NCBI GenBank assembly: GCA_021463845.1
Contig: JAJTXV010000006.1
Location: 1 to 49,088 of the forward strand
From: Anaerolineales bacterium
GTDB lineage: Bacteria > Chloroflexota > Anaerolineae > Anaerolineales > UBA11579
Reading direction: 5' to 3'
DNA: 49,088 nt
Under the pieces are notes generated by a model. It did no database searches, was not told where the DNA came from, and saw only the letters and a list, made by a program, of their open reading frames with translations. How positions within the stretch are numbered: the first letter of the stretch is position 1; the number at the start of each line of letters is the position of its first letter. Positions 1 through 49,088 of this stretch are shown here, piece after piece. Made by a program: the position numbers and the translations under genes.

Positions 1-30
1 GTCGTGTCGCCCCTTGTCTTGCTCGTTCAT
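1..30 (-). CDS. Start of a gene cut by the left window edge
   Basis: Only the first ten codons lie in the window, reading MNEQDKGRHD leftward off the edge. The start is well supported: a perfect AAGGAGG Shine-Dalgarno core sits at 37-43 on the minus strand, 6 nt before the ATG at 30-28. The product cannot be identified from ten residues. It is divergent from the small basic-protein gene at 178. Confidence 0.55.
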   Translation of the reverse strand, partial: MNEQDKGRHD

Positions 31-177
31 CACAACCTCCTTATGGGATAGTGGATGTACTGCGGCCAACGCCACAGTGTCAGCCCTGTTACCTCGCGCG
101 CTCAAAATGAGAGTGCTCTCATTCTCAGCCATGTAATACACACTAAGCCTGCTCGTTTGCCGCAGTACGAGGCGAAC

Positions 178-393
178 ATGGCCAAATATGGAGAAGCTGC
201 ACAGAAGAGCGTGGAGCGCGCCATGCGCAAACGCAAGCAGGGCACCTTGCGCTCAGGCTCAGGCAAGAAGGTGACCAGCCGCAAGCAAGCCATTGCGATC
301 GGCCTGTCTGAAGCCCGCGAAAAAGGCGCCAAGGTGCCTAAACCACCAAAGAAAAAGGCTGCCAGAAAGAAAGCAGCCAAGACAACCGACTAG
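178..393 (+). CDS. Small lysine-rich basic protein, DUF6496-like
   Basis: A 71-residue, strongly basic protein beginning MAKYGEAAQKSVERAM. The core (SGKKVTSRKQAIAIGLSEAR) is the pattern I associate with DUF6496 proteins, and the tail is a Lys/Ala/Pro-rich stretch like a histone-H1 tail. The start at 178 is chosen because GAGG lies about 7 nt upstream and family similarity begins there; a longer reading from 55 adds an unlike N-terminus. Nucleic-acid binding is plausible from charge alone and is an inference. The next gene starts 10 nt downstream behind a TAGGAGG site that overlaps this gene's stop codon, so the two are probably co-transcribed. Confidence 0.75.
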   Translation: MAKYGEAAQKSVERAMRKRKQGTLRSGSGKKVTSRKQAIAIGLSEAREKGAKVPKPPKKKAARKKAAKTTD

Positions 394-402
394 GAGGATG
401 TT

Positions 403-573
403 ATGTTGAGCTGGGCATTATGGTTTTTGATCATCGCAGTGATCGCGGCCTTGTTTGGCTTCCGCGGCGTGGCGGGCACCGCCACCGGGATCGCCAAGGC
501 ATTGTTTTTCATCTTCATCGTTCTGTTCATTCTTTCGTTGATCTTTGGGCAACCGATCGTCAACGGAGCATAG
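403..573 (+). CDS. DUF1328-type small membrane protein (UPF0391)
   Basis: A 56-residue protein starting [20 protein letters not shown], with a second hydrophobic segment at about residues 33-49. Two helices separated by a short Gly/Ala-rich loop ([15 protein letters not shown]) are the hallmark of the DUF1328/YtjA family of small inner-membrane proteins, whose function is not established. An AGGAGG ribosome site lies 6 nt before the ATG. It is the last gene before a strong bidirectional terminator and forms a short operon with the upstream basic protein. Confidence 0.8.
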
Positions 574-587
574 CCAGGCTGATAGAT

Positions 588-621
588 GAAAAAAGCGGCC
601 CCATACGGGGCCGCTTTTTGG
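588..621. terminator. Bidirectional intrinsic terminator
   Basis: A GC-rich stem AAAAGCGGCCCC / GGGGCCGCTTTT with a four-base ATAC loop, A-rich before and T-rich after. It can end both the DUF1328 operon (plus) and the bS21-like gene (minus), which converge here. Confidence 0.9.
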
Positions 622-625
622 TTTG

Positions 626-871
626 TTACGACTGGGTGGGGCCAGAAGCGCTGGGTCTGGGCTTGGGCTTCCAGCCAGAGAGCTTGCGCTGCGCTTTGCG
701 GATGGCTTTTTGCTTCTCCATACGGCGCTGCTCATTGGTGGAAATGAACCAGCGCTTGCGGCGCACCGTGCTCAGCACTTTGCTGCGCGCAACTTTTTTG
801 CGGAAGCGCTTCAGCAGAGAGCCTTGCGACTCACCGGGCCTAAGAACAACTTTGGGCAAACCTAACACCAC
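626..871 (-). CDS. rpsU: Small ribosomal subunit protein bS21-like
   Basis: An 81-residue, highly basic protein. The segment VVLRPGESQGSLLKRFRKKV followed by WFISTNEQRRMEKQKAIRKA matches the bS21 layout: a short strand, then two long basic helices that contact 16S rRNA near the anti-Shine-Dalgarno region. Start chosen at GTG 871 (a tandem GTG follows at 868), because upstream residues do not resemble the family; no clear Shine-Dalgarno site is visible. The C-terminus has a Pro/Ser-rich extension (WKPKPRPSASGPTQS). It could be a bS21 paralogue rather than the only copy. Confidence 0.72.
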   Translation of the reverse strand: MVLGLPKVVLRPGESQGSLLKRFRKKVARSKVLSTVRRKRWFISTNEQRRMEKQKAIRKAQRKLSGWKPKPRPSASGPTQS

Positions 872-971
872 CTTTCCATCGTGGACTGCCGCCTGCCTTA
901 CATAAATAAAGCGTCCACAAATGAACGCCATACCCAATACAGCCGGAAGCGCAGAGATTATAACACGGGCG

Positions 972-983
972 TATAATGCGCCA
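972..983 (+). promoter_or_regulatory. -10 box placed for a leaderless polX transcript
   Basis: TATAAT at 972-977 lies exactly 6 nt before the polX ATG at 984, so transcription would start at or next to the A of the ATG. There is no Shine-Dalgarno site. No good -35 hexamer is seen. The same spacing recurs at several other host genes in the window. Confidence 0.55.
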
Positions 984-2705
984 ATGACCAATAAAGAGCT
1001 GGCCGATACCTTCCTGCTGATCGCCAACCTGCTGGAGATCAAGGGGGAGGTGGTGTACAAGACCCTGGCCTATCGCAAAGCCTCCGAGAATTTGACCAAT
1101 TTAGGCCGGGATGTGACCACCCTGTGGGAAGAAGGCGGGCAAAAGGCCCTGCTGGAGATCCCCGGCGTCGGCAAAGCCATCGCCGAGAAGATCGACGAAC
1201 TGCTCAGCACCGGCGAGATGAGCTTCCTCGAGAAGCTCAAAAAAGAGGTGCCGCAAGAGCTGGCTACCCTGCTGCGCATCCCTGACCTGGGGCCAAAGAA
1301 GATCGCCATGTTCTATAAGGAGCTGGGCATCACCAGCATTGACCAGCTGAAAGCCGCTGCCCAGGAAGGCAAACTGCAGAACCTGCCGGGCATGGGCGCC
1401 AAGTCAGAGGCCAAGATCCTGACCGGCATTGAGGCGCTGGGCCGCCGCAGCGGCCGCCTGCCGCTGGGCAACGTGTGGCCCTTTGCGCAGGAGCTGCTGG
1501 AAAGCCTGCGCAAGGTCAAGGGCGTCAAGCGGGCCGAGGTGGCCGGCAGCCTGCGGCGCATGCGCGCCAGCATTGGCGATATTGACATCCTGGTCTCCTC
1601 CACTGACCCGGCCAAGGTCATCCAGGCCTTCACCGAAGCGCCCAATGTGGCCCGCGTCACTGGCAGCGGCACGGTCAAATCCGGCGTGGAATTCCACAAC
1701 GGGATGCGCGGCCAGATCTGGGTGCACGAGCCGGCCCGCTTCGGCACCGCCCTGCAATACGCCACCGGCTCCAAGGAGCACAACTTGCGCCTGCGCGAGA
1801 TGGCCCTGGACATTGGCCTCTCGCTCTCCGACCAATCCTTCGAAAAAGAAGACGGCAGCGAGATCCTGTGCGCTACCGAACAAGAGGTCTACAAGATCCT
1901 GGGGATGGATTGGGTGCCGCCTGAGATTCGAGAAGACCGCGGCGAGATCCAGCTGGCGCTGGAAAACAAGCTGCCCAAACTGATCGAGGTCAAGCACATC
2001 AAGGCCGAGCTGCACAGCCACACCACCTGGAGCGATGGCCAGATGAGCATCCAAGAGATGGCCGAGGCCGCCGTGGCGCACGGTTACAAGATCCTGGCGG
2101 TCACCGACCATTCAGCCGCAATCGGCATCCTGAACGGGTTAACGCCTGAGAAGGTGGATGAGCAGCGCAAGGAAATTGAGAAGGTGCGCAAAAAGATGGG
2201 CGATGCGCTCACCATCCTGCACGGCGTAGAAGTAGAAGTGCGCGCTGACGGCACACTGGACCTACCGGATGATGTATTGGCCTCGCTGGATATTGTGGTG
2301 GCCTCGATCCACCAGAGCATGCGCCAACCACGCGCCCAGATCACCGAGCGCATGCTGGCCGCCATCCACCACCCGCACGTCGACATCATCGGCCACCCCA
2401 CCAACCGCAAGCTGCCCGACCGCGAAGGCGCCGACCTGGACATGGACGCCATCCTCAAGGCCGCCGCCGAAACGAACACGGCGCTGGAGATCAACGCTAA
2501 CCCGGCCCGCCTGGACCTGGACGATGTGCAGGCCCGCCGCGCGGTGGAGATGGGCATCAAGCTCTCGATCAACACCGATTCGCACCATGCCGACCATATG
2601 GATTTCCTGTTCTTTGGCGTGGCCACCGCCCGCCGCGGCTGGGTAAGCCCGGCGGATGTCATCAACACCTGGACGATCAAACAACTGCAAAAATGGCTAG
2701 AATGA
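984..2705 (+). CDS. polX: Family X DNA polymerase with C-terminal PHP domain (PolX)
   Basis: 573 residues. The N-terminus carries helix-hairpin-helix elements (IPGVGKAIAEKIDELL; LPGMGAKSEAKIL). The nucleotidyltransferase palm follows, with AGSLRRMRASIGDIDILV supplying the GS and DxD catalytic signature, then GSGTVKSGVEF and GTALQYATGSKEHNLRLR. The C-terminal third is a PHP phosphoesterase domain with metal-binding motifs HSHTTWSDG, VTDHS, HPTNR and NTDSHH. Bacterial PolX enzymes act in base-excision and gap repair, and the PHP domain gives 3'-5' exonuclease activity. All key motifs look intact and the length is normal. The start at 984 is preferred over 921 because the family begins here and a -10 box sits 6 nt upstream. 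Confidence 0.95.
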   Translation: MTNKELADTFLLIANLLEIKGEVVYKTLAYRKASENLTNLGRDVTTLWEEGGQKALLEIPGVGKAIAEKIDELLSTGEMSFLEKLKKEVPQELATLLRIPDLGPKKIAMFYKELGITSIDQLKAAAQEGKLQNLPGMGAKSEAKILTGIEALGRRSGRLPLGNVWPFAQELLESLRKVKGVKRAEVAGSLRRMRASIGDIDILVSSTDPAKVIQAFTEAPNVARVTGSGTVKSGVEFHNGMRGQIWVHEPARFGTALQYATGSKEHNLRLREMALDIGLSLSDQSFEKEDGSEILCATEQEVYKILGMDWVPPEIREDRGEIQLALENKLPKLIEVKHIKAELHSHTTWSDGQMSIQEMAEAAVAHGYKILAVTDHSAAIGILNGLTPEKVDEQRKEIEKVRKKMGDALTILHGVEVEVRADGTLDLPDDVLASLDIVVASIHQSMRQPRAQITERMLAAIHHPHVDIIGHPTNRKLPDREGADLDMDAILKAAAETNTALEINANPARLDLDDVQARRAVEMGIKLSINTDSHHADHMDFLFFGVATARRGWVSPADVINTWTIKQLQKWLE

Positions 2706-2719
2706 ACTAACGGGGCATT

Positions 2720-4324
2720 ATGGATACCAGGCAAAGCGACGTTGCAGATAAGTTCGTCTCTTTGCTTGTCTCACACAGCGCGTACGTCATTCTGGTTTTC
2801 TACGGCTATCCGTATCTCGGCAACATTGCCGGTACGGCGGCCGCCATCCCGGTGCTGGTGATCGCCTGGTACTACGGCCTGGGCGGCGGCCTGGTGGCCG
2901 CCTTGTTGTCCATCTCCACCAACATGGTGCTGCTGCTGATGGCGGGGGCCAGCTCGCTCGAAGCGCCGCTTGAACTCATCTTCAATACTTTCATTATTCT
3001 GTTCTACGGCGCCAGCGCTGGATACATCAGCGAGACGCGCCGCGAGCTGCTCAAAGAGATTCGCCTGCGTGAGAACGCCGAGAAAGCACTGCACTACCTC
3101 AATGCCCAGTTGGAAGGCCGGGTCAAGACCCGCACGCGCCAGCTATCCAGCCTGAACACGCAGCTGAGCGCGGAGCTGCAAGCCCGCAAGCGCGCCCAGG
3201 CCGGGCTGCAGTACCGCGGCTCGATCCTGGAGACGATCGCCGGGATCGCCGAGGACACGCTCAAGGCCGACAACTACGTCGAGCCGATCCCGGACATGCT
3301 GCGCAGCCTGGGCCAGGCCACCCGGGTGGAGCGGGTGCGCCTGTTCCAGAACATCCCCAGCCGCAGCCCGCGTGACCGCATCCTCTCGCTGCGCAAGGAA
3401 TGGGTGGCGCACCCGCGCTTCAAGGACCGCCTCGGCCCGCGCAAGATCACGTATCGTGAGGCCGGCCTGCTGCGCTGGCAGCGCAAGCTGGCCGCCGGCG
3501 AGATCGTCACCGATACGCTGGATGGGGTGGACCCGGACGTGCGCGACATGATGAACCAGGAGGAGATCCGCTCGATCCTGATCATGCCGATCTTCTCCGG
3601 GCCGCAGTGGTGGGGCAGCATCAGCCTGGCTTCGATCACCAGCAAGCGCAAATGGGGCCGGGCCGAGACCAGCGCACTGCGCGCCGTGGCCGACATCCTG
3701 GGCGCGCACATCCAACGCGAATCAGAGTACGAGCGCACCCTGCTGGGCTGGGCCAAGGCGCTGGAGCTGCGCGACCAGGAGACCGAGGGCCACACCCAGC
3801 GCGTGACCCGCCTGGCGGTGGAGCTGGCCACGCGCCTGGGCTACAACGACGCCGAGCTGACCGACATCCGCCGGGGCGCCCTGCTGCACGACATTGGCAA
3901 GCTGGGCGTGCCGGATGCCATTCTCAACAAGCCGGGCAAGTTGAGCGAAAGCGAATGGCGCATCATGCGCAAACACCCGGAGTACGCCCGCGACATGCTG
4001 CGGCCGATCATCTTCCTGCATTCGGCCCTGCCGATCCCCTACGCGCACCATGAGCGCTGGGATGGCAACGGCTACCCGCGCAAGCTGAAAGGGGCGCGCA
4101 TCCCCGCCCCGGCGCGCCTCTTCGCAGTGGTGGATGTGTGGGATGCGCTGACCTCTGACCGGCCGTACCGCAAAGCCTGGTCACCCTCGCGGGCAGCCGA
4201 ATTCATGCTGAAACAGATGGGAACGCACTTCGATCCTGAGATCCTGCCCATCTTCCTGGCCCAGATGGTGGATCTGGGCGTGCTGCCGGCCCGGGCGCTT
4301 AAGGCTCGGCGAGCGGCGGCTTAA
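2720..4324 (+). CDS. Membrane sensor with GAF-like and HD-GYP domains
   Basis: 534 residues. Three to four N-terminal transmembrane segments occupy roughly residues 15-105, followed by a coiled coil (about 110-160), a GAF-like sensor region (about 170-335) and an HD-GYP domain. The HD signature LLHDIGKLG (about 388) and HHERWDGNGYP (about 443) are complete, so hydrolysis of cyclic di-GMP is expected. The region from VERVRLFQNIP to WWGSISLASI closely parallels the GAF region of the diguanylate cyclase at 39705-41804, suggesting a shared sensor module. It starts 14 nt after polX and may be read through from it. The ligand is unknown. Confidence 0.88.
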   Translation: MDTRQSDVADKFVSLLVSHSAYVILVFYGYPYLGNIAGTAAAIPVLVIAWYYGLGGGLVAALLSISTNMVLLLMAGASSLEAPLELIFNTFIILFYGASAGYISETRRELLKEIRLRENAEKALHYLNAQLEGRVKTRTRQLSSLNTQLSAELQARKRAQAGLQYRGSILETIAGIAEDTLKADNYVEPIPDMLRSLGQATRVERVRLFQNIPSRSPRDRILSLRKEWVAHPRFKDRLGPRKITYREAGLLRWQRKLAAGEIVTDTLDGVDPDVRDMMNQEEIRSILIMPIFSGPQWWGSISLASITSKRKWGRAETSALRAVADILGAHIQRESEYERTLLGWAKALELRDQETEGHTQRVTRLAVELATRLGYNDAELTDIRRGALLHDIGKLGVPDAILNKPGKLSESEWRIMRKHPEYARDMLRPIIFLHSALPIPYAHHERWDGNGYPRKLKGARIPAPARLFAVVDVWDALTSDRPYRKAWSPSRAAEFMLKQMGTHFDPEILPIFLAQMVDLGVLPARALKARRAAA

Positions 4325-4737
4325 GCCAGCAGCCAGCGATCCAGGCCGCGCAGGAACGGGTTCACCTCGGCGGGCGGCAGCCACAGCGGCGGCCGGCTGC
4401 TGAGGAGCAGCAGGCCGATCCCTACATCCTCGAATACCACTGAGTTTGAATATTTCTTGAGCGCGGCGCGGTAGGAGGCCGATTGCTCCAGGGCAGGCTG
4501 CATATCCAGCACCAGGGCCAGCTCCAGGCCCGGCTGCTGCTGGCGGGCCGTTAGCAGCGCCTGCATGCCATCTTCAAAGGCGCGCAAGTGCGCCATGCCA
4601 TCGGCCTGCGCGGGCAGCACGGCCAGCCCGATGGGCTGGCCGTGGCGCGGCAGGATGGTGAGGCCGGCCACAGCCTGCGGCGGGCCAAGGTCTGCGAAGT
4701 GGCGCTGGGCGGCGGCCAGCATAGCAGCCGCGTCCAT
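4321..4737 (-). CDS. Hypothetical protein coupled to the AAC(6')-like gene
   Basis: 138 residues, no recognised family, no signal peptide or membrane helix. Its ATG at 4737 overlaps the TGA of the upstream acetyltransferase (TGATG), implying translational coupling; a GTG three bases earlier is an alternative start. The stop overlaps the end of the convergent HD-GYP gene by a few bases. The sequence alternates hydrophobic stretches with a conserved-looking WLPPAEVNPFLRGLDRWLL end. Confidence 0.6.
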   Translation of the reverse strand: MDAAAMLAAAQRHFADLGPPQAVAGLTILPRHGQPIGLAVLPAQADGMAHLRAFEDGMQALLTARQQQPGLELALVLDMQPALEQSASYRAALKKYSNSVVFEDVGIGLLLLSSRPPLWLPPAEVNPFLRGLDRWLLA

Positions 4738-5294
4738 CACGAGATGCGCTTGCCCATCAGAATGTCCGGCTTGCCGGGGCCGTTGGCATCCGGCACCACG
4801 CCGATCAGGGCATAGCCCAGCTTCTGGTAGAAGACGAACGGGTGCGGCTTGTGGGCCTGGATGGCGGCCAGCTTCTGCAGCGGGTCAGGGAACAGATCCT
4901 GCCCCGCCAGCGAGGTCATGTCATTCTCATCGTCTGAACCGAGCATAACCAGGCCGCCGCCGCGGGCGCGCACCTGGGCCTCGAAATCATGCACCAGGGC
5001 GCGGCCGATGCCCTGCCCGTGCAGGGGCGGGTCTACCGCCAACGGATGCAGCTCCCACACATGGCCATCGTATTCGGGGATGCCGCCGATCCAGCCCAAC
5101 ACGCGGCCGTCCGCATCCAACGCTACGCGGCAAATGCGCTGCGGGTCGTTGAAGTCTTCAAGCTCCTCCAGCGCCTCGGCCAGGGTTGGCCAGGCGCCGG
5201 GCCAGTGCTGGCCGAAGGCATCCACCAGAATTTGAGCCATGCGCTGGCGGCTTTCAGCCGGCAGGCTGGCCGCGTCGACTATCGAGATCTGCAT
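4737..5294 (-). CDS. GNAT acetyltransferase resembling AAC(6')-I
   Basis: 185 residues. The GNAT acetyl-CoA loop is visible as GQGIGRALV, preceded by WELHPLAVDP. The pattern WELHPL, then LGSDDEN, then TSLAGQDLF, then HPFVFYQKLGYALIGVVPDA and GKPDILMGKRI follows, in order, chromosomal aminoglycoside 6'-N-acetyltransferases such as AAC(6')-Ii. Established knowledge: that family acetylates aminoglycosides, but many chromosomal relatives have other substrates. Start at 5294: an AATAAT box lies 6 nt upstream and no Shine-Dalgarno is present, so the mRNA may be leaderless. Resistance activity is an inference. Confidence 0.75.
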   Translation of the reverse strand: MQISIVDAASLPAESRQRMAQILVDAFGQHWPGAWPTLAEALEELEDFNDPQRICRVALDADGRVLGWIGGIPEYDGHVWELHPLAVDPPLHGQGIGRALVHDFEAQVRARGGGLVMLGSDDENDMTSLAGQDLFPDPLQKLAAIQAHKPHPFVFYQKLGYALIGVVPDANGPGKPDILMGKRIS

Positions 5295-5321
5295 GCTGTG
5301 ATTATTGCACAAACAAGCGCG

Positions 5322-5350
5322 GTGCAGAGCAGGCAATGCCTGCTCTGCAC
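5322..5350. terminator. Perfect hairpin after the holin-like gene
   Basis: A 14-bp perfect inverted repeat (GTGCAGAGCAGGCA and its complement) with a single central base. It lies just beyond the stop of the minus-strand gene at 5359 and is the likely end of the 5.4-5.9 kb phage-type block. No long T-run follows, so efficiency is uncertain. Confidence 0.55.
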
Positions 5351-5358
5351 CATAGGCG

Positions 5359-5613
5359 CTACTGCGTGAGCAGCTTGTAGGCCAGGGTGGCGGCAGCCAA
5401 CACCTGGCCGAAGGCGGCCAGCAGGCCCTCAGGCTCGAGCAAGCTCGAGCCGGCCAGCTGGCGGCTGAGCAGCGCGGCGGCCAGGCCAAGCATGGCCGCC
5501 ACAGCCGCGGTGAGCCACATGGCAGCGCGACCTTGCAGCCCCAGGCGCGCCTTGAGCCAGTTGACCAGCGGCACGCCTAGCGCGCCGGTGAGCCAATACA
5601 ATGCCTGTTCCAT
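5359..5613 (-). CDS. Small holin-like membrane protein of the phage-type set
   Basis: 84 residues with two hydrophobic segments (about 3-18 and 31-50) and a third weaker one near the C-terminus (FGQVLAAATLAYKLLTQ). Size and topology resemble phage holins, but no specific holin family is recognised. The start is set by AAGGGGG at 5624-5618, 4 nt before the ATG, the same unusual ribosome site found before the capsid, portal and terminase genes. It ends a minus-strand run of phage-type genes and is followed by a hairpin. Lysis function is an inference from size, topology and company. Confidence 0.55.
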   Translation of the reverse strand: MEQALYWLTGALGVPLVNWLKARLGLQGRAAMWLTAAVAAMLGLAAALLSRQLAGSSLLEPEGLLAAFGQVLAAATLAYKLLTQ

Positions 5614-5657
5614 TCATCCCCCTTCAATCCAAAGTAGCTAAGACTGGCGTACAAGGC

Positions 5658-5864
5658 CTATTTGTCGCGCATCACCTCCTCCAGCCGGGCGAGGATGCGC
5701 TGGCTCAGTTCGCCAAGCTGCTCCTCGTACAAGCTCAGGATGCGGTCAAGCAGGCTGCGGGCGATCAGATCGCCGCGGTAAAACGCCACAACCATGAAAG
5801 TAAGCAAGCCCACCACGCCCAAGGCGTTGATGGCTTCGAACAACATTTGCATATCTGCGTTCAT
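5658..5864 (-). CDS. Small membrane protein with amphipathic tail, holin-like
   Basis: 68 residues: one transmembrane helix (about 12-28, INALGVVGLLTFMVVAF) followed by a charged amphipathic helix rich in Leu, Arg and Glu to the end (SRILARLEEVMRDK region). TTTGGGGG lies 4 nt before the ATG, matching the phage-type ribosome site. It precedes the 84-residue membrane protein by 44 nt on the same strand. Such a pair of tiny membrane proteins is common in phage lysis cassettes, but no endolysin is present nearby. Confidence 0.5.
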   Translation of the reverse strand: MNADMQMLFEAINALGVVGLLTFMVVAFYRGDLIARSLLDRILSLYEEQLGELSQRILARLEEVMRDK

Positions 5865-5912
5865 CGTTCCCCCAAAGATGTACTAAAATCCAATCAAGGA
5901 GACTGGAGAAAA

Positions 5913-6185
5913 ATGGCTACTGCAAAAAAGAAGACCACTGCAAAGAAGAGCACCAAGTCCGCCGCCAAGGCCAAGGCGCCTGCCAAGAGCAAGGCCGCGG
6001 CCAAGGGCAAACCCGCCAGCAAGCAGACCGGCGCGGGCGCCAACACCTTCCCCGTTTCGCTGGCGACCGGCCTGGCTCTGGGCGTGGCGATCGGCGTGGC
6101 GGTTGACAACGTGGGCATGGGCATCGCCATCGGCGTGGCCCTGGGCGCGGCGTTCGGCGCGGCCAGCTCTGCAAGCAAGAAGTAG
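5913..6185 (+). CDS. Lysine/alanine-tailed glycine-zipper membrane protein
   Basis: 90 residues. The first ~40 are a Lys/Ala/Ser/Thr repeat resembling a histone-H1 tail; the rest is a Gly/Ala-rich hydrophobic hairpin with GxxxG spacing (LATGLALGVAIGVAVD and MGIAIGVALGAAFGAA). The start is supported by AAGGAG and GGAG upstream and by a TAAAAT -10 box at 5884-5889. It is divergent from the holin-like gene and probably co-transcribed with the next gene, 3 nt away. The combination of a DNA-binding-like tail and a membrane hairpin also occurs in the two Pr6Pr-like proteins at 35-37 kb. No function is known. Confidence 0.6.
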   Translation: MATAKKKTTAKKSTKSAAKAKAPAKSKAAAKGKPASKQTGAGANTFPVSLATGLALGVAIGVAVDNVGMGIAIGVALGAAFGAASSASKK

Positions 6186-6188
6186 GCG

Positions 6189-6347
6189 ATGACCCCAACC
6201 CCTCGTCGCGTCAACCCGGTTTGGTTTGGGCTAGGCGTTGGCTTGACCCTGGGCCTGCTGCGAGACAACATTGTGCTGGGCGTCATGGCCGGGCTGATCG
6301 CCTGGGCCATCACCACCGCCTACCTGCGCTACAAGCAATTGTCATAG
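6189..6347 (+). CDS. Small two-helix membrane protein
   Basis: 52 residues, MTPTPRRVNPVWFGLGVGLT onward, with two hydrophobic segments (about 11-23 and 28-44) around a short RDN turn. The first helix has the same Gly-rich 'GLGVGLTLGLL..DN' pattern as the preceding protein, so the two look like related partners. It starts 3 nt after the previous stop, indicating one transcript. It converges on the phage-type genes that begin at 6352. Function unknown. Confidence 0.55.
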   Translation: MTPTPRRVNPVWFGLGVGLTLGLLRDNIVLGVMAGLIAWAITTAYLRYKQLS

Positions 6348-6351
6348 CGTC

Positions 6352-6684
6352 CTAGCTTTCGGCGCTGGCGGAGACGACCTGCACCAGCAGCTTACGCCGC
6401 TCCTGGTTGCCATCCACCTGCGCACCCACCAGCACCACATAGCGCGCGCCCCCATCAGCTTGGAGGGCGCGCAGCTTTTTAAGGGTCAGCACGCTGCCGG
6501 TGATCACATGCGCGTCGCCGGCATCCATGGCTTCGGCGGTGATATCGACCCCGTTGCGGTATACGCTGGCGTGGGCAGCGCTGACGCTGGTGGCGCCCTG
6601 CCAATCCACACTGTAGGCGATCTGCTCCCCGGCCACCATGCTGACCGGGCTGTCGATCAACCATACGGCACTGTCTGTCATCAT
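6352..6684 (-). CDS. Small phage-type structural protein, probable beta sandwich
   Basis: 110 residues, predicted mostly beta: alternating polar/hydrophobic strands such as VWLIDSPVSMVAGEQIAYSV and YVVLVGAQVDGNQERRKLLV. No family is recognised. Its ATG overlaps the TGA of the upstream frameshifted gene (ATGA), with GGGAGG just before it, so it is translationally coupled to that gene. It is the last of a four-block minus-strand run (adaptor, large tail-type protein, 141-aa protein, adhesin-like protein). A virion accessory or assembly role is inferred from position only. Confidence 0.6.
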   Translation of the reverse strand: MMTDSAVWLIDSPVSMVAGEQIAYSVDWQGATSVSAAHASVYRNGVDITAEAMDAGDAHVITGSVLTLKKLRALQADGGARYVVLVGAQVDGNQERRKLLVQVVSASAES

Positions 6685-8050
6685 GCCTCCCTGTTCTGTG
6701 CGGTGAGCAACGTTTTGCGGCGGCGGGCGCGCAGCTTGATGCGCGTATCCTGAATGCGGACGCGCGGGCTGGGCTGCACCAACCTGCCGGTGGCGCTGGG
6801 CACGGCGAAGTAGTCCACCATGAGCATGGGCCGCAGCGCGGGCGTGCTGTGGGCGGCGGCCGCCAGGCGCACATACTCGTTGCCGTTGCTGGCGGGCGCG
6901 TTGCCCGCCGCATCACGGCTGCCGCGCAAACTGTAGTAGGCCTGGCCGCCAGGCACCAGCCAGTTGACATCCAACCCGGGGCTTGAGATCAGGGTGTTCA
7001 TGGGCAGTCCGTTGGTATTGCGCCAGACCACATCCATAGTGCCTGCCAGGCAGGCATCATAGACCGCCTCGCGGTTGCCATTGCTCAGCGGGTCTTGGGC
7101 CGACCAATCCTGCTTGATGATCTGGACGTTAAAGTCTGCCAGGGTGGACACGTCAACCACGCATGCCATCTGCAAGGTGGCGGCATAGATGACCGCCAGC
7201 GGGTTGAGCGAGGCCAGCGAGAACTTGATGACCGAGCGGAAGGTGTGATAGCGCGGGATGGCCGATTGAAAAGCCTGGCCAATGAACATATCGGCCGTGC
7301 CAAAATCGAAAGACGTCGACGTGGAACGCGTCGTGGCGTAGCTGCCCGCAAAGGCCGTGATGTACGCATCCCCCACCGAGCCGAAGAACACCGAGGGGTC
7401 GATGACCAGCGGGAAGCTGGCGCGGGCCACATCCTCCACGGCCAGGCCGGTGTACTCGACCCCGTCTGCAGGGAAGCGATGGACCGGGAAGACCTGGCCA
7501 TCTGCATCCACGGCGCTGCCCGGCGAAAAGACCAACCCTTGAGGGTTGTTGCGCTGCAGGGTTTCGTAGACCAGGTACCCCTCGGCGGCGTCCAGCCCAT
7601 CAGTAGACCGCTCAGTTGAAGCTCCTCCTTGGCGCCGTGCTCGGTGAGCACAAGCTCATGACAAAACACGCCCGTCTCACGGCGCAGGCGCGCCCCGACG
7701 GCACGGCCGGCGGGCAGCTGCGCCAGCGACGTGTACACGCCGTCCGCCAGCAGGCCCACGCTGCGCGTGCGCTGCTGGTAGGCGGTGCCCTCGCTGAAGC
7801 TCAGCGTGCCATCCGGCGCCAGGCGCACGGGTGCGCCTGGCGCGCCCCAGCGAGCGGCCACATCCGTACGCAGCTGCAGGTCATACGGCAGCCAGCCCTG
7901 CTGGCTGCAGAAGTACTGCGGCGCGGCGGTGATAACGGCGCGGCGTACCCCGCCGCCAAGCTCGAAGTGCGTGGCATGGGTGCTGCGGGCCGCGACCCGC
8001 CCGGCAAGCTCTTGGTGCTGTTGCAAGAATCCATCGATCCAAGTTGTCAT
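6681..8050 (-). pseudogene. Phage-type tail/adhesin protein split by a frameshift
   Basis: Two overlapping reading frames together make one protein of about 455 residues. Frame A starts at ATG 8050 (AAGGGGG 6 nt upstream) and is sensible through RRETGVFCHELVLTEHG. It then turns into low-complexity Arg/Ser sequence. From about 7620-7590 sense continues in the -1 frame (LDAAEGYLVYETLQ, then FSPGSAVDADGQVFPVHRFP). The second half contains a strand-rich segment (FRSVIKFSLASL...DVVWRNTNGLP) resembling DNRLRE/CBM-like modules of tail and cell-surface proteins. No slippery heptamer is evident near the switch. It may be a true frameshift mutation, a sequencing error, or less likely a programmed shift. 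The gene is followed by the coupled 110-aa gene. Confidence 0.65.
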
Positions 8051-8083
8051 GAAAGTCCCCCTTACAAAGCAGCAAACTGATAA

Positions 8084-8164
8084 TTAGAGATTGGAGATTC
8101 TTAGGACTCGTCAAATCCTTACTAATTTCAATCTCTAATCTCGATTCTCTAGCCTCTGTCTCTC
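8084..8164. repeat. Seven-base-period repeat forming a hairpin
   Basis: The left arm reads ATTAGAG ATTGGAG; the right arm reads AATCTCT AATCTCG ATTCTCT AGCCTCT. Both have a 7-nt period, and the arms are imperfectly complementary. The element fills the gap between two phage-type genes. Similar heptamer-based elements occur at 8624-8698 and around 45351-45520. Confidence 0.6.
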
Positions 8165-8590
8165 TCACTCCCCCAGATACATAACGCCCTCAGGGCTCCA
8201 TTCCAGATTGAAGTCTTCACCGCTGACGGTGTGGTCACCGCCAAAGTTCATGTAGGCCAGCAGCGGGCTGGTAGCCGGACTGCCGGTGTCCTTGTAGAGC
8301 ACGGCCGCTCGGGCGGTGAAGGCCCCGACGGGCCAGACCACATTGTCCGCCAGGATGGCGGCGTGGTCATTGGCATTGTCCTGCGCCAACGAGACGCTGG
8401 TGAGCGCTTTGCCTCCGGCGGTGTAGCCGGTGCCGCTCACCTCGTGACTGATATCGGCAAAGAATGCATGCGCATCCTTATCCGCCGTATACGCATCGCT
8501 CACAAGGGCGGCGCGCAGGGTATCAGCCAGCGGCTGCACTTCACCTTTGAGCAAGGCCAGTTTGCCTGCGTTGTAGATAAAGCTGTACAT
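8165..8590 (-). CDS. Phage structural protein, small head/tail type
   Basis: 141 residues. The layout is one I recognise from many tailed phages: a short start (MYSFIYNAGKLALLKGEV), then LRAALVSDAYT, then the signature ISHEVSGTGYTAGGKALTSV, a beta-rich middle, and AAVLYKDTGSPATSPLLAYM. These small proteins sit among late structural genes; their exact role (decoration, tail accessory) is not settled. The ribosome site is an ordinary AAAGGAT, not GGGGG, with a possible TATAAA -10 box just upstream. It lies between the large tail-type gene and the frameshifted adhesin-like gene on the same strand. Codon use matches the GC-rich host. Confidence 0.8.
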   Translation of the reverse strand: MYSFIYNAGKLALLKGEVQPLADTLRAALVSDAYTADKDAHAFFADISHEVSGTGYTAGGKALTSVSLAQDNANDHAAILADNVVWPVGAFTARAAVLYKDTGSPATSPLLAYMNFGGDHTVSGEDFNLEWSPEGVMYLGE

Positions 8591-8623
8591 AGGATCCTTT
8601 CTGCTTTATAGCCATCCAAAAAG

Positions 8624-8698
8624 AGTGAACAGTGATGAGGGAGCAGTGAGCAGGAAACAAGTGGAGTACTTGGACTGTTCACTGTTCACTGCTCACTG
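8624..8698. repeat. Heptamer-based inverted repeat
   Basis: Left arm: AGTGAAC AGTGATG AGGGAGC AGTGAGC. Right arm: ACTGTTC ACTGTTC ACTGCTC ACTG. The arms have a 7-nt period and are complementary, giving a hairpin of roughly 25 bp with mismatches. It occupies the gap between the 848-aa and 141-aa phage-type genes. Confidence 0.7.
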
Positions 8699-8703
8699 GG
8701 TTT

Positions 8704-11250
8704 TTATCCCTCACGTACCTTGACAACCGCCACGCCGCCTTCACCGGCCAGCTGGCGCTGCAGGCTGGGCGCCTCGACGATGACGTAGGTATCGTCGAGG
8801 GCGCTCCAGACGGAGCGCAGCCGGATGCGGGCGGCGCTGCGCGCCACCCGGCGCAACCAGGCCAGGAAGGCCGCTGGATGCGGCTCCAGCCCGCCCCCGC
8901 CGTCCAACTGCAGCTCGGCCAGGCGCACATGCAGCTCCCACTGGTACTTCTGCGGCGTGCGCGCAAAACCTTCCAGCAGGGTCGCCTCCACTGTGGCCGG
9001 CTGGCTGGCGCGCTGGCTGAGCAAGCGCAGCCGCGGGCGGAAGGCATAGATCTGCCCGGTGTTCAACGCCAGCGTATCCACTGGCGAGGAGTAGAACCCG
9101 CCGGCCTGGCGCCAACGCGGCCCGCCGATCTCGCCATCCACTTGGTAGTCCAGCTCCACCTGGGCGCCCTCTCCCAGATCGCGGCTGACCAGGCTAAGCT
9201 GAGTGAGGAACTTGGGCAGCAAGGTCGCTTCCATGTCGATAGTGCTGCCGACGAGCACACCCTCATGCTGAAAGCGCATCGCCGCGTCGCCCAGCGGATT
9301 GTCGCCATTGGCTGGCAACTGGATGCAGGCCAGATCGCCGCCCAGATCGACCCACAGGCGCGGCGCGGTGCCCGGGCAGTGCTGCCAGTGCAGGCCGCGG
9401 ATGCGTGCTCCGGGCTGCGGGGCGCGCAGCAGCTCATGCCAGGCCTCTCCGTCGAAGACCAGCACGCTGGAATGGCCCGCGCCCGCATCCAGCGCGGCGG
9501 CCAGGCGCCCGGGGCCAAGCGGGGCCAGGGCGGCCAGGCGGCCGCCGCGCCCGCTGGGCAAACCTTCGCCGCGGGCCGGGCCAAAGTCGGCCAGGCCGCT
9601 GGCGCCGGTGGCTAGCAGGCTGCCGCCCCAGCCGAGCCACAGTTTGTCTTGCCAGACCAGCGCCGGCGGCGCAGGGCTGAGCTGCGGCTGAGCTTCGATC
9701 CCAAGATTGTGGCGGGCGACATGCTCGCTGCGTTCGACCACCCACAGGCTGTTGGCTTTGACGCCCCACAGCTGGCTGTTGTAGTCGAGCAGTTTGTGCA
9801 AAAGCTGCCCATCCGCGCCCAGCTTGATGGCGCTGCCAAAACTGAGCGGCGTGAGCCAGGCACTGGGCGCGGCCCTCGAGACTTCGGCGGTGGCGCCGAA
9901 GCCGCGCCACACTTGCGGGCCAAACTCGCTGTGCTGAAAGACATGCAGCAGGTTAGCGGTGTTGCTGCCATCGTCGTCGAACTCATGCTTGGGCGGCGAG
10001 GCGGACGGATTGAAGCGCACACGCAGGATGGGCACACTGCCCTGCGCCAGCAAGGCCTGTCCATTGAGCACAGCAACATCCTTGACCGTGCCATCGATCA
10101 GGTCGCCGGAAACAGGCGAGATGTCTTGCCAGTGCGGCGTGGCGTAGATGGCGTATTCCGAAGTGGAATCGGGCGCCAAGTCCCACGCCGCGACCGTGAG
10201 CGTGCTGACCGTATTGGTGATGATGTTGCGAGCCTGCCCGGCGCCTTTGCCCGCCAGGATGCGCACCCACGCGCCGGCCCATTGGTCCACCGGCCAGTTC
10301 TTGTTGGTATCGGTGAGCGCGGCCGCCCCTGCGCTGGTGGCCACGCCGCGCTCGCCATTGAGATAGACATGCGAAGGTGTGCCGTCGGCGCGCTGGTCGG
10401 CCGCGTACAGCGCGCCGTGCAGCTCAAAGAACACGAACGTACGCGCCTGCTCCGCATCCTGCACGCGGTAGTAGGCGCAGAACTCGCTGGCGCTCCAGGC
10501 ACTGCCGTCCGGCGAGCTGTGGCCGCCGCTGGCGCGCGGTTGCACGCCGATCTCCCAGTGGTTGCTGGCATTGTCGGCCACTGCGCCGCGCAGCGAGAGA
10601 TGATATGTGCCCGCGCTGAACGGCGTGCTGTAGCCGGAGACGTCAAAGCTGTGCAGCTGGCTGACCACATCGCTGACATCAGCCTGCGTGATGGCATGGA
10701 TGGAGCCGGGCAGCACCGCGCCCGGCTGCCCAGCCGCATCGGCGTGCAGCTGCAGGGCCAGCTCGCCCGGCGAGCCAACCCGGCGCAGCCAGACGCGGGC
10801 ATGCCTGGCGGCCAGCCCACCTGCGCCAACGGTGAAGGCGGCTGCCAGGCTGCGCTGCGCGCCGATCAGGGATTGCCAGCTCACATCGCCGGGCAGGCGC
10901 TGGGCCGCGGCCCGCAGGCCGCTGGCGTAGCGCCACTGCGGCGCGGCGTGGACGCGGCCGGGCGTCAGGGTCCAGGCATCCTGGCTGTCAAAGTAGCGGC
11001 GGGCGGCCTGGGTGCTGAAGCGCACCGAGCCGCGCCCCCCGCTCCAATCGCGCTGCTCGATCTGGGCCAGGCCCGGCTCCCAGGCGCCGAAGCCGCTGAC
11101 CCAGTTCAGACGCAAGCCGGAAGGTGTGAGTACGCTCTCCTTTATGCCCGCCGCCCCACCCTCCAAGCGCAGCCCCCAGGTCAACACGCCATCGCTCAGG
11201 CTCAGTTCGTGGCTTGGTGCAGTGGCGCCGGGGTATGTGCGCACGCTCAC
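8704..11250 (-). CDS. Large phage-type tail or baseplate protein
   Basis: 848 residues from GTG at 11250. The start is chosen because GGAGG lies 6 nt upstream and the GTGA overlaps the stop of the neck/adaptor-type gene; a longer reading to 11388 would run through that gene. The sequence is almost entirely beta: VSVRTYPGATAPSHELSLSD at the start, a middle region with repeated Trp/Gly-rich blades suggestive of a propeller, and a C-terminal segment (VELDYQVDGEIGGPRWRQAG) typical of virion tail proteins. No catalytic motif is seen. Position after the adaptor in a capsid-adaptor-tail order points to a tail hub, spike or receptor-binding component. Specific function is inferred. Confidence 0.65.
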   Translation of the reverse strand: MSVRTYPGATAPSHELSLSDGVLTWGLRLEGGAAGIKESVLTPSGLRLNWVSGFGAWEPGLAQIEQRDWSGGRGSVRFSTQAARRYFDSQDAWTLTPGRVHAAPQWRYASGLRAAAQRLPGDVSWQSLIGAQRSLAAAFTVGAGGLAARHARVWLRRVGSPGELALQLHADAAGQPGAVLPGSIHAITQADVSDVVSQLHSFDVSGYSTPFSAGTYHLSLRGAVADNASNHWEIGVQPRASGGHSSPDGSAWSASEFCAYYRVQDAEQARTFVFFELHGALYAADQRADGTPSHVYLNGERGVATSAGAAALTDTNKNWPVDQWAGAWVRILAGKGAGQARNIITNTVSTLTVAAWDLAPDSTSEYAIYATPHWQDISPVSGDLIDGTVKDVAVLNGQALLAQGSVPILRVRFNPSASPPKHEFDDDGSNTANLLHVFQHSEFGPQVWRGFGATAEVSRAAPSAWLTPLSFGSAIKLGADGQLLHKLLDYNSQLWGVKANSLWVVERSEHVARHNLGIEAQPQLSPAPPALVWQDKLWLGWGGSLLATGASGLADFGPARGEGLPSGRGGRLAALAPLGPGRLAAALDAGAGHSSVLVFDGEAWHELLRAPQPGARIRGLHWQHCPGTAPRLWVDLGGDLACIQLPANGDNPLGDAAMRFQHEGVLVGSTIDMEATLLPKFLTQLSLVSRDLGEGAQVELDYQVDGEIGGPRWRQAGGFYSSPVDTLALNTGQIYAFRPRLRLLSQRASQPATVEATLLEGFARTPQKYQWELHVRLAELQLDGGGGLEPHPAAFLAWLRRVARSAARIRLRSVWSALDDTYVIVEAPSLQRQLAGEGGVAVVKVREG

Positions 11251-12071
11251 GCCTGCCTCCGCAAGCGCAGCAGGCGGGCCGGGCGCTGGGGGCGCCAGAT
11301 CGGGAAGCGGCGGCGGGCGGCTTGCAACTCCTCGACGGCATCTTGCCACAGCAGGGCCAGCTTCTCGTCGCCGCCGCGGCGGGCGCACTGCCAGCGCAGG
11401 GCGCGCTCGGCCACCGCCGCTACGGCCAGCTCGGGCGCGATGGCTTCGGCCAGCGTTTCATCATGGGCAGCCAGGCGCGGGTGAGCGGCCAGGTACCAGA
11501 CCCGCAGCGGCCGCCCGGCCGGCAGCGGGTCGGCGAACAGCACCAGCCCGGGCTGACCGGCGTTCGTGGGCACATAGTCCCAATCGTGCAGGGTGCGCCA
11601 CGGGTCGCCCGCGCTGACGCCTGGGATGGCCAGATAGTCGATGCGCAGCGGGCGGCGGCGCGCCCAGGCCAGCGTGTGGGCGCTGGAAGGTAGCACGTCT
11701 TCGTCCACCTGGGGCACATCGCCCAGGCCGCGCAGAGCGCTGTTGGCCAGCTCGAGCATGGTGGCCAGCGGATACTGCGCCGAGGCCAGCCCATAGACCA
11801 TGCCAGCCTCGACCGGCTCGCTGAGACTGCTGGCCAGCGCCAGCGTGCCGCTGCTGGCCACGAAGCCGGCCACGCGGGCGAATTCGCCCGCCGGCGGCCC
11901 ACCGCCAGCAGCCAGGAAGACCGCGCCGCCCTTCCAGTCATCCTCGCGGTGCTGGCCGGCCAGCTCGGCGTCGGCCAGCGTGCTGGCGCTGCCGCCGCTC
12001 GCCTGGCCGCGCCGCAACTGGCCCAGTTCCATATAGGCATCTTGAAGCAACTCACTCAACGTGTACGACAT
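11247..12071 (-). CDS. Phage neck / head-tail adaptor-like protein
   Basis: 274 residues. It begins MSYTLSELLQDAYMELGQLR, the N-terminal pattern of small adaptor or gateway proteins that follow the capsid gene in short-tailed phages. A beta-rich middle follows, and the protein ends in a helical Arg-rich region (AVEELQAARRRFPIWR). The start is fixed by AAGGGGG at 12082-12076, 4 nt before the ATG. The stop overlaps the GTG of the large tail-type gene, so the two are translationally coupled. In a standard late operon it would directly follow the capsid gene, but here about 2 kb of AT-richer orphan genes intervene. The adaptor assignment rests on position and N-terminal pattern. Confidence 0.65.
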   Translation of the reverse strand: MSYTLSELLQDAYMELGQLRRGQASGGSASTLADAELAGQHREDDWKGGAVFLAAGGGPPAGEFARVAGFVASSGTLALASSLSEPVEAGMVYGLASAQYPLATMLELANSALRGLGDVPQVDEDVLPSSAHTLAWARRRPLRIDYLAIPGVSAGDPWRTLHDWDYVPTNAGQPGLVLFADPLPAGRPLRVWYLAAHPRLAAHDETLAEAIAPELAVAAVAERALRWQCARRGGDEKLALLWQDAVEELQAARRRFPIWRPQRPARLLRLRRQA

Positions 12072-12105
12072 ACATCCCCCTTGATATGCCGCGCCGGTTA
12101 AACGA

Positions 12106-12139
12106 CGCAGCCTGCGGCATTCATAGCACGCAGGCTGCG
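12106..12139. repeat. Hairpin repeat, copy 1 of 2
   Basis: An 11-bp perfect stem CGCAGCCTGCG / CGCAGGCTGCG with a 12-nt loop. A near-identical hairpin lies at 13020-13053. Similarity continues for about 30 nt beyond both (a shared TGTCAAGG), so this is a degenerate direct repeat flanking the gene at 12194. Confidence 0.75.
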
Positions 12140-12193
12140 AGTTGTGGCGATTTGGGGGCGGGTGTCAAGGAAGTGGGGAATTCCAGCTCTGGA

Positions 12194-12832
12194 TTAAACT
12201 GGCGAAGAGTTTATGTTCTTTCCAAATCTCTCATTAAGCTGATCAGGCGTCGAAAATGCAAAAAGGTTTATTATCTTTTTGTAGTTAGTCTTTAGAGCAA
12301 AACTAAGTTTCGAGAATGTTCGCGGAGAGCTGACTGCAATCCCGAAACTGGCCAAAACCTCCGCCAGCGCGTATCCGCCCGAAACAAATTTTAAAGGATA
12401 CAGAATTACATCCTGCCCGATTTGATCAGAGACAATCTTGAACATAGCTATCTTGCCCAAATAAGTTGCCTTTTTTATCAGATAATCTTCGTTAATCTCT
12501 ACATTTAAAAACAGGTTGCCTTTTTCAACAAGGAAATCAAAATGCTCATCTATTGTTGCCTTCCATTCCTTAACAGGCCTTGGCTCCAATAAATACCTTG
12601 GCCAGTTTTCCATGAGCTCTGTTGTCAGCCGTTGCACAGCAATTCCACCAGCAATATCTCCGGGGCCGTAACTCAACTCAAAATCCCAGTATGTGTCACA
12701 GTCTTTGCAGAGCATCAGCCAATGAACTCCATCCGAACTTTTAGAAATCTGAAATAGTTTGGCCTCACTAAAGTCTTGCGCCTCGCGATTTTTGAGGACA
12801 ACTGCGGAAGCGCAATCTGCACATGGAATCAC
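12194..12832 (-). CDS. Orphan protein with paired CxxC (zinc-ribbon-like) motifs
   Basis: 212 residues from GTG at 12832, with AAGGAG 5 nt upstream. Two cysteine pairs (MIPCADC near the start; LCKDCDTYWDFEL at about residues 42-54) suggest a zinc ribbon at the N-terminus. The rest is a mixed alpha/beta domain with no recognised family. Base composition is clearly AT-richer than the phage-type and housekeeping genes on either side, and the gene lies between two copies of a hairpin direct repeat. Both suggest acquisition. Small orphan genes inserted in phage late regions can be accessory (moron) genes, but nothing shows that here. Confidence 0.7.
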   Translation of the reverse strand: MIPCADCASAVVLKNREAQDFSEAKLFQISKSSDGVHWLMLCKDCDTYWDFELSYGPGDIAGGIAVQRLTTELMENWPRYLLEPRPVKEWKATIDEHFDFLVEKGNLFLNVEINEDYLIKKATYLGKIAMFKIVSDQIGQDVILYPLKFVSGGYALAEVLASFGIAVSSPRTFSKLSFALKTNYKKIINLFAFSTPDQLNERFGKNINSSPV

Positions 12833-13188
12833 AGTAACTCCTTCAAAGCTAGTCTGGAATATACCTGACTACAATGTTTGAGAAATCCGGGCCAACCTGG
12901 CGCACGCGGCGGCCGTCGCCAACCCCATTTCCACCCATGCACCTATTCTACGTCAAGCTGCCGGTGGCTGCCGCAGCCAGCGTGCCGCGTTGCAGCGAAC
13001 CCGCGCAGCCCGCAAACAGCGCAGCCTGCGGCATTCATGGCACGCAGGCTGCGGTTTTTGTGCGGGTGGCTGTCAAGGGAATGGGTCGTAAAGGGCGACC
13101 AGCCATAAGCCCGAATCGCCCATCAATAAAATGAGTTCACACAGCAAAATAGCCCGAGAGTATGGCCACGATAAACAGGAAGTCAAAC
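12833..13188. other. Intergenic gap with no supported gene
   Basis: About 350 bp. It holds the second hairpin repeat (13020-13053) and a stretch that can be read as low-complexity Pro/Arg ORFs on the plus strand, none with a ribosome site or family resemblance. Composition changes from GC-rich to AT-rich near 13110. Confidence 0.5.
13020..13053. repeat. Hairpin repeat, copy 2 of 2
   Basis: The same 11-bp stem CGCAGCCTGCG / CGCAGGCTGCG and the same loop with one base changed relative to 12106-12139. It is followed by GTTTTTG, so on the plus strand it resembles an intrinsic terminator. Confidence 0.75.
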
Positions 13189-13371
13189 TCACTCCTGTAA
13201 GAACTCCAACCCAACCAAGTGCAACTGCGGGTGGTCCCCAGCAAGAAATGCCTTATCCGTGAATGGTATTTCTCGCTTACTTATCCATAGCATTCCGTAA
13301 AGAATTACTGATATCGATAAAAAGCAAACCACCAATGGCAGACAAAAGAAGTGCATGCTCCTCAGCAACAT
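13189..13371 (-). CDS. Possible tiny membrane protein in AT-rich island
   Basis: 60 residues with one clear hydrophobic segment (FFCLPLVVCFLSISVILYGM). No good ribosome site. An overlapping minus-strand frame without a standard start reads as an equally plausible hydrophobic peptide ending NSLRNAMDK, so a frameshifted or degraded membrane gene may lie at roughly 13275-13440. Low confidence. Confidence 0.25.
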   Translation of the reverse strand: MLLRSMHFFCLPLVVCFLSISVILYGMLWISKREIPFTDKAFLAGDHPQLHLVGLEFLQE

Positions 13372-13465
13372 GATCTAGGAGGAATCCAATTATGACTTCG
13401 GGAACAACAAGAGAGACAAGAATTTTGTTGCTTGCAAGTACCTATTTTTTCCGCCTTTGCTCTGA

Positions 13466-13783
13466 TCACTCTACTTCTGAAACCAGAAACCCCAGAAAAA
13501 ACAGGGTCACTAAGATGTAAGAAGAAACTGTTGCCCATACTTCCATATCTAGTCTGCCGAGAATTACAAAACTATAGGACACCAAAGGAAATACAAATAA
13601 TTGAGCAACAATTCCCTGTCCGCTAAAATAGCCCGATTCAATATTCAGCAAATCCCTGATTTGTTTCCGCAAACGAGCTCGCCTGCGCTGCCCATAATAA
13701 ACCCTTGCAGATTTATGCAACTTTGCCCCATAAATCCAGAGAAACAAGGATACAAACAACAACAGAGTTATTCTGATTAGCAT
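13466..13783 (-). CDS. Orphan small membrane protein
   Basis: 105 residues: an N-terminal transmembrane helix (LIRITLLLFVSLFLWIYGA), a basic loop (YYGQRRRARLRKQIRD), then two further hydrophobic segments. No family recognised. The ATG overlaps the end of the upstream 67-aa gene, suggesting co-translation. The gene is AT-richer than its surroundings and lies in the island that separates the capsid gene from the adaptor gene. Confidence 0.5.
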   Translation of the reverse strand: MLIRITLLLFVSLFLWIYGAKLHKSARVYYGQRRRARLRKQIRDLLNIESGYFSGQGIVAQLFVFPLVSYSFVILGRLDMEVWATVSSYILVTLFFLGFLVSEVE

Positions 13784-13980
13784 GCTTCCTTAGCGCATTT
13801 CATGCAAGAAAATTTGATTTGGTGACTTTCTCTACATATTCCATATAAAGTCCCTGAGCGATAGATCACAAATATATAAGCCAACCCATCCGCAGGCGCC
13901 TTCATGACCCAGCGACGAACCTCTTTAAGTTTTTTGTCCAGCCCATTCTTCTTCCCACCACTGTAACAGTTATACATCAT
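13777..13980 (-). CDS. Orphan small cysteine-containing protein
   Basis: 67 residues from ATG 13980, reading MMYNCYSGGKKNGLDKKLKE and ending FSCMKCAKEAC. A CxxC and further cysteines near the C-terminus suggest metal binding or disulfides. TATAAT lies exactly 6 nt before the ATG (13987-13992), so it is likely leaderless; this promoter abuts the terminator of the capsid gene. It is followed by the overlapping 105-aa membrane gene. Function unknown. Confidence 0.5.
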   Translation of the reverse strand: MMYNCYSGGKKNGLDKKLKEVRRWVMKAPADGLAYIFVIYRSGTLYGICRESHQIKFSCMKCAKEAC

Positions 13981-13990
13981 CACTTCATTA

Positions 13991-14026
13991 TAAAAACGTG
14001 CCCAGGCTCCCCCTCGCCTGGGCACG
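13991..14026 (-). terminator. Intrinsic terminator downstream of the capsid gene
   Basis: A 10-bp stem CGTGCCCAGG / CCTGGGCACG followed on the minus strand by TTTTTA. It ends the scaffold-capsid transcript, so the adaptor and tail genes at 12.07 kb and below need their own promoter. Confidence 0.8.
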
Positions 14027-14045
14027 TGTGCGCGGCTAGCGCGCG

Positions 14046-14073
14046 GCGAAGGCGGCGGCAATGCCGCCTTCGC
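14046..14073. terminator. Second hairpin after the capsid gene
   Basis: An 11-bp perfect stem GCGAAGGCGGC / GCCGCCTTCGC with a 6-nt loop, between the capsid stop codon and the T-tailed terminator. It probably adds to 3' end protection or termination. Confidence 0.6.
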
Positions 14074-14087
14074 TCACGTTGTCTTAT

Positions 14088-15218
14088 CTACGTGGTGATA
14101 CCCGTGATCTTGCCGTGGGCCTTGTTGTTGGCCACCAGCAGGCTTAGCTCGCCCACCACCTCGCCCTTCAGGCTGTCGCCTGAACGGGCCAGCTCCTTGG
14201 CCTCAAAGCCGCGCAGGGTATAGAAGCCCACCTTGCTGCTCTCCAATACATAGGCCGTGTGCACCGGGCACCAGCGGTCCATCAGCAGCTCCAGTTCGCC
14301 GTACTGGGTCACCACGCGCTCGATCGCACCCAGGCCCAGCTTGTTCTCGCCCTGGCCCACGCGCACGAAGGTGCTGTTGTCCAGCAGGCTGCGCAGATCA
14401 TTGGCGACGCGCGGGTTCATCACCAGCAGGTCCGGGTTGCCGCCATCCATGACGATCTCTTCCATCAAGCTGTCGACATCCGCCTTGGCGATGGCGCCGC
14501 CCGCATCCACGGTGTTGTTGGTGATGAAGGTGCCCAGCCCGCCCATCGAGCGCGGCGCACTGGCGGAGCCAGCCGCCCGCACGCCGTGGAAGGCTGCGCC
14601 TTCCACCAGGCGCAGCAGGTGCGGCACGGCCTTGTTGGCCTGGTACTGGAACTCATCCTCAATGCCATACTGGCTGATGGCCTGCTGAGTGCCGCTCACC
14701 TGCACGGCTTTCTGAAAGATGCTGGTGTAGTTGAACGGCACGTTCAACGCCACCAGCGGGCCATAGTCGGCATCATCACCTTCCAAACGTGCCATGGCGG
14801 TGATGTGGATCGCGGCGGTGGCGGCATGGGTGGCGTTGGTGCCGCCATAGGCGCGGCTGTAGACGGTGACGGTGTTGGTCACCAAGTCCACGCTCTTGAC
14901 CACCATGTACTCCGCATCGATCAGGATGACATGCCCATCCTGAAACACCGAGGCGTCCGCCACCACGAAGCTGGTGTCGGATGCGCCGATCGTCTCGCCG
15001 TTGTTGGCGGCCGTCACCAACGGGTCGAGCTGATCCTCGAGCAGTTCCACCTTGTGGCCGTTCATGCGGATCTTGAATTTCTCGCGGGCGCCATCCAACC
15101 CCAGGCGCGCCAACAGCGGCGTATCGCGCGGGTCGATCAGCTGCACTACATCGCTGATGGCCCGCGCCTGGGCGGCGCCATCCGCATAGGTTGTCTTCAT
15201 TCCATCGTAAATTGCCAT
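14088..15218 (-). CDS. Phage major capsid protein, HK97 fold (DUF5309 / SU10 type)
   Basis: 376 residues, a full-length short capsid protein. Landmarks of the DUF5309/SU10-like family are in order: an N-terminal TTYADGAAQARAISDVVQLI and DPRDTPLLARLG, the beta-rich insertion ASVFQDGHVILIDAEYMVVK, the helical spine (FQYQANKAVPHLLRLVEGAA), SMGGLGTFI, then DLLVMNPRVANDLRSLLD and the C-terminal domain ending LAVANNKAHGKITGI-like. AATAGGGGG lies before the ATG with 4 nt spacing, the ribosome site shared by the dispersed phage-type genes. The scaffold-like gene is immediately upstream; two terminator hairpins follow. The next expected late gene (adaptor) is about 2 kb away. Nothing looks truncated, and codon use is host-like. 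Confidence 0.9.
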   Translation of the reverse strand: MAIYDGMKTTYADGAAQARAISDVVQLIDPRDTPLLARLGLDGAREKFKIRMNGHKVELLEDQLDPLVTAANNGETIGASDTSFVVADASVFQDGHVILIDAEYMVVKSVDLVTNTVTVYSRAYGGTNATHAATAAIHITAMARLEGDDADYGPLVALNVPFNYTSIFQKAVQVSGTQQAISQYGIEDEFQYQANKAVPHLLRLVEGAAFHGVRAAGSASAPRSMGGLGTFITNNTVDAGGAIAKADVDSLMEEIVMDGGNPDLLVMNPRVANDLRSLLDNSTFVRVGQGENKLGLGAIERVVTQYGELELLMDRWCPVHTAYVLESSKVGFYTLRGFEAKELARSGDSLKGEVVGELSLLVANNKAHGKITGITT

Positions 15219-15268
15219 TCATCCCCCTATTGAGTTTGACAGTACTGCTTGCTCTCGACGCCTTTTGG

Positions 15269-15625
15269 CTAATACACCTCCAGTCCTTTGTTGCGGAACT
15301 CGCGCTTGAGCTCCAGCACTGCGGCCAGGTCGCCTGGCCGCAGTGAGCGCAGGCGGCGCTGGTACTCGGCGCGCAGGTCCGGCGCCGGCGCGCCGGCCCC
15401 GCTGGGCGGCACGACCCGGCTAGGGCGGCCCGCGGCCGGCTGGGCGCCGGGCGCGGCAGTCAGCTGCGCCAGGCGCGCCTCCAACGCCTGCTCCAGCTCC
15501 AGCTTCAACTGGCCGTGCAGTTGCTCCTTCACCAGATCAGCAATGCGCTGTTGCTTTTTACTGGCGCCCACGCTGGCCGCCCTGAGCGCGCTCCCCTCGC
15601 TTTCTTGCAGATTCTCCTGATCCAT
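15269..15625 (-). CDS. Scaffold-like protein upstream of the capsid gene
   Basis: 118 residues: an acidic/helical N-terminus (MDQENLQESEGSALRAAS), a long charged helix (VKEQLHGQLKLELEQALEAR), a Pro/Ala-rich linker, and a basic C-terminal helical segment (RAEYQRRLRSLRPGDL). The helical, charged, linker-containing build and the position directly before the capsid gene are what one expects of a phage scaffolding protein; no prohead protease is visible. Start at 15625 is set by AAAGGGGG 4 nt upstream; the reading frame is open further but without family-like sequence. Confidence 0.65.
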   Translation of the reverse strand: MDQENLQESEGSALRAASVGASKKQQRIADLVKEQLHGQLKLELEQALEARLAQLTAAPGAQPAAGRPSRVVPPSGAGAPAPDLRAEYQRRLRSLRPGDLAAVLELKREFRNKGLEVY

Positions 15626-15773
15626 GCCTCCCCCTTTCGCCGCATTACATAGCACAGTCAGGGCAGCAAAGGCGAGTCTGGGAGTGAAAATCAAGCCGCT
15701 GGACGCGCCTTTCAAAGTTGCAAGGTTTAGGGCGTCATTCAAAATTTCATCTATCATGCTTGACAGGATCGCT

Positions 15774-15905
15774 ATGTCAACCAAACCTGCGAAAAAGAAA
15801 CCCCGCCCTGCCAAAGCGGCACGGCGCAGTTTAGCTATCAAAAGGAAACCGGCATCCAAAGGAGTGCGCGAGACAGTTATTGCCCGCGCCACACGTCTTT
15901 TATGA
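15774..15905 (+). CDS. Tiny Lys/Arg-rich protein
   Basis: 43 residues, MSTKPAKKKPRPAKAARRSL onward, almost entirely basic and probably unstructured. Its TGA overlaps the ATG of the following 7-TM gene (ATGA), which supports translation. A weak GGATC precedes the start. It resembles the basic tails found elsewhere in this window. Its reality rests on the overlap and composition. Confidence 0.4.
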   Translation: MSTKPAKKKPRPAKAARRSLAIKRKPASKGVRETVIARATRLL

Positions 15906-16678
15906 ATCATCTAGTTCCCTTGGGCATCTTTGTGCTTCAAGCCATCTTGTACAGCTTCATTGGCTTGCGCCTGGGCCAGAAGTCATTTGCGGATCATGAG
16001 GACCAGCGCGCCTGGAATGCCTTTCGTACATGGTGGGTAGGCATGGGAACCAACAGTGCGATCAATGCGCTGTCGGTGCTCGCCTTCAGCTTGGGCATTG
16101 ATTATTTGCCTCTGTTCATAATTTTCAGCGTCACGGCCACCCTGTCGGCTGCCGCTGCACTTTGGGGCCTCCTTACCTATTTGCTTTATGTCTACACCGG
16201 CAGGAACCGCTCCCGCCTGGTTGGCAGTTTCTACATTGCATTTGCCCTCTTTTTGTTCGCTTCGATCTACCTGTTTAGCCCGGTTGGAGTCAACATGGGC
16301 GATTTTCAGGTTGCGATACAGTACAACACTCCCCCGCAGGGAGTGCCCGCGTTCATTTATGCGGTTGCATTTATCTTGTTGCTAGGCCTGCCCCCGGTAA
16401 TTGCCAGTATCGGTATGTTCATGCTGTTTCGGCGCATCAAAGAGAACAGCGCAAAGTATCGTGCGGGCCTGGTTTCGCTGGGTATTTTCATGCTCTTTGG
16501 TTTGTCCTACATCGTGCCGCTCTTGCTGTTTCCCTTTGGCCTTCGCACGGGTGAGCTAGCCTGGTGGCCGATCACCATTCGCATTATTGGCATTGCCGCG
16601 CTGGGGCTGATCTACTTCGCGTACTTTCCCCCAGCTACGGTTCGGCAGAAGCTGCAAGTCAAAACAGTGCTTGAATAA
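15902..16678 (+). CDS. Seven-helix membrane protein of unknown function
   Basis: 258 residues with about seven transmembrane segments (near 5-22, 45-70, 72-97, 108-128, 150-178, 192-215 and 222-245). Short loops contain FRTWWVGMGTN and YTGRNRSRL. No catalytic motif or soluble domain is attached. The topology resembles 7TM sensor or carrier domains. It is divergently arranged from the scaffold-like gene and followed by a strong terminator. No family name can be given from the sequence alone. Confidence 0.7.
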   Translation: MNHLVPLGIFVLQAILYSFIGLRLGQKSFADHEDQRAWNAFRTWWVGMGTNSAINALSVLAFSLGIDYLPLFIIFSVTATLSAAAALWGLLTYLLYVYTGRNRSRLVGSFYIAFALFLFASIYLFSPVGVNMGDFQVAIQYNTPPQGVPAFIYAVAFILLLGLPPVIASIGMFMLFRRIKENSAKYRAGLVSLGIFMLFGLSYIVPLLLFPFGLRTGELAWWPITIRIIGIAALGLIYFAYFPPATVRQKLQVKTVLE

Positions 16679-16679
16679 T

Positions 16680-16712
16680 AAAAAAGCCGGCCAATTGGCC
16701 GGCTTTTTTATA
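16680..16712. terminator. Bidirectional intrinsic terminator
   Basis: AAAAAAGCCGGCCAAT / TGGCCGGCTTTTTT: an 8-10 bp stem with A- and T-runs on either side, between the convergent 7-TM gene and potA. Confidence 0.92.
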
Positions 16713-16719
16713 TTGAGCT

Positions 16720-17976
16720 CTACTTTGTATTGGGCGACGGCGCGCCGTTGGCCGGCTCGCCGTTGCCGCTGTAGGTTTCGTCCGTCGTGCCCAGCTGAGC
16801 CGCCGGCAGCAAACGCGAGTCGGACGCGTCGTACGTAACCACAACCTTCTCGCCCTTCTTGAAGTCTTCATCATCCTCAAGATTGCGCACCAGCACCGTG
16901 ATCTCAGTGCCGCCTTTGAGCGTCACATTGATACGCGTGTCTGTGCCGACGAACACTGAGTCGAGCACGCGGGCGTTGATGACCGCGTTCACGCGCGGCT
17001 GGGGCGGCTTGGCCGGGTTGGCAGGGGCCGCCGCAGGCGGCGCCTCGGCGCCCGGCGCCAAAGCCGGCGCCAGTTCGCGGGCCACGGCCAGCTTCTCCGG
17101 GCGGATGACCATGGTGACTTTCTCTCCAGGCATCAGCGGGAAGTTGGCGCGGGCCGCGGTCACATCCTCGCGCCCCACTTTGATGACGGTGCGGTCCTCG
17201 TGCAGCGAGACCACTTTGCCCTCAAGGAAATTCGTATCGCCGATGAAATCGGCCACGAAATGATTGGCCGGGAAGTTGTAGATCTGCTCCGGCGTACCGA
17301 CCTGCTGCACGCGGCCTTCGCTCATCACGGCGATGCGGTCGCTCATGGTCAGCGCTTCTTCCTGATCATGCGTAACGTAGATGAAGGTGATGCCCACCCG
17401 CTTTTGCAGATCTTTGAGCTCGTGCTGCATGGTCTCACGCAGCTTGAGGTCCAGCGCGCCCAGCGGCTCATCCAGCAAGAGCACGGCCGGGCGGTTGACC
17501 AAGGCGCGTGCCAACGCCACGCGCTGCTGCTGCCCGCCGGAGAGCTGGTTCGGCTTGCGCTCGCCCAGCTGGCCCAGCTTCACCAGCTCCAACGCTTCGC
17601 GCACGCGCACTTCGCGCTCGCCTTTGGGCACCCGCTTGACCGCCAGGCCAAAGCCCACATTCTGAGCCACGGTGAGATGCGGGAACAATGCGTAGCTTTG
17701 GAACACGGTGTTGACGGCGCGCTTATAGGGCGGCACTTCGTTGGAATGCTCGCCGTTCAAATAGATATCACCACTGGTAGGGAACTCAAAGCCGGCGATC
17801 ATGCGCAGGGTCGTGGTTTTGCCGCAACCGCTGGGGCCAAGCATGGTGAAGAATTCACCCTGCTTGATCTGCAAGTCAACGCCTTTCACAGCGTGCATCA
17901 AGCCCTCTCCGCGTCCAACGCCGGAGAAGACCTTGCTGACGTTCTTGAGTTCAACTGCCAATGGTTTCATAGACAT
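16720..17976 (-). CDS. potA: Spermidine/putrescine ABC transporter ATPase
   Basis: 418 residues. Walker [11 protein letters not shown]-loop ([13 protein letters not shown]), signature [15 protein letters not shown], Walker [12 protein letters not shown] and the switch [15 protein letters not shown] are all intact. The C-terminal TOBE-type region (about 240-400) contains [12 protein letters not shown], the usual PotA landmark, plus an unusual Ala/Pro-rich insertion (about 295-330) and an extended Asn/Pro tail. It is the last gene of potD-potB-potC-potA on the minus strand, 165 nt after potC with a hairpin in the gap. Start chosen at ATG 17976; ATG 17970 is equally possible. Confidence 0.93.
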
Positions 17977-18040
17977 CCCAACTTTCAATCAATCTTATCT
18001 TGCTCATACTTTCGGCGGCCTGATGGCGCGCAAGCCGCAA

Positions 18041-18092
18041 AGAGAACGGGCAAAGACGGCCAATATTCAACTCAAACATATGCCCGTTCTCT
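18041..18092. repeat. Hairpin between potC and potA
   Basis: A 12-bp perfect inverted repeat AGAGAACGGGCA / TGCCCGTTCTCT with a 28-nt spacer. Nearby (18005-18040) is a degenerate copy of the potC 3' end at 18146-18180 (both contain CATACTTTCGGCGG). The hairpin could trim or stabilise the polycistronic mRNA. Confidence 0.6.
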
Positions 18093-18141
18093 AACGCGCC
18101 GCCACTCGCAGCGCTTGGTCCTAAAGCATCCATGCCTGCCT

Positions 18142-18939
18142 TCATACTTTCGGCGGTCTGTGGGTGCCAATGCGCCGCAACCATTCACTAAATAACAGAA
18201 TCACCACCGACACCATGATCACCACCGCGGCGGTGGTCACCGCCAGCGGCAGGCGGCTGGGGAAGCGCAATTGCGAATACAGATACACCGGAAGCGTATT
18301 CTGCGTGCCCGCCAGAAAGAAAGCCAGCGAGAATTCGTCGAACGACATGGTGAACGAAGACAGGAACGCCGCCACCAGGGCCGGCATGGAGATGGGCAGG
18401 GTCACGCGCATCAGCGTGCCCCAGTAGGTTGCGCCCAGGTCCATGGCGGCTTCTTCCAGATTGTTGGCAAAGCCAGACAGGCGCGCCGCCACGATCAGCA
18501 TCACATACGGCATGTTGATGATGGTATGCCCGATCATGATCGTCCACAGGCTCAGCTCGATCTTGAGCGCCTGGAACAGGATCAGCAGCGCCACCGCCAG
18601 CACAACATACGGGATCACCAGCGGCAGCGTGGCCACATTCAAAAAGAAGGCACGTCCGGGGAAGTTGTAGCGGGCGATGGCGATCGCCGCCGCCCCGCCC
18701 AGCGCGGTGGCCACCACCGAGGAGACCAGGCCGATCAGCAGGCTGTTCTTGGCCGCATTGATCAGCTCGGTGGCCTGCAACAGCTCGCGATACCACTGCA
18801 GCGTAAAACCGCGCAGCGGGAACACGAGCAGCACCGAATCATTGAACGAGAAGACGATCAACAGCAGGATGGGCAGCTGCAAGAACAACAGCAGCAGCAG
18901 GTAATACCCCAGCCCCAACCATTTGCCCGTCTGCCGCAT
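18142..18939 (-). CDS. potC: Spermidine/putrescine ABC transporter permease
   Basis: 265 residues with six transmembrane segments. The permease EAA loop is visible as EEAAMDLGATYWGTLMRVTLP, and FSFNDSVLLVFPLRGFTLQWY after the first helix is typical of PotC. Start at 18939 is chosen because AAGG lies 7 nt upstream and PotC proteins begin here; an open frame to 19026 would overlap potB. The gene starts 25 nt after potB, consistent with an operon. Confidence 0.92.
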   Translation of the reverse strand: MRQTGKWLGLGYYLLLLLFLQLPILLLIVFSFNDSVLLVFPLRGFTLQWYRELLQATELINAAKNSLLIGLVSSVVATALGGAAAIAIARYNFPGRAFFLNVATLPLVIPYVVLAVALLILFQALKIELSLWTIMIGHTIINMPYVMLIVAARLSGFANNLEEAAMDLGATYWGTLMRVTLPISMPALVAAFLSSFTMSFDEFSLAFFLAGTQNTLPVYLYSQLRFPSRLPLAVTTAAVVIMVSVVILLFSEWLRRIGTHRPPKV

Positions 18940-18964
18940 CACAGTGCCTTCATCTTTCAGGTAC

Positions 18965-19816
18965 CTAGGAAGAAACCGGCACTTCAGTGATCGGAATAAA
19001 GCGGTTGAAGACGTAGCTGAACACACCCACCAGCACCAGCAGCACCATGCTCATCAGCGCGCCCAGCGGCCAGTTGAGAGCCCGCCCGAACTGGTCCTGG
19101 ATCAGGTTGCCATACATGATGCCGCTCACGCCGCCCACCAGATTGGGCGTGACCCACTCGCCCAGCGTGGGGATAAATACAAAGAAGAAGGCCGAAGCCA
19201 CACCCGGCATGGTGAGCGGGAAGGTGACCCGCCAAAAGGTGACGCTGGGTGGAGCGCCCAGATCGGCGGCGGCTTCGTGCAGGCGCGGGTCAATGCGCTC
19301 CATGGCGGCGAAGATGGGCAGCGCCGCGAACGGGATCCACACGTACACCAGGGTGATGAGCACCGCCGCCTGACTGAACAGCAGGATCGGCGCGCCATTC
19401 TCGATCAGCCCAGCGCTGATCAGCAGCTGGTTGAGCAAGCCCTCAGAGCCCAGGATCACTTTCCAGGCCAGCACGCGCAGCAGGTAGCTGATCCAGGCCG
19501 GCAGGATGAGCAGGGTCAACAGAATCACGCGGCGCGAGCCGGTGTAGAAGACCAGATAGTAGGAAACGGGATATGCCAGTAGGATCGAGAGGATCGCGGT
19601 CAACAGCGCCAGCTGGCTGGAGCTCAGCAGCAGAACGAAGTACGCGGGATTGGAAAAGAATGAAGTAAACGCTTCGAATGAGAGCGGGAACAGCGGGCCA
19701 AAGCTGCTGGACTTCATGGTGTACAGCGCCATGATGACCAGCGGGATAAGGAAGAAGAACAACAAAAACACCGAGGGCGGTGTTATCAGAGTAAAGAGGC
19801 GGCGCTTGTTTTCCAC
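18965..19816 (-). CDS. potB: Spermidine/putrescine ABC transporter permease
   Basis: 283 residues, six transmembrane segments, with the EAA loop HEAAADLGAPPSVTFWRVTFP and the PotB-like motif TLGEWVTPNLVGG. It pairs with PotC to form the membrane channel of the polyamine importer. It follows potD after an 80-nt gap that holds a perfect hairpin, a common arrangement for setting a higher level of the binding protein relative to the membrane parts. Confidence 0.92.
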   Translation of the reverse strand: MENKRRLFTLITPPSVFLLFFFLIPLVIMALYTMKSSSFGPLFPLSFEAFTSFFSNPAYFVLLLSSSQLALLTAILSILLAYPVSYYLVFYTGSRRVILLTLLILPAWISYLLRVLAWKVILGSEGLLNQLLISAGLIENGAPILLFSQAAVLITLVYVWIPFAALPIFAAMERIDPRLHEAAADLGAPPSVTFWRVTFPLTMPGVASAFFFVFIPTLGEWVTPNLVGGVSGIMYGNLIQDQFGRALNWPLGALMSMVLLVLVGVFSYVFNRFIPITEVPVSS

Positions 19817-19838
19817 TAAACGTGTCCTGTGCGGGGAA

Positions 19839-19863
19839 CAGGGCGGGCCAATGGCCCGCCCTG
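19839..19863. repeat. Hairpin in the potD-potB gap
   Basis: A 12-bp perfect inverted repeat CAGGGCGGGCCA / TGGCCCGCCCTG with a single central base. It has no T-tract. On the potD-potB transcript it would form a strong stem just after potD, fitting differential mRNA stability between the binding protein and the permeases. Confidence 0.65.
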
Positions 19864-19897
19864 CCCCCGCAGCATCACCGGCTGTCAGCCGGCGCTG

Positions 19898-20956
19898 CTA
19901 TTGTTGGGCTTTGACCTCGTTCCAGATGGTGGTCATCATCTCACGCTGTTCCTGCGTGAGCGGGTGCTGGAAGTTGCTCTGCGCCAGCACGGCCGGATCG
20001 TCGTACTCGAACACTTCCACCAGGTTCGGGTCCAGCAGCGGCACAGAGTTCATGTTGGCCGCGCCGTAGTAGAAGTCGTTGGCCATGTTGGCGTTCGACT
20101 GCGCATCGATCAGCGCGTTGATGTAGTCGTAGGCCAGGTCCACATTGGTGGAGTTGGCCGAGATTCCGAAACCGCAAGCGTAGCTGATGCGGCCCTCGAT
20201 GGGGTTGACGTACTCCACTTCGTAGCCTTCATCGTTCAGGGTGGCCCACGCATCGTTCCAGGTGTTGGCGCCCACGGCCACATCGCCGGAGGCCAGCAGC
20301 TGGTTGATCTCGGTGTAGTCCACCCAGTAGGTCAGCAGGTTGGGCTTCAGGGCGATCAGGTGCTGCTTGATCTCCTCCTGCTGCTCAGGTGTGGTGTTGT
20401 ACGGGTCGTAGCCCAGCGCGTAGGCGGCGGTCAGGAAGGTGGATTCGCCAGAGTCGAAGATGGCCACCTTACCGGCGTACTGCGGGTCCCACAGGTCAGC
20501 CCAGGAGTCGGGCACTTCGTCCACCAGGTCAGTGCGCACAGTGATGGACTCGTAGGCCCAGTCCCACGGGATGAAGTATTGCTGGCCGTTGAAGACGCCA
20601 TGCTGGGTCAGCTCAGGGAACAGCTCATCAAAGTTGCTCAGGCGCGAGGTGTCCAGCGGCATCACCAGGCCGGCCTCAACATACAGGCCCCACCAGCTGC
20701 CACATGGATGCACAACGTCAAATGCAAAACCACTTTGCGCCTTGGAGAAGGCTTCGGCGTCTTCACCGAAGAAGCTGTACTCCGGCTCGATCTCGGGGTG
20801 CTGGAGGGCAAAGGGTTCCCAGTAGCTGGGCTCCTCATAGCCAGACCATTCCAGCACCACCAGCTGGGTGTTCGGCGCAGCCGCGCCGCCACCGCAAGCA
20901 GCCAACATGGCTGCGGCCAGCAGCAGCAATGCAAAATTCTTGGTTTTGTTCAACAT
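19898..20956 (-). CDS. potD: Polyamine-binding lipoprotein of the ABC importer
   Basis: 352 residues. A lipoprotein signal peptide ends with LAAACG-type lipobox (MLAACGGG, Cys about 21). The mature part is a PotD/SBP-type binding protein: VLEWSGYEEPSYWEPF at the start, FAFDVVHPCGSWWGLYVEAG, and YFIPWDWAYESITVRTDLV, the usual PotD substrate-cleft landmarks. Substrate is inferred to be spermidine or putrescine from the operon. Start at 20956; AAAGGAG lies about 12-15 nt upstream. A terminator-like hairpin sits just before the ribosome site, so expression may be controlled by attenuation. Confidence 0.92.
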   Translation of the reverse strand: MLNKTKNFALLLLAAAMLAACGGGAAAPNTQLVVLEWSGYEEPSYWEPFALQHPEIEPEYSFFGEDAEAFSKAQSGFAFDVVHPCGSWWGLYVEAGLVMPLDTSRLSNFDELFPELTQHGVFNGQQYFIPWDWAYESITVRTDLVDEVPDSWADLWDPQYAGKVAIFDSGESTFLTAAYALGYDPYNTTPEQQEEIKQHLIALKPNLLTYWVDYTEINQLLASGDVAVGANTWNDAWATLNDEGYEVEYVNPIEGRISYACGFGISANSTNVDLAYDYINALIDAQSNANMANDFYYGAANMNSVPLLDPNLVEVFEYDDPAVLAQSNFQHPLTQEQREMMTTIWNEVKAQQ

Positions 20957-20988
20957 TCTCTTTCTTTCTCCTTTAAACACTGTTAAAC

Positions 20989-21029
20989 AAAAAAACTGTA
21001 CTTGGGCCGTGTTTCACCCGTACAGTTTT
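20989..21029 (-). promoter_or_regulatory. Terminator-like hairpin in potD leader (candidate attenuator)
   Basis: On the minus strand AAAACTGTAC pairs with GTACAGTTTT and runs into TTTTTTT, only about 30 nt before potD. Between 21030 and 21115 the leader holds further paired segments (GCTGCTC...GAGC, and GGG...CCC inside the terminator loop) and a TAATAAAAT-like -10 region. A structured leader ending in an intrinsic terminator directly before the first gene's ribosome site is the layout of a riboswitch or attenuator. I do not recognise a known riboswitch class. Confidence 0.45.
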
Positions 21030-21179
21030 GCTACTTGGCTCCCCCAGAGCAGCTGGGACAGGACAGTCTCCATCTACCGTCATTTTGCATATTTTATTAG
21101 GTTGCCCCCAAAAATCAATGCTCAAAACTTAAAGAATTGAGTGCCCGCCGGCCCGCGGAGCGGGATTAAACTTACGCCA

Positions 21180-22265
21180 ATGGATACAAAACCTGCCTTC
21201 TTCCGTTTGCGCCTGCCCATCCTGCTGGTGTGCGTGGCGCTGCTGGTGCTGGCCGTACTGGCTGGCCTGGCGCGCATCGGCTGGGCGCTGCCCAGCCTGC
21301 CGCGCCAGCTGCCCATCGCCCACGGGCCGTTGATGGTATGCGGCTTCTTTGGCACGCTGATCGCTCTGGAGCGGGCCGTGGCGCTGAGCCGCCGCTGGAT
21401 GTACGCCGGGCCAGCTTTCAGCGCTGCCGCCGGGCTGCTACTGGCCTTCAGCCAGAGCTGGCCGGCCGGCTGGCTGTTCGTGCTCGCCAGCGCGAGCTTC
21501 ACGCTGATCGGCGTGCGCATCGTGCGCCAGGCGCCGGCCAACTACACCCGCGTGATGGCCTTGGGGGCGGCCAGCTGGCTGGTGGGCAACCTGCTGTGGG
21601 TGCTGGGCCAGCCGCTTTCGATCGTAGTGTACTGGTGGGCCGCCTTCCTCCTGCTCACCATCGCCGGCGAGCGCCTGGAGCTGGGCCGCCTGCTGCGGCC
21701 TAGCCGCGGTGCGCAGACGGCCTTCCTGCTGGCGGTGGCGGCCCTGCTGGCCGGGGCGGTGCTGGTGGCGTTCGACTTTGCCAACGGCGCCTGCTTGTAC
21801 AACCTGGCCCTGCTGGGCCTGTGCCTGTGGTTCCTGCGTTACGACGTGGTGCGCGTGACGTTGCGAAGCCACGGCCTGCCGCGCTACATTGCCGTGGCGC
21901 TGGGGCTGGGCTATGTATGGCTGGGCGCCAGCGCCATCCTGGGTCTGGTGCACGGGCCGCAGGTGGCCGGCCTGATCTATGACGCCTACTGGCACGGCAT
22001 GTTCGTAGGCTTTGTGCTCTCGATGGTGTTCGCCCACGGGCCGATCATTCTGCCGGCCATCCTGGCGCGCATCGCGGTGTATCACCCTATCTTGTATCTA
22101 CCGCTGAGCCTGCTATACACGTCCCTGCTGGTGCGCGTGGCGGGCAACCTGCTGCTGGATGCAAACATCCGCCGTTGGGGCGGCATGCTCAACGGCCTGG
22201 CCATCCTGCTGTTCTTCGCCTCGATGGCGATCTCGTTCCGGCGCTCGAAGCTGGAGAACGGGTAA
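21180..22265 (+). CDS. Multi-helix membrane protein, NnrS-like
   Basis: 361 residues with about 12 transmembrane segments. Conserved-looking histidines lie at helix ends: IAHGPLMVCGFFGTLIALER early, and YWHGMFVGFVLSMVFAHGPI late. This His-in-membrane pattern and length suggest the NnrS family, haem/copper membrane proteins tied to nitrosative stress, though the match is by pattern only. Convergent with the copper nitrite reductase gene, which fits an NO-related role. Start at 21180 is chosen over 21141 because the hydrophobic protein begins there. Confidence 0.5.
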   Translation: MDTKPAFFRLRLPILLVCVALLVLAVLAGLARIGWALPSLPRQLPIAHGPLMVCGFFGTLIALERAVALSRRWMYAGPAFSAAAGLLLAFSQSWPAGWLFVLASASFTLIGVRIVRQAPANYTRVMALGAASWLVGNLLWVLGQPLSIVVYWWAAFLLLTIAGERLELGRLLRPSRGAQTAFLLAVAALLAGAVLVAFDFANGACLYNLALLGLCLWFLRYDVVRVTLRSHGLPRYIAVALGLGYVWLGASAILGLVHGPQVAGLIYDAYWHGMFVGFVLSMVFAHGPIILPAILARIAVYHPILYLPLSLLYTSLLVRVAGNLLLDANIRRWGGMLNGLAILLFFASMAISFRRSKLENG

Positions 22266-22320
22266 GGCGTACCGATTATTCGCCCAGCCTTGTCCCGTTC
22301 TCCAGCGCAGCGCAAGCTGC

Positions 22321-22356
22321 ACACAAAGAGCGCAGCCTACGCTGCGCTCTTTGTGT
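22321..22356. terminator. Strong bidirectional terminator
   Basis: A 16-bp perfect stem ACACAAAGAGCGCAGC / GCTGCGCTCTTTGTGT with a CTAC loop, between the convergent NnrS-like and nitrite reductase genes. Confidence 0.88.
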
Positions 22357-22374
22357 TTCAGCCTCTCCTCCTTA

Positions 22375-23841
22375 TCAAGGGTTGGCTGGGCCTTCTTTGA
22401 ATATGCCGGGGTCGGCTGGGCCTCCCACATGCAGCATGCCCACCAGGCCACGCTCCAGGCGGCTGAGGGCGTGGTCCACCAGCACGTAGTGGCCGGGGTA
22501 TTCGACATCGAACTCCACCATCACCGCGCCGCCGGGCGGCACGCTGATGGTTTGCACATCAGTGAGCGGCGCAGCGGTCAGTGAGCCGAAGGCGTAGGCC
22601 CGGTCAAAGATCTCGCCGATGACGTGGAACGAGGAGGTGAAGTTAGGCCCGCCCACACCAACGAAGATGCGCACGCTCTCGCCCACATTGGCGCGCAGCA
22701 TGTAGTCCTCACTGGCCAGGCCGACCGCGCCCACCGCGCCGTTGAACACGAAGTACTCCGGATCCTCATTGGACATCTTGTCGTGGCTGAAGGTGAGCTG
22801 GCCGGCAGTGCCGAACGGCTCAGCCGTGTAGATCTCGCCTTGCATCACATAGAACTCGCGGTCCACCGGCGGCAGGCCACCCTCAGGCTCGATGAGGATC
22901 AAGCCGTACATGCCGCTGGCAATGTGGTGCGGCACGCTGGGCGTGGCGCAGTGATAGACGTAGATGCCCGGGTTGAGCGCAGCGAACGTGAAGGTCTTGG
23001 TTTCACCCGGCTGCACCTGGGTCACCTCGCCGCCGCCGCCGGGGCCGGTGGCGGCGTGCAGGTCCACCGAGTGGACGAAGGCGCTGCTGGTCTCGTTGCG
23101 CAGCGTGATCTCGACCGTGTCACCCACGCGGGCGCGGATGAAGGGGCCGGGCACAGTGCCGTTGAAAGTGAAGTAGGGATAGGTGCTGCCATCCGCCAGC
23201 TGGCCCACCACTTCCTGGGCCACCAGCTCGGCCTGCACCAGCTGCGGGCCGCGGGCGCCCACCGCGGCGGGCAGGTCGTCCGGCGGCTTGACCACCGAGG
23301 CGGCCGCGGCCTGTTCGCCACTGCCGACTTGCAAGGTGCCTTGCATGCCGGCCGCTTGGTGGCCAGGCACCACGCAGTAGTAGGTGAAGCTGCCTTCGTT
23401 CTCCACGACGAATTTGATGGTCTGCTGCTGGCCCTGCGTATCGAGGAAGCCGGTATCCACCCCAAACTCATCGATCTGCAGGTTGTGCTGCACCGCCTCG
23501 GCGTTGACCAGGGTGATCTCGACAATATCCCCAGCCTCAGCCAGCAGCGTGGGGTTGATCTGGCCGTCGATCTCACCGCCTACGCCGATGAAGACCAGGT
23601 TGTGGCCGCTGACGCCGGTGGTGAGGGTATAGGACACATCCGCCGGGCCGTCGGGCGTCTCGGCTTGCGGCACAGGCGTACTGTGCATCTCACCCATGCT
23701 TTGATCGCCACTCATCTGGTCCTGCATGACGGCCAGCGTGGCCCTGATCGAAGTCTGCTCGCGCTCAATGGAATAGCAACCACTGAGCAACAGGCCGAAC
23801 AGGGTGAGACAGAGGATGGAAACTGCGAGCTTTTTTGGCAT
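22375..23841 (-). CDS. nirK: Copper nitrite reductase with extra N-terminal cupredoxin domain
   Basis: 488 residues. A lipoprotein signal (LLSGC, Cys22) anchors it outside the membrane. Residues about 70-172 form an added cupredoxin domain with ligands His119, Cys156, His161 and Met166 (YYCVVPGHQAAGM). The NirK core follows: His257 and His262 (HSVDLH, with Asp260), His297-Cys298 (YHCATPSVPHHIASGM, His306, Met311), then His406 (FHVIGEIFD) and His457 (LVDHAL). All type 1 and type 2 copper ligands and the catalytic Asp/His are present, so reduction of nitrite to NO is expected. The fused cupredoxin may be an internal electron donor. Start at 23841, with AAGGGAG upstream. Confidence 0.93.
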   Translation of the reverse strand: MPKKLAVSILCLTLFGLLLSGCYSIEREQTSIRATLAVMQDQMSGDQSMGEMHSTPVPQAETPDGPADVSYTLTTGVSGHNLVFIGVGGEIDGQINPTLLAEAGDIVEITLVNAEAVQHNLQIDEFGVDTGFLDTQGQQQTIKFVVENEGSFTYYCVVPGHQAAGMQGTLQVGSGEQAAAASVVKPPDDLPAAVGARGPQLVQAELVAQEVVGQLADGSTYPYFTFNGTVPGPFIRARVGDTVEITLRNETSSAFVHSVDLHAATGPGGGGEVTQVQPGETKTFTFAALNPGIYVYHCATPSVPHHIASGMYGLILIEPEGGLPPVDREFYVMQGEIYTAEPFGTAGQLTFSHDKMSNEDPEYFVFNGAVGAVGLASEDYMLRANVGESVRIFVGVGGPNFTSSFHVIGEIFDRAYAFGSLTAAPLTDVQTISVPPGGAVMVEFDVEYPGHYVLVDHALSRLERGLVGMLHVGGPADPGIFKEGPANP

Positions 23842-23964
23842 ACACTCTCCCTTGATAGAGGATGGTTCCCCCAAGCGTATGCCCGCCGCCAAAATCCCCT
23901 TAGGGGCGATTATCCTTAGTTGGCTGGCACTTTGTCCCAACCAGCCCAGAAAGCGAGCCAGAGC

Positions 23965-24381
23965 ATGAGCCTTGTCTATAAAGTGAACGAACCGCTGGAC
24001 CTCGAGGCAGCCATCGCGGTCTACCGCGCCAGCACCCTGGGCGAGCGCCGCCCGGTGGATGACACCGAGCGCATGCGCCAGATGCTATCCAACGCCAACC
24101 TGGTGGTCAGCGCCTGGGATGGCGAGCAGCTGGTCGGTATCTCGCGCTCGGTGACGGATTGGGTGTACTGCTGCTACCTGTCTGACCTGGCGGTCAGCGC
24201 CAGCCACCAGCGCGGCGGTGTGGGCAAGCAGCTCATCCGTGAGACGCAGGCCGCCCTGGGACCGGAGGCCAAGATCATTCTGCTGGCCGCCCCGGCCGCG
24301 GTGGGCTACTACCCGCACATTGGCTTCGAGAAGCATCCAAGCGCCTGGGTGCTGGGGGCGCGCGAGGAAATTATCGCGTAG
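23965..24381 (+). CDS. GNAT-family N-acetyltransferase
   Basis: 138 residues, a single GNAT fold. The acetyl-CoA-binding turn appears as HQRGGVGKQLIRE, preceded by YLSDLAVSAS and followed by the fourth-strand segment IILLAAPAAVGYYPHIGFEK. Substrate unknown. Start at ATG 23965; weak ribosome site. It is divergent from nirK and about 60 nt from the AT-rich orphan gene downstream. The family is broad, so no specific role can be given. Confidence 0.82.
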   Translation: MSLVYKVNEPLDLEAAIAVYRASTLGERRPVDDTERMRQMLSNANLVVSAWDGEQLVGISRSVTDWVYCCYLSDLAVSASHQRGGVGKQLIRETQAALGPEAKIILLAAPAAVGYYPHIGFEKHPSAWVLGAREEIIA

Positions 24382-24425
24382 CGTAAAATAGTCCGCATGG
24401 GTGGATATGAGGTGATCCCGCTACA

Positions 24426-24791
24426 ATGGAAACCGATAGCATGAAACAAGAAAACGAGTTGAAGTACTTGTACTTCGTCATGGGTGGCGTATCAGCAGCG
24501 GCCCTAACTTGGACTGAGTCTAATGACTTTATTCCGCTCTTTAGAATACAGGACACTTTCCTGTACACCCTCACAGTAGGCTTACTTTTCCTAGGATTAA
24601 TCGGTAGGACGCAAGGGCTGTTCAAAGTAGGGATTGTAGTTGGATGCTTGTTTTACCTGCTACAGTTTTTTTCCTTGTATGTGTACTATTTAGGAGTATT
24701 CATCCTTTCGCCAGATTCACTATGGGCTTTTTATATTCCTGGAGTTGTCTACTTGTCCACAGTGTATTTTTGGAGAAAGCTGCATAAATAA
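24426..24791 (+). CDS. Orphan AT-rich membrane protein
   Basis: 121 residues (116 if the second Met at 24441 is used) with three to four transmembrane segments, e.g. TVGLLFLGLIG and GIVVGCLFYLLQFFSLYVYY. No family recognised. Composition is markedly AT-richer than its neighbours, suggesting recent acquisition. A TACAAT box overlaps the first ATG and lies 13 nt before the second, favouring the later start. No clear Shine-Dalgarno. Confidence 0.5.
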   Translation: METDSMKQENELKYLYFVMGGVSAAALTWTESNDFIPLFRIQDTFLYTLTVGLLFLGLIGRTQGLFKVGIVVGCLFYLLQFFSLYVYYLGVFILSPDSLWAFYIPGVVYLSTVYFWRKLHK

Positions 24792-24906
24792 AGAAGCTTT
24801 GGAACATCTTGACTTCACGCCTCACAGCACCGCACGGTACCCAGCTAACTGCTGGACAGGACGCAATTCACAGCCTGCCCTCATCTGTCAGGAGTAGTAT
24901 GCCTGC

Positions 24907-25704
24907 ATGGACAATGACGACCAACCCATAGGCAATTTCCTCTCCCGCCGCGAAGCGCTGACCCTGTTCGGGCTGAGCGGCGCGGCTCTGCTGGCGGCAT
25001 GCGCCCAGGCCGGCAGCCTGAGCGACGCGGTGGCCACCGCGACCGGCGCGCCGGCCACTGCCGCCAGCGGCACGACCCCGTCCGCGGCCAGCACCGCCGC
25101 CCTGCCGAGCTGCATCGCTCGCCCAGCCCTGACCGAAGGGCCGTACTTCGTGGACGAGCGCCTGGAGCGCGGCGACATCCGCAGCGACCCAAGCGACGGC
25201 AGCCTGCGCCCAGGCATTCCTCTGACGCTGACCTTCCTCGTTTCCAACGTAGCCAACAACATGTGCAGCCCCATGCCCAACGCCATGGTCGACATCTGGC
25301 ACTGCGACGCGCAGGGTGTGTACTCTGACGCCTCCGACCCGAACTTTGGCAGCACCGCCGGGCAGAAGTTTCTGCGCGGCTACCAGGTGACCGATCAGAA
25401 CGGCTTGGCGCGCTTCACCACCATTTACCCCGGCTGGTACCAAGGCCGCGCCGTCCACATCCACTTCAAGATCCGCAACTACCCGCCGGCCAACGCCGGC
25501 TACGACTTCACCTCGCAGGTGTTCTTTGACGAAGCGGTCTCCGACGAAGTGTTCCAGCTGGCTGACTACCAAAAGCGCGGCGAGTTCATGCGCAACAGTC
25601 AGGACGGTATTTTCAACCAGAGTGGCGGGCAGACCCTGCTGGCGCTGACCCCGCAGACTGAGGGATACTCGGCCACCTTCGACATCGGGCTGGACTTTAG
25701 TTAG
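24907..25704 (+). CDS. Tat-exported intradiol dioxygenase-family lipoprotein
   Basis: 265 residues. The N-terminus has a twin-arginine motif (SRREALTLFG, Arg14-15) merged with a lipobox (LLAAC, Cys32), then an Ala/Thr-rich linker. The mature domain is intradiol ring-cleavage dioxygenase-like: MVDIWHCDAQGVYSD supplies the first Fe(III) tyrosine, and YPGWYQGRAVHIHFKI supplies the second tyrosine and both histidines. The four iron ligands are present. Family knowledge: relatives cleave catechol or protocatechuate; exported lipoprotein members are less understood and may act on extracellular phenolics. A TAGTAT box lies 6 nt before the ATG, so the mRNA may be leaderless; an upstream CAGGAG is 12 nt away. 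Confidence 0.88.
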   Translation: MDNDDQPIGNFLSRREALTLFGLSGAALLAACAQAGSLSDAVATATGAPATAASGTTPSAASTAALPSCIARPALTEGPYFVDERLERGDIRSDPSDGSLRPGIPLTLTFLVSNVANNMCSPMPNAMVDIWHCDAQGVYSDASDPNFGSTAGQKFLRGYQVTDQNGLARFTTIYPGWYQGRAVHIHFKIRNYPPANAGYDFTSQVFFDEAVSDEVFQLADYQKRGEFMRNSQDGIFNQSGGQTLLALTPQTEGYSATFDIGLDFS

Positions 25705-25786
25705 TAACGCACCATCACGTGCAATCACCGTCTCGGTAGGGACGTACGCTGCCATGCAGCGTAGCATGCCTCGCCCTTCTGCCTTG

Positions 25787-25924
25787 TCATTCCGACGAGG
25801 CCGCAAGGCCGAGGAGGAATCCTTTAGGGTATTACAAATACACACTATCCTTGTTTTGCCCTAAAGGATTCCTCGGCTAGCTGACCTTACAACTCAATCA
25901 CTTCAGAATCCCGCCTCGGAATGA
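25787..25924. repeat. Palindromic interspersed element (MITE/REP-like)
   Basis: A roughly 138-bp inverted repeat. The outer arms are TCATTCCGA.GAGG and its complement CCTCGGAATGA; the inner arms GAGGAATCCTTTAGGG (25814-25829) and CCCTAAAGGATTCCTC (25859-25874) are a perfect 16-bp match. No ORF inside. Related half-element at 45418-45490. Confidence 0.8.
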
Positions 25925-25998
25925 GATCGCGTAGTGTGGAGTCATGTCAACTGGCAGGAAATCAACATTAGAGCTAGCGGACCCTCAATGCACATTGG

Positions 25999-27714
25999 CT
26001 ACTCCGCTGTATTCGCGCCGGCCACCGCATCCGGGTTGGCGATGACCGGCGGCAGGCCGCCAGCCGCCGGGTCAAAGCCCTGCGTGCTCGCTTGCGGCTC
26101 CGGCGAAGCGCCAGCGATAAGCTGGCGCTTGTGCGCCTCCAGGCGGGCCGCGGCCAGCTGCTCCTGCTCGGCCTGCTGCATCACCTCCTTCGCATCCGTC
26201 TCACCAATTTGCTCCAACGCGCGCTCGCGGCTGTAGCCCAGATCGCGCACCGCCATGCTGGCCGCATTGATGCGCGCCATGCGGTCGGTGGGCACATCCG
26301 CGGTCAGCTCGACATCGATCAGCACTTCGGTCAGATCGCCCTCGGCCGGGTCCAGGCGCACGGTCTCGCTCCGACCGCGCTTGCTTACATACGCATCCAG
26401 CGGCTGGCCGCTGTGCTGCACCCAACTCAGCATCAGCTGGAAGACCTCGGCTAGAGCATCCTCAGCCAGCTCCTTGTAGGGCGTGAGACTCTTGATGCCG
26501 CTCTGCGTGGCCAGGTTGAGAGTGGCGAAGGCCGTGCCGCCCGGAAAATCGGCCGACTGCAGCACGCGCGGCACCGTGCTCTTGCCCATGCGCTCGCTGA
26601 CCCGCTCGGCAATGCGGGCCAGGCTCTCATCCAGCCCCGGCGTGGCCAGCGGGTTGAGCTGGTGGCCAGGCGGCACATGCACCACCCGGCCCGGCTCGCC
26701 GTAGTCCACATCCACTTCGGCGGTCGGGCCTTCCACCTTGAGGCGCGGGGCGGCCGCATAGGCGATGACCTCCGAAGCCAGCAGGGTCTCAACAATGTTC
26801 TGAGTGTCCCATTGGCCGGACTGAAAGACCGAGGCCAGCAGCGGAATGCGCTGGCCGCCGTCGCTGTGCAGGGTGGTGCCGCCCACCTTGGCGGCCCAGG
26901 GCAAAAAATCGAGCCCGTGCGGCTCACGCAGAATCTCGACCGCAGCGGCCTGCTCGCTGCCGGTGGGATCGGCCAGTACGGCGCCGTCCTCCTGCAGCAC
27001 GGCCCATACGGCGCGGTACTCGCCATCCATGTAATCGAAGATGGTGCAGTAGTTCAGTTCGGGCATGCGGCGGCCTGCCCGGCCGCGGCGCGGCTTGGGC
27101 AGCTTCTCGGTGAGCGCGCTGCCCCAGAACGCGGCGGCCTCGCTGAGCGGCATGACCTGCTTGAGCAGCACGGCCTCCGGCGCCCAATCCGAATAGCGCA
27201 CATGCACTTGCTGCGGGTTGCGCACAATGATGGCGAACGGCCCAAAGCGCTGCGCCGGTGCGCTGGCGGCCAGACCCAGCTGGCGGGCGGCGTCTTGCTG
27301 GGCCGGCAGGTACACCACCTGGGCGACGACCTCGTCATACAGCAGGGCGCTCAACACCACATCCCGCAGCACGCTGGCGCGGCGGCGCCGGCTGGCGTTG
27401 CGGAAGTGCCAGGCCAGGGCGCGCTCGATGCGCTCGGCCTGCTGGCAGGCCGCATCACCGCCCGCGCTGGCGTAGCCCAGCGGCTGGGCGGTGATGCGCG
27501 GCGCCACCGAGCTGAGCACGCGCGTACCGGCCCGCACGGCATCGTGCGGGTCAGTACTGACCACCTTATGCACCCAGCCGACGGCGTGCAGGGCCGGCGG
27601 CAACTGCCAGCGGTTGTGCCACATGGCGTCCATGGCGCGCAGCATGTGGTCACGCTCACGGTCCGCCGCGATCATGTGGGTGGCGATGGATTGGAAGTGC
27701 GACAGTTCTTGCAT
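25999..27714 (-). CDS. Phage portal protein
   Basis: 571 residues, typical portal length. It begins with a helical segment (MQELSHFQSIATHMIAADRE), then clip and stem-like regions with VRAGTRVLSSVAPRI, VRNPQQVHVRYSDWAPEAVL, YNTCTIFDYMDG-like beta strands (YCTIFDYMDGEYRAVW), HVPPGHQLNPLATPGLDESL, and a helical C-terminus with TQSGIKSLTPYKELAEDALA and VFQLMLSWVQ, the order seen in short-tailed-phage portals. The Ala/Gln-rich C-terminal tail is usual. AAAAGGGGG lies 4 nt before the ATG. The gene stands alone: host dioxygenase gene downstream, AT-rich lipoprotein gene upstream; capsid is about 10 kb away. No truncation. Confidence 0.82.
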   Translation of the reverse strand: MQELSHFQSIATHMIAADRERDHMLRAMDAMWHNRWQLPPALHAVGWVHKVVSTDPHDAVRAGTRVLSSVAPRITAQPLGYASAGGDAACQQAERIERALAWHFRNASRRRRASVLRDVVLSALLYDEVVAQVVYLPAQQDAARQLGLAASAPAQRFGPFAIIVRNPQQVHVRYSDWAPEAVLLKQVMPLSEAAAFWGSALTEKLPKPRRGRAGRRMPELNYCTIFDYMDGEYRAVWAVLQEDGAVLADPTGSEQAAAVEILREPHGLDFLPWAAKVGGTTLHSDGGQRIPLLASVFQSGQWDTQNIVETLLASEVIAYAAAPRLKVEGPTAEVDVDYGEPGRVVHVPPGHQLNPLATPGLDESLARIAERVSERMGKSTVPRVLQSADFPGGTAFATLNLATQSGIKSLTPYKELAEDALAEVFQLMLSWVQHSGQPLDAYVSKRGRSETVRLDPAEGDLTEVLIDVELTADVPTDRMARINAASMAVRDLGYSRERALEQIGETDAKEVMQQAEQEQLAAARLEAHKRQLIAGASPEPQASTQGFDPAAGGLPPVIANPDAVAGANTAE

Positions 27715-27817
27715 AGTTCCCCCTTTTGGGTAAAACTAGCATAGAGTGCTGGGCATATGTAAGAATCAAGGCTAATGTCAAGTAAGTGCCTCTAAAGCAA
27801 GAGGGATTAACCTAGCA

Positions 27818-28621
27818 ATGATGCAATTCTCGGATAGAAACCTATGCCTTACGGCAATGCTGCTTGCGATAGTAGCTGGCTGTTCAGCAGTTGAGTCTCA
27901 GGCTTCAACTCCATCGCGCGTAACAAGCGCGTCAAGCAGCTCGATGGTTCAAACCGCCTCAAGTCCTTCAAAGACACAACAACCCGTGGAACCTAGAGAA
28001 ATCGATAGCGCATTTAGAGGTCTAAAGATTGAGGAGCTAATGACTACTAATATGTGCACGTCTCCTTGTGTTTGGGGAATAATGCCAAGTCAGACATCTT
28101 ACTCAGACGCTACTGGCTTTCTTGATCAAATCGCAAATACTTACGGTGACTTTCCATTTTTAGCAACTGTTGTATCGGGAAGTTCAGATCAAACAGAAGC
28201 GGAGGTTTCATTTGAGATAGACCTACATCAACGTGATGGACTTGTTGGCAGTGTAAGTGCCAGATTTATTCCTTCTCCCGGAGCTATAGTTGCAAGTGAT
28301 GCTTGGGCCGCATTTCGTCTGAAGGAAATATTTGTACAATACGGTATTCCATCTGACGTAAGACTAGCTTCTACACAAGGCCAGGGGAAATGGATACAGT
28401 ACATTCTCCTCATAGAGTACAAACACTATGACTTTTACATCGAATACTTTGATCCTGGACAAGAACGTGAACTTACGGAATTTCTAGTTTGTCCAAACAG
28501 CCCTAAAGAATATTTGGCCTTTAGCGTACATTTAGGTGAGGATCCTTTACTTGAAGTTCCCGAGCAATACTACTTCAGCATCAGCCAGGTTTCCGATTTC
28601 TCAATTTCAGGATTTCTATGA
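27818..28621 (+). CDS. Orphan secreted lipoprotein
   Basis: 267 residues. Signal peptide with lipobox IVAGC (Cys about 22), a Ser/Thr/Pro linker to about residue 65, then a mixed domain with MCTSPCVWGIMPSQTSYSDA, a segment I see as typical of small lipoproteins in Chloroflexota-like genomes, though I cannot name the family. AGAGGG lies upstream. The gene is AT-richer than the portal next to it and is divergent from the portal. Function unknown; surface location is likely. Confidence 0.65.
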   Translation: MMQFSDRNLCLTAMLLAIVAGCSAVESQASTPSRVTSASSSSMVQTASSPSKTQQPVEPREIDSAFRGLKIEELMTTNMCTSPCVWGIMPSQTSYSDATGFLDQIANTYGDFPFLATVVSGSSDQTEAEVSFEIDLHQRDGLVGSVSARFIPSPGAIVASDAWAAFRLKEIFVQYGIPSDVRLASTQGQGKWIQYILLIEYKHYDFYIEYFDPGQERELTEFLVCPNSPKEYLAFSVHLGEDPLLEVPEQYYFSISQVSDFSISGFL

Positions 28622-28742
28622 TTTTATTTTGAAAGGTCGGAACGAGTGCCTGCAGATTAGAGGCTAGCTTCATCTAGATTTGGAAACCAAGGTGGACTAC
28701 TGCGTCGCTTTATACACACAAAAAAGACTTGAGAGAATTAGT

Positions 28743-28994
28743 ATGACCTTGTCCACACAAGTTAATGACCTTACCCGCAGAATTCGACAAGCACTTTTAG
28801 TAAGCGAGAACAAAACGCTGGCCGAGTGCCTGGTTTTGCTTGAGCAACTTGAAAAGTCTTTACAAACGAACGATATAGATCCAAGCAGATATGCAATGGC
28901 AGTTTATCGACTTGTTACTGACGACGAGAGCACATATGCGACCCAGCTTGGGCAGGACCTAATTAACCTTACCTATAACCTGCTAAAAAAGTAA
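28743..28994 (+). CDS. Small helical orphan protein
   Basis: 83 residues, predicted all-helical (TLSTQVNDLTRRIRQALLVS, then ECLVLLEQLEKSLQ and AMAVYRLVTDDE). No family recognised and no clear ribosome site. Start placed at ATG 28743; an upstream frame to 28680 adds unrelated sequence. AT-rich like its neighbour at 27818. Confidence 0.4.
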   Translation: MTLSTQVNDLTRRIRQALLVSENKTLAECLVLLEQLEKSLQTNDIDPSRYAMAVYRLVTDDESTYATQLGQDLINLTYNLLKK

Positions 28995-29030
28995 CAACCA
29001 TCGATCACGATATGCAGCAGGCAAAGGGTC

Positions 29031-29693
29031 CTATCTGGGCGGCGGCAGCTGCCGCAGGCGGCTGCTGTCCCGGAAGATGAACGAGAGCACAAAGCCGGCG
29101 ATGAAGCCGCCGATGTGGGCCATGTAGGCCACGCCGCCCACGTCGGCGGCGCTGGGGTCCAGCGAGCCGAGCCCGCTGAACAGCTGCAGCACGAACCAGA
29201 AGCCGATGACGATCAGGGCGTTCATCTGGGTGATGAAGCGCCCCACCAGTACATTAATGCGGCGGCCGGGGAACATGACCAGATAGGCGCCCAGCACACC
29301 TGCGATGGCGCCCGAGGCGCCCAGGTTGGGGATGTTGGAAGCGGGGTTGAATACGAACTGCAGGAAGGTAGCGCCGATGCCGCTGAGTAAGTAAAAGATG
29401 ATGAACTTCAAGTGGCCGAAGTTGTCCTCGACATTGTCACCAAAGATCCACAGATACAGCATGTTGCCGCCCAGGTGAACCAGGCCAGCGTGCATGAACA
29501 TGGCGCTGAAGATCGTGGTCGATTCAAGGATGGGGTTCTGCACAAAGCGGGCCGGCACGAACGACCACTCCACAATAAAGGCGTCGCCCAGGGTCATCTC
29601 CAGCAGGAACACAAGCACATTCAACGCCAGCAGTGCATAGGTCACCACCGGGGTGCGGTGGCGGCCGCTGTTGTCATCACCAATCGGCATCAT
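29031..29693 (-). CDS. Rhomboid-family intramembrane serine protease
   Basis: 220 residues with six to seven transmembrane segments. The catalytic serine motif GASGAIAG and the histidine AHIGGF in a later helix are present, as are HAGLVHLGGNMLYLWIFGDN and NVLVFLLEM, the usual rhomboid order. It cleaves membrane substrates within the bilayer; substrates unknown. A TATAAT box at about 29719 precedes a short leader with AAGGAG, so this gene is conventionally led, unlike several neighbours. Confidence 0.9.
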   Translation of the reverse strand: MMPIGDDNSGRHRTPVVTYALLALNVLVFLLEMTLGDAFIVEWSFVPARFVQNPILESTTIFSAMFMHAGLVHLGGNMLYLWIFGDNVEDNFGHLKFIIFYLLSGIGATFLQFVFNPASNIPNLGASGAIAGVLGAYLVMFPGRRINVLVGRFITQMNALIVIGFWFVLQLFSGLGSLDPSAADVGGVAYMAHIGGFIAGFVLSFIFRDSSRLRQLPPPR

Positions 29694-29792
29694 GGTCTGG
29701 GTTCTCCTTGCGGTGATTATACGGCAGGCTTCGGCGCAGCGCGCATTCCATGCCATAATTCAGCAACCCAACAGCGCTCGGAGACAGGAGCC

Positions 29793-30170
29793 ATGGAAAA
29801 GAACAGAATTACGCTTGAAGATTACGCCTTCTTTAACCGCCTGCTGGAAGGCTGCCAGATCATTGGCCGGGATTTCAAATATTTGTTCCTCAACGAAGTC
29901 ATCCTGGAGCAAGGCAAGCAAACCTGGGAGCAGCTGCTCGGCAAGACTATGATGGAAGCCTACCCAGGCATCGAGAACACTGAGATGTTCACCAAACTCA
30001 AAGATGTAATGGAAAGCGGCATGCCACAGCGCATGCTCAACCACTTCACCTACCCTGACGGCAGCGAGGGCTGGTTCGATCTCAACATTCTGCCCTGGCC
30101 GGATGGGGCCATGATCCTCTCGCTGGACATTACCGCCCAGAAGCGGCTGGAGCAGATGGAAAGTAAGTAG
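29793..30170 (+). CDS. Stand-alone PAS-domain protein
   Basis: 125 residues, one PAS domain and nothing else: FNRLLEGCQIIGRDFKYLFL at the start, LGKTMMEAYPGI in the middle, and FDLNILPWPDGAMILSLDIT before a short coiled tail ending KRLEQMESK. The tail is where a kinase or GGDEF would normally be attached. It may act as a separate sensor subunit or be a truncated sensor. GGAG precedes the ATG. Divergent from the rhomboid gene, convergent with typA through a terminator. Confidence 0.82.
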   Translation: MEKNRITLEDYAFFNRLLEGCQIIGRDFKYLFLNEVILEQGKQTWEQLLGKTMMEAYPGIENTEMFTKLKDVMESGMPQRMLNHFTYPDGSEGWFDLNILPWPDGAMILSLDITAQKRLEQMESK

Positions 30171-30172
30171 AT

Positions 30173-30207
30173 AAAAAAAAGGACCGTGCCTTGCACGGTC
30201 TTTTTTT
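30173..30207. terminator. Bidirectional intrinsic terminator
   Basis: GACCGTGC / GCACGGTC stem with CTT loop, flanked by A8 and T7. It ends the PAS gene and typA, which converge here. Confidence 0.95.
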
Positions 30208-30213
30208 GTCTAC

Positions 30214-32070
30214 TTACTCTAGTGCCAGCTTGGCGCGCTTGGCCTCACGGCCGCGTATATGCATATCCAGGATCTTCTTGCGAATGCGCAAGCTCTCCGG
30301 CGTCACTTCCAGCAATTCATCGTCCGCCAGCTGCTCGATGCACTCGTCCAGGCTCATGACCCGCGGCGGGGTCAGGCGCTGCTCGATCTCGCCGCGGCTG
30401 TCAGCGCGCACGCTGGTCAGCTTTTTCGTTTTGCACACATTGACTTCCAGGTCGCCTTCGCGCGGCTGCTCGCCCACCACCATGCCGGCGTAGACTTCGG
30501 TACCCGGCCCGATGAAGAGGATGCCGCGCTCCTCGGCGGCGCGCAAGCCGTAGGTCACCGCCGTGCCGCCCTCGTAGGCGATGAGCGAACCGCGGGCGCG
30601 CGAGGTGATGGCGCCGGCTGCCGGGCGGTAGCCGGCGAAAATGGTGTTCATGATGCCGCGGCCGCGCGTGGCCGTGAGGAACTGCTGGCGGAAGCCGAGC
30701 AGGCCGCGGGTCGGCACCACAAATGTCATCAGCGTGCTGCCGCCGGGGCCTTCGACCATCTGCTGCATTTCGCCGCGGCGCTTGCCCATCATCTCCACCA
30801 CAATGCCGGCGGTCTCCGGGCTGGTTTCGATGTGGACTTCTTCAAAGGGTTCGAGGGTATTGCCCTCACCATCAGTCTTGAGGATGACTTCCGGGCGGGC
30901 AACATGGAACTCGTAGCCCTCGCGGCGCATGGTTTCGATCAGGATGGCCAGATGCAGCTCACCACGGCCGGAAACGATGAAGGTGTCGGCGCTGTCGGTG
31001 TCCTCGACGCGCAGCGAGAGGTTGCTGCGCAATTCGTTGTACAAGCGCTCACGCAGCTTGCGGCTGGTGCCCCACTTGCCTTCGCGGCCGGCGAACGGCG
31101 AGGTGTTGACGCCAAAGGCCATGCGCACGGTCGGCTCTTCCACGGTGATGCCGGGCAGGGCCACCGGGTGCTCGCGGTCGGCCAGCGTCTCGCCGATGGC
31201 GATGCCTTCCAGGCCAGCCACGGCGACGATGTCGCCGGCGCTGGCCTCTTGCACTTCCACGCGCTGCAAGCCGTCCTGCAGATACAGATAGCGCAGCACT
31301 TCGGGCAGGTTCTTGCCATCCAGGGTCAGGCGCGCCACGGGTTGGTTGACCTGCATGCGGCCGGCAAAGATGCGGCCGATGGCGGTCTGGCCGCGGTAGT
31401 TGTCATAATCCAGTGTGGTGACGAGCATTTGCAGCGGCGCGTCCGCATCCACCATGGGAGGCGGCACTTCTTTAAGGATGGTGTCGAACAATGGCTGCAG
31501 GTCCGGCCCCAGGTCGGGCGTCAGGCCGGCGCGCTGCTCGGTGCCGATCGCATACACCACGGGGAACTCGGCCTGCTCGTCCGTTGCGCCCAGGTCTACG
31601 AACAGGTCAAAGGTTTCGTTGAGGGTGCGGGTCACATCCGCCCCGCGGCGGTCCACTTTGTTGATTACCACGATCGCGCGCAGGCCCATTTGCAGCGCCT
31701 TCTTCAGCACGAAGCGGGTCTGCGGGCGCGGGCCTTCGGCCGCGTCCACCAGCAGCAGCACGCCGTCCACCATGTTCATGACCCGCTCCACCTCGCCGCC
31801 AAAGTCGGCGTGGCCGGGCGTGTCGACAATGTTGATCTTGATAGGCTGGCCGGTGGCCGGGTCAGCGATCTGGATGGCGGTGTTCTTGGCCAGGATTGTG
31901 ATGCCGCGCTCGCGCTCCAGGTCGTTGGAATCCATGACGCGCTCGGCCACCTGCTGGTTGTCGCGGAACACGCGCGCCTGGCGCAGCAAGCCGTCCACCA
32001 GCGTGGTTTTGCCATGGTCTACGTGGGCAATGATGGCGATGTTTCTAAGATCGGTACGAGGTGTTTGCAT
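30214..32070 (-). CDS. typA: Ribosome-associated GTPase TypA/BipA
   Basis: 618 residues, full length. GTPase motifs: G1 AHVDHGKTT (about 15), G2 region [15 protein letters not shown]3 [16 protein letters not shown]4 NKVD, G5 [10 protein letters not shown]. The BipA-specific C-terminal domain includes [18 protein letters not shown] and [12 protein letters not shown]-like sequence. Family knowledge: BipA binds 70S ribosomes and helps large-subunit biogenesis under stress and cold. All motifs intact. GGGAAG lies before the start. Single-gene unit between two terminators/promoters. Confidence 0.96.
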
Positions 32071-32198
32071 AAGAGTCTTCCCATTAAAAAGACCCCGCCG
32101 GTGGCAGGGCCAATAACTATGTTACATTATAGCAGCCAAGTATATGGCTGGCAAATACACTGTGGCCGTCTTGGCTGCATTCATACAGGGAGGAAAGT

Positions 32199-33524
32199 TT
32201 GAAAAATACAGCCCTCATTGGTGTTTCCATGCTAGCTTTAGTACTCGCCCAGATTGCATGTGCAGTGAGTAACGCGCTGAGCCTTGAGCCTGCCCCCACT
32301 GCTACCCCTGAGCCTAGCTCCACCCCGCTGCCCACCCGTGTCCCTTCGGCTACCCCTACCGAGGTCGTTGACATTCTGTTCTATGATGATTTCTCTCAGA
32401 TGGACAACGCGTGGATCATCCCGCGTAGCAACTATATCGTGGGCGATTTACACCTCTCAGGCTATCGCATGACGACCAGCGAGCCTGATGTCGTCTACTG
32501 GCTCTCCGCAGGTGACCGCGAAGAGGATATGCGAGTTGAAGTGGATGCCCGCCTGCTGGTTGGCGATGACACAAGCGAAATTGGTTTAATGTGCCGCTAC
32601 CTAAGTGACAGCGACTTCTACGCTGCCAGCATCACTGGTACAGGCAATTACTCAGTCTACAAGTTGCGTTCGCGCAGTTGGGTACAGCTGGCCGCTGGGC
32701 AGGTTGCATTGCCAGACAATGCTTTGAACAACATCCACCTCACGCTGGATTGTATTGGCGATGTATTGGCTTTCTCACTCAATGACCAGTTGGTCACCAT
32801 GGCTTATGACTCCGACTTCCGTCTTGGCAAGGGTGGCATATTCATTTACTCCGGCTTGGCTCAGGACGCAGAGTTCCATTTTGATGATTTCTACGTTCGC
32901 ATTCCGCCCGAGGACTCTGCAGCTCACATCAGTGATGGTGCAAAGATTGCGGCACATATCATTGAAGAAGATCTTGAGCTTGCCGGCTTCACTCAGGACC
33001 AGGGCGAGCTTGCATGGGAATTCACCAACCCCATCCCGTTGCAGTTATCCGGCGAACACTACTACATGACTTGGCAACCCCTGGATTGGACCAACCGCCA
33101 CCGCGATTTCATTCTAGCTTTCGATGTCAAATGGGAGAGCACTACTGGGTTTGCCGGATGTGGAGCTATTTTGCGCACTGGCAATGAAGTAACTGAAGAT
33201 GAGCATATTCGTTTGGAAACATGGCGGTTTTCTGGACTGCCTTCGTGGGGCCTTGAATATGTCAAGTTCAACAGGCATTATGGTTGGATCTCAGGTGACC
33301 TGCGCTCCCATGAAGCCATCCGCCAAGCCAATGGCAGCACCAACCATTTTGTCATTATTGCAAACGGGCCGGAGTACACAGTCTATGTAAACGGTACCCG
33401 CCTGGGTACGGGTCGCGGCCCCGAAGCAATGACCCAGGGAAAAATAGCCGTATTTGCATGGCAGGAATCAGGTCAGACTACCTGCACCTTCAGCAATGTA
33501 TGGATATGGAAAATAGACAACTAG
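32199..33524 (+). CDS. Surface lipoprotein with two LamG/concanavalin-like domains
   Basis: 441 residues from TTG with GGAGG 6 nt upstream. Lipobox LAQIAC (Cys about 21), then a Thr/Pro linker (about 30-55), then two similar beta-sandwich domains of about 180 residues: one from ILFYDDFSQMDNAWI to FHFDDFYVRI, the second ending TCTFSNVWIWKIDN. Each carries the FxDDF...W pattern of LamG-like carbohydrate-binding folds. No enzyme motif. Likely surface glycan binding. It is followed by a strong terminator, then the phage terminase gene. Confidence 0.75.
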   Translation: MKNTALIGVSMLALVLAQIACAVSNALSLEPAPTATPEPSSTPLPTRVPSATPTEVVDILFYDDFSQMDNAWIIPRSNYIVGDLHLSGYRMTTSEPDVVYWLSAGDREEDMRVEVDARLLVGDDTSEIGLMCRYLSDSDFYAASITGTGNYSVYKLRSRSWVQLAAGQVALPDNALNNIHLTLDCIGDVLAFSLNDQLVTMAYDSDFRLGKGGIFIYSGLAQDAEFHFDDFYVRIPPEDSAAHISDGAKIAAHIIEEDLELAGFTQDQGELAWEFTNPIPLQLSGEHYYMTWQPLDWTNRHRDFILAFDVKWESTTGFAGCGAILRTGNEVTEDEHIRLETWRFSGLPSWGLEYVKFNRHYGWISGDLRSHEAIRQANGSTNHFVIIANGPEYTVYVNGTRLGTGRGPEAMTQGKIAVFAWQESGQTTCTFSNVWIWKIDN

Positions 33525-33542
33525 TCAATGGAGACCCGCATC

Positions 33543-33580
33543 AAAAGAGAGACGCCAGTATTGCTGGCGTCTCTCTTTTT
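33543..33580 (+). terminator. Intrinsic terminator between lipoprotein and terminase genes
   Basis: AGAGAGACGCCAG / CTGGCGTCTCTCT, a 13-bp perfect stem followed by T5. It separates transcription of the host lipoprotein gene from the terminase gene, which must therefore have its own promoter within 33581-33690. Confidence 0.92.
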
Positions 33581-33696
33581 GTGCATTGCTCGCCTAAGCA
33601 AACATCAAGCAGGTTGACTGCAACCACAAAAGTCCAAGTAATTCGCCGTTTCGTGATACCAGAGAACCCTTGTTTTGTACTCAAAGGGGGAAAACT

Positions 33697-35142
33697 TTGG
33701 ATACTCCACTGCCAGACAGCGCAGAGGGTTTTGCGCGCTTTTATAAAATGCTGTACGAGCGGCCGCTCCCCGCCCACGCCCTGCGAGACTGGATCCGGCC
33801 GCTGTACACCGCCCGCGCCCGCAACAAAGGCCTGCTGGTGACCGCCTTCCGCGGCTCCAGCAAAACCACCACACTCAGCATCGCCTTCACCGCCTTCCGC
33901 ATCGGCCAGCAGCCGCACAAGAGCCATCTCATCATCCAGGCCGGCAACCAGGCCGCCAAGGACACCGCCGCCCAGGTGGCCGAGCTGATCCAACACAACG
34001 CCGGCTGGAAGGCGGCCTTCGGCCACCTGGAGCCGGACCGCAAGGTGAGCTGGGGCGCGGCCGGCTACGAGGTCAAGAGCACCATCGGAGACTACGCCGC
34101 CTGGCGCGCCGCTTGCGCCCAGGAGAAAGGCAAGGACCCCACCCTGCTGGGCCTGGGCTACAAATCACGCGCCATCATTGGCAAGCACCCCACCGGCCTG
34201 CTATTGATCGATGATATTCACGATGAGAGCAATACCCGCTCGGCCCGCGAGCTGCAGACCGTCATCAAGATCCTGACCGGCACCATCCTGCCCACGGTGA
34301 CGCCGCGCAGCTGGCAGCTCGTGGTGGGCACACCTTGGCGCAGCAACGATGCCCTGGCCTACCTGGCCGCCACGCGCCGCTTCAAAACCGCCCGCACGCC
34401 CATCCTGCGCCGCGGCCGCTCGCAGTGGGCAGCCAAGTTCCCGGCCGCCAGCATCCACAAGCTGCGCCAGCTGACCGGCACGGCCGAGTTTGCGCGCATG
34501 TACCTGCTCGACCTCAAGGCCGCCGAGGGCATCCACCTGCGGCCGGAGTGGCTTCAGCACTATCCGCATGAGAAGATCGAAGTAACCTGGCCGGTCGTAA
34601 TGGGCGTGGACTATGCCAGCACGGCGGATTCACTACGCGGCCGCCAGCGGGATTACTTCGCCGTCGCCATCGGCCGCGTGCTGCCCGGCGGCGGCATCGT
34701 GCTGGTGGATGGCTACCGCGCCCGCATCAGCCAGGGCGAGGCTGAGCAGCAGCTCAGCGCCCTGGCTGAGCGCTATCCCTCCACCCACATGATCGGCGTG
34801 GAGGCGGTTGGCAAAGGCGAGGAGTTCTACCACCTCATGCTGCGCACCACCCGCCTGCCGCTGATGCGCCTGCACCCGGGCGGCAAGACCAAGGGCCGCC
34901 GCTTCGAGGCCGGCATGGCGCCGCTGTTCGAGAGCGGGCGGGCGCGGCTGGCGGATGTCGAGACGCCGTTCCTGCGCGCCTTCCGCGAGGAGTGGCTGCG
35001 CTGGCCCGACGGTGAGCACGATGACACGCTGGACGCAGTGGCCTGGATGCTGCACGTCGGCAGCAGCTACATCCCGCCGCGCGCCGCGCAGCGCGAGACG
35101 CCCAAGCCGCGCAGCCCGTTCATGAGCCTGGGGCGCAAGTGA
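33697..35142 (+). CDS. Phage terminase large subunit (DNA-packaging ATPase/nuclease)
   Basis: 481 residues from TTG 33697. The start is chosen because AAAGGGGG ends 6 nt before it; the longer frame from TTG 33670 contains that site. The ATPase domain has Walker A FRGSSKTT (about 52-59), Walker B LLLIDD (about 172) and coupling motif VVGTPWR (about 211). The nuclease domain has acidic residues in GVDYAST (Asp305), GVEAVGKG (Glu369) and DDTLDAVAWML (Asp442-446). All expected motor and nuclease residues are present, so the enzyme looks functional. No small terminase lies beside it; host genes flank it on both sides. The other phage-type structural genes are on the opposite strand. Host-like GC-rich codon use indicates long residence. 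Confidence 0.92.
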   Translation: MDTPLPDSAEGFARFYKMLYERPLPAHALRDWIRPLYTARARNKGLLVTAFRGSSKTTTLSIAFTAFRIGQQPHKSHLIIQAGNQAAKDTAAQVAELIQHNAGWKAAFGHLEPDRKVSWGAAGYEVKSTIGDYAAWRAACAQEKGKDPTLLGLGYKSRAIIGKHPTGLLLIDDIHDESNTRSARELQTVIKILTGTILPTVTPRSWQLVVGTPWRSNDALAYLAATRRFKTARTPILRRGRSQWAAKFPAASIHKLRQLTGTAEFARMYLLDLKAAEGIHLRPEWLQHYPHEKIEVTWPVVMGVDYASTADSLRGRQRDYFAVAIGRVLPGGGIVLVDGYRARISQGEAEQQLSALAERYPSTHMIGVEAVGKGEEFYHLMLRTTRLPLMRLHPGGKTKGRRFEAGMAPLFESGRARLADVETPFLRAFREEWLRWPDGEHDDTLDAVAWMLHVGSSYIPPRAAQRETPKPRSPFMSLGRK

Positions 35143-35193
35143 GGGATTTTCAGGGATTGCGTGAGAACGGCGACATCATCTACAATGCGGGGC

Positions 35194-35907
35194 ATGGATA
35201 AACGCAAACTCATCATCGCAATACGTCTTATTTTGGGAGTAGCCACGGTAGCCGCGCTGATCAGGCAGTTCAACCTGGGCAGCGGCGGCAGCCCGGCCAA
35301 TTTCTTCAGCTACTTCACCAACCTCACCAACATCATCCTGGTGTTCGTGTACTTCAGTGGGGCCTGGACTCTGATCCAGAACCGCCAGCCCAGCGTCAAG
35401 CAGGAGATGCTGCGCGGCGGCTCGGTGGTGTTCATCCTGGTGGTGGGCCTGGTCTACGAGGTCATGCTGCGTAGCAGCATCGAGTCGCTCTACTCGTGGA
35501 GCAATCTGGTGGTGCACTACATCAACCCCATCATGGCCCTGGTGGACTGGCTCGTATGGCCGCCGCAGCAGAAGCTGCCCAGAAATGTGTGGGCCTACTG
35601 GCTGCTGTTCCCGCTGGGCTACCTGGCCTACACCTTGCTGCGCGGCCCCCTGGCCGCCTGGTACCCGTACGGCTTCCTGAACCCGATTGAACAGGGCGGC
35701 TACGGCGGTGTGGCGATCTACAGTGTGGCCATTACCGCGCTGTTCCTGTTCTTCAGCTGGATCGTGCTTAAGCTCACGCCCAAAACGGCCGTGGCACAAG
35801 CCAAGCCCGGCGCAAGCAAAGCTGTCAAGAAGACAGCTAAGAAGGCAGTCAAGAAAGTTGCCAAGAAAGCGGCTAAAAAGACCGCTCGAACAAAAACCCG
35901 CCGTTAG
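35194..35907 (+). CDS. Pr6Pr-like membrane protein with basic tail (paralogue 1)
   Basis: 237 residues with about six transmembrane segments, matching the Pr6Pr-type pattern: NFFSYFTNLTNIILVFVYF, VHYINPIMALVDWLVWPPQQ, LGYLAYTLLRGP and YPYGFLNP. The last ~35 residues are Lys/Ala repeats (KKTAKKAVKKVAKKAAKKT) like a histone-H1 tail. Function unknown. TACAAT lies 7 nt before the ATG and no Shine-Dalgarno is seen, so a leaderless mRNA is likely. A second copy lies at 36482 with one acetyltransferase gene between. Start chosen at MDKRK (35194), which matches the paralogue. Confidence 0.75.
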   Translation: MDKRKLIIAIRLILGVATVAALIRQFNLGSGGSPANFFSYFTNLTNIILVFVYFSGAWTLIQNRQPSVKQEMLRGGSVVFILVVGLVYEVMLRSSIESLYSWSNLVVHYINPIMALVDWLVWPPQQKLPRNVWAYWLLFPLGYLAYTLLRGPLAAWYPYGFLNPIEQGGYGGVAIYSVAITALFLFFSWIVLKLTPKTAVAQAKPGASKAVKKTAKKAVKKVAKKAAKKTARTKTRR

Positions 35908-35919
35908 GCGGGTTTTTTT
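35892..35919 (+). terminator. Intrinsic terminator after paralogue 1
   Basis: AAACCCGCC / GGCGGGTTT with a GTTA loop and T7; the stem overlaps the stop codon of the gene. Confidence 0.9.
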
Positions 35920-35966
35920 ATTCTTGTGCCGTCTCTCACTTAGACCATCCGTGCTATTATTTAGGC

Positions 35967-36440
35967 ATGGAAATCTCCTTGCGCCCAGTTGATCCAGCCG
36001 ACTATCCTACGTTTCTGATCCACCAGGCCGACGAGGTATCCCGTCAGATGGCCGCCTTCGGCCCCAAAGAAGTGCTGGACGAGACCGCCCATACGGCGCG
36101 CTGGGAGCGGCTTCTCGCCCTGCCCGACTCGGTGAACCGCACCATCCTGGCCGATGGCGAGGTGGTGGGCAACATTATGAAGTTCGTGATGTTTGACGAG
36201 AACGAGCTGGCCTATTGGATCGGTCGGGAGTACTGGGGTCGCGGCATCGCCAGCAAGGCGCTGCGCCTGTTTCTGCAGGAATACCGCCAGCGCCCGCTGG
36301 GGGCGCGGGCGGTGAAGGACAATGTTGGCTCGATCCGCGTGCTGGAGAAGTGCGGCTTCGTGCTTGTGGGCGAAGAACGCAGCTTCTCAGACATCCGCAA
36401 TGCGGATGTCGACGAAGTCATCATGCGTTTGGATCATTGA
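35967..36440 (+). CDS. GNAT acetyltransferase, RimJ/RimL-type
   Basis: 157 residues. ISLRPVDPADYPTFLIHQ at the start, YWIGREYWGRGIASKALRLF as the acetyl-CoA loop, and NVGSIRVLEKCGFVLVGEER near the end are the classic RimJ/RimL order. Substrate unknown; relatives modify ribosomal protein N-termini or small molecules. TATTAT lies 6 nt before the ATG with no Shine-Dalgarno: another probable leaderless gene. It separates the two Pr6Pr-like paralogues. Confidence 0.88.
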   Translation: MEISLRPVDPADYPTFLIHQADEVSRQMAAFGPKEVLDETAHTARWERLLALPDSVNRTILADGEVVGNIMKFVMFDENELAYWIGREYWGRGIASKALRLFLQEYRQRPLGARAVKDNVGSIRVLEKCGFVLVGEERSFSDIRNADVDEVIMRLDH

Positions 36441-36481
36441 TCCTATTGCGCACAGGCTAAAGCCTGCTTTACAATCCAAGC

Positions 36482-37189
36482 ATGGACAAGCGCAAGGCAC
36501 TTATCGTAGTTCGTCTTTTCTTCGGTCTGCTCACCTTCTACGCCATCGGCGTGCAGTTGGGCATTCATGTCAGCCTGGGTTTTGACCCGGTCAATTTCTT
36601 CAGCTACTTCACCAACCTCAGCAACCTGTTCCTGGCGGTGATCTTCATCGCCGGCGGCCTGATGCTGTGGCGGAAGCAAACCCCTACCCGCGATCAGGAT
36701 TCGACGCGGGGCGCTTCCGTGGTCTACATTGCCGTGGTGGGTATCGTCTATGGCATCCTGCTGAGGAACATTGACCTGGGCTCACTGCTGCCCTGGATCA
36801 ATACGCTGCTGCACTACGTCAACCCGGCCGTAGCCGTGATCGATTGGTTCGTGGCTCCACCCGCCAACAAGCTGGCTGGCAACGCCTGGCGCGGCTGGAT
36901 ACTGTTCCCGCTCGCATATCTGGCGTACACCCTCACGCGCGGTGCGGCGGTGAACTGGTACCCCTATCCGTTCCTGAACCCGGCCAATGTGGGCGGCTAT
37001 GGGATTGTGGCGCTGTACTGTCTTGCCATTGTCGTGGTGTTCTTTGCCCTCAGCTGGGCAGTGATCCGCGTGGTCAACAACCGTGCGGCGCCAGCCTCCA
37101 AGGCCACAACCAGGAAGAAAGCTGTGGCCAAGAAAAAGACCACAGCAAAAGCAAAAGCCAAGGCCAAGCGCAAGAGCGCTCGTCGCTAA
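36482..37189 (+). CDS. Pr6Pr-like membrane protein with basic tail (paralogue 2)
   Basis: 235 residues, same six-helix plan and motifs as the 35194 gene (NFFSYFTNLSNLFLAVIF, LHYVNPAVAVIDWFVAPP, LAYLAYTLTRGA, YPYPFLNP) and the same kind of Lys/Ala-rich C-terminus (KKAVAKKKTTAKAKAKAK). The pair looks like a gene duplication. TACAAT lies 6 nt before the ATG and a weak -35 (TTGCGC) 18 nt further upstream, fitting leaderless transcription. Function unknown. Confidence 0.75.
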   Translation: MDKRKALIVVRLFFGLLTFYAIGVQLGIHVSLGFDPVNFFSYFTNLSNLFLAVIFIAGGLMLWRKQTPTRDQDSTRGASVVYIAVVGIVYGILLRNIDLGSLLPWINTLLHYVNPAVAVIDWFVAPPANKLAGNAWRGWILFPLAYLAYTLTRGAAVNWYPYPFLNPANVGGYGIVALYCLAIVVVFFALSWAVIRVVNNRAAPASKATTRKKAVAKKKTTAKAKAKAKRKSARR

Positions 37190-37193
37190 AAAC

Positions 37194-37222
37194 AAAAAAG
37201 CTCGCTTTCAGCGGGCTTTTTT
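37194..37222. terminator. Bidirectional intrinsic terminator
   Basis: AAAAAAGCTCGCT / AGCGGGCTTTTTT with a TTC loop, between paralogue 2 and the convergent lipoprotein gene. Confidence 0.88.
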
Positions 37223-37853
37223 ATTGTGCGGGTTCGCCGGCCTGGATCCACTGCAAGTACGCCGGCACCAGCTCAGCAAAGAAGCCATACTGGTCGGCCC
37301 CGTTCTCGGTCGGCCCGGTGAGCAGGATGTAGAGATTGCGGTACGCGATCTCTACGCCGATGCCGCCAGCCGAATCCTGCCAGACGAGATGCTCGGCCTC
37401 AACGCCCGGCAGGTCATCCAGCAGGGTCAGCTCGCCGCTGTCGAGGCGGCTCCACACATCGGCGTGCCATTCGCGGCTCAGCACGGTCAGCGGGCCATCG
37501 GCGGTTTCGTAGATGTTGACCACATTGACCAGATACAGCGGCCCGGCCCCAGCCTGGCGGTCGAGCTGGCGCTGCCAGCCCACCAGGCGCCCGGTGGCGG
37601 CGATGTACTCCGCTCCGTCGGCGCGCAGCTCCAGGATGCGGCTGTTGGGCGATTCAGTGCCAACGCTCATCGGCACGTAAGCGCCGCCGGTTTGCTCAGG
37701 CGACAGCAGGAAGTCCTGGGGGGCGTTTAGAAAGTAGCCGCCTGCCATCAGGAAGGGTACACGGGTGGGATCAGCCTTGGTCTCAGCCTGCGGGCTGCAG
37801 GCCGTCAGGCCAAACAGTACAAATGTCAATGCAATCGCTACATATCTCTTCAA
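37221..37853 (-). CDS. Secreted lipoprotein of unknown function
   Basis: 210 residues from TTG 37853, chosen because GGAGG lies 6 nt upstream; the frame upstream has no ribosome site. Signal peptide LKRYVAIALTFVLFGLTACS with lipobox LTAC (Cys about 19). The mature part is alpha/beta without a known motif; PFLMAGGYFLNAPQDFLLSP and WEYEVYIAYRNLYILLTG-like strands are visible. Convergent with the Pr6Pr-like gene. Surface location is likely; role unknown. Confidence 0.7.
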   Translation of the reverse strand: MKRYVAIALTFVLFGLTACSPQAETKADPTRVPFLMAGGYFLNAPQDFLLSPEQTGGAYVPMSVGTESPNSRILELRADGAEYIAATGRLVGWQRQLDRQAGAGPLYLVNVVNIYETADGPLTVLSREWHADVWSRLDSGELTLLDDLPGVEAEHLVWQDSAGGIGVEIAYRNLYILLTGPTENGADQYGFFAELVPAYLQWIQAGEPAQ

Positions 37854-37927
37854 ATTCAGCCTCCAAAGGCAGCCCAACTATAGCACCAGCGGCGCAACGC
37901 GTGGCCGGAGGGAGTGTTTATTAATTT

Positions 37928-37943
37928 ACGTACGGTGTGCCGT
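37928..37943. promoter_or_regulatory. Dyad upstream of the 54-aa gene
   Basis: GTACGG TGTG CCGTAC, a 6-bp perfect inverted repeat 22 nt before the start of the 54-aa membrane protein gene. It could be an operator or a short 5' hairpin. No matching site was noticed elsewhere in the window. Confidence 0.4.
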
Positions 37944-37965
37944 ACAGCCATAACAAGGAGATCTG

Positions 37966-38130
37966 ATGAACCTTCAGAAACCCACCACCGCTTTGCAAGC
38001 AATCTTTTTTGTCCTCGTTGGTCTGCAGTACTTCGGCGTCGAGATCCCGTTCGCTGACCAGATCACTGGTCTGGCCGGTATCCTGGGCGGCGCGGGCGGC
38101 CTGCTGGGCGCCTTCACCGACAAGAAGTAA
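37966..38130 (+). CDS. Tiny membrane protein, holin-like size
   Basis: 54 residues: a hydrophobic helix (LQAIFFVLVGLQYFGV) and a Gly/Ala/Leu-rich second segment (GLAGILGGAGGLLGAF), ending TDKK. Two short helices with a charged end resemble the smallest phage holins, but the ribosome site is an ordinary AAGGAG, unlike the GGGGG site of the phage-type set. It is a single-gene unit between a dyad and a strong terminator. Holin, toxin-like or unrelated roles are all possible. Confidence 0.55.
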   Translation: MNLQKPTTALQAIFFVLVGLQYFGVEIPFADQITGLAGILGGAGGLLGAFTDKK

Positions 38131-38148
38131 CCGAAGGCAGTATTCATT

Positions 38149-38178
38149 AAAGAGGCCGGGCAAATTGCCCGGCCTCTT
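38149..38178. terminator. Bidirectional intrinsic terminator
   Basis: AAAGAGGCCGGGCAA / TTGCCCGGCCTCTTT, a long stem with essentially no loop beyond the centre, separating the 54-aa gene from the convergent diguanylate cyclase gene. Confidence 0.88.
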
Positions 38179-38181
38179 TGC

Positions 38182-39669
38182 TTAAGCATCCCGGTACAGC
38201 TGCACCTGGTTCTTGCCGGATTGTTTGGCCGTGTATAGGGCTTCGTCGGCCTGGTTTAGCAGACGGGTCAGATCAGTATCATCCCCGCGCCGGCCTGAGT
38301 AACAAGCTACTCCAATACTGAGCGAGGCAACCTCACCGGTTTCGAGCACCAGCGGGCTGCTGACATACTGGTTGCGGATACGCTCGGCCACGTCGCCGGC
38401 CTCGCTCAAGGTGGTGCCGGGCAGCACCAGCAGGAACTCATCGCCGCCCCAGCGCCCGCTCCAGTCATAGCGGCGCTTCTGGGTCTTGATGCAGCGCGCC
38501 AGCTCGAGAATCACCTTGTCACCCACGGCGTGTCCGTGGGTGTCGTTGATGACCTTGAGGTCATCCAGATCGATCAGCACCAGGCATAGCGGGCGCGCCT
38601 CACGCTGCGAGCGGAACCATTCGGCTTCCGCATGCTCGGTGACGGCGCGGCGGTTGAGCAGCCCGGTGAGCGGGTCCTGCATCGCCAGGGCCTGCATCTC
38701 TTCCAGCGAGAAGCGCAGCTGGTCCTCCAGGCGTTTGCGTTCGGTAATGTCGCGCACCACGCTTTGGTGATAGAGCGGCTCACCCTGCTCGTCAGTCACC
38801 AGGGTGATGCTGATCTCGGTCATGATGCGACTGCCGTCTTTGCGGATCATGGTGCGCTCGAAAAGCGGAATGACCCCTTCGCGCTGCAAACGCGAGAAGT
38901 TGGCTTTCATTGCTGCCAGCTCCGTGGGGGCGATCACTTCCGCCATGGGCTTGCCCACCAGCTCCTGCGGGGTATAGCCCAGCAGAGCCGCGGCTTGGTC
39001 ATTGACCTCCAGGTAACGCAGGCGCGGGTCGATCAGGAATACGGCGTCATTGGTGCGGGTGAACAGCGAGCGGTAACGGCCCTCATTACGGCGGGCTTCG
39101 ATCAAGCTGTCGCGCAACACCAGGTCACCCAATAGAAAGATGAACACCAGTGACAGGAAGCTGATCAGGAGCGGGGTCCATTCAGCATCCTGCGCCATAC
39201 GCGCGATCTCCGGCGGCAGATAGCGGTGCAAAGCCAGGGCAAAGATGAGGATGTCAAGGATCAGGGTAAGCAAGGCCATGAACATGGCCACGCGGCCGCT
39301 GAGCAGCAGGCGAGTGAGAACAATAAGCAAGAACTGGGGCACCAGCCAAATGTTGTTGGTATTGGTTTCGATCAACACCACGCAGGTAGCCAGCGCCCAA
39401 AAGACCCACACCACCAGACTGGTGGCCAGGGTCACCCGGCCCCGCTGCCACATAAACCAGATCACTATCAGGAAGATAAAACTGAACGCCTGGATCGTGC
39501 GCACAAAGAGCGTGGCTTCCAGAATGCGCCCGCTAAAGCCCCACCCCAACGGGATCATGATGCAAATGACCCAGAAGACCAGCCCAAAGTAGCGCGAACG
39601 CAGCTCCTCTGAGATGTCTCCGGCGCGGCTCAGGCGCAGCAGGTTTCTAAGGCTTTGCATGACTTGCAT
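38182..39669 (-). CDS. Diguanylate cyclase with membrane sensor and PAS domain
   Basis: 495 residues. Five to six transmembrane segments (about 28-190), a PAS domain (YRSLFTRTNDAVFLIDPRLR onward, about 195-310) with PAC-type YHQSVVRDITERKRLE, then GGDEF (about 330-495). The active-site motif RWGGDEF (about 405) is intact, and DPLTGLLNRRAVTEHAEAEW is the usual GGDEF start. Synthesis of cyclic di-GMP is expected. No RxxD inhibition site is obvious. Directly downstream of a second diguanylate cyclase on the same strand; the two have related GGDEF domains but different sensors. Confidence 0.9.
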   Translation of the reverse strand: MQVMQSLRNLLRLSRAGDISEELRSRYFGLVFWVICIMIPLGWGFSGRILEATLFVRTIQAFSFIFLIVIWFMWQRGRVTLATSLVVWVFWALATCVVLIETNTNNIWLVPQFLLIVLTRLLLSGRVAMFMALLTLILDILIFALALHRYLPPEIARMAQDAEWTPLLISFLSLVFIFLLGDLVLRDSLIEARRNEGRYRSLFTRTNDAVFLIDPRLRYLEVNDQAAALLGYTPQELVGKPMAEVIAPTELAAMKANFSRLQREGVIPLFERTMIRKDGSRIMTEISITLVTDEQGEPLYHQSVVRDITERKRLEDQLRFSLEEMQALAMQDPLTGLLNRRAVTEHAEAEWFRSQREARPLCLVLIDLDDLKVINDTHGHAVGDKVILELARCIKTQKRRYDWSGRWGGDEFLLVLPGTTLSEAGDVAERIRNQYVSSPLVLETGEVASLSIGVACYSGRRGDDTDLTRLLNQADEALYTAKQSGKNQVQLYRDA

Positions 39670-39704
39670 GTCAAAAAACGACCGGAAGAAATATAACTGA
39701 AAAC

Positions 39705-41804
39705 TCAGGCCATGCTGTCTTCGGCAACGCCCACCTGGTTGCGCCCGGCCTGCTTGGCGCTGTACAGCGCCCGGTCCGCCTCGGCGAACAGGCTGTCCAG
39801 CGTATTGGCCTTCCCCTGATTGGATACCACGCCCAGGCTGACGTGCAGGTGCTCCTCAATGCCGCCGTTGAGGTGCAGGCGGCTGCGGTTGATGCGCTCA
39901 CGCAGGCGTTCGGCCACCTGCCGGGCGGTCTTCTTGTCGGCGCCCGGCAGCAGCAGCAGGAACTCATCGCCGCCCCAGCGCCCGGCCCAGTCATTGCGGC
40001 GCATACTCGTCTTGAGCAGGTTGCCCAGGGTGCGCAGCGCCTCGTCGCCGGCCAGGTGGCCGTGGGTGTCGTTGAGCTCTTTCAAATGGTCCACATCCAG
40101 CAGCACAAGGCTGAGCGGCGTCCGGTCTTGCTGGGCGCGCTGCCACTCCACATCGGCCCGCTCAGTGATCGCACGGCGGTTGAGCAGGCCGGTGAGTTCA
40201 TCCGTCATGGCCTGGGCTTCTGAAGCGCGCAGGCTGCGCTCCAGCTCCTCGCGCAGCTGCATTTCATTGTCAACATCCCGCCCCGCAGCCTGCACTTCAA
40301 CCAGCACTCCATTCTCATCAAAAATGCCGCGGTCGGTCCACTCCACCCAGCGCAGCACGCCATCCGCGCGTGGATTTTGATTGCGGCTGGACGAAAACGG
40401 CCGGTCGAGAGTAATGGCTTCGATCTTGGAGCGCAGATCGCGGGCCGCTTCCTCGGACGGCATTTGCTCCCATACTTGAAGCTTGCTCAGGTCGCCCGAC
40501 AGTCCAAAGAAGCGCAGGTAGGCCTCGTTGGCAAAAGTGATCTGGCCATAGGGTGTGTAGCGGCAGATCATGTCGGTCTGGTCCTGCAAAATGGCCAGGT
40601 AATGCTGCTGGCTGCGGTGCAGGGCGCGCTCCACCCGCTGGCGCTGGATGGCGCCGCCCAGGATGCCGGCCGCGCCGCGCAGGGCGTCCTCTTCCTCGGA
40701 AGACCAGTCGCGCTCGGTTTTGATCTCATCAAAGCCGATGAAACCCCACCATTCGTCACCCACAAAGATGGGCACGATGAGGATGGACTTGAGCCCTTGG
40801 GACTGCAGCTGGCGGCGCTCCATATCCGGCAGGTCTTGCACATTGGCATTGATGACCTGATTGTTGGAGAGCAGATCCACCCAGCGCATCAAGCCAGCCT
40901 CGCGGAAGTGCATGCTCTTGAAGCGGCCCAACTCCAGATAGCCGCCCACACCCTCGGCGCTCCAGGCATACACTTCGTGCGACATCAGATCGCTGGCGTA
41001 ACCGCTGGCATTCTCAAAAATACGCACCCGGTCCACACCGGTGGCCTGGCCCAGCTCCTGCACCACCTGGTTGATGCTGTCGGCGAACGAGCGCCCGCGG
41101 AACAAGCGCTCGGCCGCCACAGAGACCGCCGCCAGGATGGCGCCGCGCCGGCGCAGGTTGGCCTCTTGTGTGGCCTGGCTGGCCTGGGCGGCACGCAGAT
41201 CGGCCACGCTCTCCACCAGCGAATCTTCTTTGGCCTGCGCCTCGCTGAAAGCGGTGCGCAGGCGACGTACATACACCTGGGTCAGCCCCACGGCGATGAG
41301 GAAGAACAATGACTGCGCCAGCCAAAAGGCCAACGGGGTCAGCACTGTCGCTTCCATCTCCGGATTGGCCAGGCGGTTGCGGAAGAGCAGGTAGTTGTAC
41401 ATGATGGTGAACAAAGCCAGGCCGGAGGCGAACGAACCGCTGACCAGCAGACCTGCCATCAGTACCACCAGCATCTGGCCAAATGCAGAGACGCTGTAGA
41501 TGCCCGCGCCGTAATACATGGAGACCGCCAGCAACACCCAGAAGGCCAACAGCATGCTCATGCCGGCTGCAGTCAGGCGGCCGCGCTGCAAAAGCCACAG
41601 GGTGAGCAGCTCAGTGATCAGCACACCCCACGCAGCCAGGATCCCGGTTTGATTGGTGGGAGTAAGGATTATGAAAACAAAAAGGAAGCCGAGTGTGGCC
41701 GGGATGAGCACTAACAAAATGCCGTGCAGAAGGCGGGCACGGCGATTGAGCTCAGATGTGCCCATCTCAGGGGAGGTCAACCAGCGTTGAAACCGTTCGA
41801 TCAT
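39705..41804 (-). CDS. Diguanylate cyclase with membrane, GAF and PAS domains
   Basis: 699 residues. About six transmembrane segments (25-190), coiled coil, GAF-like domain (about 215-385, with WWGFIGFDEIKTERDWSSEE), PAS domain (about 390-510), then GGDEF with GRWGGDEF near 609 and DELTGLLNRRAITERADVEW at its start. Catalytically intact. The GAF-like region parallels that of the HD-GYP protein at 2720, so opposing cyclic di-GMP enzymes may sense the same signal. Start at 41804 is preferred; the frame upstream overlaps the hydrolase gene. A TAAAAT box lies 10 nt before it. Confidence 0.9.
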   Translation of the reverse strand: MIERFQRWLTSPEMGTSELNRRARLLHGILLVLIPATLGFLFVFIILTPTNQTGILAAWGVLITELLTLWLLQRGRLTAAGMSMLLAFWVLLAVSMYYGAGIYSVSAFGQMLVVLMAGLLVSGSFASGLALFTIMYNYLLFRNRLANPEMEATVLTPLAFWLAQSLFFLIAVGLTQVYVRRLRTAFSEAQAKEDSLVESVADLRAAQASQATQEANLRRRGAILAAVSVAAERLFRGRSFADSINQVVQELGQATGVDRVRIFENASGYASDLMSHEVYAWSAEGVGGYLELGRFKSMHFREAGLMRWVDLLSNNQVINANVQDLPDMERRQLQSQGLKSILIVPIFVGDEWWGFIGFDEIKTERDWSSEEEDALRGAAGILGGAIQRQRVERALHRSQQHYLAILQDQTDMICRYTPYGQITFANEAYLRFFGLSGDLSKLQVWEQMPSEEAARDLRSKIEAITLDRPFSSSRNQNPRADGVLRWVEWTDRGIFDENGVLVEVQAAGRDVDNEMQLREELERSLRASEAQAMTDELTGLLNRRAITERADVEWQRAQQDRTPLSLVLLDVDHLKELNDTHGHLAGDEALRTLGNLLKTSMRRNDWAGRWGGDEFLLLLPGADKKTARQVAERLRERINRSRLHLNGGIEEHLHVSLGVVSNQGKANTLDSLFAEADRALYSAKQAGRNQVGVAEDSMA

Positions 41805-41823
41805 TGCTAACTGGATTTTAATA

Positions 41824-42585
41824 TCATTTCCAGATCTGCAAAGCCGCATCCAGGGCGGCGCTCACCTCTGCGGGCTGCTCCATCATCAGCATATGGCCGG
41901 CGCGGGGCAGGCTGAGATGGCGCGCCAGGGGCAGCGCCCGCGCCAGGGCCAGCGAGCTGCTCTCAGCCACCATCTGGTCCTCTGCCCCGCTCAGCACCAC
42001 GGCCGGCGTGTGGAGCGCAGCCACCTGGGCGCTGAAGTCAAACTGGGCGCAGATCTTGAGATCTGCGTACAGCAAGCCCTCAGGATTATTGAGCAGCTGG
42101 CGCGTGTACGCGGTGCGCAGCGCCGGGTGGGCGCCGCGCCCGAACGACCACTGCACAATGCTGCGCACGCCATCCGCCAGGCGGGCCGGCGCATACAGCT
42201 TTTCGAGCAGTTGCGGATTGACCTGGAAGCGGGCGGCCGCACCCAGCAGCAGCAGGCCGCGCACCCGCTGCGGGTGGGCCTGCGCCATATGCAGAGCGAT
42301 GGCCGCGCCCATGGAGTGCCCGCACAGCACCGCTTCGCTGATCTCGAGGCTGTCGAGCCAGTCCCACAGACTGCTGGCATAACTTTGCAAAGATGGCTGG
42401 GGGTCTACAAAAGAGCTGCCGTGGCCGGGCAGGTCAGGCGCCAATACATTCCAGCCCGGCAGGCGGTGCAATTGATACGGCCAGTTGGCGTTGCTGCCAC
42501 CAGCCCCGTGGATCAGTATCAACGCGGGCATGCCCGCGGCCTGCTGCGCTGTCGATGCGTAATACAGCCCCCCGCTTCTCGGCAT
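41824..42585 (-). CDS. Alpha/beta hydrolase
   Basis: 253 residues. Oxyanion-side LIHGAGGSNANW, NVLAPDLPGHGSS, nucleophile elbow GHSMG (Ser about 93), acid in LSGAEDQMV and base in PRAGHMLMMEQP complete a standard catalytic triad. Substrate unknown (esterase, lactonase or C-C hydrolase are all possible). GGGAGG precedes the ATG. It ends just before the diguanylate cyclase start and may be co-transcribed with it. Confidence 0.88.
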   Translation of the reverse strand: MPRSGGLYYASTAQQAAGMPALILIHGAGGSNANWPYQLHRLPGWNVLAPDLPGHGSSFVDPQPSLQSYASSLWDWLDSLEISEAVLCGHSMGAAIALHMAQAHPQRVRGLLLLGAAARFQVNPQLLEKLYAPARLADGVRSIVQWSFGRGAHPALRTAYTRQLLNNPEGLLYADLKICAQFDFSAQVAALHTPAVVLSGAEDQMVAESSSLALARALPLARHLSLPRAGHMLMMEQPAEVSAALDAALQIWK

Positions 42586-42637
42586 AGCTGCCTCCCGAGA
42601 TGCGGTCTGCTGCCGCCCTTCAGCCCACCCTAGACCA

Positions 42638-43036
42638 TCAACGTTGGCGAATAAAGTAGATGATCGCCCCTAGCAAGCCACCCAGCACTGCACACACTGG
42701 CACAGCCAGCAGCACGTAACTGAACTGGCTCAGCGCAAAATCCGGAAAGCCGTGGCCGTGCAGCCCGCCCTTAAAGATCATGAGACCCAGTGTGACTATG
42801 GGCACTGCCGCCAGCCACGCGCCCGCGGCCAGCGCTGCGATCACTACGTCGCCCAGTGTAGACCAAAACGGCCACAGGCGCAGCGCCAGCCACACACTGA
42901 GATCCAAAGCCAGCATCAGCGGAAAGATAACGCTGGTGTCCTCGAACGGGAGCCAGACCAGGAACAGGATCAGCCAGCTGGCGCCGAGATAGCGCATCAC
43001 CAGCGGCGGCAGCACAGCGCGGCTTGGCTCGTTCAT
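42638..43036 (-). CDS. Small four-helix membrane protein coupled to histidine kinase
   Basis: 132 residues with about four transmembrane segments (LGASWLILFLVWLPF; FPLMLALDLSVWLAL; VVIAALAAGAWLAAVPIVTL; FSYVLLAVPVCAVLGGLLGA). Its ATG overlaps the TGA of the kinase gene (ATGA), indicating coupled translation. It may be a membrane partner of the kinase. No family recognised. Confidence 0.65.
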   Translation of the reverse strand: MNEPSRAVLPPLVMRYLGASWLILFLVWLPFEDTSVIFPLMLALDLSVWLALRLWPFWSTLGDVVIAALAAGAWLAAVPIVTLGLMIFKGGLHGHGFPDFALSQFSYVLLAVPVCAVLGGLLGAIIYFIRQR

Positions 43037-44730
43037 ACTTCGCCCCGCCGCAGGCGGTCGGCCGCCTGCTCGGTCAGCGGCACCCACACCCGCAGCCGGG
43101 TGCCTTTGCCGCCGGCGCTGTCCAGGCGCAGGATGCCGCTGATCAGGTTGGTGCGCTCTTGCAAAATATCCAGCTTGTCGGTCTGGGCCGGGCGCGGCGC
43201 GCCATCGTCTTGCACTTCCAGCAGGCTGATATTGCCGTCCTGCTTGCTGAGACGCACGACCACATTGCTGGCCTGGGCAAAGCGGTAGGCGTTCTCCAGG
43301 GCCTCGGAGGCGATCGAGAACACCACGCCCTGCTTGCCGCGGTCCATGCGCGCTTCTGCCTCCGGGTCGGCTTCCACTTTCACGGTGTAGCCGTAGGTTT
43401 CCTCGGCGTGTTTGGCCAGGTCATCCAGCGCCACGCACAGGCCGCTGGCCTCCAGCGCCTGCGGGCGCAAGGTGAAGAGCATGAAGCGCATCTCCTTGGT
43501 GGTGCGGCGCGAAAGGTCTTCGACCTTGTAGAGTTCTTCGCTGGCGGCGGCCGCATCTTTGGCCAGCAGGCGGCGGGCCAGGTTGATGCGCATGGCGATC
43601 GCCGCCACGTTCTGGGTCGGCCCGTCATGCAGGTTGCGCGCCAGCTGCTGGCGGGCCTGCTCTTGAATATGGGCGATGCGCTCTTTCTCTTCGGTCAGCG
43701 CTTCGTAGAGCTGGGCGTTCTGCAGGGCGCCCATCAGCTGGCGGGCGATGACGCCGGCCAGCTCGCAGCGCTCCAGCGTGAAGAAGTTGGCTTCCGGGTG
43801 GGCGAAGAACAACACACCAAACAGATCGAGCCCGGACACCAGCGGCAGTGCGTACAGGCTCTGCGAATTATGCAGGCCGGCCAGCAGCTTAAACTCATCG
43901 TCCTTGCTCGGCATGGGCACCTGCTGCGGCTCGCCCTGCTGCAGCAGTTGCGCCAGGGCGCCTTGCTGCCCGGGCAGCACGCGCCCCAGGTCCTGCGCAG
44001 ACAGGTGGCGGGCGGCGGCTACCCGCAGCCCGCCTTCGTCGAACAACAGCACCGCCCCCAAGGTGCGGGTCACATTCTCGTGCGGGTCTACAAAGGCTTT
44101 TGAGCCAACATCCAGCGCATTCTCCAACACCTGCTCGAACACCAGGCTGGCATTCACTTGCTGTGTAATGGCAAACAGGGTCTGGGCGCGCTCGCGGTCA
44201 CGCCGGGCGGTTTCCAAGCGCTGGTAATCCCCCATTTGCTGCTGCTCGCGCACAGAGAAGTCCACCTGGCGTCCCCAGAAGCCCAGCAGGCTGCCCACGA
44301 CGAGAAAGGCCAGCGCCGGCAACAGCATCAGCAGCGGCACTTGGGCCAGCGGCACATCAATCGCTGCCAGGGCGGCGAAGGCCGCCGCGGTCAGCACGCC
44401 GGCGGCCAGCCCGCCGCCAAGACCGAAGGTCCAGGCGGCGCGGATGACGGGGAACATGCCCAGCCAGACCAGCGGGCCAAGCACGGTGCGGCTGAAGTAG
44501 AACTGCGCCACCGCGAAAATAAAATCGACTGCCACTTCGATGAGGTCTTGGCGCGGCCAGGCCTGGCCGCGCAGCCAGCGCAGCGAGAGCCACAGGTTCC
44601 ATACACCCAGGGCCACCACCAACAAGGGAATGGTGATGACGCCCGCGCCGGTGATCGAGAGCTGCACGGCCAGCGCCAACAACAGCGCCCAACGGGTCAG
44701 GATGGCGAAGGCGGGAATATCGGCGCGCAT
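43033..44730 (-). CDS. NarL-type (HisKA_3) sensor histidine kinase with GAF domain
   Basis: 565 residues. Several transmembrane segments (about 8-165), a coiled linker, a GAF domain (about 190-345), then the dimerisation/phosphoacceptor helix [20 protein letters not shown] (His about 370) typical of HisKA_3, and an ATPase domain with N-box [19 protein letters not shown]. The G-boxes are less regular ([23 protein letters not shown]). No response regulator gene is adjacent, so it is an orphan kinase here. Overlaps the next membrane-protein gene by 4 nt. Confidence 0.88.
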
Positions 44731-44786
44731 GCGGGCATGATAACAGAGCGCAGGAGCTGGCGATCGGCGCCAGCTATAATGAACCT

Positions 44787-45350
44787 ATGCCACGCCTGAC
44801 CAAGATCTACACCAAGACCGGCGACGACGGCACCACCGCCCTGGGCAGCAAGCAGCGCGTGCCGAAGGACCACCCGCGCGTGCGCGCCTACGGTGCGGTG
44901 GACGAGTTGAATTCGCTGGTCGGGCTGGCGCTGGCCCAGGGCCTGTGCGAGAAGCTGGCCGCCGCCCTGCCCCCAATCCAAAACCAACTCTTCCATCTCG
45001 GCAGCGACCTGTCCTTCCCTCCTGAGGAAGCCGAGGAGTTCAAGGTACCGCGCATCGAGCAGCGTCATATCGACGCGCTCGAAAGCCTGATCGATGAAAT
45101 GAACGCGGAGCTCGGCCCGCTGGAGAACTTCATCCTGCCCGGCGGCAGCCTGGGTGCGGCCACCCTGCAGGTGGCCCGCGCCGTATGCCGCCGCGCCGAG
45201 CGCCGCCTGGTGACCCTGGCCCGCGAAGATTCCATGCGCCCCGAGTCGGTCACTTACGTGAACCGCCTCTCCGATGCGTTGTTCGTGATGGCGCGCTATG
45301 AGAATTTGCAACGCGGCGTCAACGAGCCGCTGTGGAACAGCCGGGACTAG
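44787..45350 (+). CDS. ATP:cob(I)alamin adenosyltransferase, PduO type
   Basis: 187 residues. [20 protein letters not shown] at the start is the PduO ATP-binding motif; [16 protein letters not shown] and [20 protein letters not shown] follow, and [17 protein letters not shown] near the end completes the family pattern. It converts cob(I)alamin to adenosylcobalamin (the same family as MMAB). TATAAT lies 6 nt before the ATG and no Shine-Dalgarno is present: the clearest leaderless arrangement in the window. The stop runs straight into a heptamer repeat array. Confidence 0.94.
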
Positions 45351-45397
45351 CAATCAGCAATCAGCAATCAGCAATCAGCAATCAGCAATCAGCAAAC
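45351..45397. repeat. Tandem heptamer array (CAATCAG)x6
   Basis: Six exact tandem copies of CAATCAG plus a partial copy, beginning immediately after the stop codon of the adenosyltransferase gene. A second 7-nt-period stretch on the far side (45500-45527: AAATCTC TATTCTC TACTTCC CAATCCT) overlaps the end of the next gene. Confidence 0.9.
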
Positions 45398-45417
45398 CCC
45401 CCACAACAATTTCTGGC

Positions 45418-45490
45418 GTCATTCCGAGGGGCCTTCTGCCAGGATACTGAACCATTAGTCTCGAAAGCCGAGGAATCCTTTAGGCCAAAC
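45418..45490. repeat. Half-copy of the palindromic interspersed element
   Basis: Contains GTCATTCCGAGG near its left end and GCCGAGGAATCCTTTAGG near its right end, both matching the left half of the element at 25787-25924, with a diverged middle. It sits between two heptamer-repeat stretches. Confidence 0.65.
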
Positions 45491-45514
45491 AAAGTCCTCC
45501 CAAATCTCTATTCT

Positions 45515-47137
45515 CTACTTCCCAATCCTATACACCCTCGCGTACTCGATCCCATCCACCACCACCGTATGCACTGGCTGCAAGCCGGCCAACGCGTCCA
45601 GCAGGTTCTGCGGCGTGCCGCGCTGCCACTGGTGCACATAGATCACCAGATAGTCATGAGCCAGCAGGTCTTGCAGCTGGGCAGCGCTCACCTCAGTGGC
45701 GATGGGAATATCGCCAACCTCATAGGGATATTGAAAGCTGAACGCATTGCTGTACCAGGCAGCCACCCGCGCATTGGCGATCTCAGGTTGCCGGCTGAGA
45801 TACGCGGCCGCTTCATCCAGCCCTTCACCCCAACCGATCAGCATCACGTCCGGAGCGGCGTTGGCGCCGCCCAGCACAGGGTTGTAATAGCTTAGGTAGT
45901 AAGGATACGTACTCAGCGCGCTCCACGCCTGCACGGCCAGCAGCGCGGCCGCCGCCACCCAGCGCACTGGTTGGCGCGCCTTCCAGCGCTGCAGCGCCAC
46001 GGCCAAGCCCCAGCCGGCCAGCAGCACCAGAGCCGCATAGGCTGGCAGCATATAACGGTCAAACTTCTTGCTAGCAATGCTCATGGCCAGCACAAACAAC
46101 AGCGCAAAACCCGCCAGGCCGGCCAAGCCCGCCCGCGGCGTGTCTGCCTTGCGCCAGGTGAGCAGCAGCCCCGCCGCGGCCAGCAAACCGAGCAGGTCCA
46201 CCGGTGTGCCGCGCCAAAGCCATGTGAATAAATAAAAATAACTGGAGGCTGCGCCCAGCTCGCCGCTTGGGTATTGCAAGCCATTGAAGAAGATCGGCCC
46301 GCTATGCTCGCCGCCGGCAGTTTCGGCCGCGTAGCTCCACATCTCGGTCAGGGCCTGCACGGGCGCCACCCACATCTTGGGCCACAGCGCTGCATACACC
46401 AGCGCCGCGGCCAGCCCCCACACCACAAAGCCCAACAGCGCCTGGCGCCGGGCGGCCGGCTGGCGCGCCGCCTGCCACACCGCCAGCGCCAGAATGCACG
46501 GGCCCAGCAGCAAAGTGGGCGACTTGGTCAGCCAGGCTAGGCCCGCCGCCAGTCCGGATACCGCCGCGTCCTGCCAGCGGCCGCTGCGCTGGTGGGCGGC
46601 GAAGGCGGCCAGCGAGAGCAACACCAGGCCGGCCATCAGGCCGTCCTGGTGCAACAGGCGCTGGTGAGCAATGTAGAACGGGTCGAGCGCCAGCACCGCC
46701 GCCGACAGACCGGCGGGCCAGGCGCCCCACAGCCGATACAGATACAAGAACAGCAAGGCAAACACGATGGTGTTGAACAGCACCATCACCATACGCGCCT
46801 GCGCCAGGATCTGCACGGGGTTGTAGCCCACCTGGCGGAAATACGTGCGCAGATGAAAGTCAGTGATCTGCTCAGGCGGGTTGGTTGCAAAATCAGGAAT
46901 TTGCGAAGAAATACCCAACAGGCCGGCCCAGGCGGTGGTAAGCCCGGGGTGGCCGGCAAAGCCAGTGTCCTCCCAGCGCTTTTCCTCGATTGAAAGGGAC
47001 AGCTCGGCTGATTTAGTGAGCCAGAACACTTCGTCAATGGTGACGTAGCGGCCCAACCCTGGCAGGCGCACGGCCACGAACACCAGGGTCAGGGCGCCCA
47101 GCAAAAGCCATTTTTTGTAGCGCTCCAGCAGCTTCAT
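45515..47137 (-). CDS. GT39/ArnT-like membrane glycosyltransferase
   Basis: 540 residues with about 11-12 transmembrane segments. The first loop after helix 1 has the acidic pair in YVTIDEVFWLTKSAEL and the motif FAGHPGLTTAW, typical of protein-mannosyltransferase/ArnT-type GT-C enzymes; DPFYIAHQRLLHQDGLMAGL and KSPTLLLGP follow in order. These use polyprenyl-phosphate sugars to glycosylate lipids or proteins at the outer face. The C-terminal ~110 residues form a soluble domain. Start at 47137 (MKLLERY): a TATAAT box lies 10 nt upstream. The gene's last codons lie inside a heptamer repeat. Confidence 0.8.
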   Translation of the reverse strand: MKLLERYKKWLLLGALTLVFVAVRLPGLGRYVTIDEVFWLTKSAELSLSIEEKRWEDTGFAGHPGLTTAWAGLLGISSQIPDFATNPPEQITDFHLRTYFRQVGYNPVQILAQARMVMVLFNTIVFALLFLYLYRLWGAWPAGLSAAVLALDPFYIAHQRLLHQDGLMAGLVLLSLAAFAAHQRSGRWQDAAVSGLAAGLAWLTKSPTLLLGPCILALAVWQAARQPAARRQALLGFVVWGLAAALVYAALWPKMWVAPVQALTEMWSYAAETAGGEHSGPIFFNGLQYPSGELGAASSYFYLFTWLWRGTPVDLLGLLAAAGLLLTWRKADTPRAGLAGLAGFALLFVLAMSIASKKFDRYMLPAYAALVLLAGWGLAVALQRWKARQPVRWVAAAALLAVQAWSALSTYPYYLSYYNPVLGGANAAPDVMLIGWGEGLDEAAAYLSRQPEIANARVAAWYSNAFSFQYPYEVGDIPIATEVSAAQLQDLLAHDYLVIYVHQWQRGTPQNLLDALAGLQPVHTVVVDGIEYARVYRIGK

Positions 47138-47209
47138 AGCACAGCGCATTATAGCTGTGCGGCCGATGGCGTTTTTTCTGTCCAGTGGCTTGACATTGCC
47201 CGCCAGGCT

Positions 47210-47258
47210 CTTGAAAAAACTGTGCGGAGTAATTATGATAATAGAACAATAGTTCTAT
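47210..47258 (+). promoter_or_regulatory. Promoter with operator-like dyad over the regulator start codon
   Basis: TTGAAA (47210-47215), an 18-bp spacer and TATGAT (47234-47239) form a plausible sigma-70-type promoter. Just downstream ATAGAAC AATA GTTCTAT (47241-47258) is a perfect 7-bp dyad that covers the predicted transcription start and the first bases of the XRE-like gene's ATG. Such placement is typical of an autorepressor site. Confidence 0.55.
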
Positions 47259-47682
47259 GTCAGCCGCCATACTCAACACCACCCATCGCAGCAAGACCGC
47301 GGTCGCACTGATCGTGCAGCAGTACCGCTTGCTGGCCGGCAACCAGCGCAAGCCGGCCACTCTGCGCGAATTTGCCAACGCGCTCAGCGAAGCTATGCTG
47401 CCCATCGGCCGCCGCATCAGCTACCAGAGCATCAAGAACTGGCAGGACCGTTTATACCTGCCCGACACGCTGATGATGATGCGCCTGGCCCAGGCAGCCC
47501 GGCACGATTGGCGCGGCGAGTTTGCGGCAGACATTCTGGCGGCCATGCACCCGCAGGACTACGAGCCGCTCACCGAGATCGGCCGGCGGGCGCTGCGCAG
47601 CAGCGACGAGATCAGACTCACAGGGGGACACTATGGGGGCCAAAAAGAAAACGCACACATCCACGGGGCGCGTGGAGGTTGA
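47257..47682 (+). CDS. XRE-like helix-turn-helix regulator
   Basis: 141 residues. The middle region TLREFANALSE, then ISYQSIKNWQDRLYLPD, then TLMMMRLAQAARHDW matches the order of helices in XRE/Cro-type repressors (recognition helix near SYQSIKNWQ). The C-terminus carries a short extension. The start codon lies inside a perfect inverted repeat, suggesting autoregulation. The gene overlaps the next one by about 50 nt, and that gene carries the phage-type GGGGG ribosome site, so the pair may belong to the dispersed phage-type set as its regulator; a small-terminase-like DNA-binding role is also conceivable. Confidence 0.65.
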   Translation: MSAAILNTTHRSKTAVALIVQQYRLLAGNQRKPATLREFANALSEAMLPIGRRISYQSIKNWQDRLYLPDTLMMMRLAQAARHDWRGEFAADILAAMHPQDYEPLTEIGRRALRSSDEIRLTGGHYGGQKENAHIHGARGG

Positions 47683-47854
47683 AGTCACGCGGGTCGAGCA
47701 CTACGCCTGCGGCTGCACCACCACCCGCATCGAGACCAGCCTGCTGGAGCGCAAATGGCTGCTGGCTTGCGCCGGCCACCAGGGGCGCCTGGTTAAGGTC
47801 GAGACGGTGATGGAGTACCAGCTCAGCGCCGCGGCCGAGCCAGCTAAGGGGTAA
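47633..47854 (+). CDS. Small protein with CxC motif, phage-type ribosome site
   Basis: 73 residues: a basic start (MGAKKKTHTSTGRVEVEVTR), then EHYACGCTTTRIETSLLERK and LLACAGHQGRL, giving a CxC plus a later Cys-His pair that could bind zinc. No family recognised. GGGGG lies 5 nt before the ATG, the same signal used by capsid, portal and terminase genes. It overlaps the preceding regulator gene and the end of the convergent metalloprotease gene. Confidence 0.6.
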   Translation: MGAKKKTHTSTGRVEVEVTRVEHYACGCTTTRIETSLLERKWLLACAGHQGRLVKVETVMEYQLSAAAEPAKG

Positions 47855-49067
47855 GGCGCAGCTCTATCCGGTCAAAGTCTGGCCCAGCCTGCACGACCCG
47901 GATGGTGATGCCTTCCACCGTCACTTCTTCGCCCAGGCGCAGGGTCGACTGGCTGTATGCAAAGTCGCCCTCCACTTCAGGCAGCACCAGCATCGGGCCA
48001 TAGCCGGTGGCTATGCTGGCATCTACGATGTACACCAGCGCGCCGGGCTCCGGCATGTACTGGTCGTATCCCAAGGCCCGGCGTGACTCGACCACCAGCA
48101 GGCGGCTGGCATCCAGCGGGGTGACCAGCGCTTTCAGCCCGCCGGGCTGCTCGATCGCGCTGAGTTCCAGCTCAACTTCCTGACCGGCCGGCAGGCAATA
48201 CACCTGGCTGTCATCCAGCCAGCCCAGCACCCAACGTTCGATGGCGGTCAGCTCCGGGGCGTGGCCGTAGATGTTGCCCATCAGGCTGTAGCCGCCGGTA
48301 TACGGGAAGATATCCTCCAGCCTGCCATACGCGTACAGGTCGGGCAGGCCCAGGCTGTGCCCGGTCTCGTGGTTGAGCCACAGGTAGCCCCAGTGCAGCA
48401 GGTCGCGGCCGGAGGTCATGCCGTTGGGGATGATCACCCCATCCGCGGTCAACCCGGAATCCAGAAAGCCAGTGTAGGTTGGCCCATAGACGATCTCGTA
48501 CGCGTCCGGGTTATTGATCAGCACCACCAGATCGGTCTGCGAGAAGTCCACCACCGGGTCGGCCAGGTCCACCGCCTCCTGCAAAAAGGCCAGATGTTCA
48601 AAATAGGTCGCCAGGCTGTTGCCATAGTGCACTGAGGGCTGGCTGAGGCGCAGCCAGGCGAAGTACGGCTCCAGCTCCATCTCAAAACGCCCGTAGGATT
48701 GCTGCGCGAAGAATTCCTCTGCCATCGGCGAGATCATGGCGAACACATCCTGCGGGCTGCGCGTGGCCGCCGCGTCCTCGAAGTCTGCGAACAGCACGAT
48801 GGCGTTGACCTTGCCCAGCGAGGGCAGGCGGTGCTCCGAACGCGGGAAGCCGAAGCCCAGATGCACGAACGAGGGCCGCTTGCACATCTCAGCGGAGGGC
48901 GCTGTAGGGCTGGGCCGCGGGGTGAGCGTGGGTGTAGGCGTGGAGGTGGGCCGCGGCGTGGCGCTGGCGGTGGCCGTAGGCGTCTCCGTGGGCGTAAAGG
49001 GCGCCAGGTTGCAGGCCGCCAGCGCCAAAACACAAAGACTTAATAAAGAAGCACGCACCCAACGCAT
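47844..49067 (-). CDS. M6-like zinc metalloprotease lipoprotein
   Basis: 407 residues. Lipobox LAAC (Cys19), a Thr/Pro-rich linker (about 24-56), then a protease domain with LNHETGHSLGLPDLY (zinc ligands His233, His237 and the downstream Asp; catalytic Glu234) typical of immune-inhibitor-A/M6-like peptidases. SYGRFEMELEPYFAWLRLS, upstream, is the usual M6 N-terminal landmark. A C-terminal beta domain follows. Likely surface-anchored and extracellularly active. TATAAT lies 8 nt before the ATG, so the leader is absent or very short. Confidence 0.85.
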   Translation of the reverse strand: MRWVRASLLSLCVLALAACNLAPFTPTETPTATASATPRPTSTPTPTLTPRPSPTAPSAEMCKRPSFVHLGFGFPRSEHRLPSLGKVNAIVLFADFEDAAATRSPQDVFAMISPMAEEFFAQQSYGRFEMELEPYFAWLRLSQPSVHYGNSLATYFEHLAFLQEAVDLADPVVDFSQTDLVVLINNPDAYEIVYGPTYTGFLDSGLTADGVIIPNGMTSGRDLLHWGYLWLNHETGHSLGLPDLYAYGRLEDIFPYTGGYSLMGNIYGHAPELTAIERWVLGWLDDSQVYCLPAGQEVELELSAIEQPGGLKALVTPLDASRLLVVESRRALGYDQYMPEPGALVYIVDASIATGYGPMLVLPEVEGDFAYSQSTLRLGEEVTVEGITIRVVQAGPDFDRIELRLTP

Positions 49068-49088
49068 AAGCAGCGATTATATGCGTAC

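Follow-up and report, generated by a model that had tools for sequence, protein, structure and literature searches.

The large terminase (TerL) gene of the stretch of DNA analysed here (the window; 49,088 nucleotides from an Anaerolineales bacterium) belongs to a phage-derived gene set that is dispersed among host genes. Our preferred reading, to which we give a probability of roughly 0.66, is that this set encodes a domesticated, co-regulated particle of podovirus type that resembles a gene transfer agent (GTA), a particle of phage build with host DNA as its cargo. There is as yet no demonstration of a particle, of packaged DNA or of transfer, and co-regulation is inferred from a shared promoter-like element. 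The data do show vertical inheritance, purifying selection, the absence of a giant virion ORF, the break-up of the set into four units and the presence of the shared element. A bolder reading, which we favour only narrowly, is that this is a GTA of independent podovirus-type origin in the Chloroflexota, family-wide and carried as four scattered units under a shared promoter type. The genes of the set and the terminator upstream of TerL are as follows.

33543..33580, plus strand: intrinsic terminator of the host gene upstream of TerL (z -8.5, then a T run)
33697..35142, plus strand: TerL, large terminase with ATPase and nuclease, 481 aa (PHROG 38, invariant active-site residues, dN/dS)
25999..27714, minus strand: portal protein, podovirus type, 571 aa (AlphaFold model, PDB fold matches, adjoins TerL in viral relatives)
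15269..15622, minus strand: scaffold-like protein, true start near 15622 (placed between portal and capsid in compact relatives)
14088..15218, minus strand: major capsid protein, SU10 type, 376 aa (PF17236, E 4e-62; low dN/dS)
11247..12071, minus strand: p274, putative head-tail adaptor (assigned by its position)
8704..11388, minus strand: p894, putative short-tail nozzle, beta-rich (function inferred)
8165..8590, minus strand: p141, of unknown function, matches phage family PHROG 644 (E 4e-35); viral contig L305 has a homologue
6681..8050, minus strand: p485, putative virion protein, split in the window between two overlapping frames (single ORF in relatives)
6352..6684, minus strand: p110, conserved virion-module protein (homologues in four viral contigs or phages)
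5658..5864, minus strand: p68, small one-helix membrane protein, possible holin (a guess from architecture)

The TerL frame is uninterrupted from the TTG at 33697 to the stop at 35142, and there is a Shine-Dalgarno-like AAAGGGGG at 33683-33690 ahead of the start. The protein matches the PHROG 38 large terminase family (E 3e-54) and Pfam Terminase_6C (E 4e-5, a score that exceeds the gathering score). The Walker A residue K56 (AFRGSSKT), the Walker B residues D172/D173 together with E177 (LLLIDDIHDE) and the nuclease residues D305, E369 and D442/D443/D446 are all invariant (n=15 homologues). The 2.33-Mb genome has a single copy, free of internal stops. The resemblance to T7-type terminases is only weak, and headful packaging is not established. 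The first-pass annotation had claimed an intact terminase with all ATPase and nuclease motifs, a host terminator upstream at 33543-33580 and a portal and capsid on the opposite strand. All three claims held: the first on the open frame, profile matches and invariant residues, the second on a stem of -36.9 kcal/mol (z -8.5), and the third on PF17236 for the capsid and the predicted fold for the portal. Its claim that the downstream host gene is leaderless is an impression from sequence only (likely ATG at 35195, with TACAAT just upstream). It had also described the terminase as solitary; the nearest neighbours of TerL are indeed host genes, but the description is true of position and not of function.

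The portal gene (25999-27714) has no family match by sequence. All of the best 50 listed PDB matches to its AlphaFold model (pLDDT 76) are phage portals or portal complexes (top E about 1e-11), with the portals of Pan3 and SU10 as the best structural matches. Sequence profiles gave no PDB relatives for the portal, p894 or p274. The scaffold-like protein has low identity and evolves fast. The tail-like module spans about 5.7-12.1 kb of the window. In viral contigs and in phage MW202608, p274 homologues immediately precede those of p894, and p894 is 37% identical to a protein of that phage. The predicted fold of p894 was not used as evidence (pLDDT 55; Foldseek matches were mostly unrelated beta-propeller-like proteins and one cyanophage portal-tail chain). 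p485 is one ORF in G011, G005, G006 and G007, and its split in the window could be a real frameshift or an assembly error. There is no Pfam match for p68, which is kept at the module end in seven genomes. No endolysin was found near the cassette in the window and there is no GH25 in the window's genome; a GH25 endolysin lies beside the cassette in G001, G021 and G022. Together, TerL, the portal, the SU10-type capsid with the scaffold-like gene and the tail module make up a single phage-derived set.

In the window's genus the set is broken into four units with host genes between them. The units span about 29-30 kb in the window, and four separated units are also found in close relatives, two of which are single-contig genomes. 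The intervening genes are an ABC transporter operon, a copper-oxidase-like gene, a dioxygenase, a rhomboid-like gene and TypA; those without a Pfam match are named from their sequence. TerL is inverted and the units are separated by host genes in the closest relatives of the window (G011, G005, G006, G012 and G007), while in other genera TerL still adjoins the portal (G019, G020 and G021) or the set is compact and all on one strand (G002). The distance from capsid to tail module is about 15-20 kb in G008 and G012. Outer genera retain more of the set than the window's genome does, with further virion-like genes in G023 and the GH25 genes mentioned above. Named carriers are the Anaerolineales MAGs ACE_CHL1 (CP075367, one chromosome record), ACE_CHL7, TGS_CHL2, TGS_CHL6, TGS_CHL7 and CFX15. 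An intact prophage would have contiguous structural, lysis, replication and integration genes, and the set does not fit this: the units are interrupted by host genes, there is no integrase among the proteins scanned and the giant virion ORF is absent.

TerL, portal, capsid and p894 are each present in 11/12 family genomes that are at least 90% complete and, counted by genus, in 7/9. Overall, TerL is found in 18 of the 24 family genomes. Of about 177 genomes sampled from the rest of the order just 2 gave a TerL match, one of them G112, whose loci are prophage-like. The first-pass annotation had inferred continued selection rather than decay, which stops in TerL, or its absence, in close relatives would have refuted. 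TerL is present in 10/11 genomes of the window's genus (the exception is 68% complete) and in the 11/12 near-complete family genomes, and nearly all copies are open. The set is missing from G018 (90% complete). In G022 (C10:30691-31317) only fragments of TerL and portal remain, the portal with two TAA stops, and the capsid is intact; it is likely that loss of the set is in progress in this one lineage.

Pairwise dN/dS (YN00) is 0.02-0.05 for TerL, 0.01-0.04 for the capsid and 0.03-0.12 for the portal. When the observed TerL substitutions were placed at random, the frame stayed open in <1% of trials. TerL is therefore under strong purifying selection, and the earlier inference is supported by dN/dS, co-retention and the random-substitution trials. 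Side-chain carbon economy, a GTA-like trait, gave a mixed result (TerL, p 0.12, not significant; portal, p 0.002) and was not used.

The cassette genes have diverged with their hosts. In each pair of genomes their dS resembles that of flanking host genes, and TerL codon usage correlates with that of host genes (r 0.94) as host genes do themselves. Protein distances follow those of RpoB (TerL, r 0.93; portal, 0.96; capsid, 0.95; 0/5000 permutations). The family TerLs group in a single clade (99/98) that excludes viruses, the nearest of which is IMG/VR contig L122 (85/92). The deeper branches of the portal tree are unresolved, and it leaves undecided whether the family is a single clade apart from viruses. 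The viral relatives are IMG/VR contigs L122-L131, L305 and L309 and phage MW202608 (Podoviridae sp. ctptF532). TerL-portal adjacency and homologues of p274, p894 and p110 are common to the viral contigs and the phage, and the cassette shares common descent with a virus lineage. Downstream of the portal these viruses carry a giant virion ORF of 1.8-2.2 thousand residues, which a whole-genome search found in 0/24 family genomes; the positive control, G112, which is from another family and carries prophage-like copies, was matched. The steps from viral module to reduced compact cassette to dispersed cassette are preserved.

There is an element of the form TTGA[CT]-N38-TA, with fixed spacing, ahead of all four units in the window.

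33614..33662, plus strand: promoter-like element of the TerL unit, TTGACT-N37-TACCAG (built like those of the other units; weakest of the four)
27733..27781, minus strand: promoter-like element of the portal unit, TTGACA-N37-TAGTTT (conserved in close genomes)
15646..15694, minus strand: promoter-like element of the scaffold-capsid unit, TTGATT-N37-TATGTA (whole-genome pattern match)
12120..12168, minus strand: promoter-like element of the tail unit, TTGACA-N37-TATGAA (top rank when left out)

Upstream of the portal, CTTGACA is invariant and the TA hexamer lies exactly 37 nt past TTGACA in 6/6 close genomes, with a spacer that is not conserved. The 186 other ORF starts in the window all lack the element, which turns up in 0.4% of shuffled upstream regions. 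Because the pattern was first seen on the portal and TerL units, only the scaffold-capsid and tail units test it independently. When the tail unit was left out of the model its site ranked 1 of 98,074 positions, and when the scaffold unit was left out its site ranked 3, behind two other cassette sites. The TerL site, when left out, ranked 24 in the window and 4 in G005, right behind the three other cassette sites, so that the cassette sites take the top four places in G005 even when TerL does not contribute to the model. Orthologous sites in different genomes cannot be counted as mutually independent. Genome-wide occurrence was judged by pattern searches and not by PWM statistics. TTGAY-N38-TA combined with AGGGGG (the ribosome-binding site) has two matches in the whole genome, the portal and scaffold-capsid sites. 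A variant pattern matches a few other intergenic sites, for example between eno- and pyrG-like genes, and the element is therefore not exclusive to the cassette. A sigma-70 scan near TerL gave nothing above chance. Whether TerL is co-expressed with portal and capsid had been raised as a question by the first-pass annotation; the shared element is indirect sequence evidence that it is.

In the preferred reading, a podovirus-like late module with TerL, portal, scaffold, SU10-type capsid, adaptor and tail would have entered an ancestor of this anaerobic Anaerolineales family and then been retained as a host gene set. The four units would be switched on jointly in some cells and a procapsid would be assembled from portal, scaffold and capsid. 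TerL is predicted to pump and cut chromosomal DNA, because no replicating phage genome is left in the locus. The adaptor and tail proteins may then close the head into a short-tailed particle, and lysis would free particles bearing host DNA to kin, as in a GTA.

Three of the six GTA criteria of Kogay et al. 2022 (PMC9662315) are met. The structural proteins are Caudoviricete-derived (TerL by PHROG 38, capsid by PF17236, portal by fold, tail proteins by viral homologues), the set is endogenised, often the case at several loci (here four units among host genes), and it is vertically inherited and co-diversifies with the host (RpoB r 0.93-0.96; host-like dS). The remaining three, particles filled mostly with random host DNA, a head too small to hold the whole gene set (the units span about 29 kb in the window) and delivery of the packaged DNA to other cells, need experiments.

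The closest described case is FpGTA of Faecalibacterium (PMC12946183), also podovirus-type and GTA-like, whose TerL, portal, scaffold, capsid and small phage proteins are encoded at two separate loci and which is near-universal in the genus. It differs in that particles and packaged DNA have been demonstrated, in host phylum, and in having two compact operons, whereas the Chloroflexota set is in four units among host genes and is conserved to family level. RcGTA (Rhodogtaviriformidae) and BaGTA (Bartogtaviriformidae) are likewise Caudoviricete-derived, endogenised, vertical and multi-locus, with TerL under selection, but they belong to Alphaproteobacteria and arose from separate caudoviricete progenitors (PMC9662315), and no function has been demonstrated for the Chloroflexota set. 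Phage MW202608 and the viral contigs (L122-L131, L305, L309) resemble the cassette in gene content and order, but have the giant ORF, and MW202608 also has LysM, lysis and replication genes. PBSX of Bacillus subtilis is a phage-like element that packages host DNA (cited in PMC12946183), but it is tailocin-like, does not inject DNA (per PMC12946183) and is of a different lineage. Formally classified GTAs are from Alphaproteobacteria and a spirochete, and FpGTA has been called the first with podovirus-like morphology. No GTA in Chloroflexota or Anaerolineae was found in the literature searched, which did not include subscription papers and preprints. If the reading is true, a Chloroflexota GTA would be another independent domestication and would suggest a way for genes to move within the communities that these bacteria inhabit. 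The promoter signature gives something testable.

Several points count against the GTA-like reading: the lack of an endolysin near the cassette or of a GH25 in the window's genome (though one lies beside the cassette in G001, G021 and G022), the p485 frameshift, absence in G018, decay in G022, the non-exclusive element, the unresolved portal tree and the weak T7-type terminase likeness.

The set might instead encode a domesticated PBSX-type killing particle, whose heads package host DNA to kill or deter competitors and not to transfer genes. The same anatomy and signs of selection would be expected, and the RHS/SpvB-like giant ORFs at the capsid-tail junction in G008, G012 and G013 are a possible link to inter-bacterial antagonism. 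However, PBSX has a long contractile tail and there is only a short-tail module here, and the RHS ORFs are missing from the junction in G005, G006 and G007. We regard this explanation as unlikely. It is also doubtful that the set is a packaging helper for another mobile element of these hosts (a satellite or plasmid). A set that has structural and packaging genes but none for replication or integration could, by inference, serve an element elsewhere, but no such element was seen, though there was no systematic search. A circulating prophage family repeatedly acquired by related hosts would fit the existence of true viral relatives and the prophage-like copies in G112. This is very unlikely, and already contradicted for the window's genus, given the RpoB congruence, host-like dS, a single TerL clade that excludes viruses, host neighbours that are conserved within the genus and the lack of a full viral module next to the units. 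Chance survival of the pieces of a decaying prophage is equally improbable: the p485 frameshift, decay in G022 and prophage insertion in the G014 capsid gene would fit, but selection on TerL (dN/dS 0.02-0.05; random substitutions would stop it in >99% of trials), co-retention of the parts in 11/12 genomes and dispersal without loss already contradict it.

Some further observations concern insertions into the cassette. In G014 (C3:3466-30637; L081-L082) the capsid gene is split by a ~27 kb insert with its own terminase and with ORFs resembling recombinases of the tyrosine and large serine types; both ends share CCCTCGAGG. This is likely to be a prophage integrated into the capsid gene of the cassette, although the inference is from sequence alone. 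RHS/SpvB-like giant ORFs have been repeatedly inserted at the capsid-p274 junction (G008, L077:4976-11125; G012, L074:11697-20000; G013; pieces in G011), where a small ORF of unidentified type lies in the window (12194-12832) and G005, G006 and G007 have no RHS ORF. The tail-unit promoter-like element is duplicated in G011 (C1:501530 and C1:497224), flanking an inserted RHS-like region.

Other motifs were also noticed. In outer genomes the AGAACATATGTGCTATA core could be read as a LexA box, but this was not established. At about 47230 in the window there is a palindrome, TAGAACAATAGTTCTA, that resembles a LexA-type box, with similar ones in G008, G013 and G014, and the outer cassette promoters contain the related AGAACATATGTGC. 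Finally, at intergenic sites away from the cassette (L271, L288 and L292-L296) the same element, as CTTGAC-N34-GTGCTA, is followed downstream by an AAAGTTRTTA...TAATAACTTT repeat and is also paired with a promoter-like stretch, TTGACCCCC; one of these sites precedes a prepilin-peptidase-like gene and one an FtsH-like gene.
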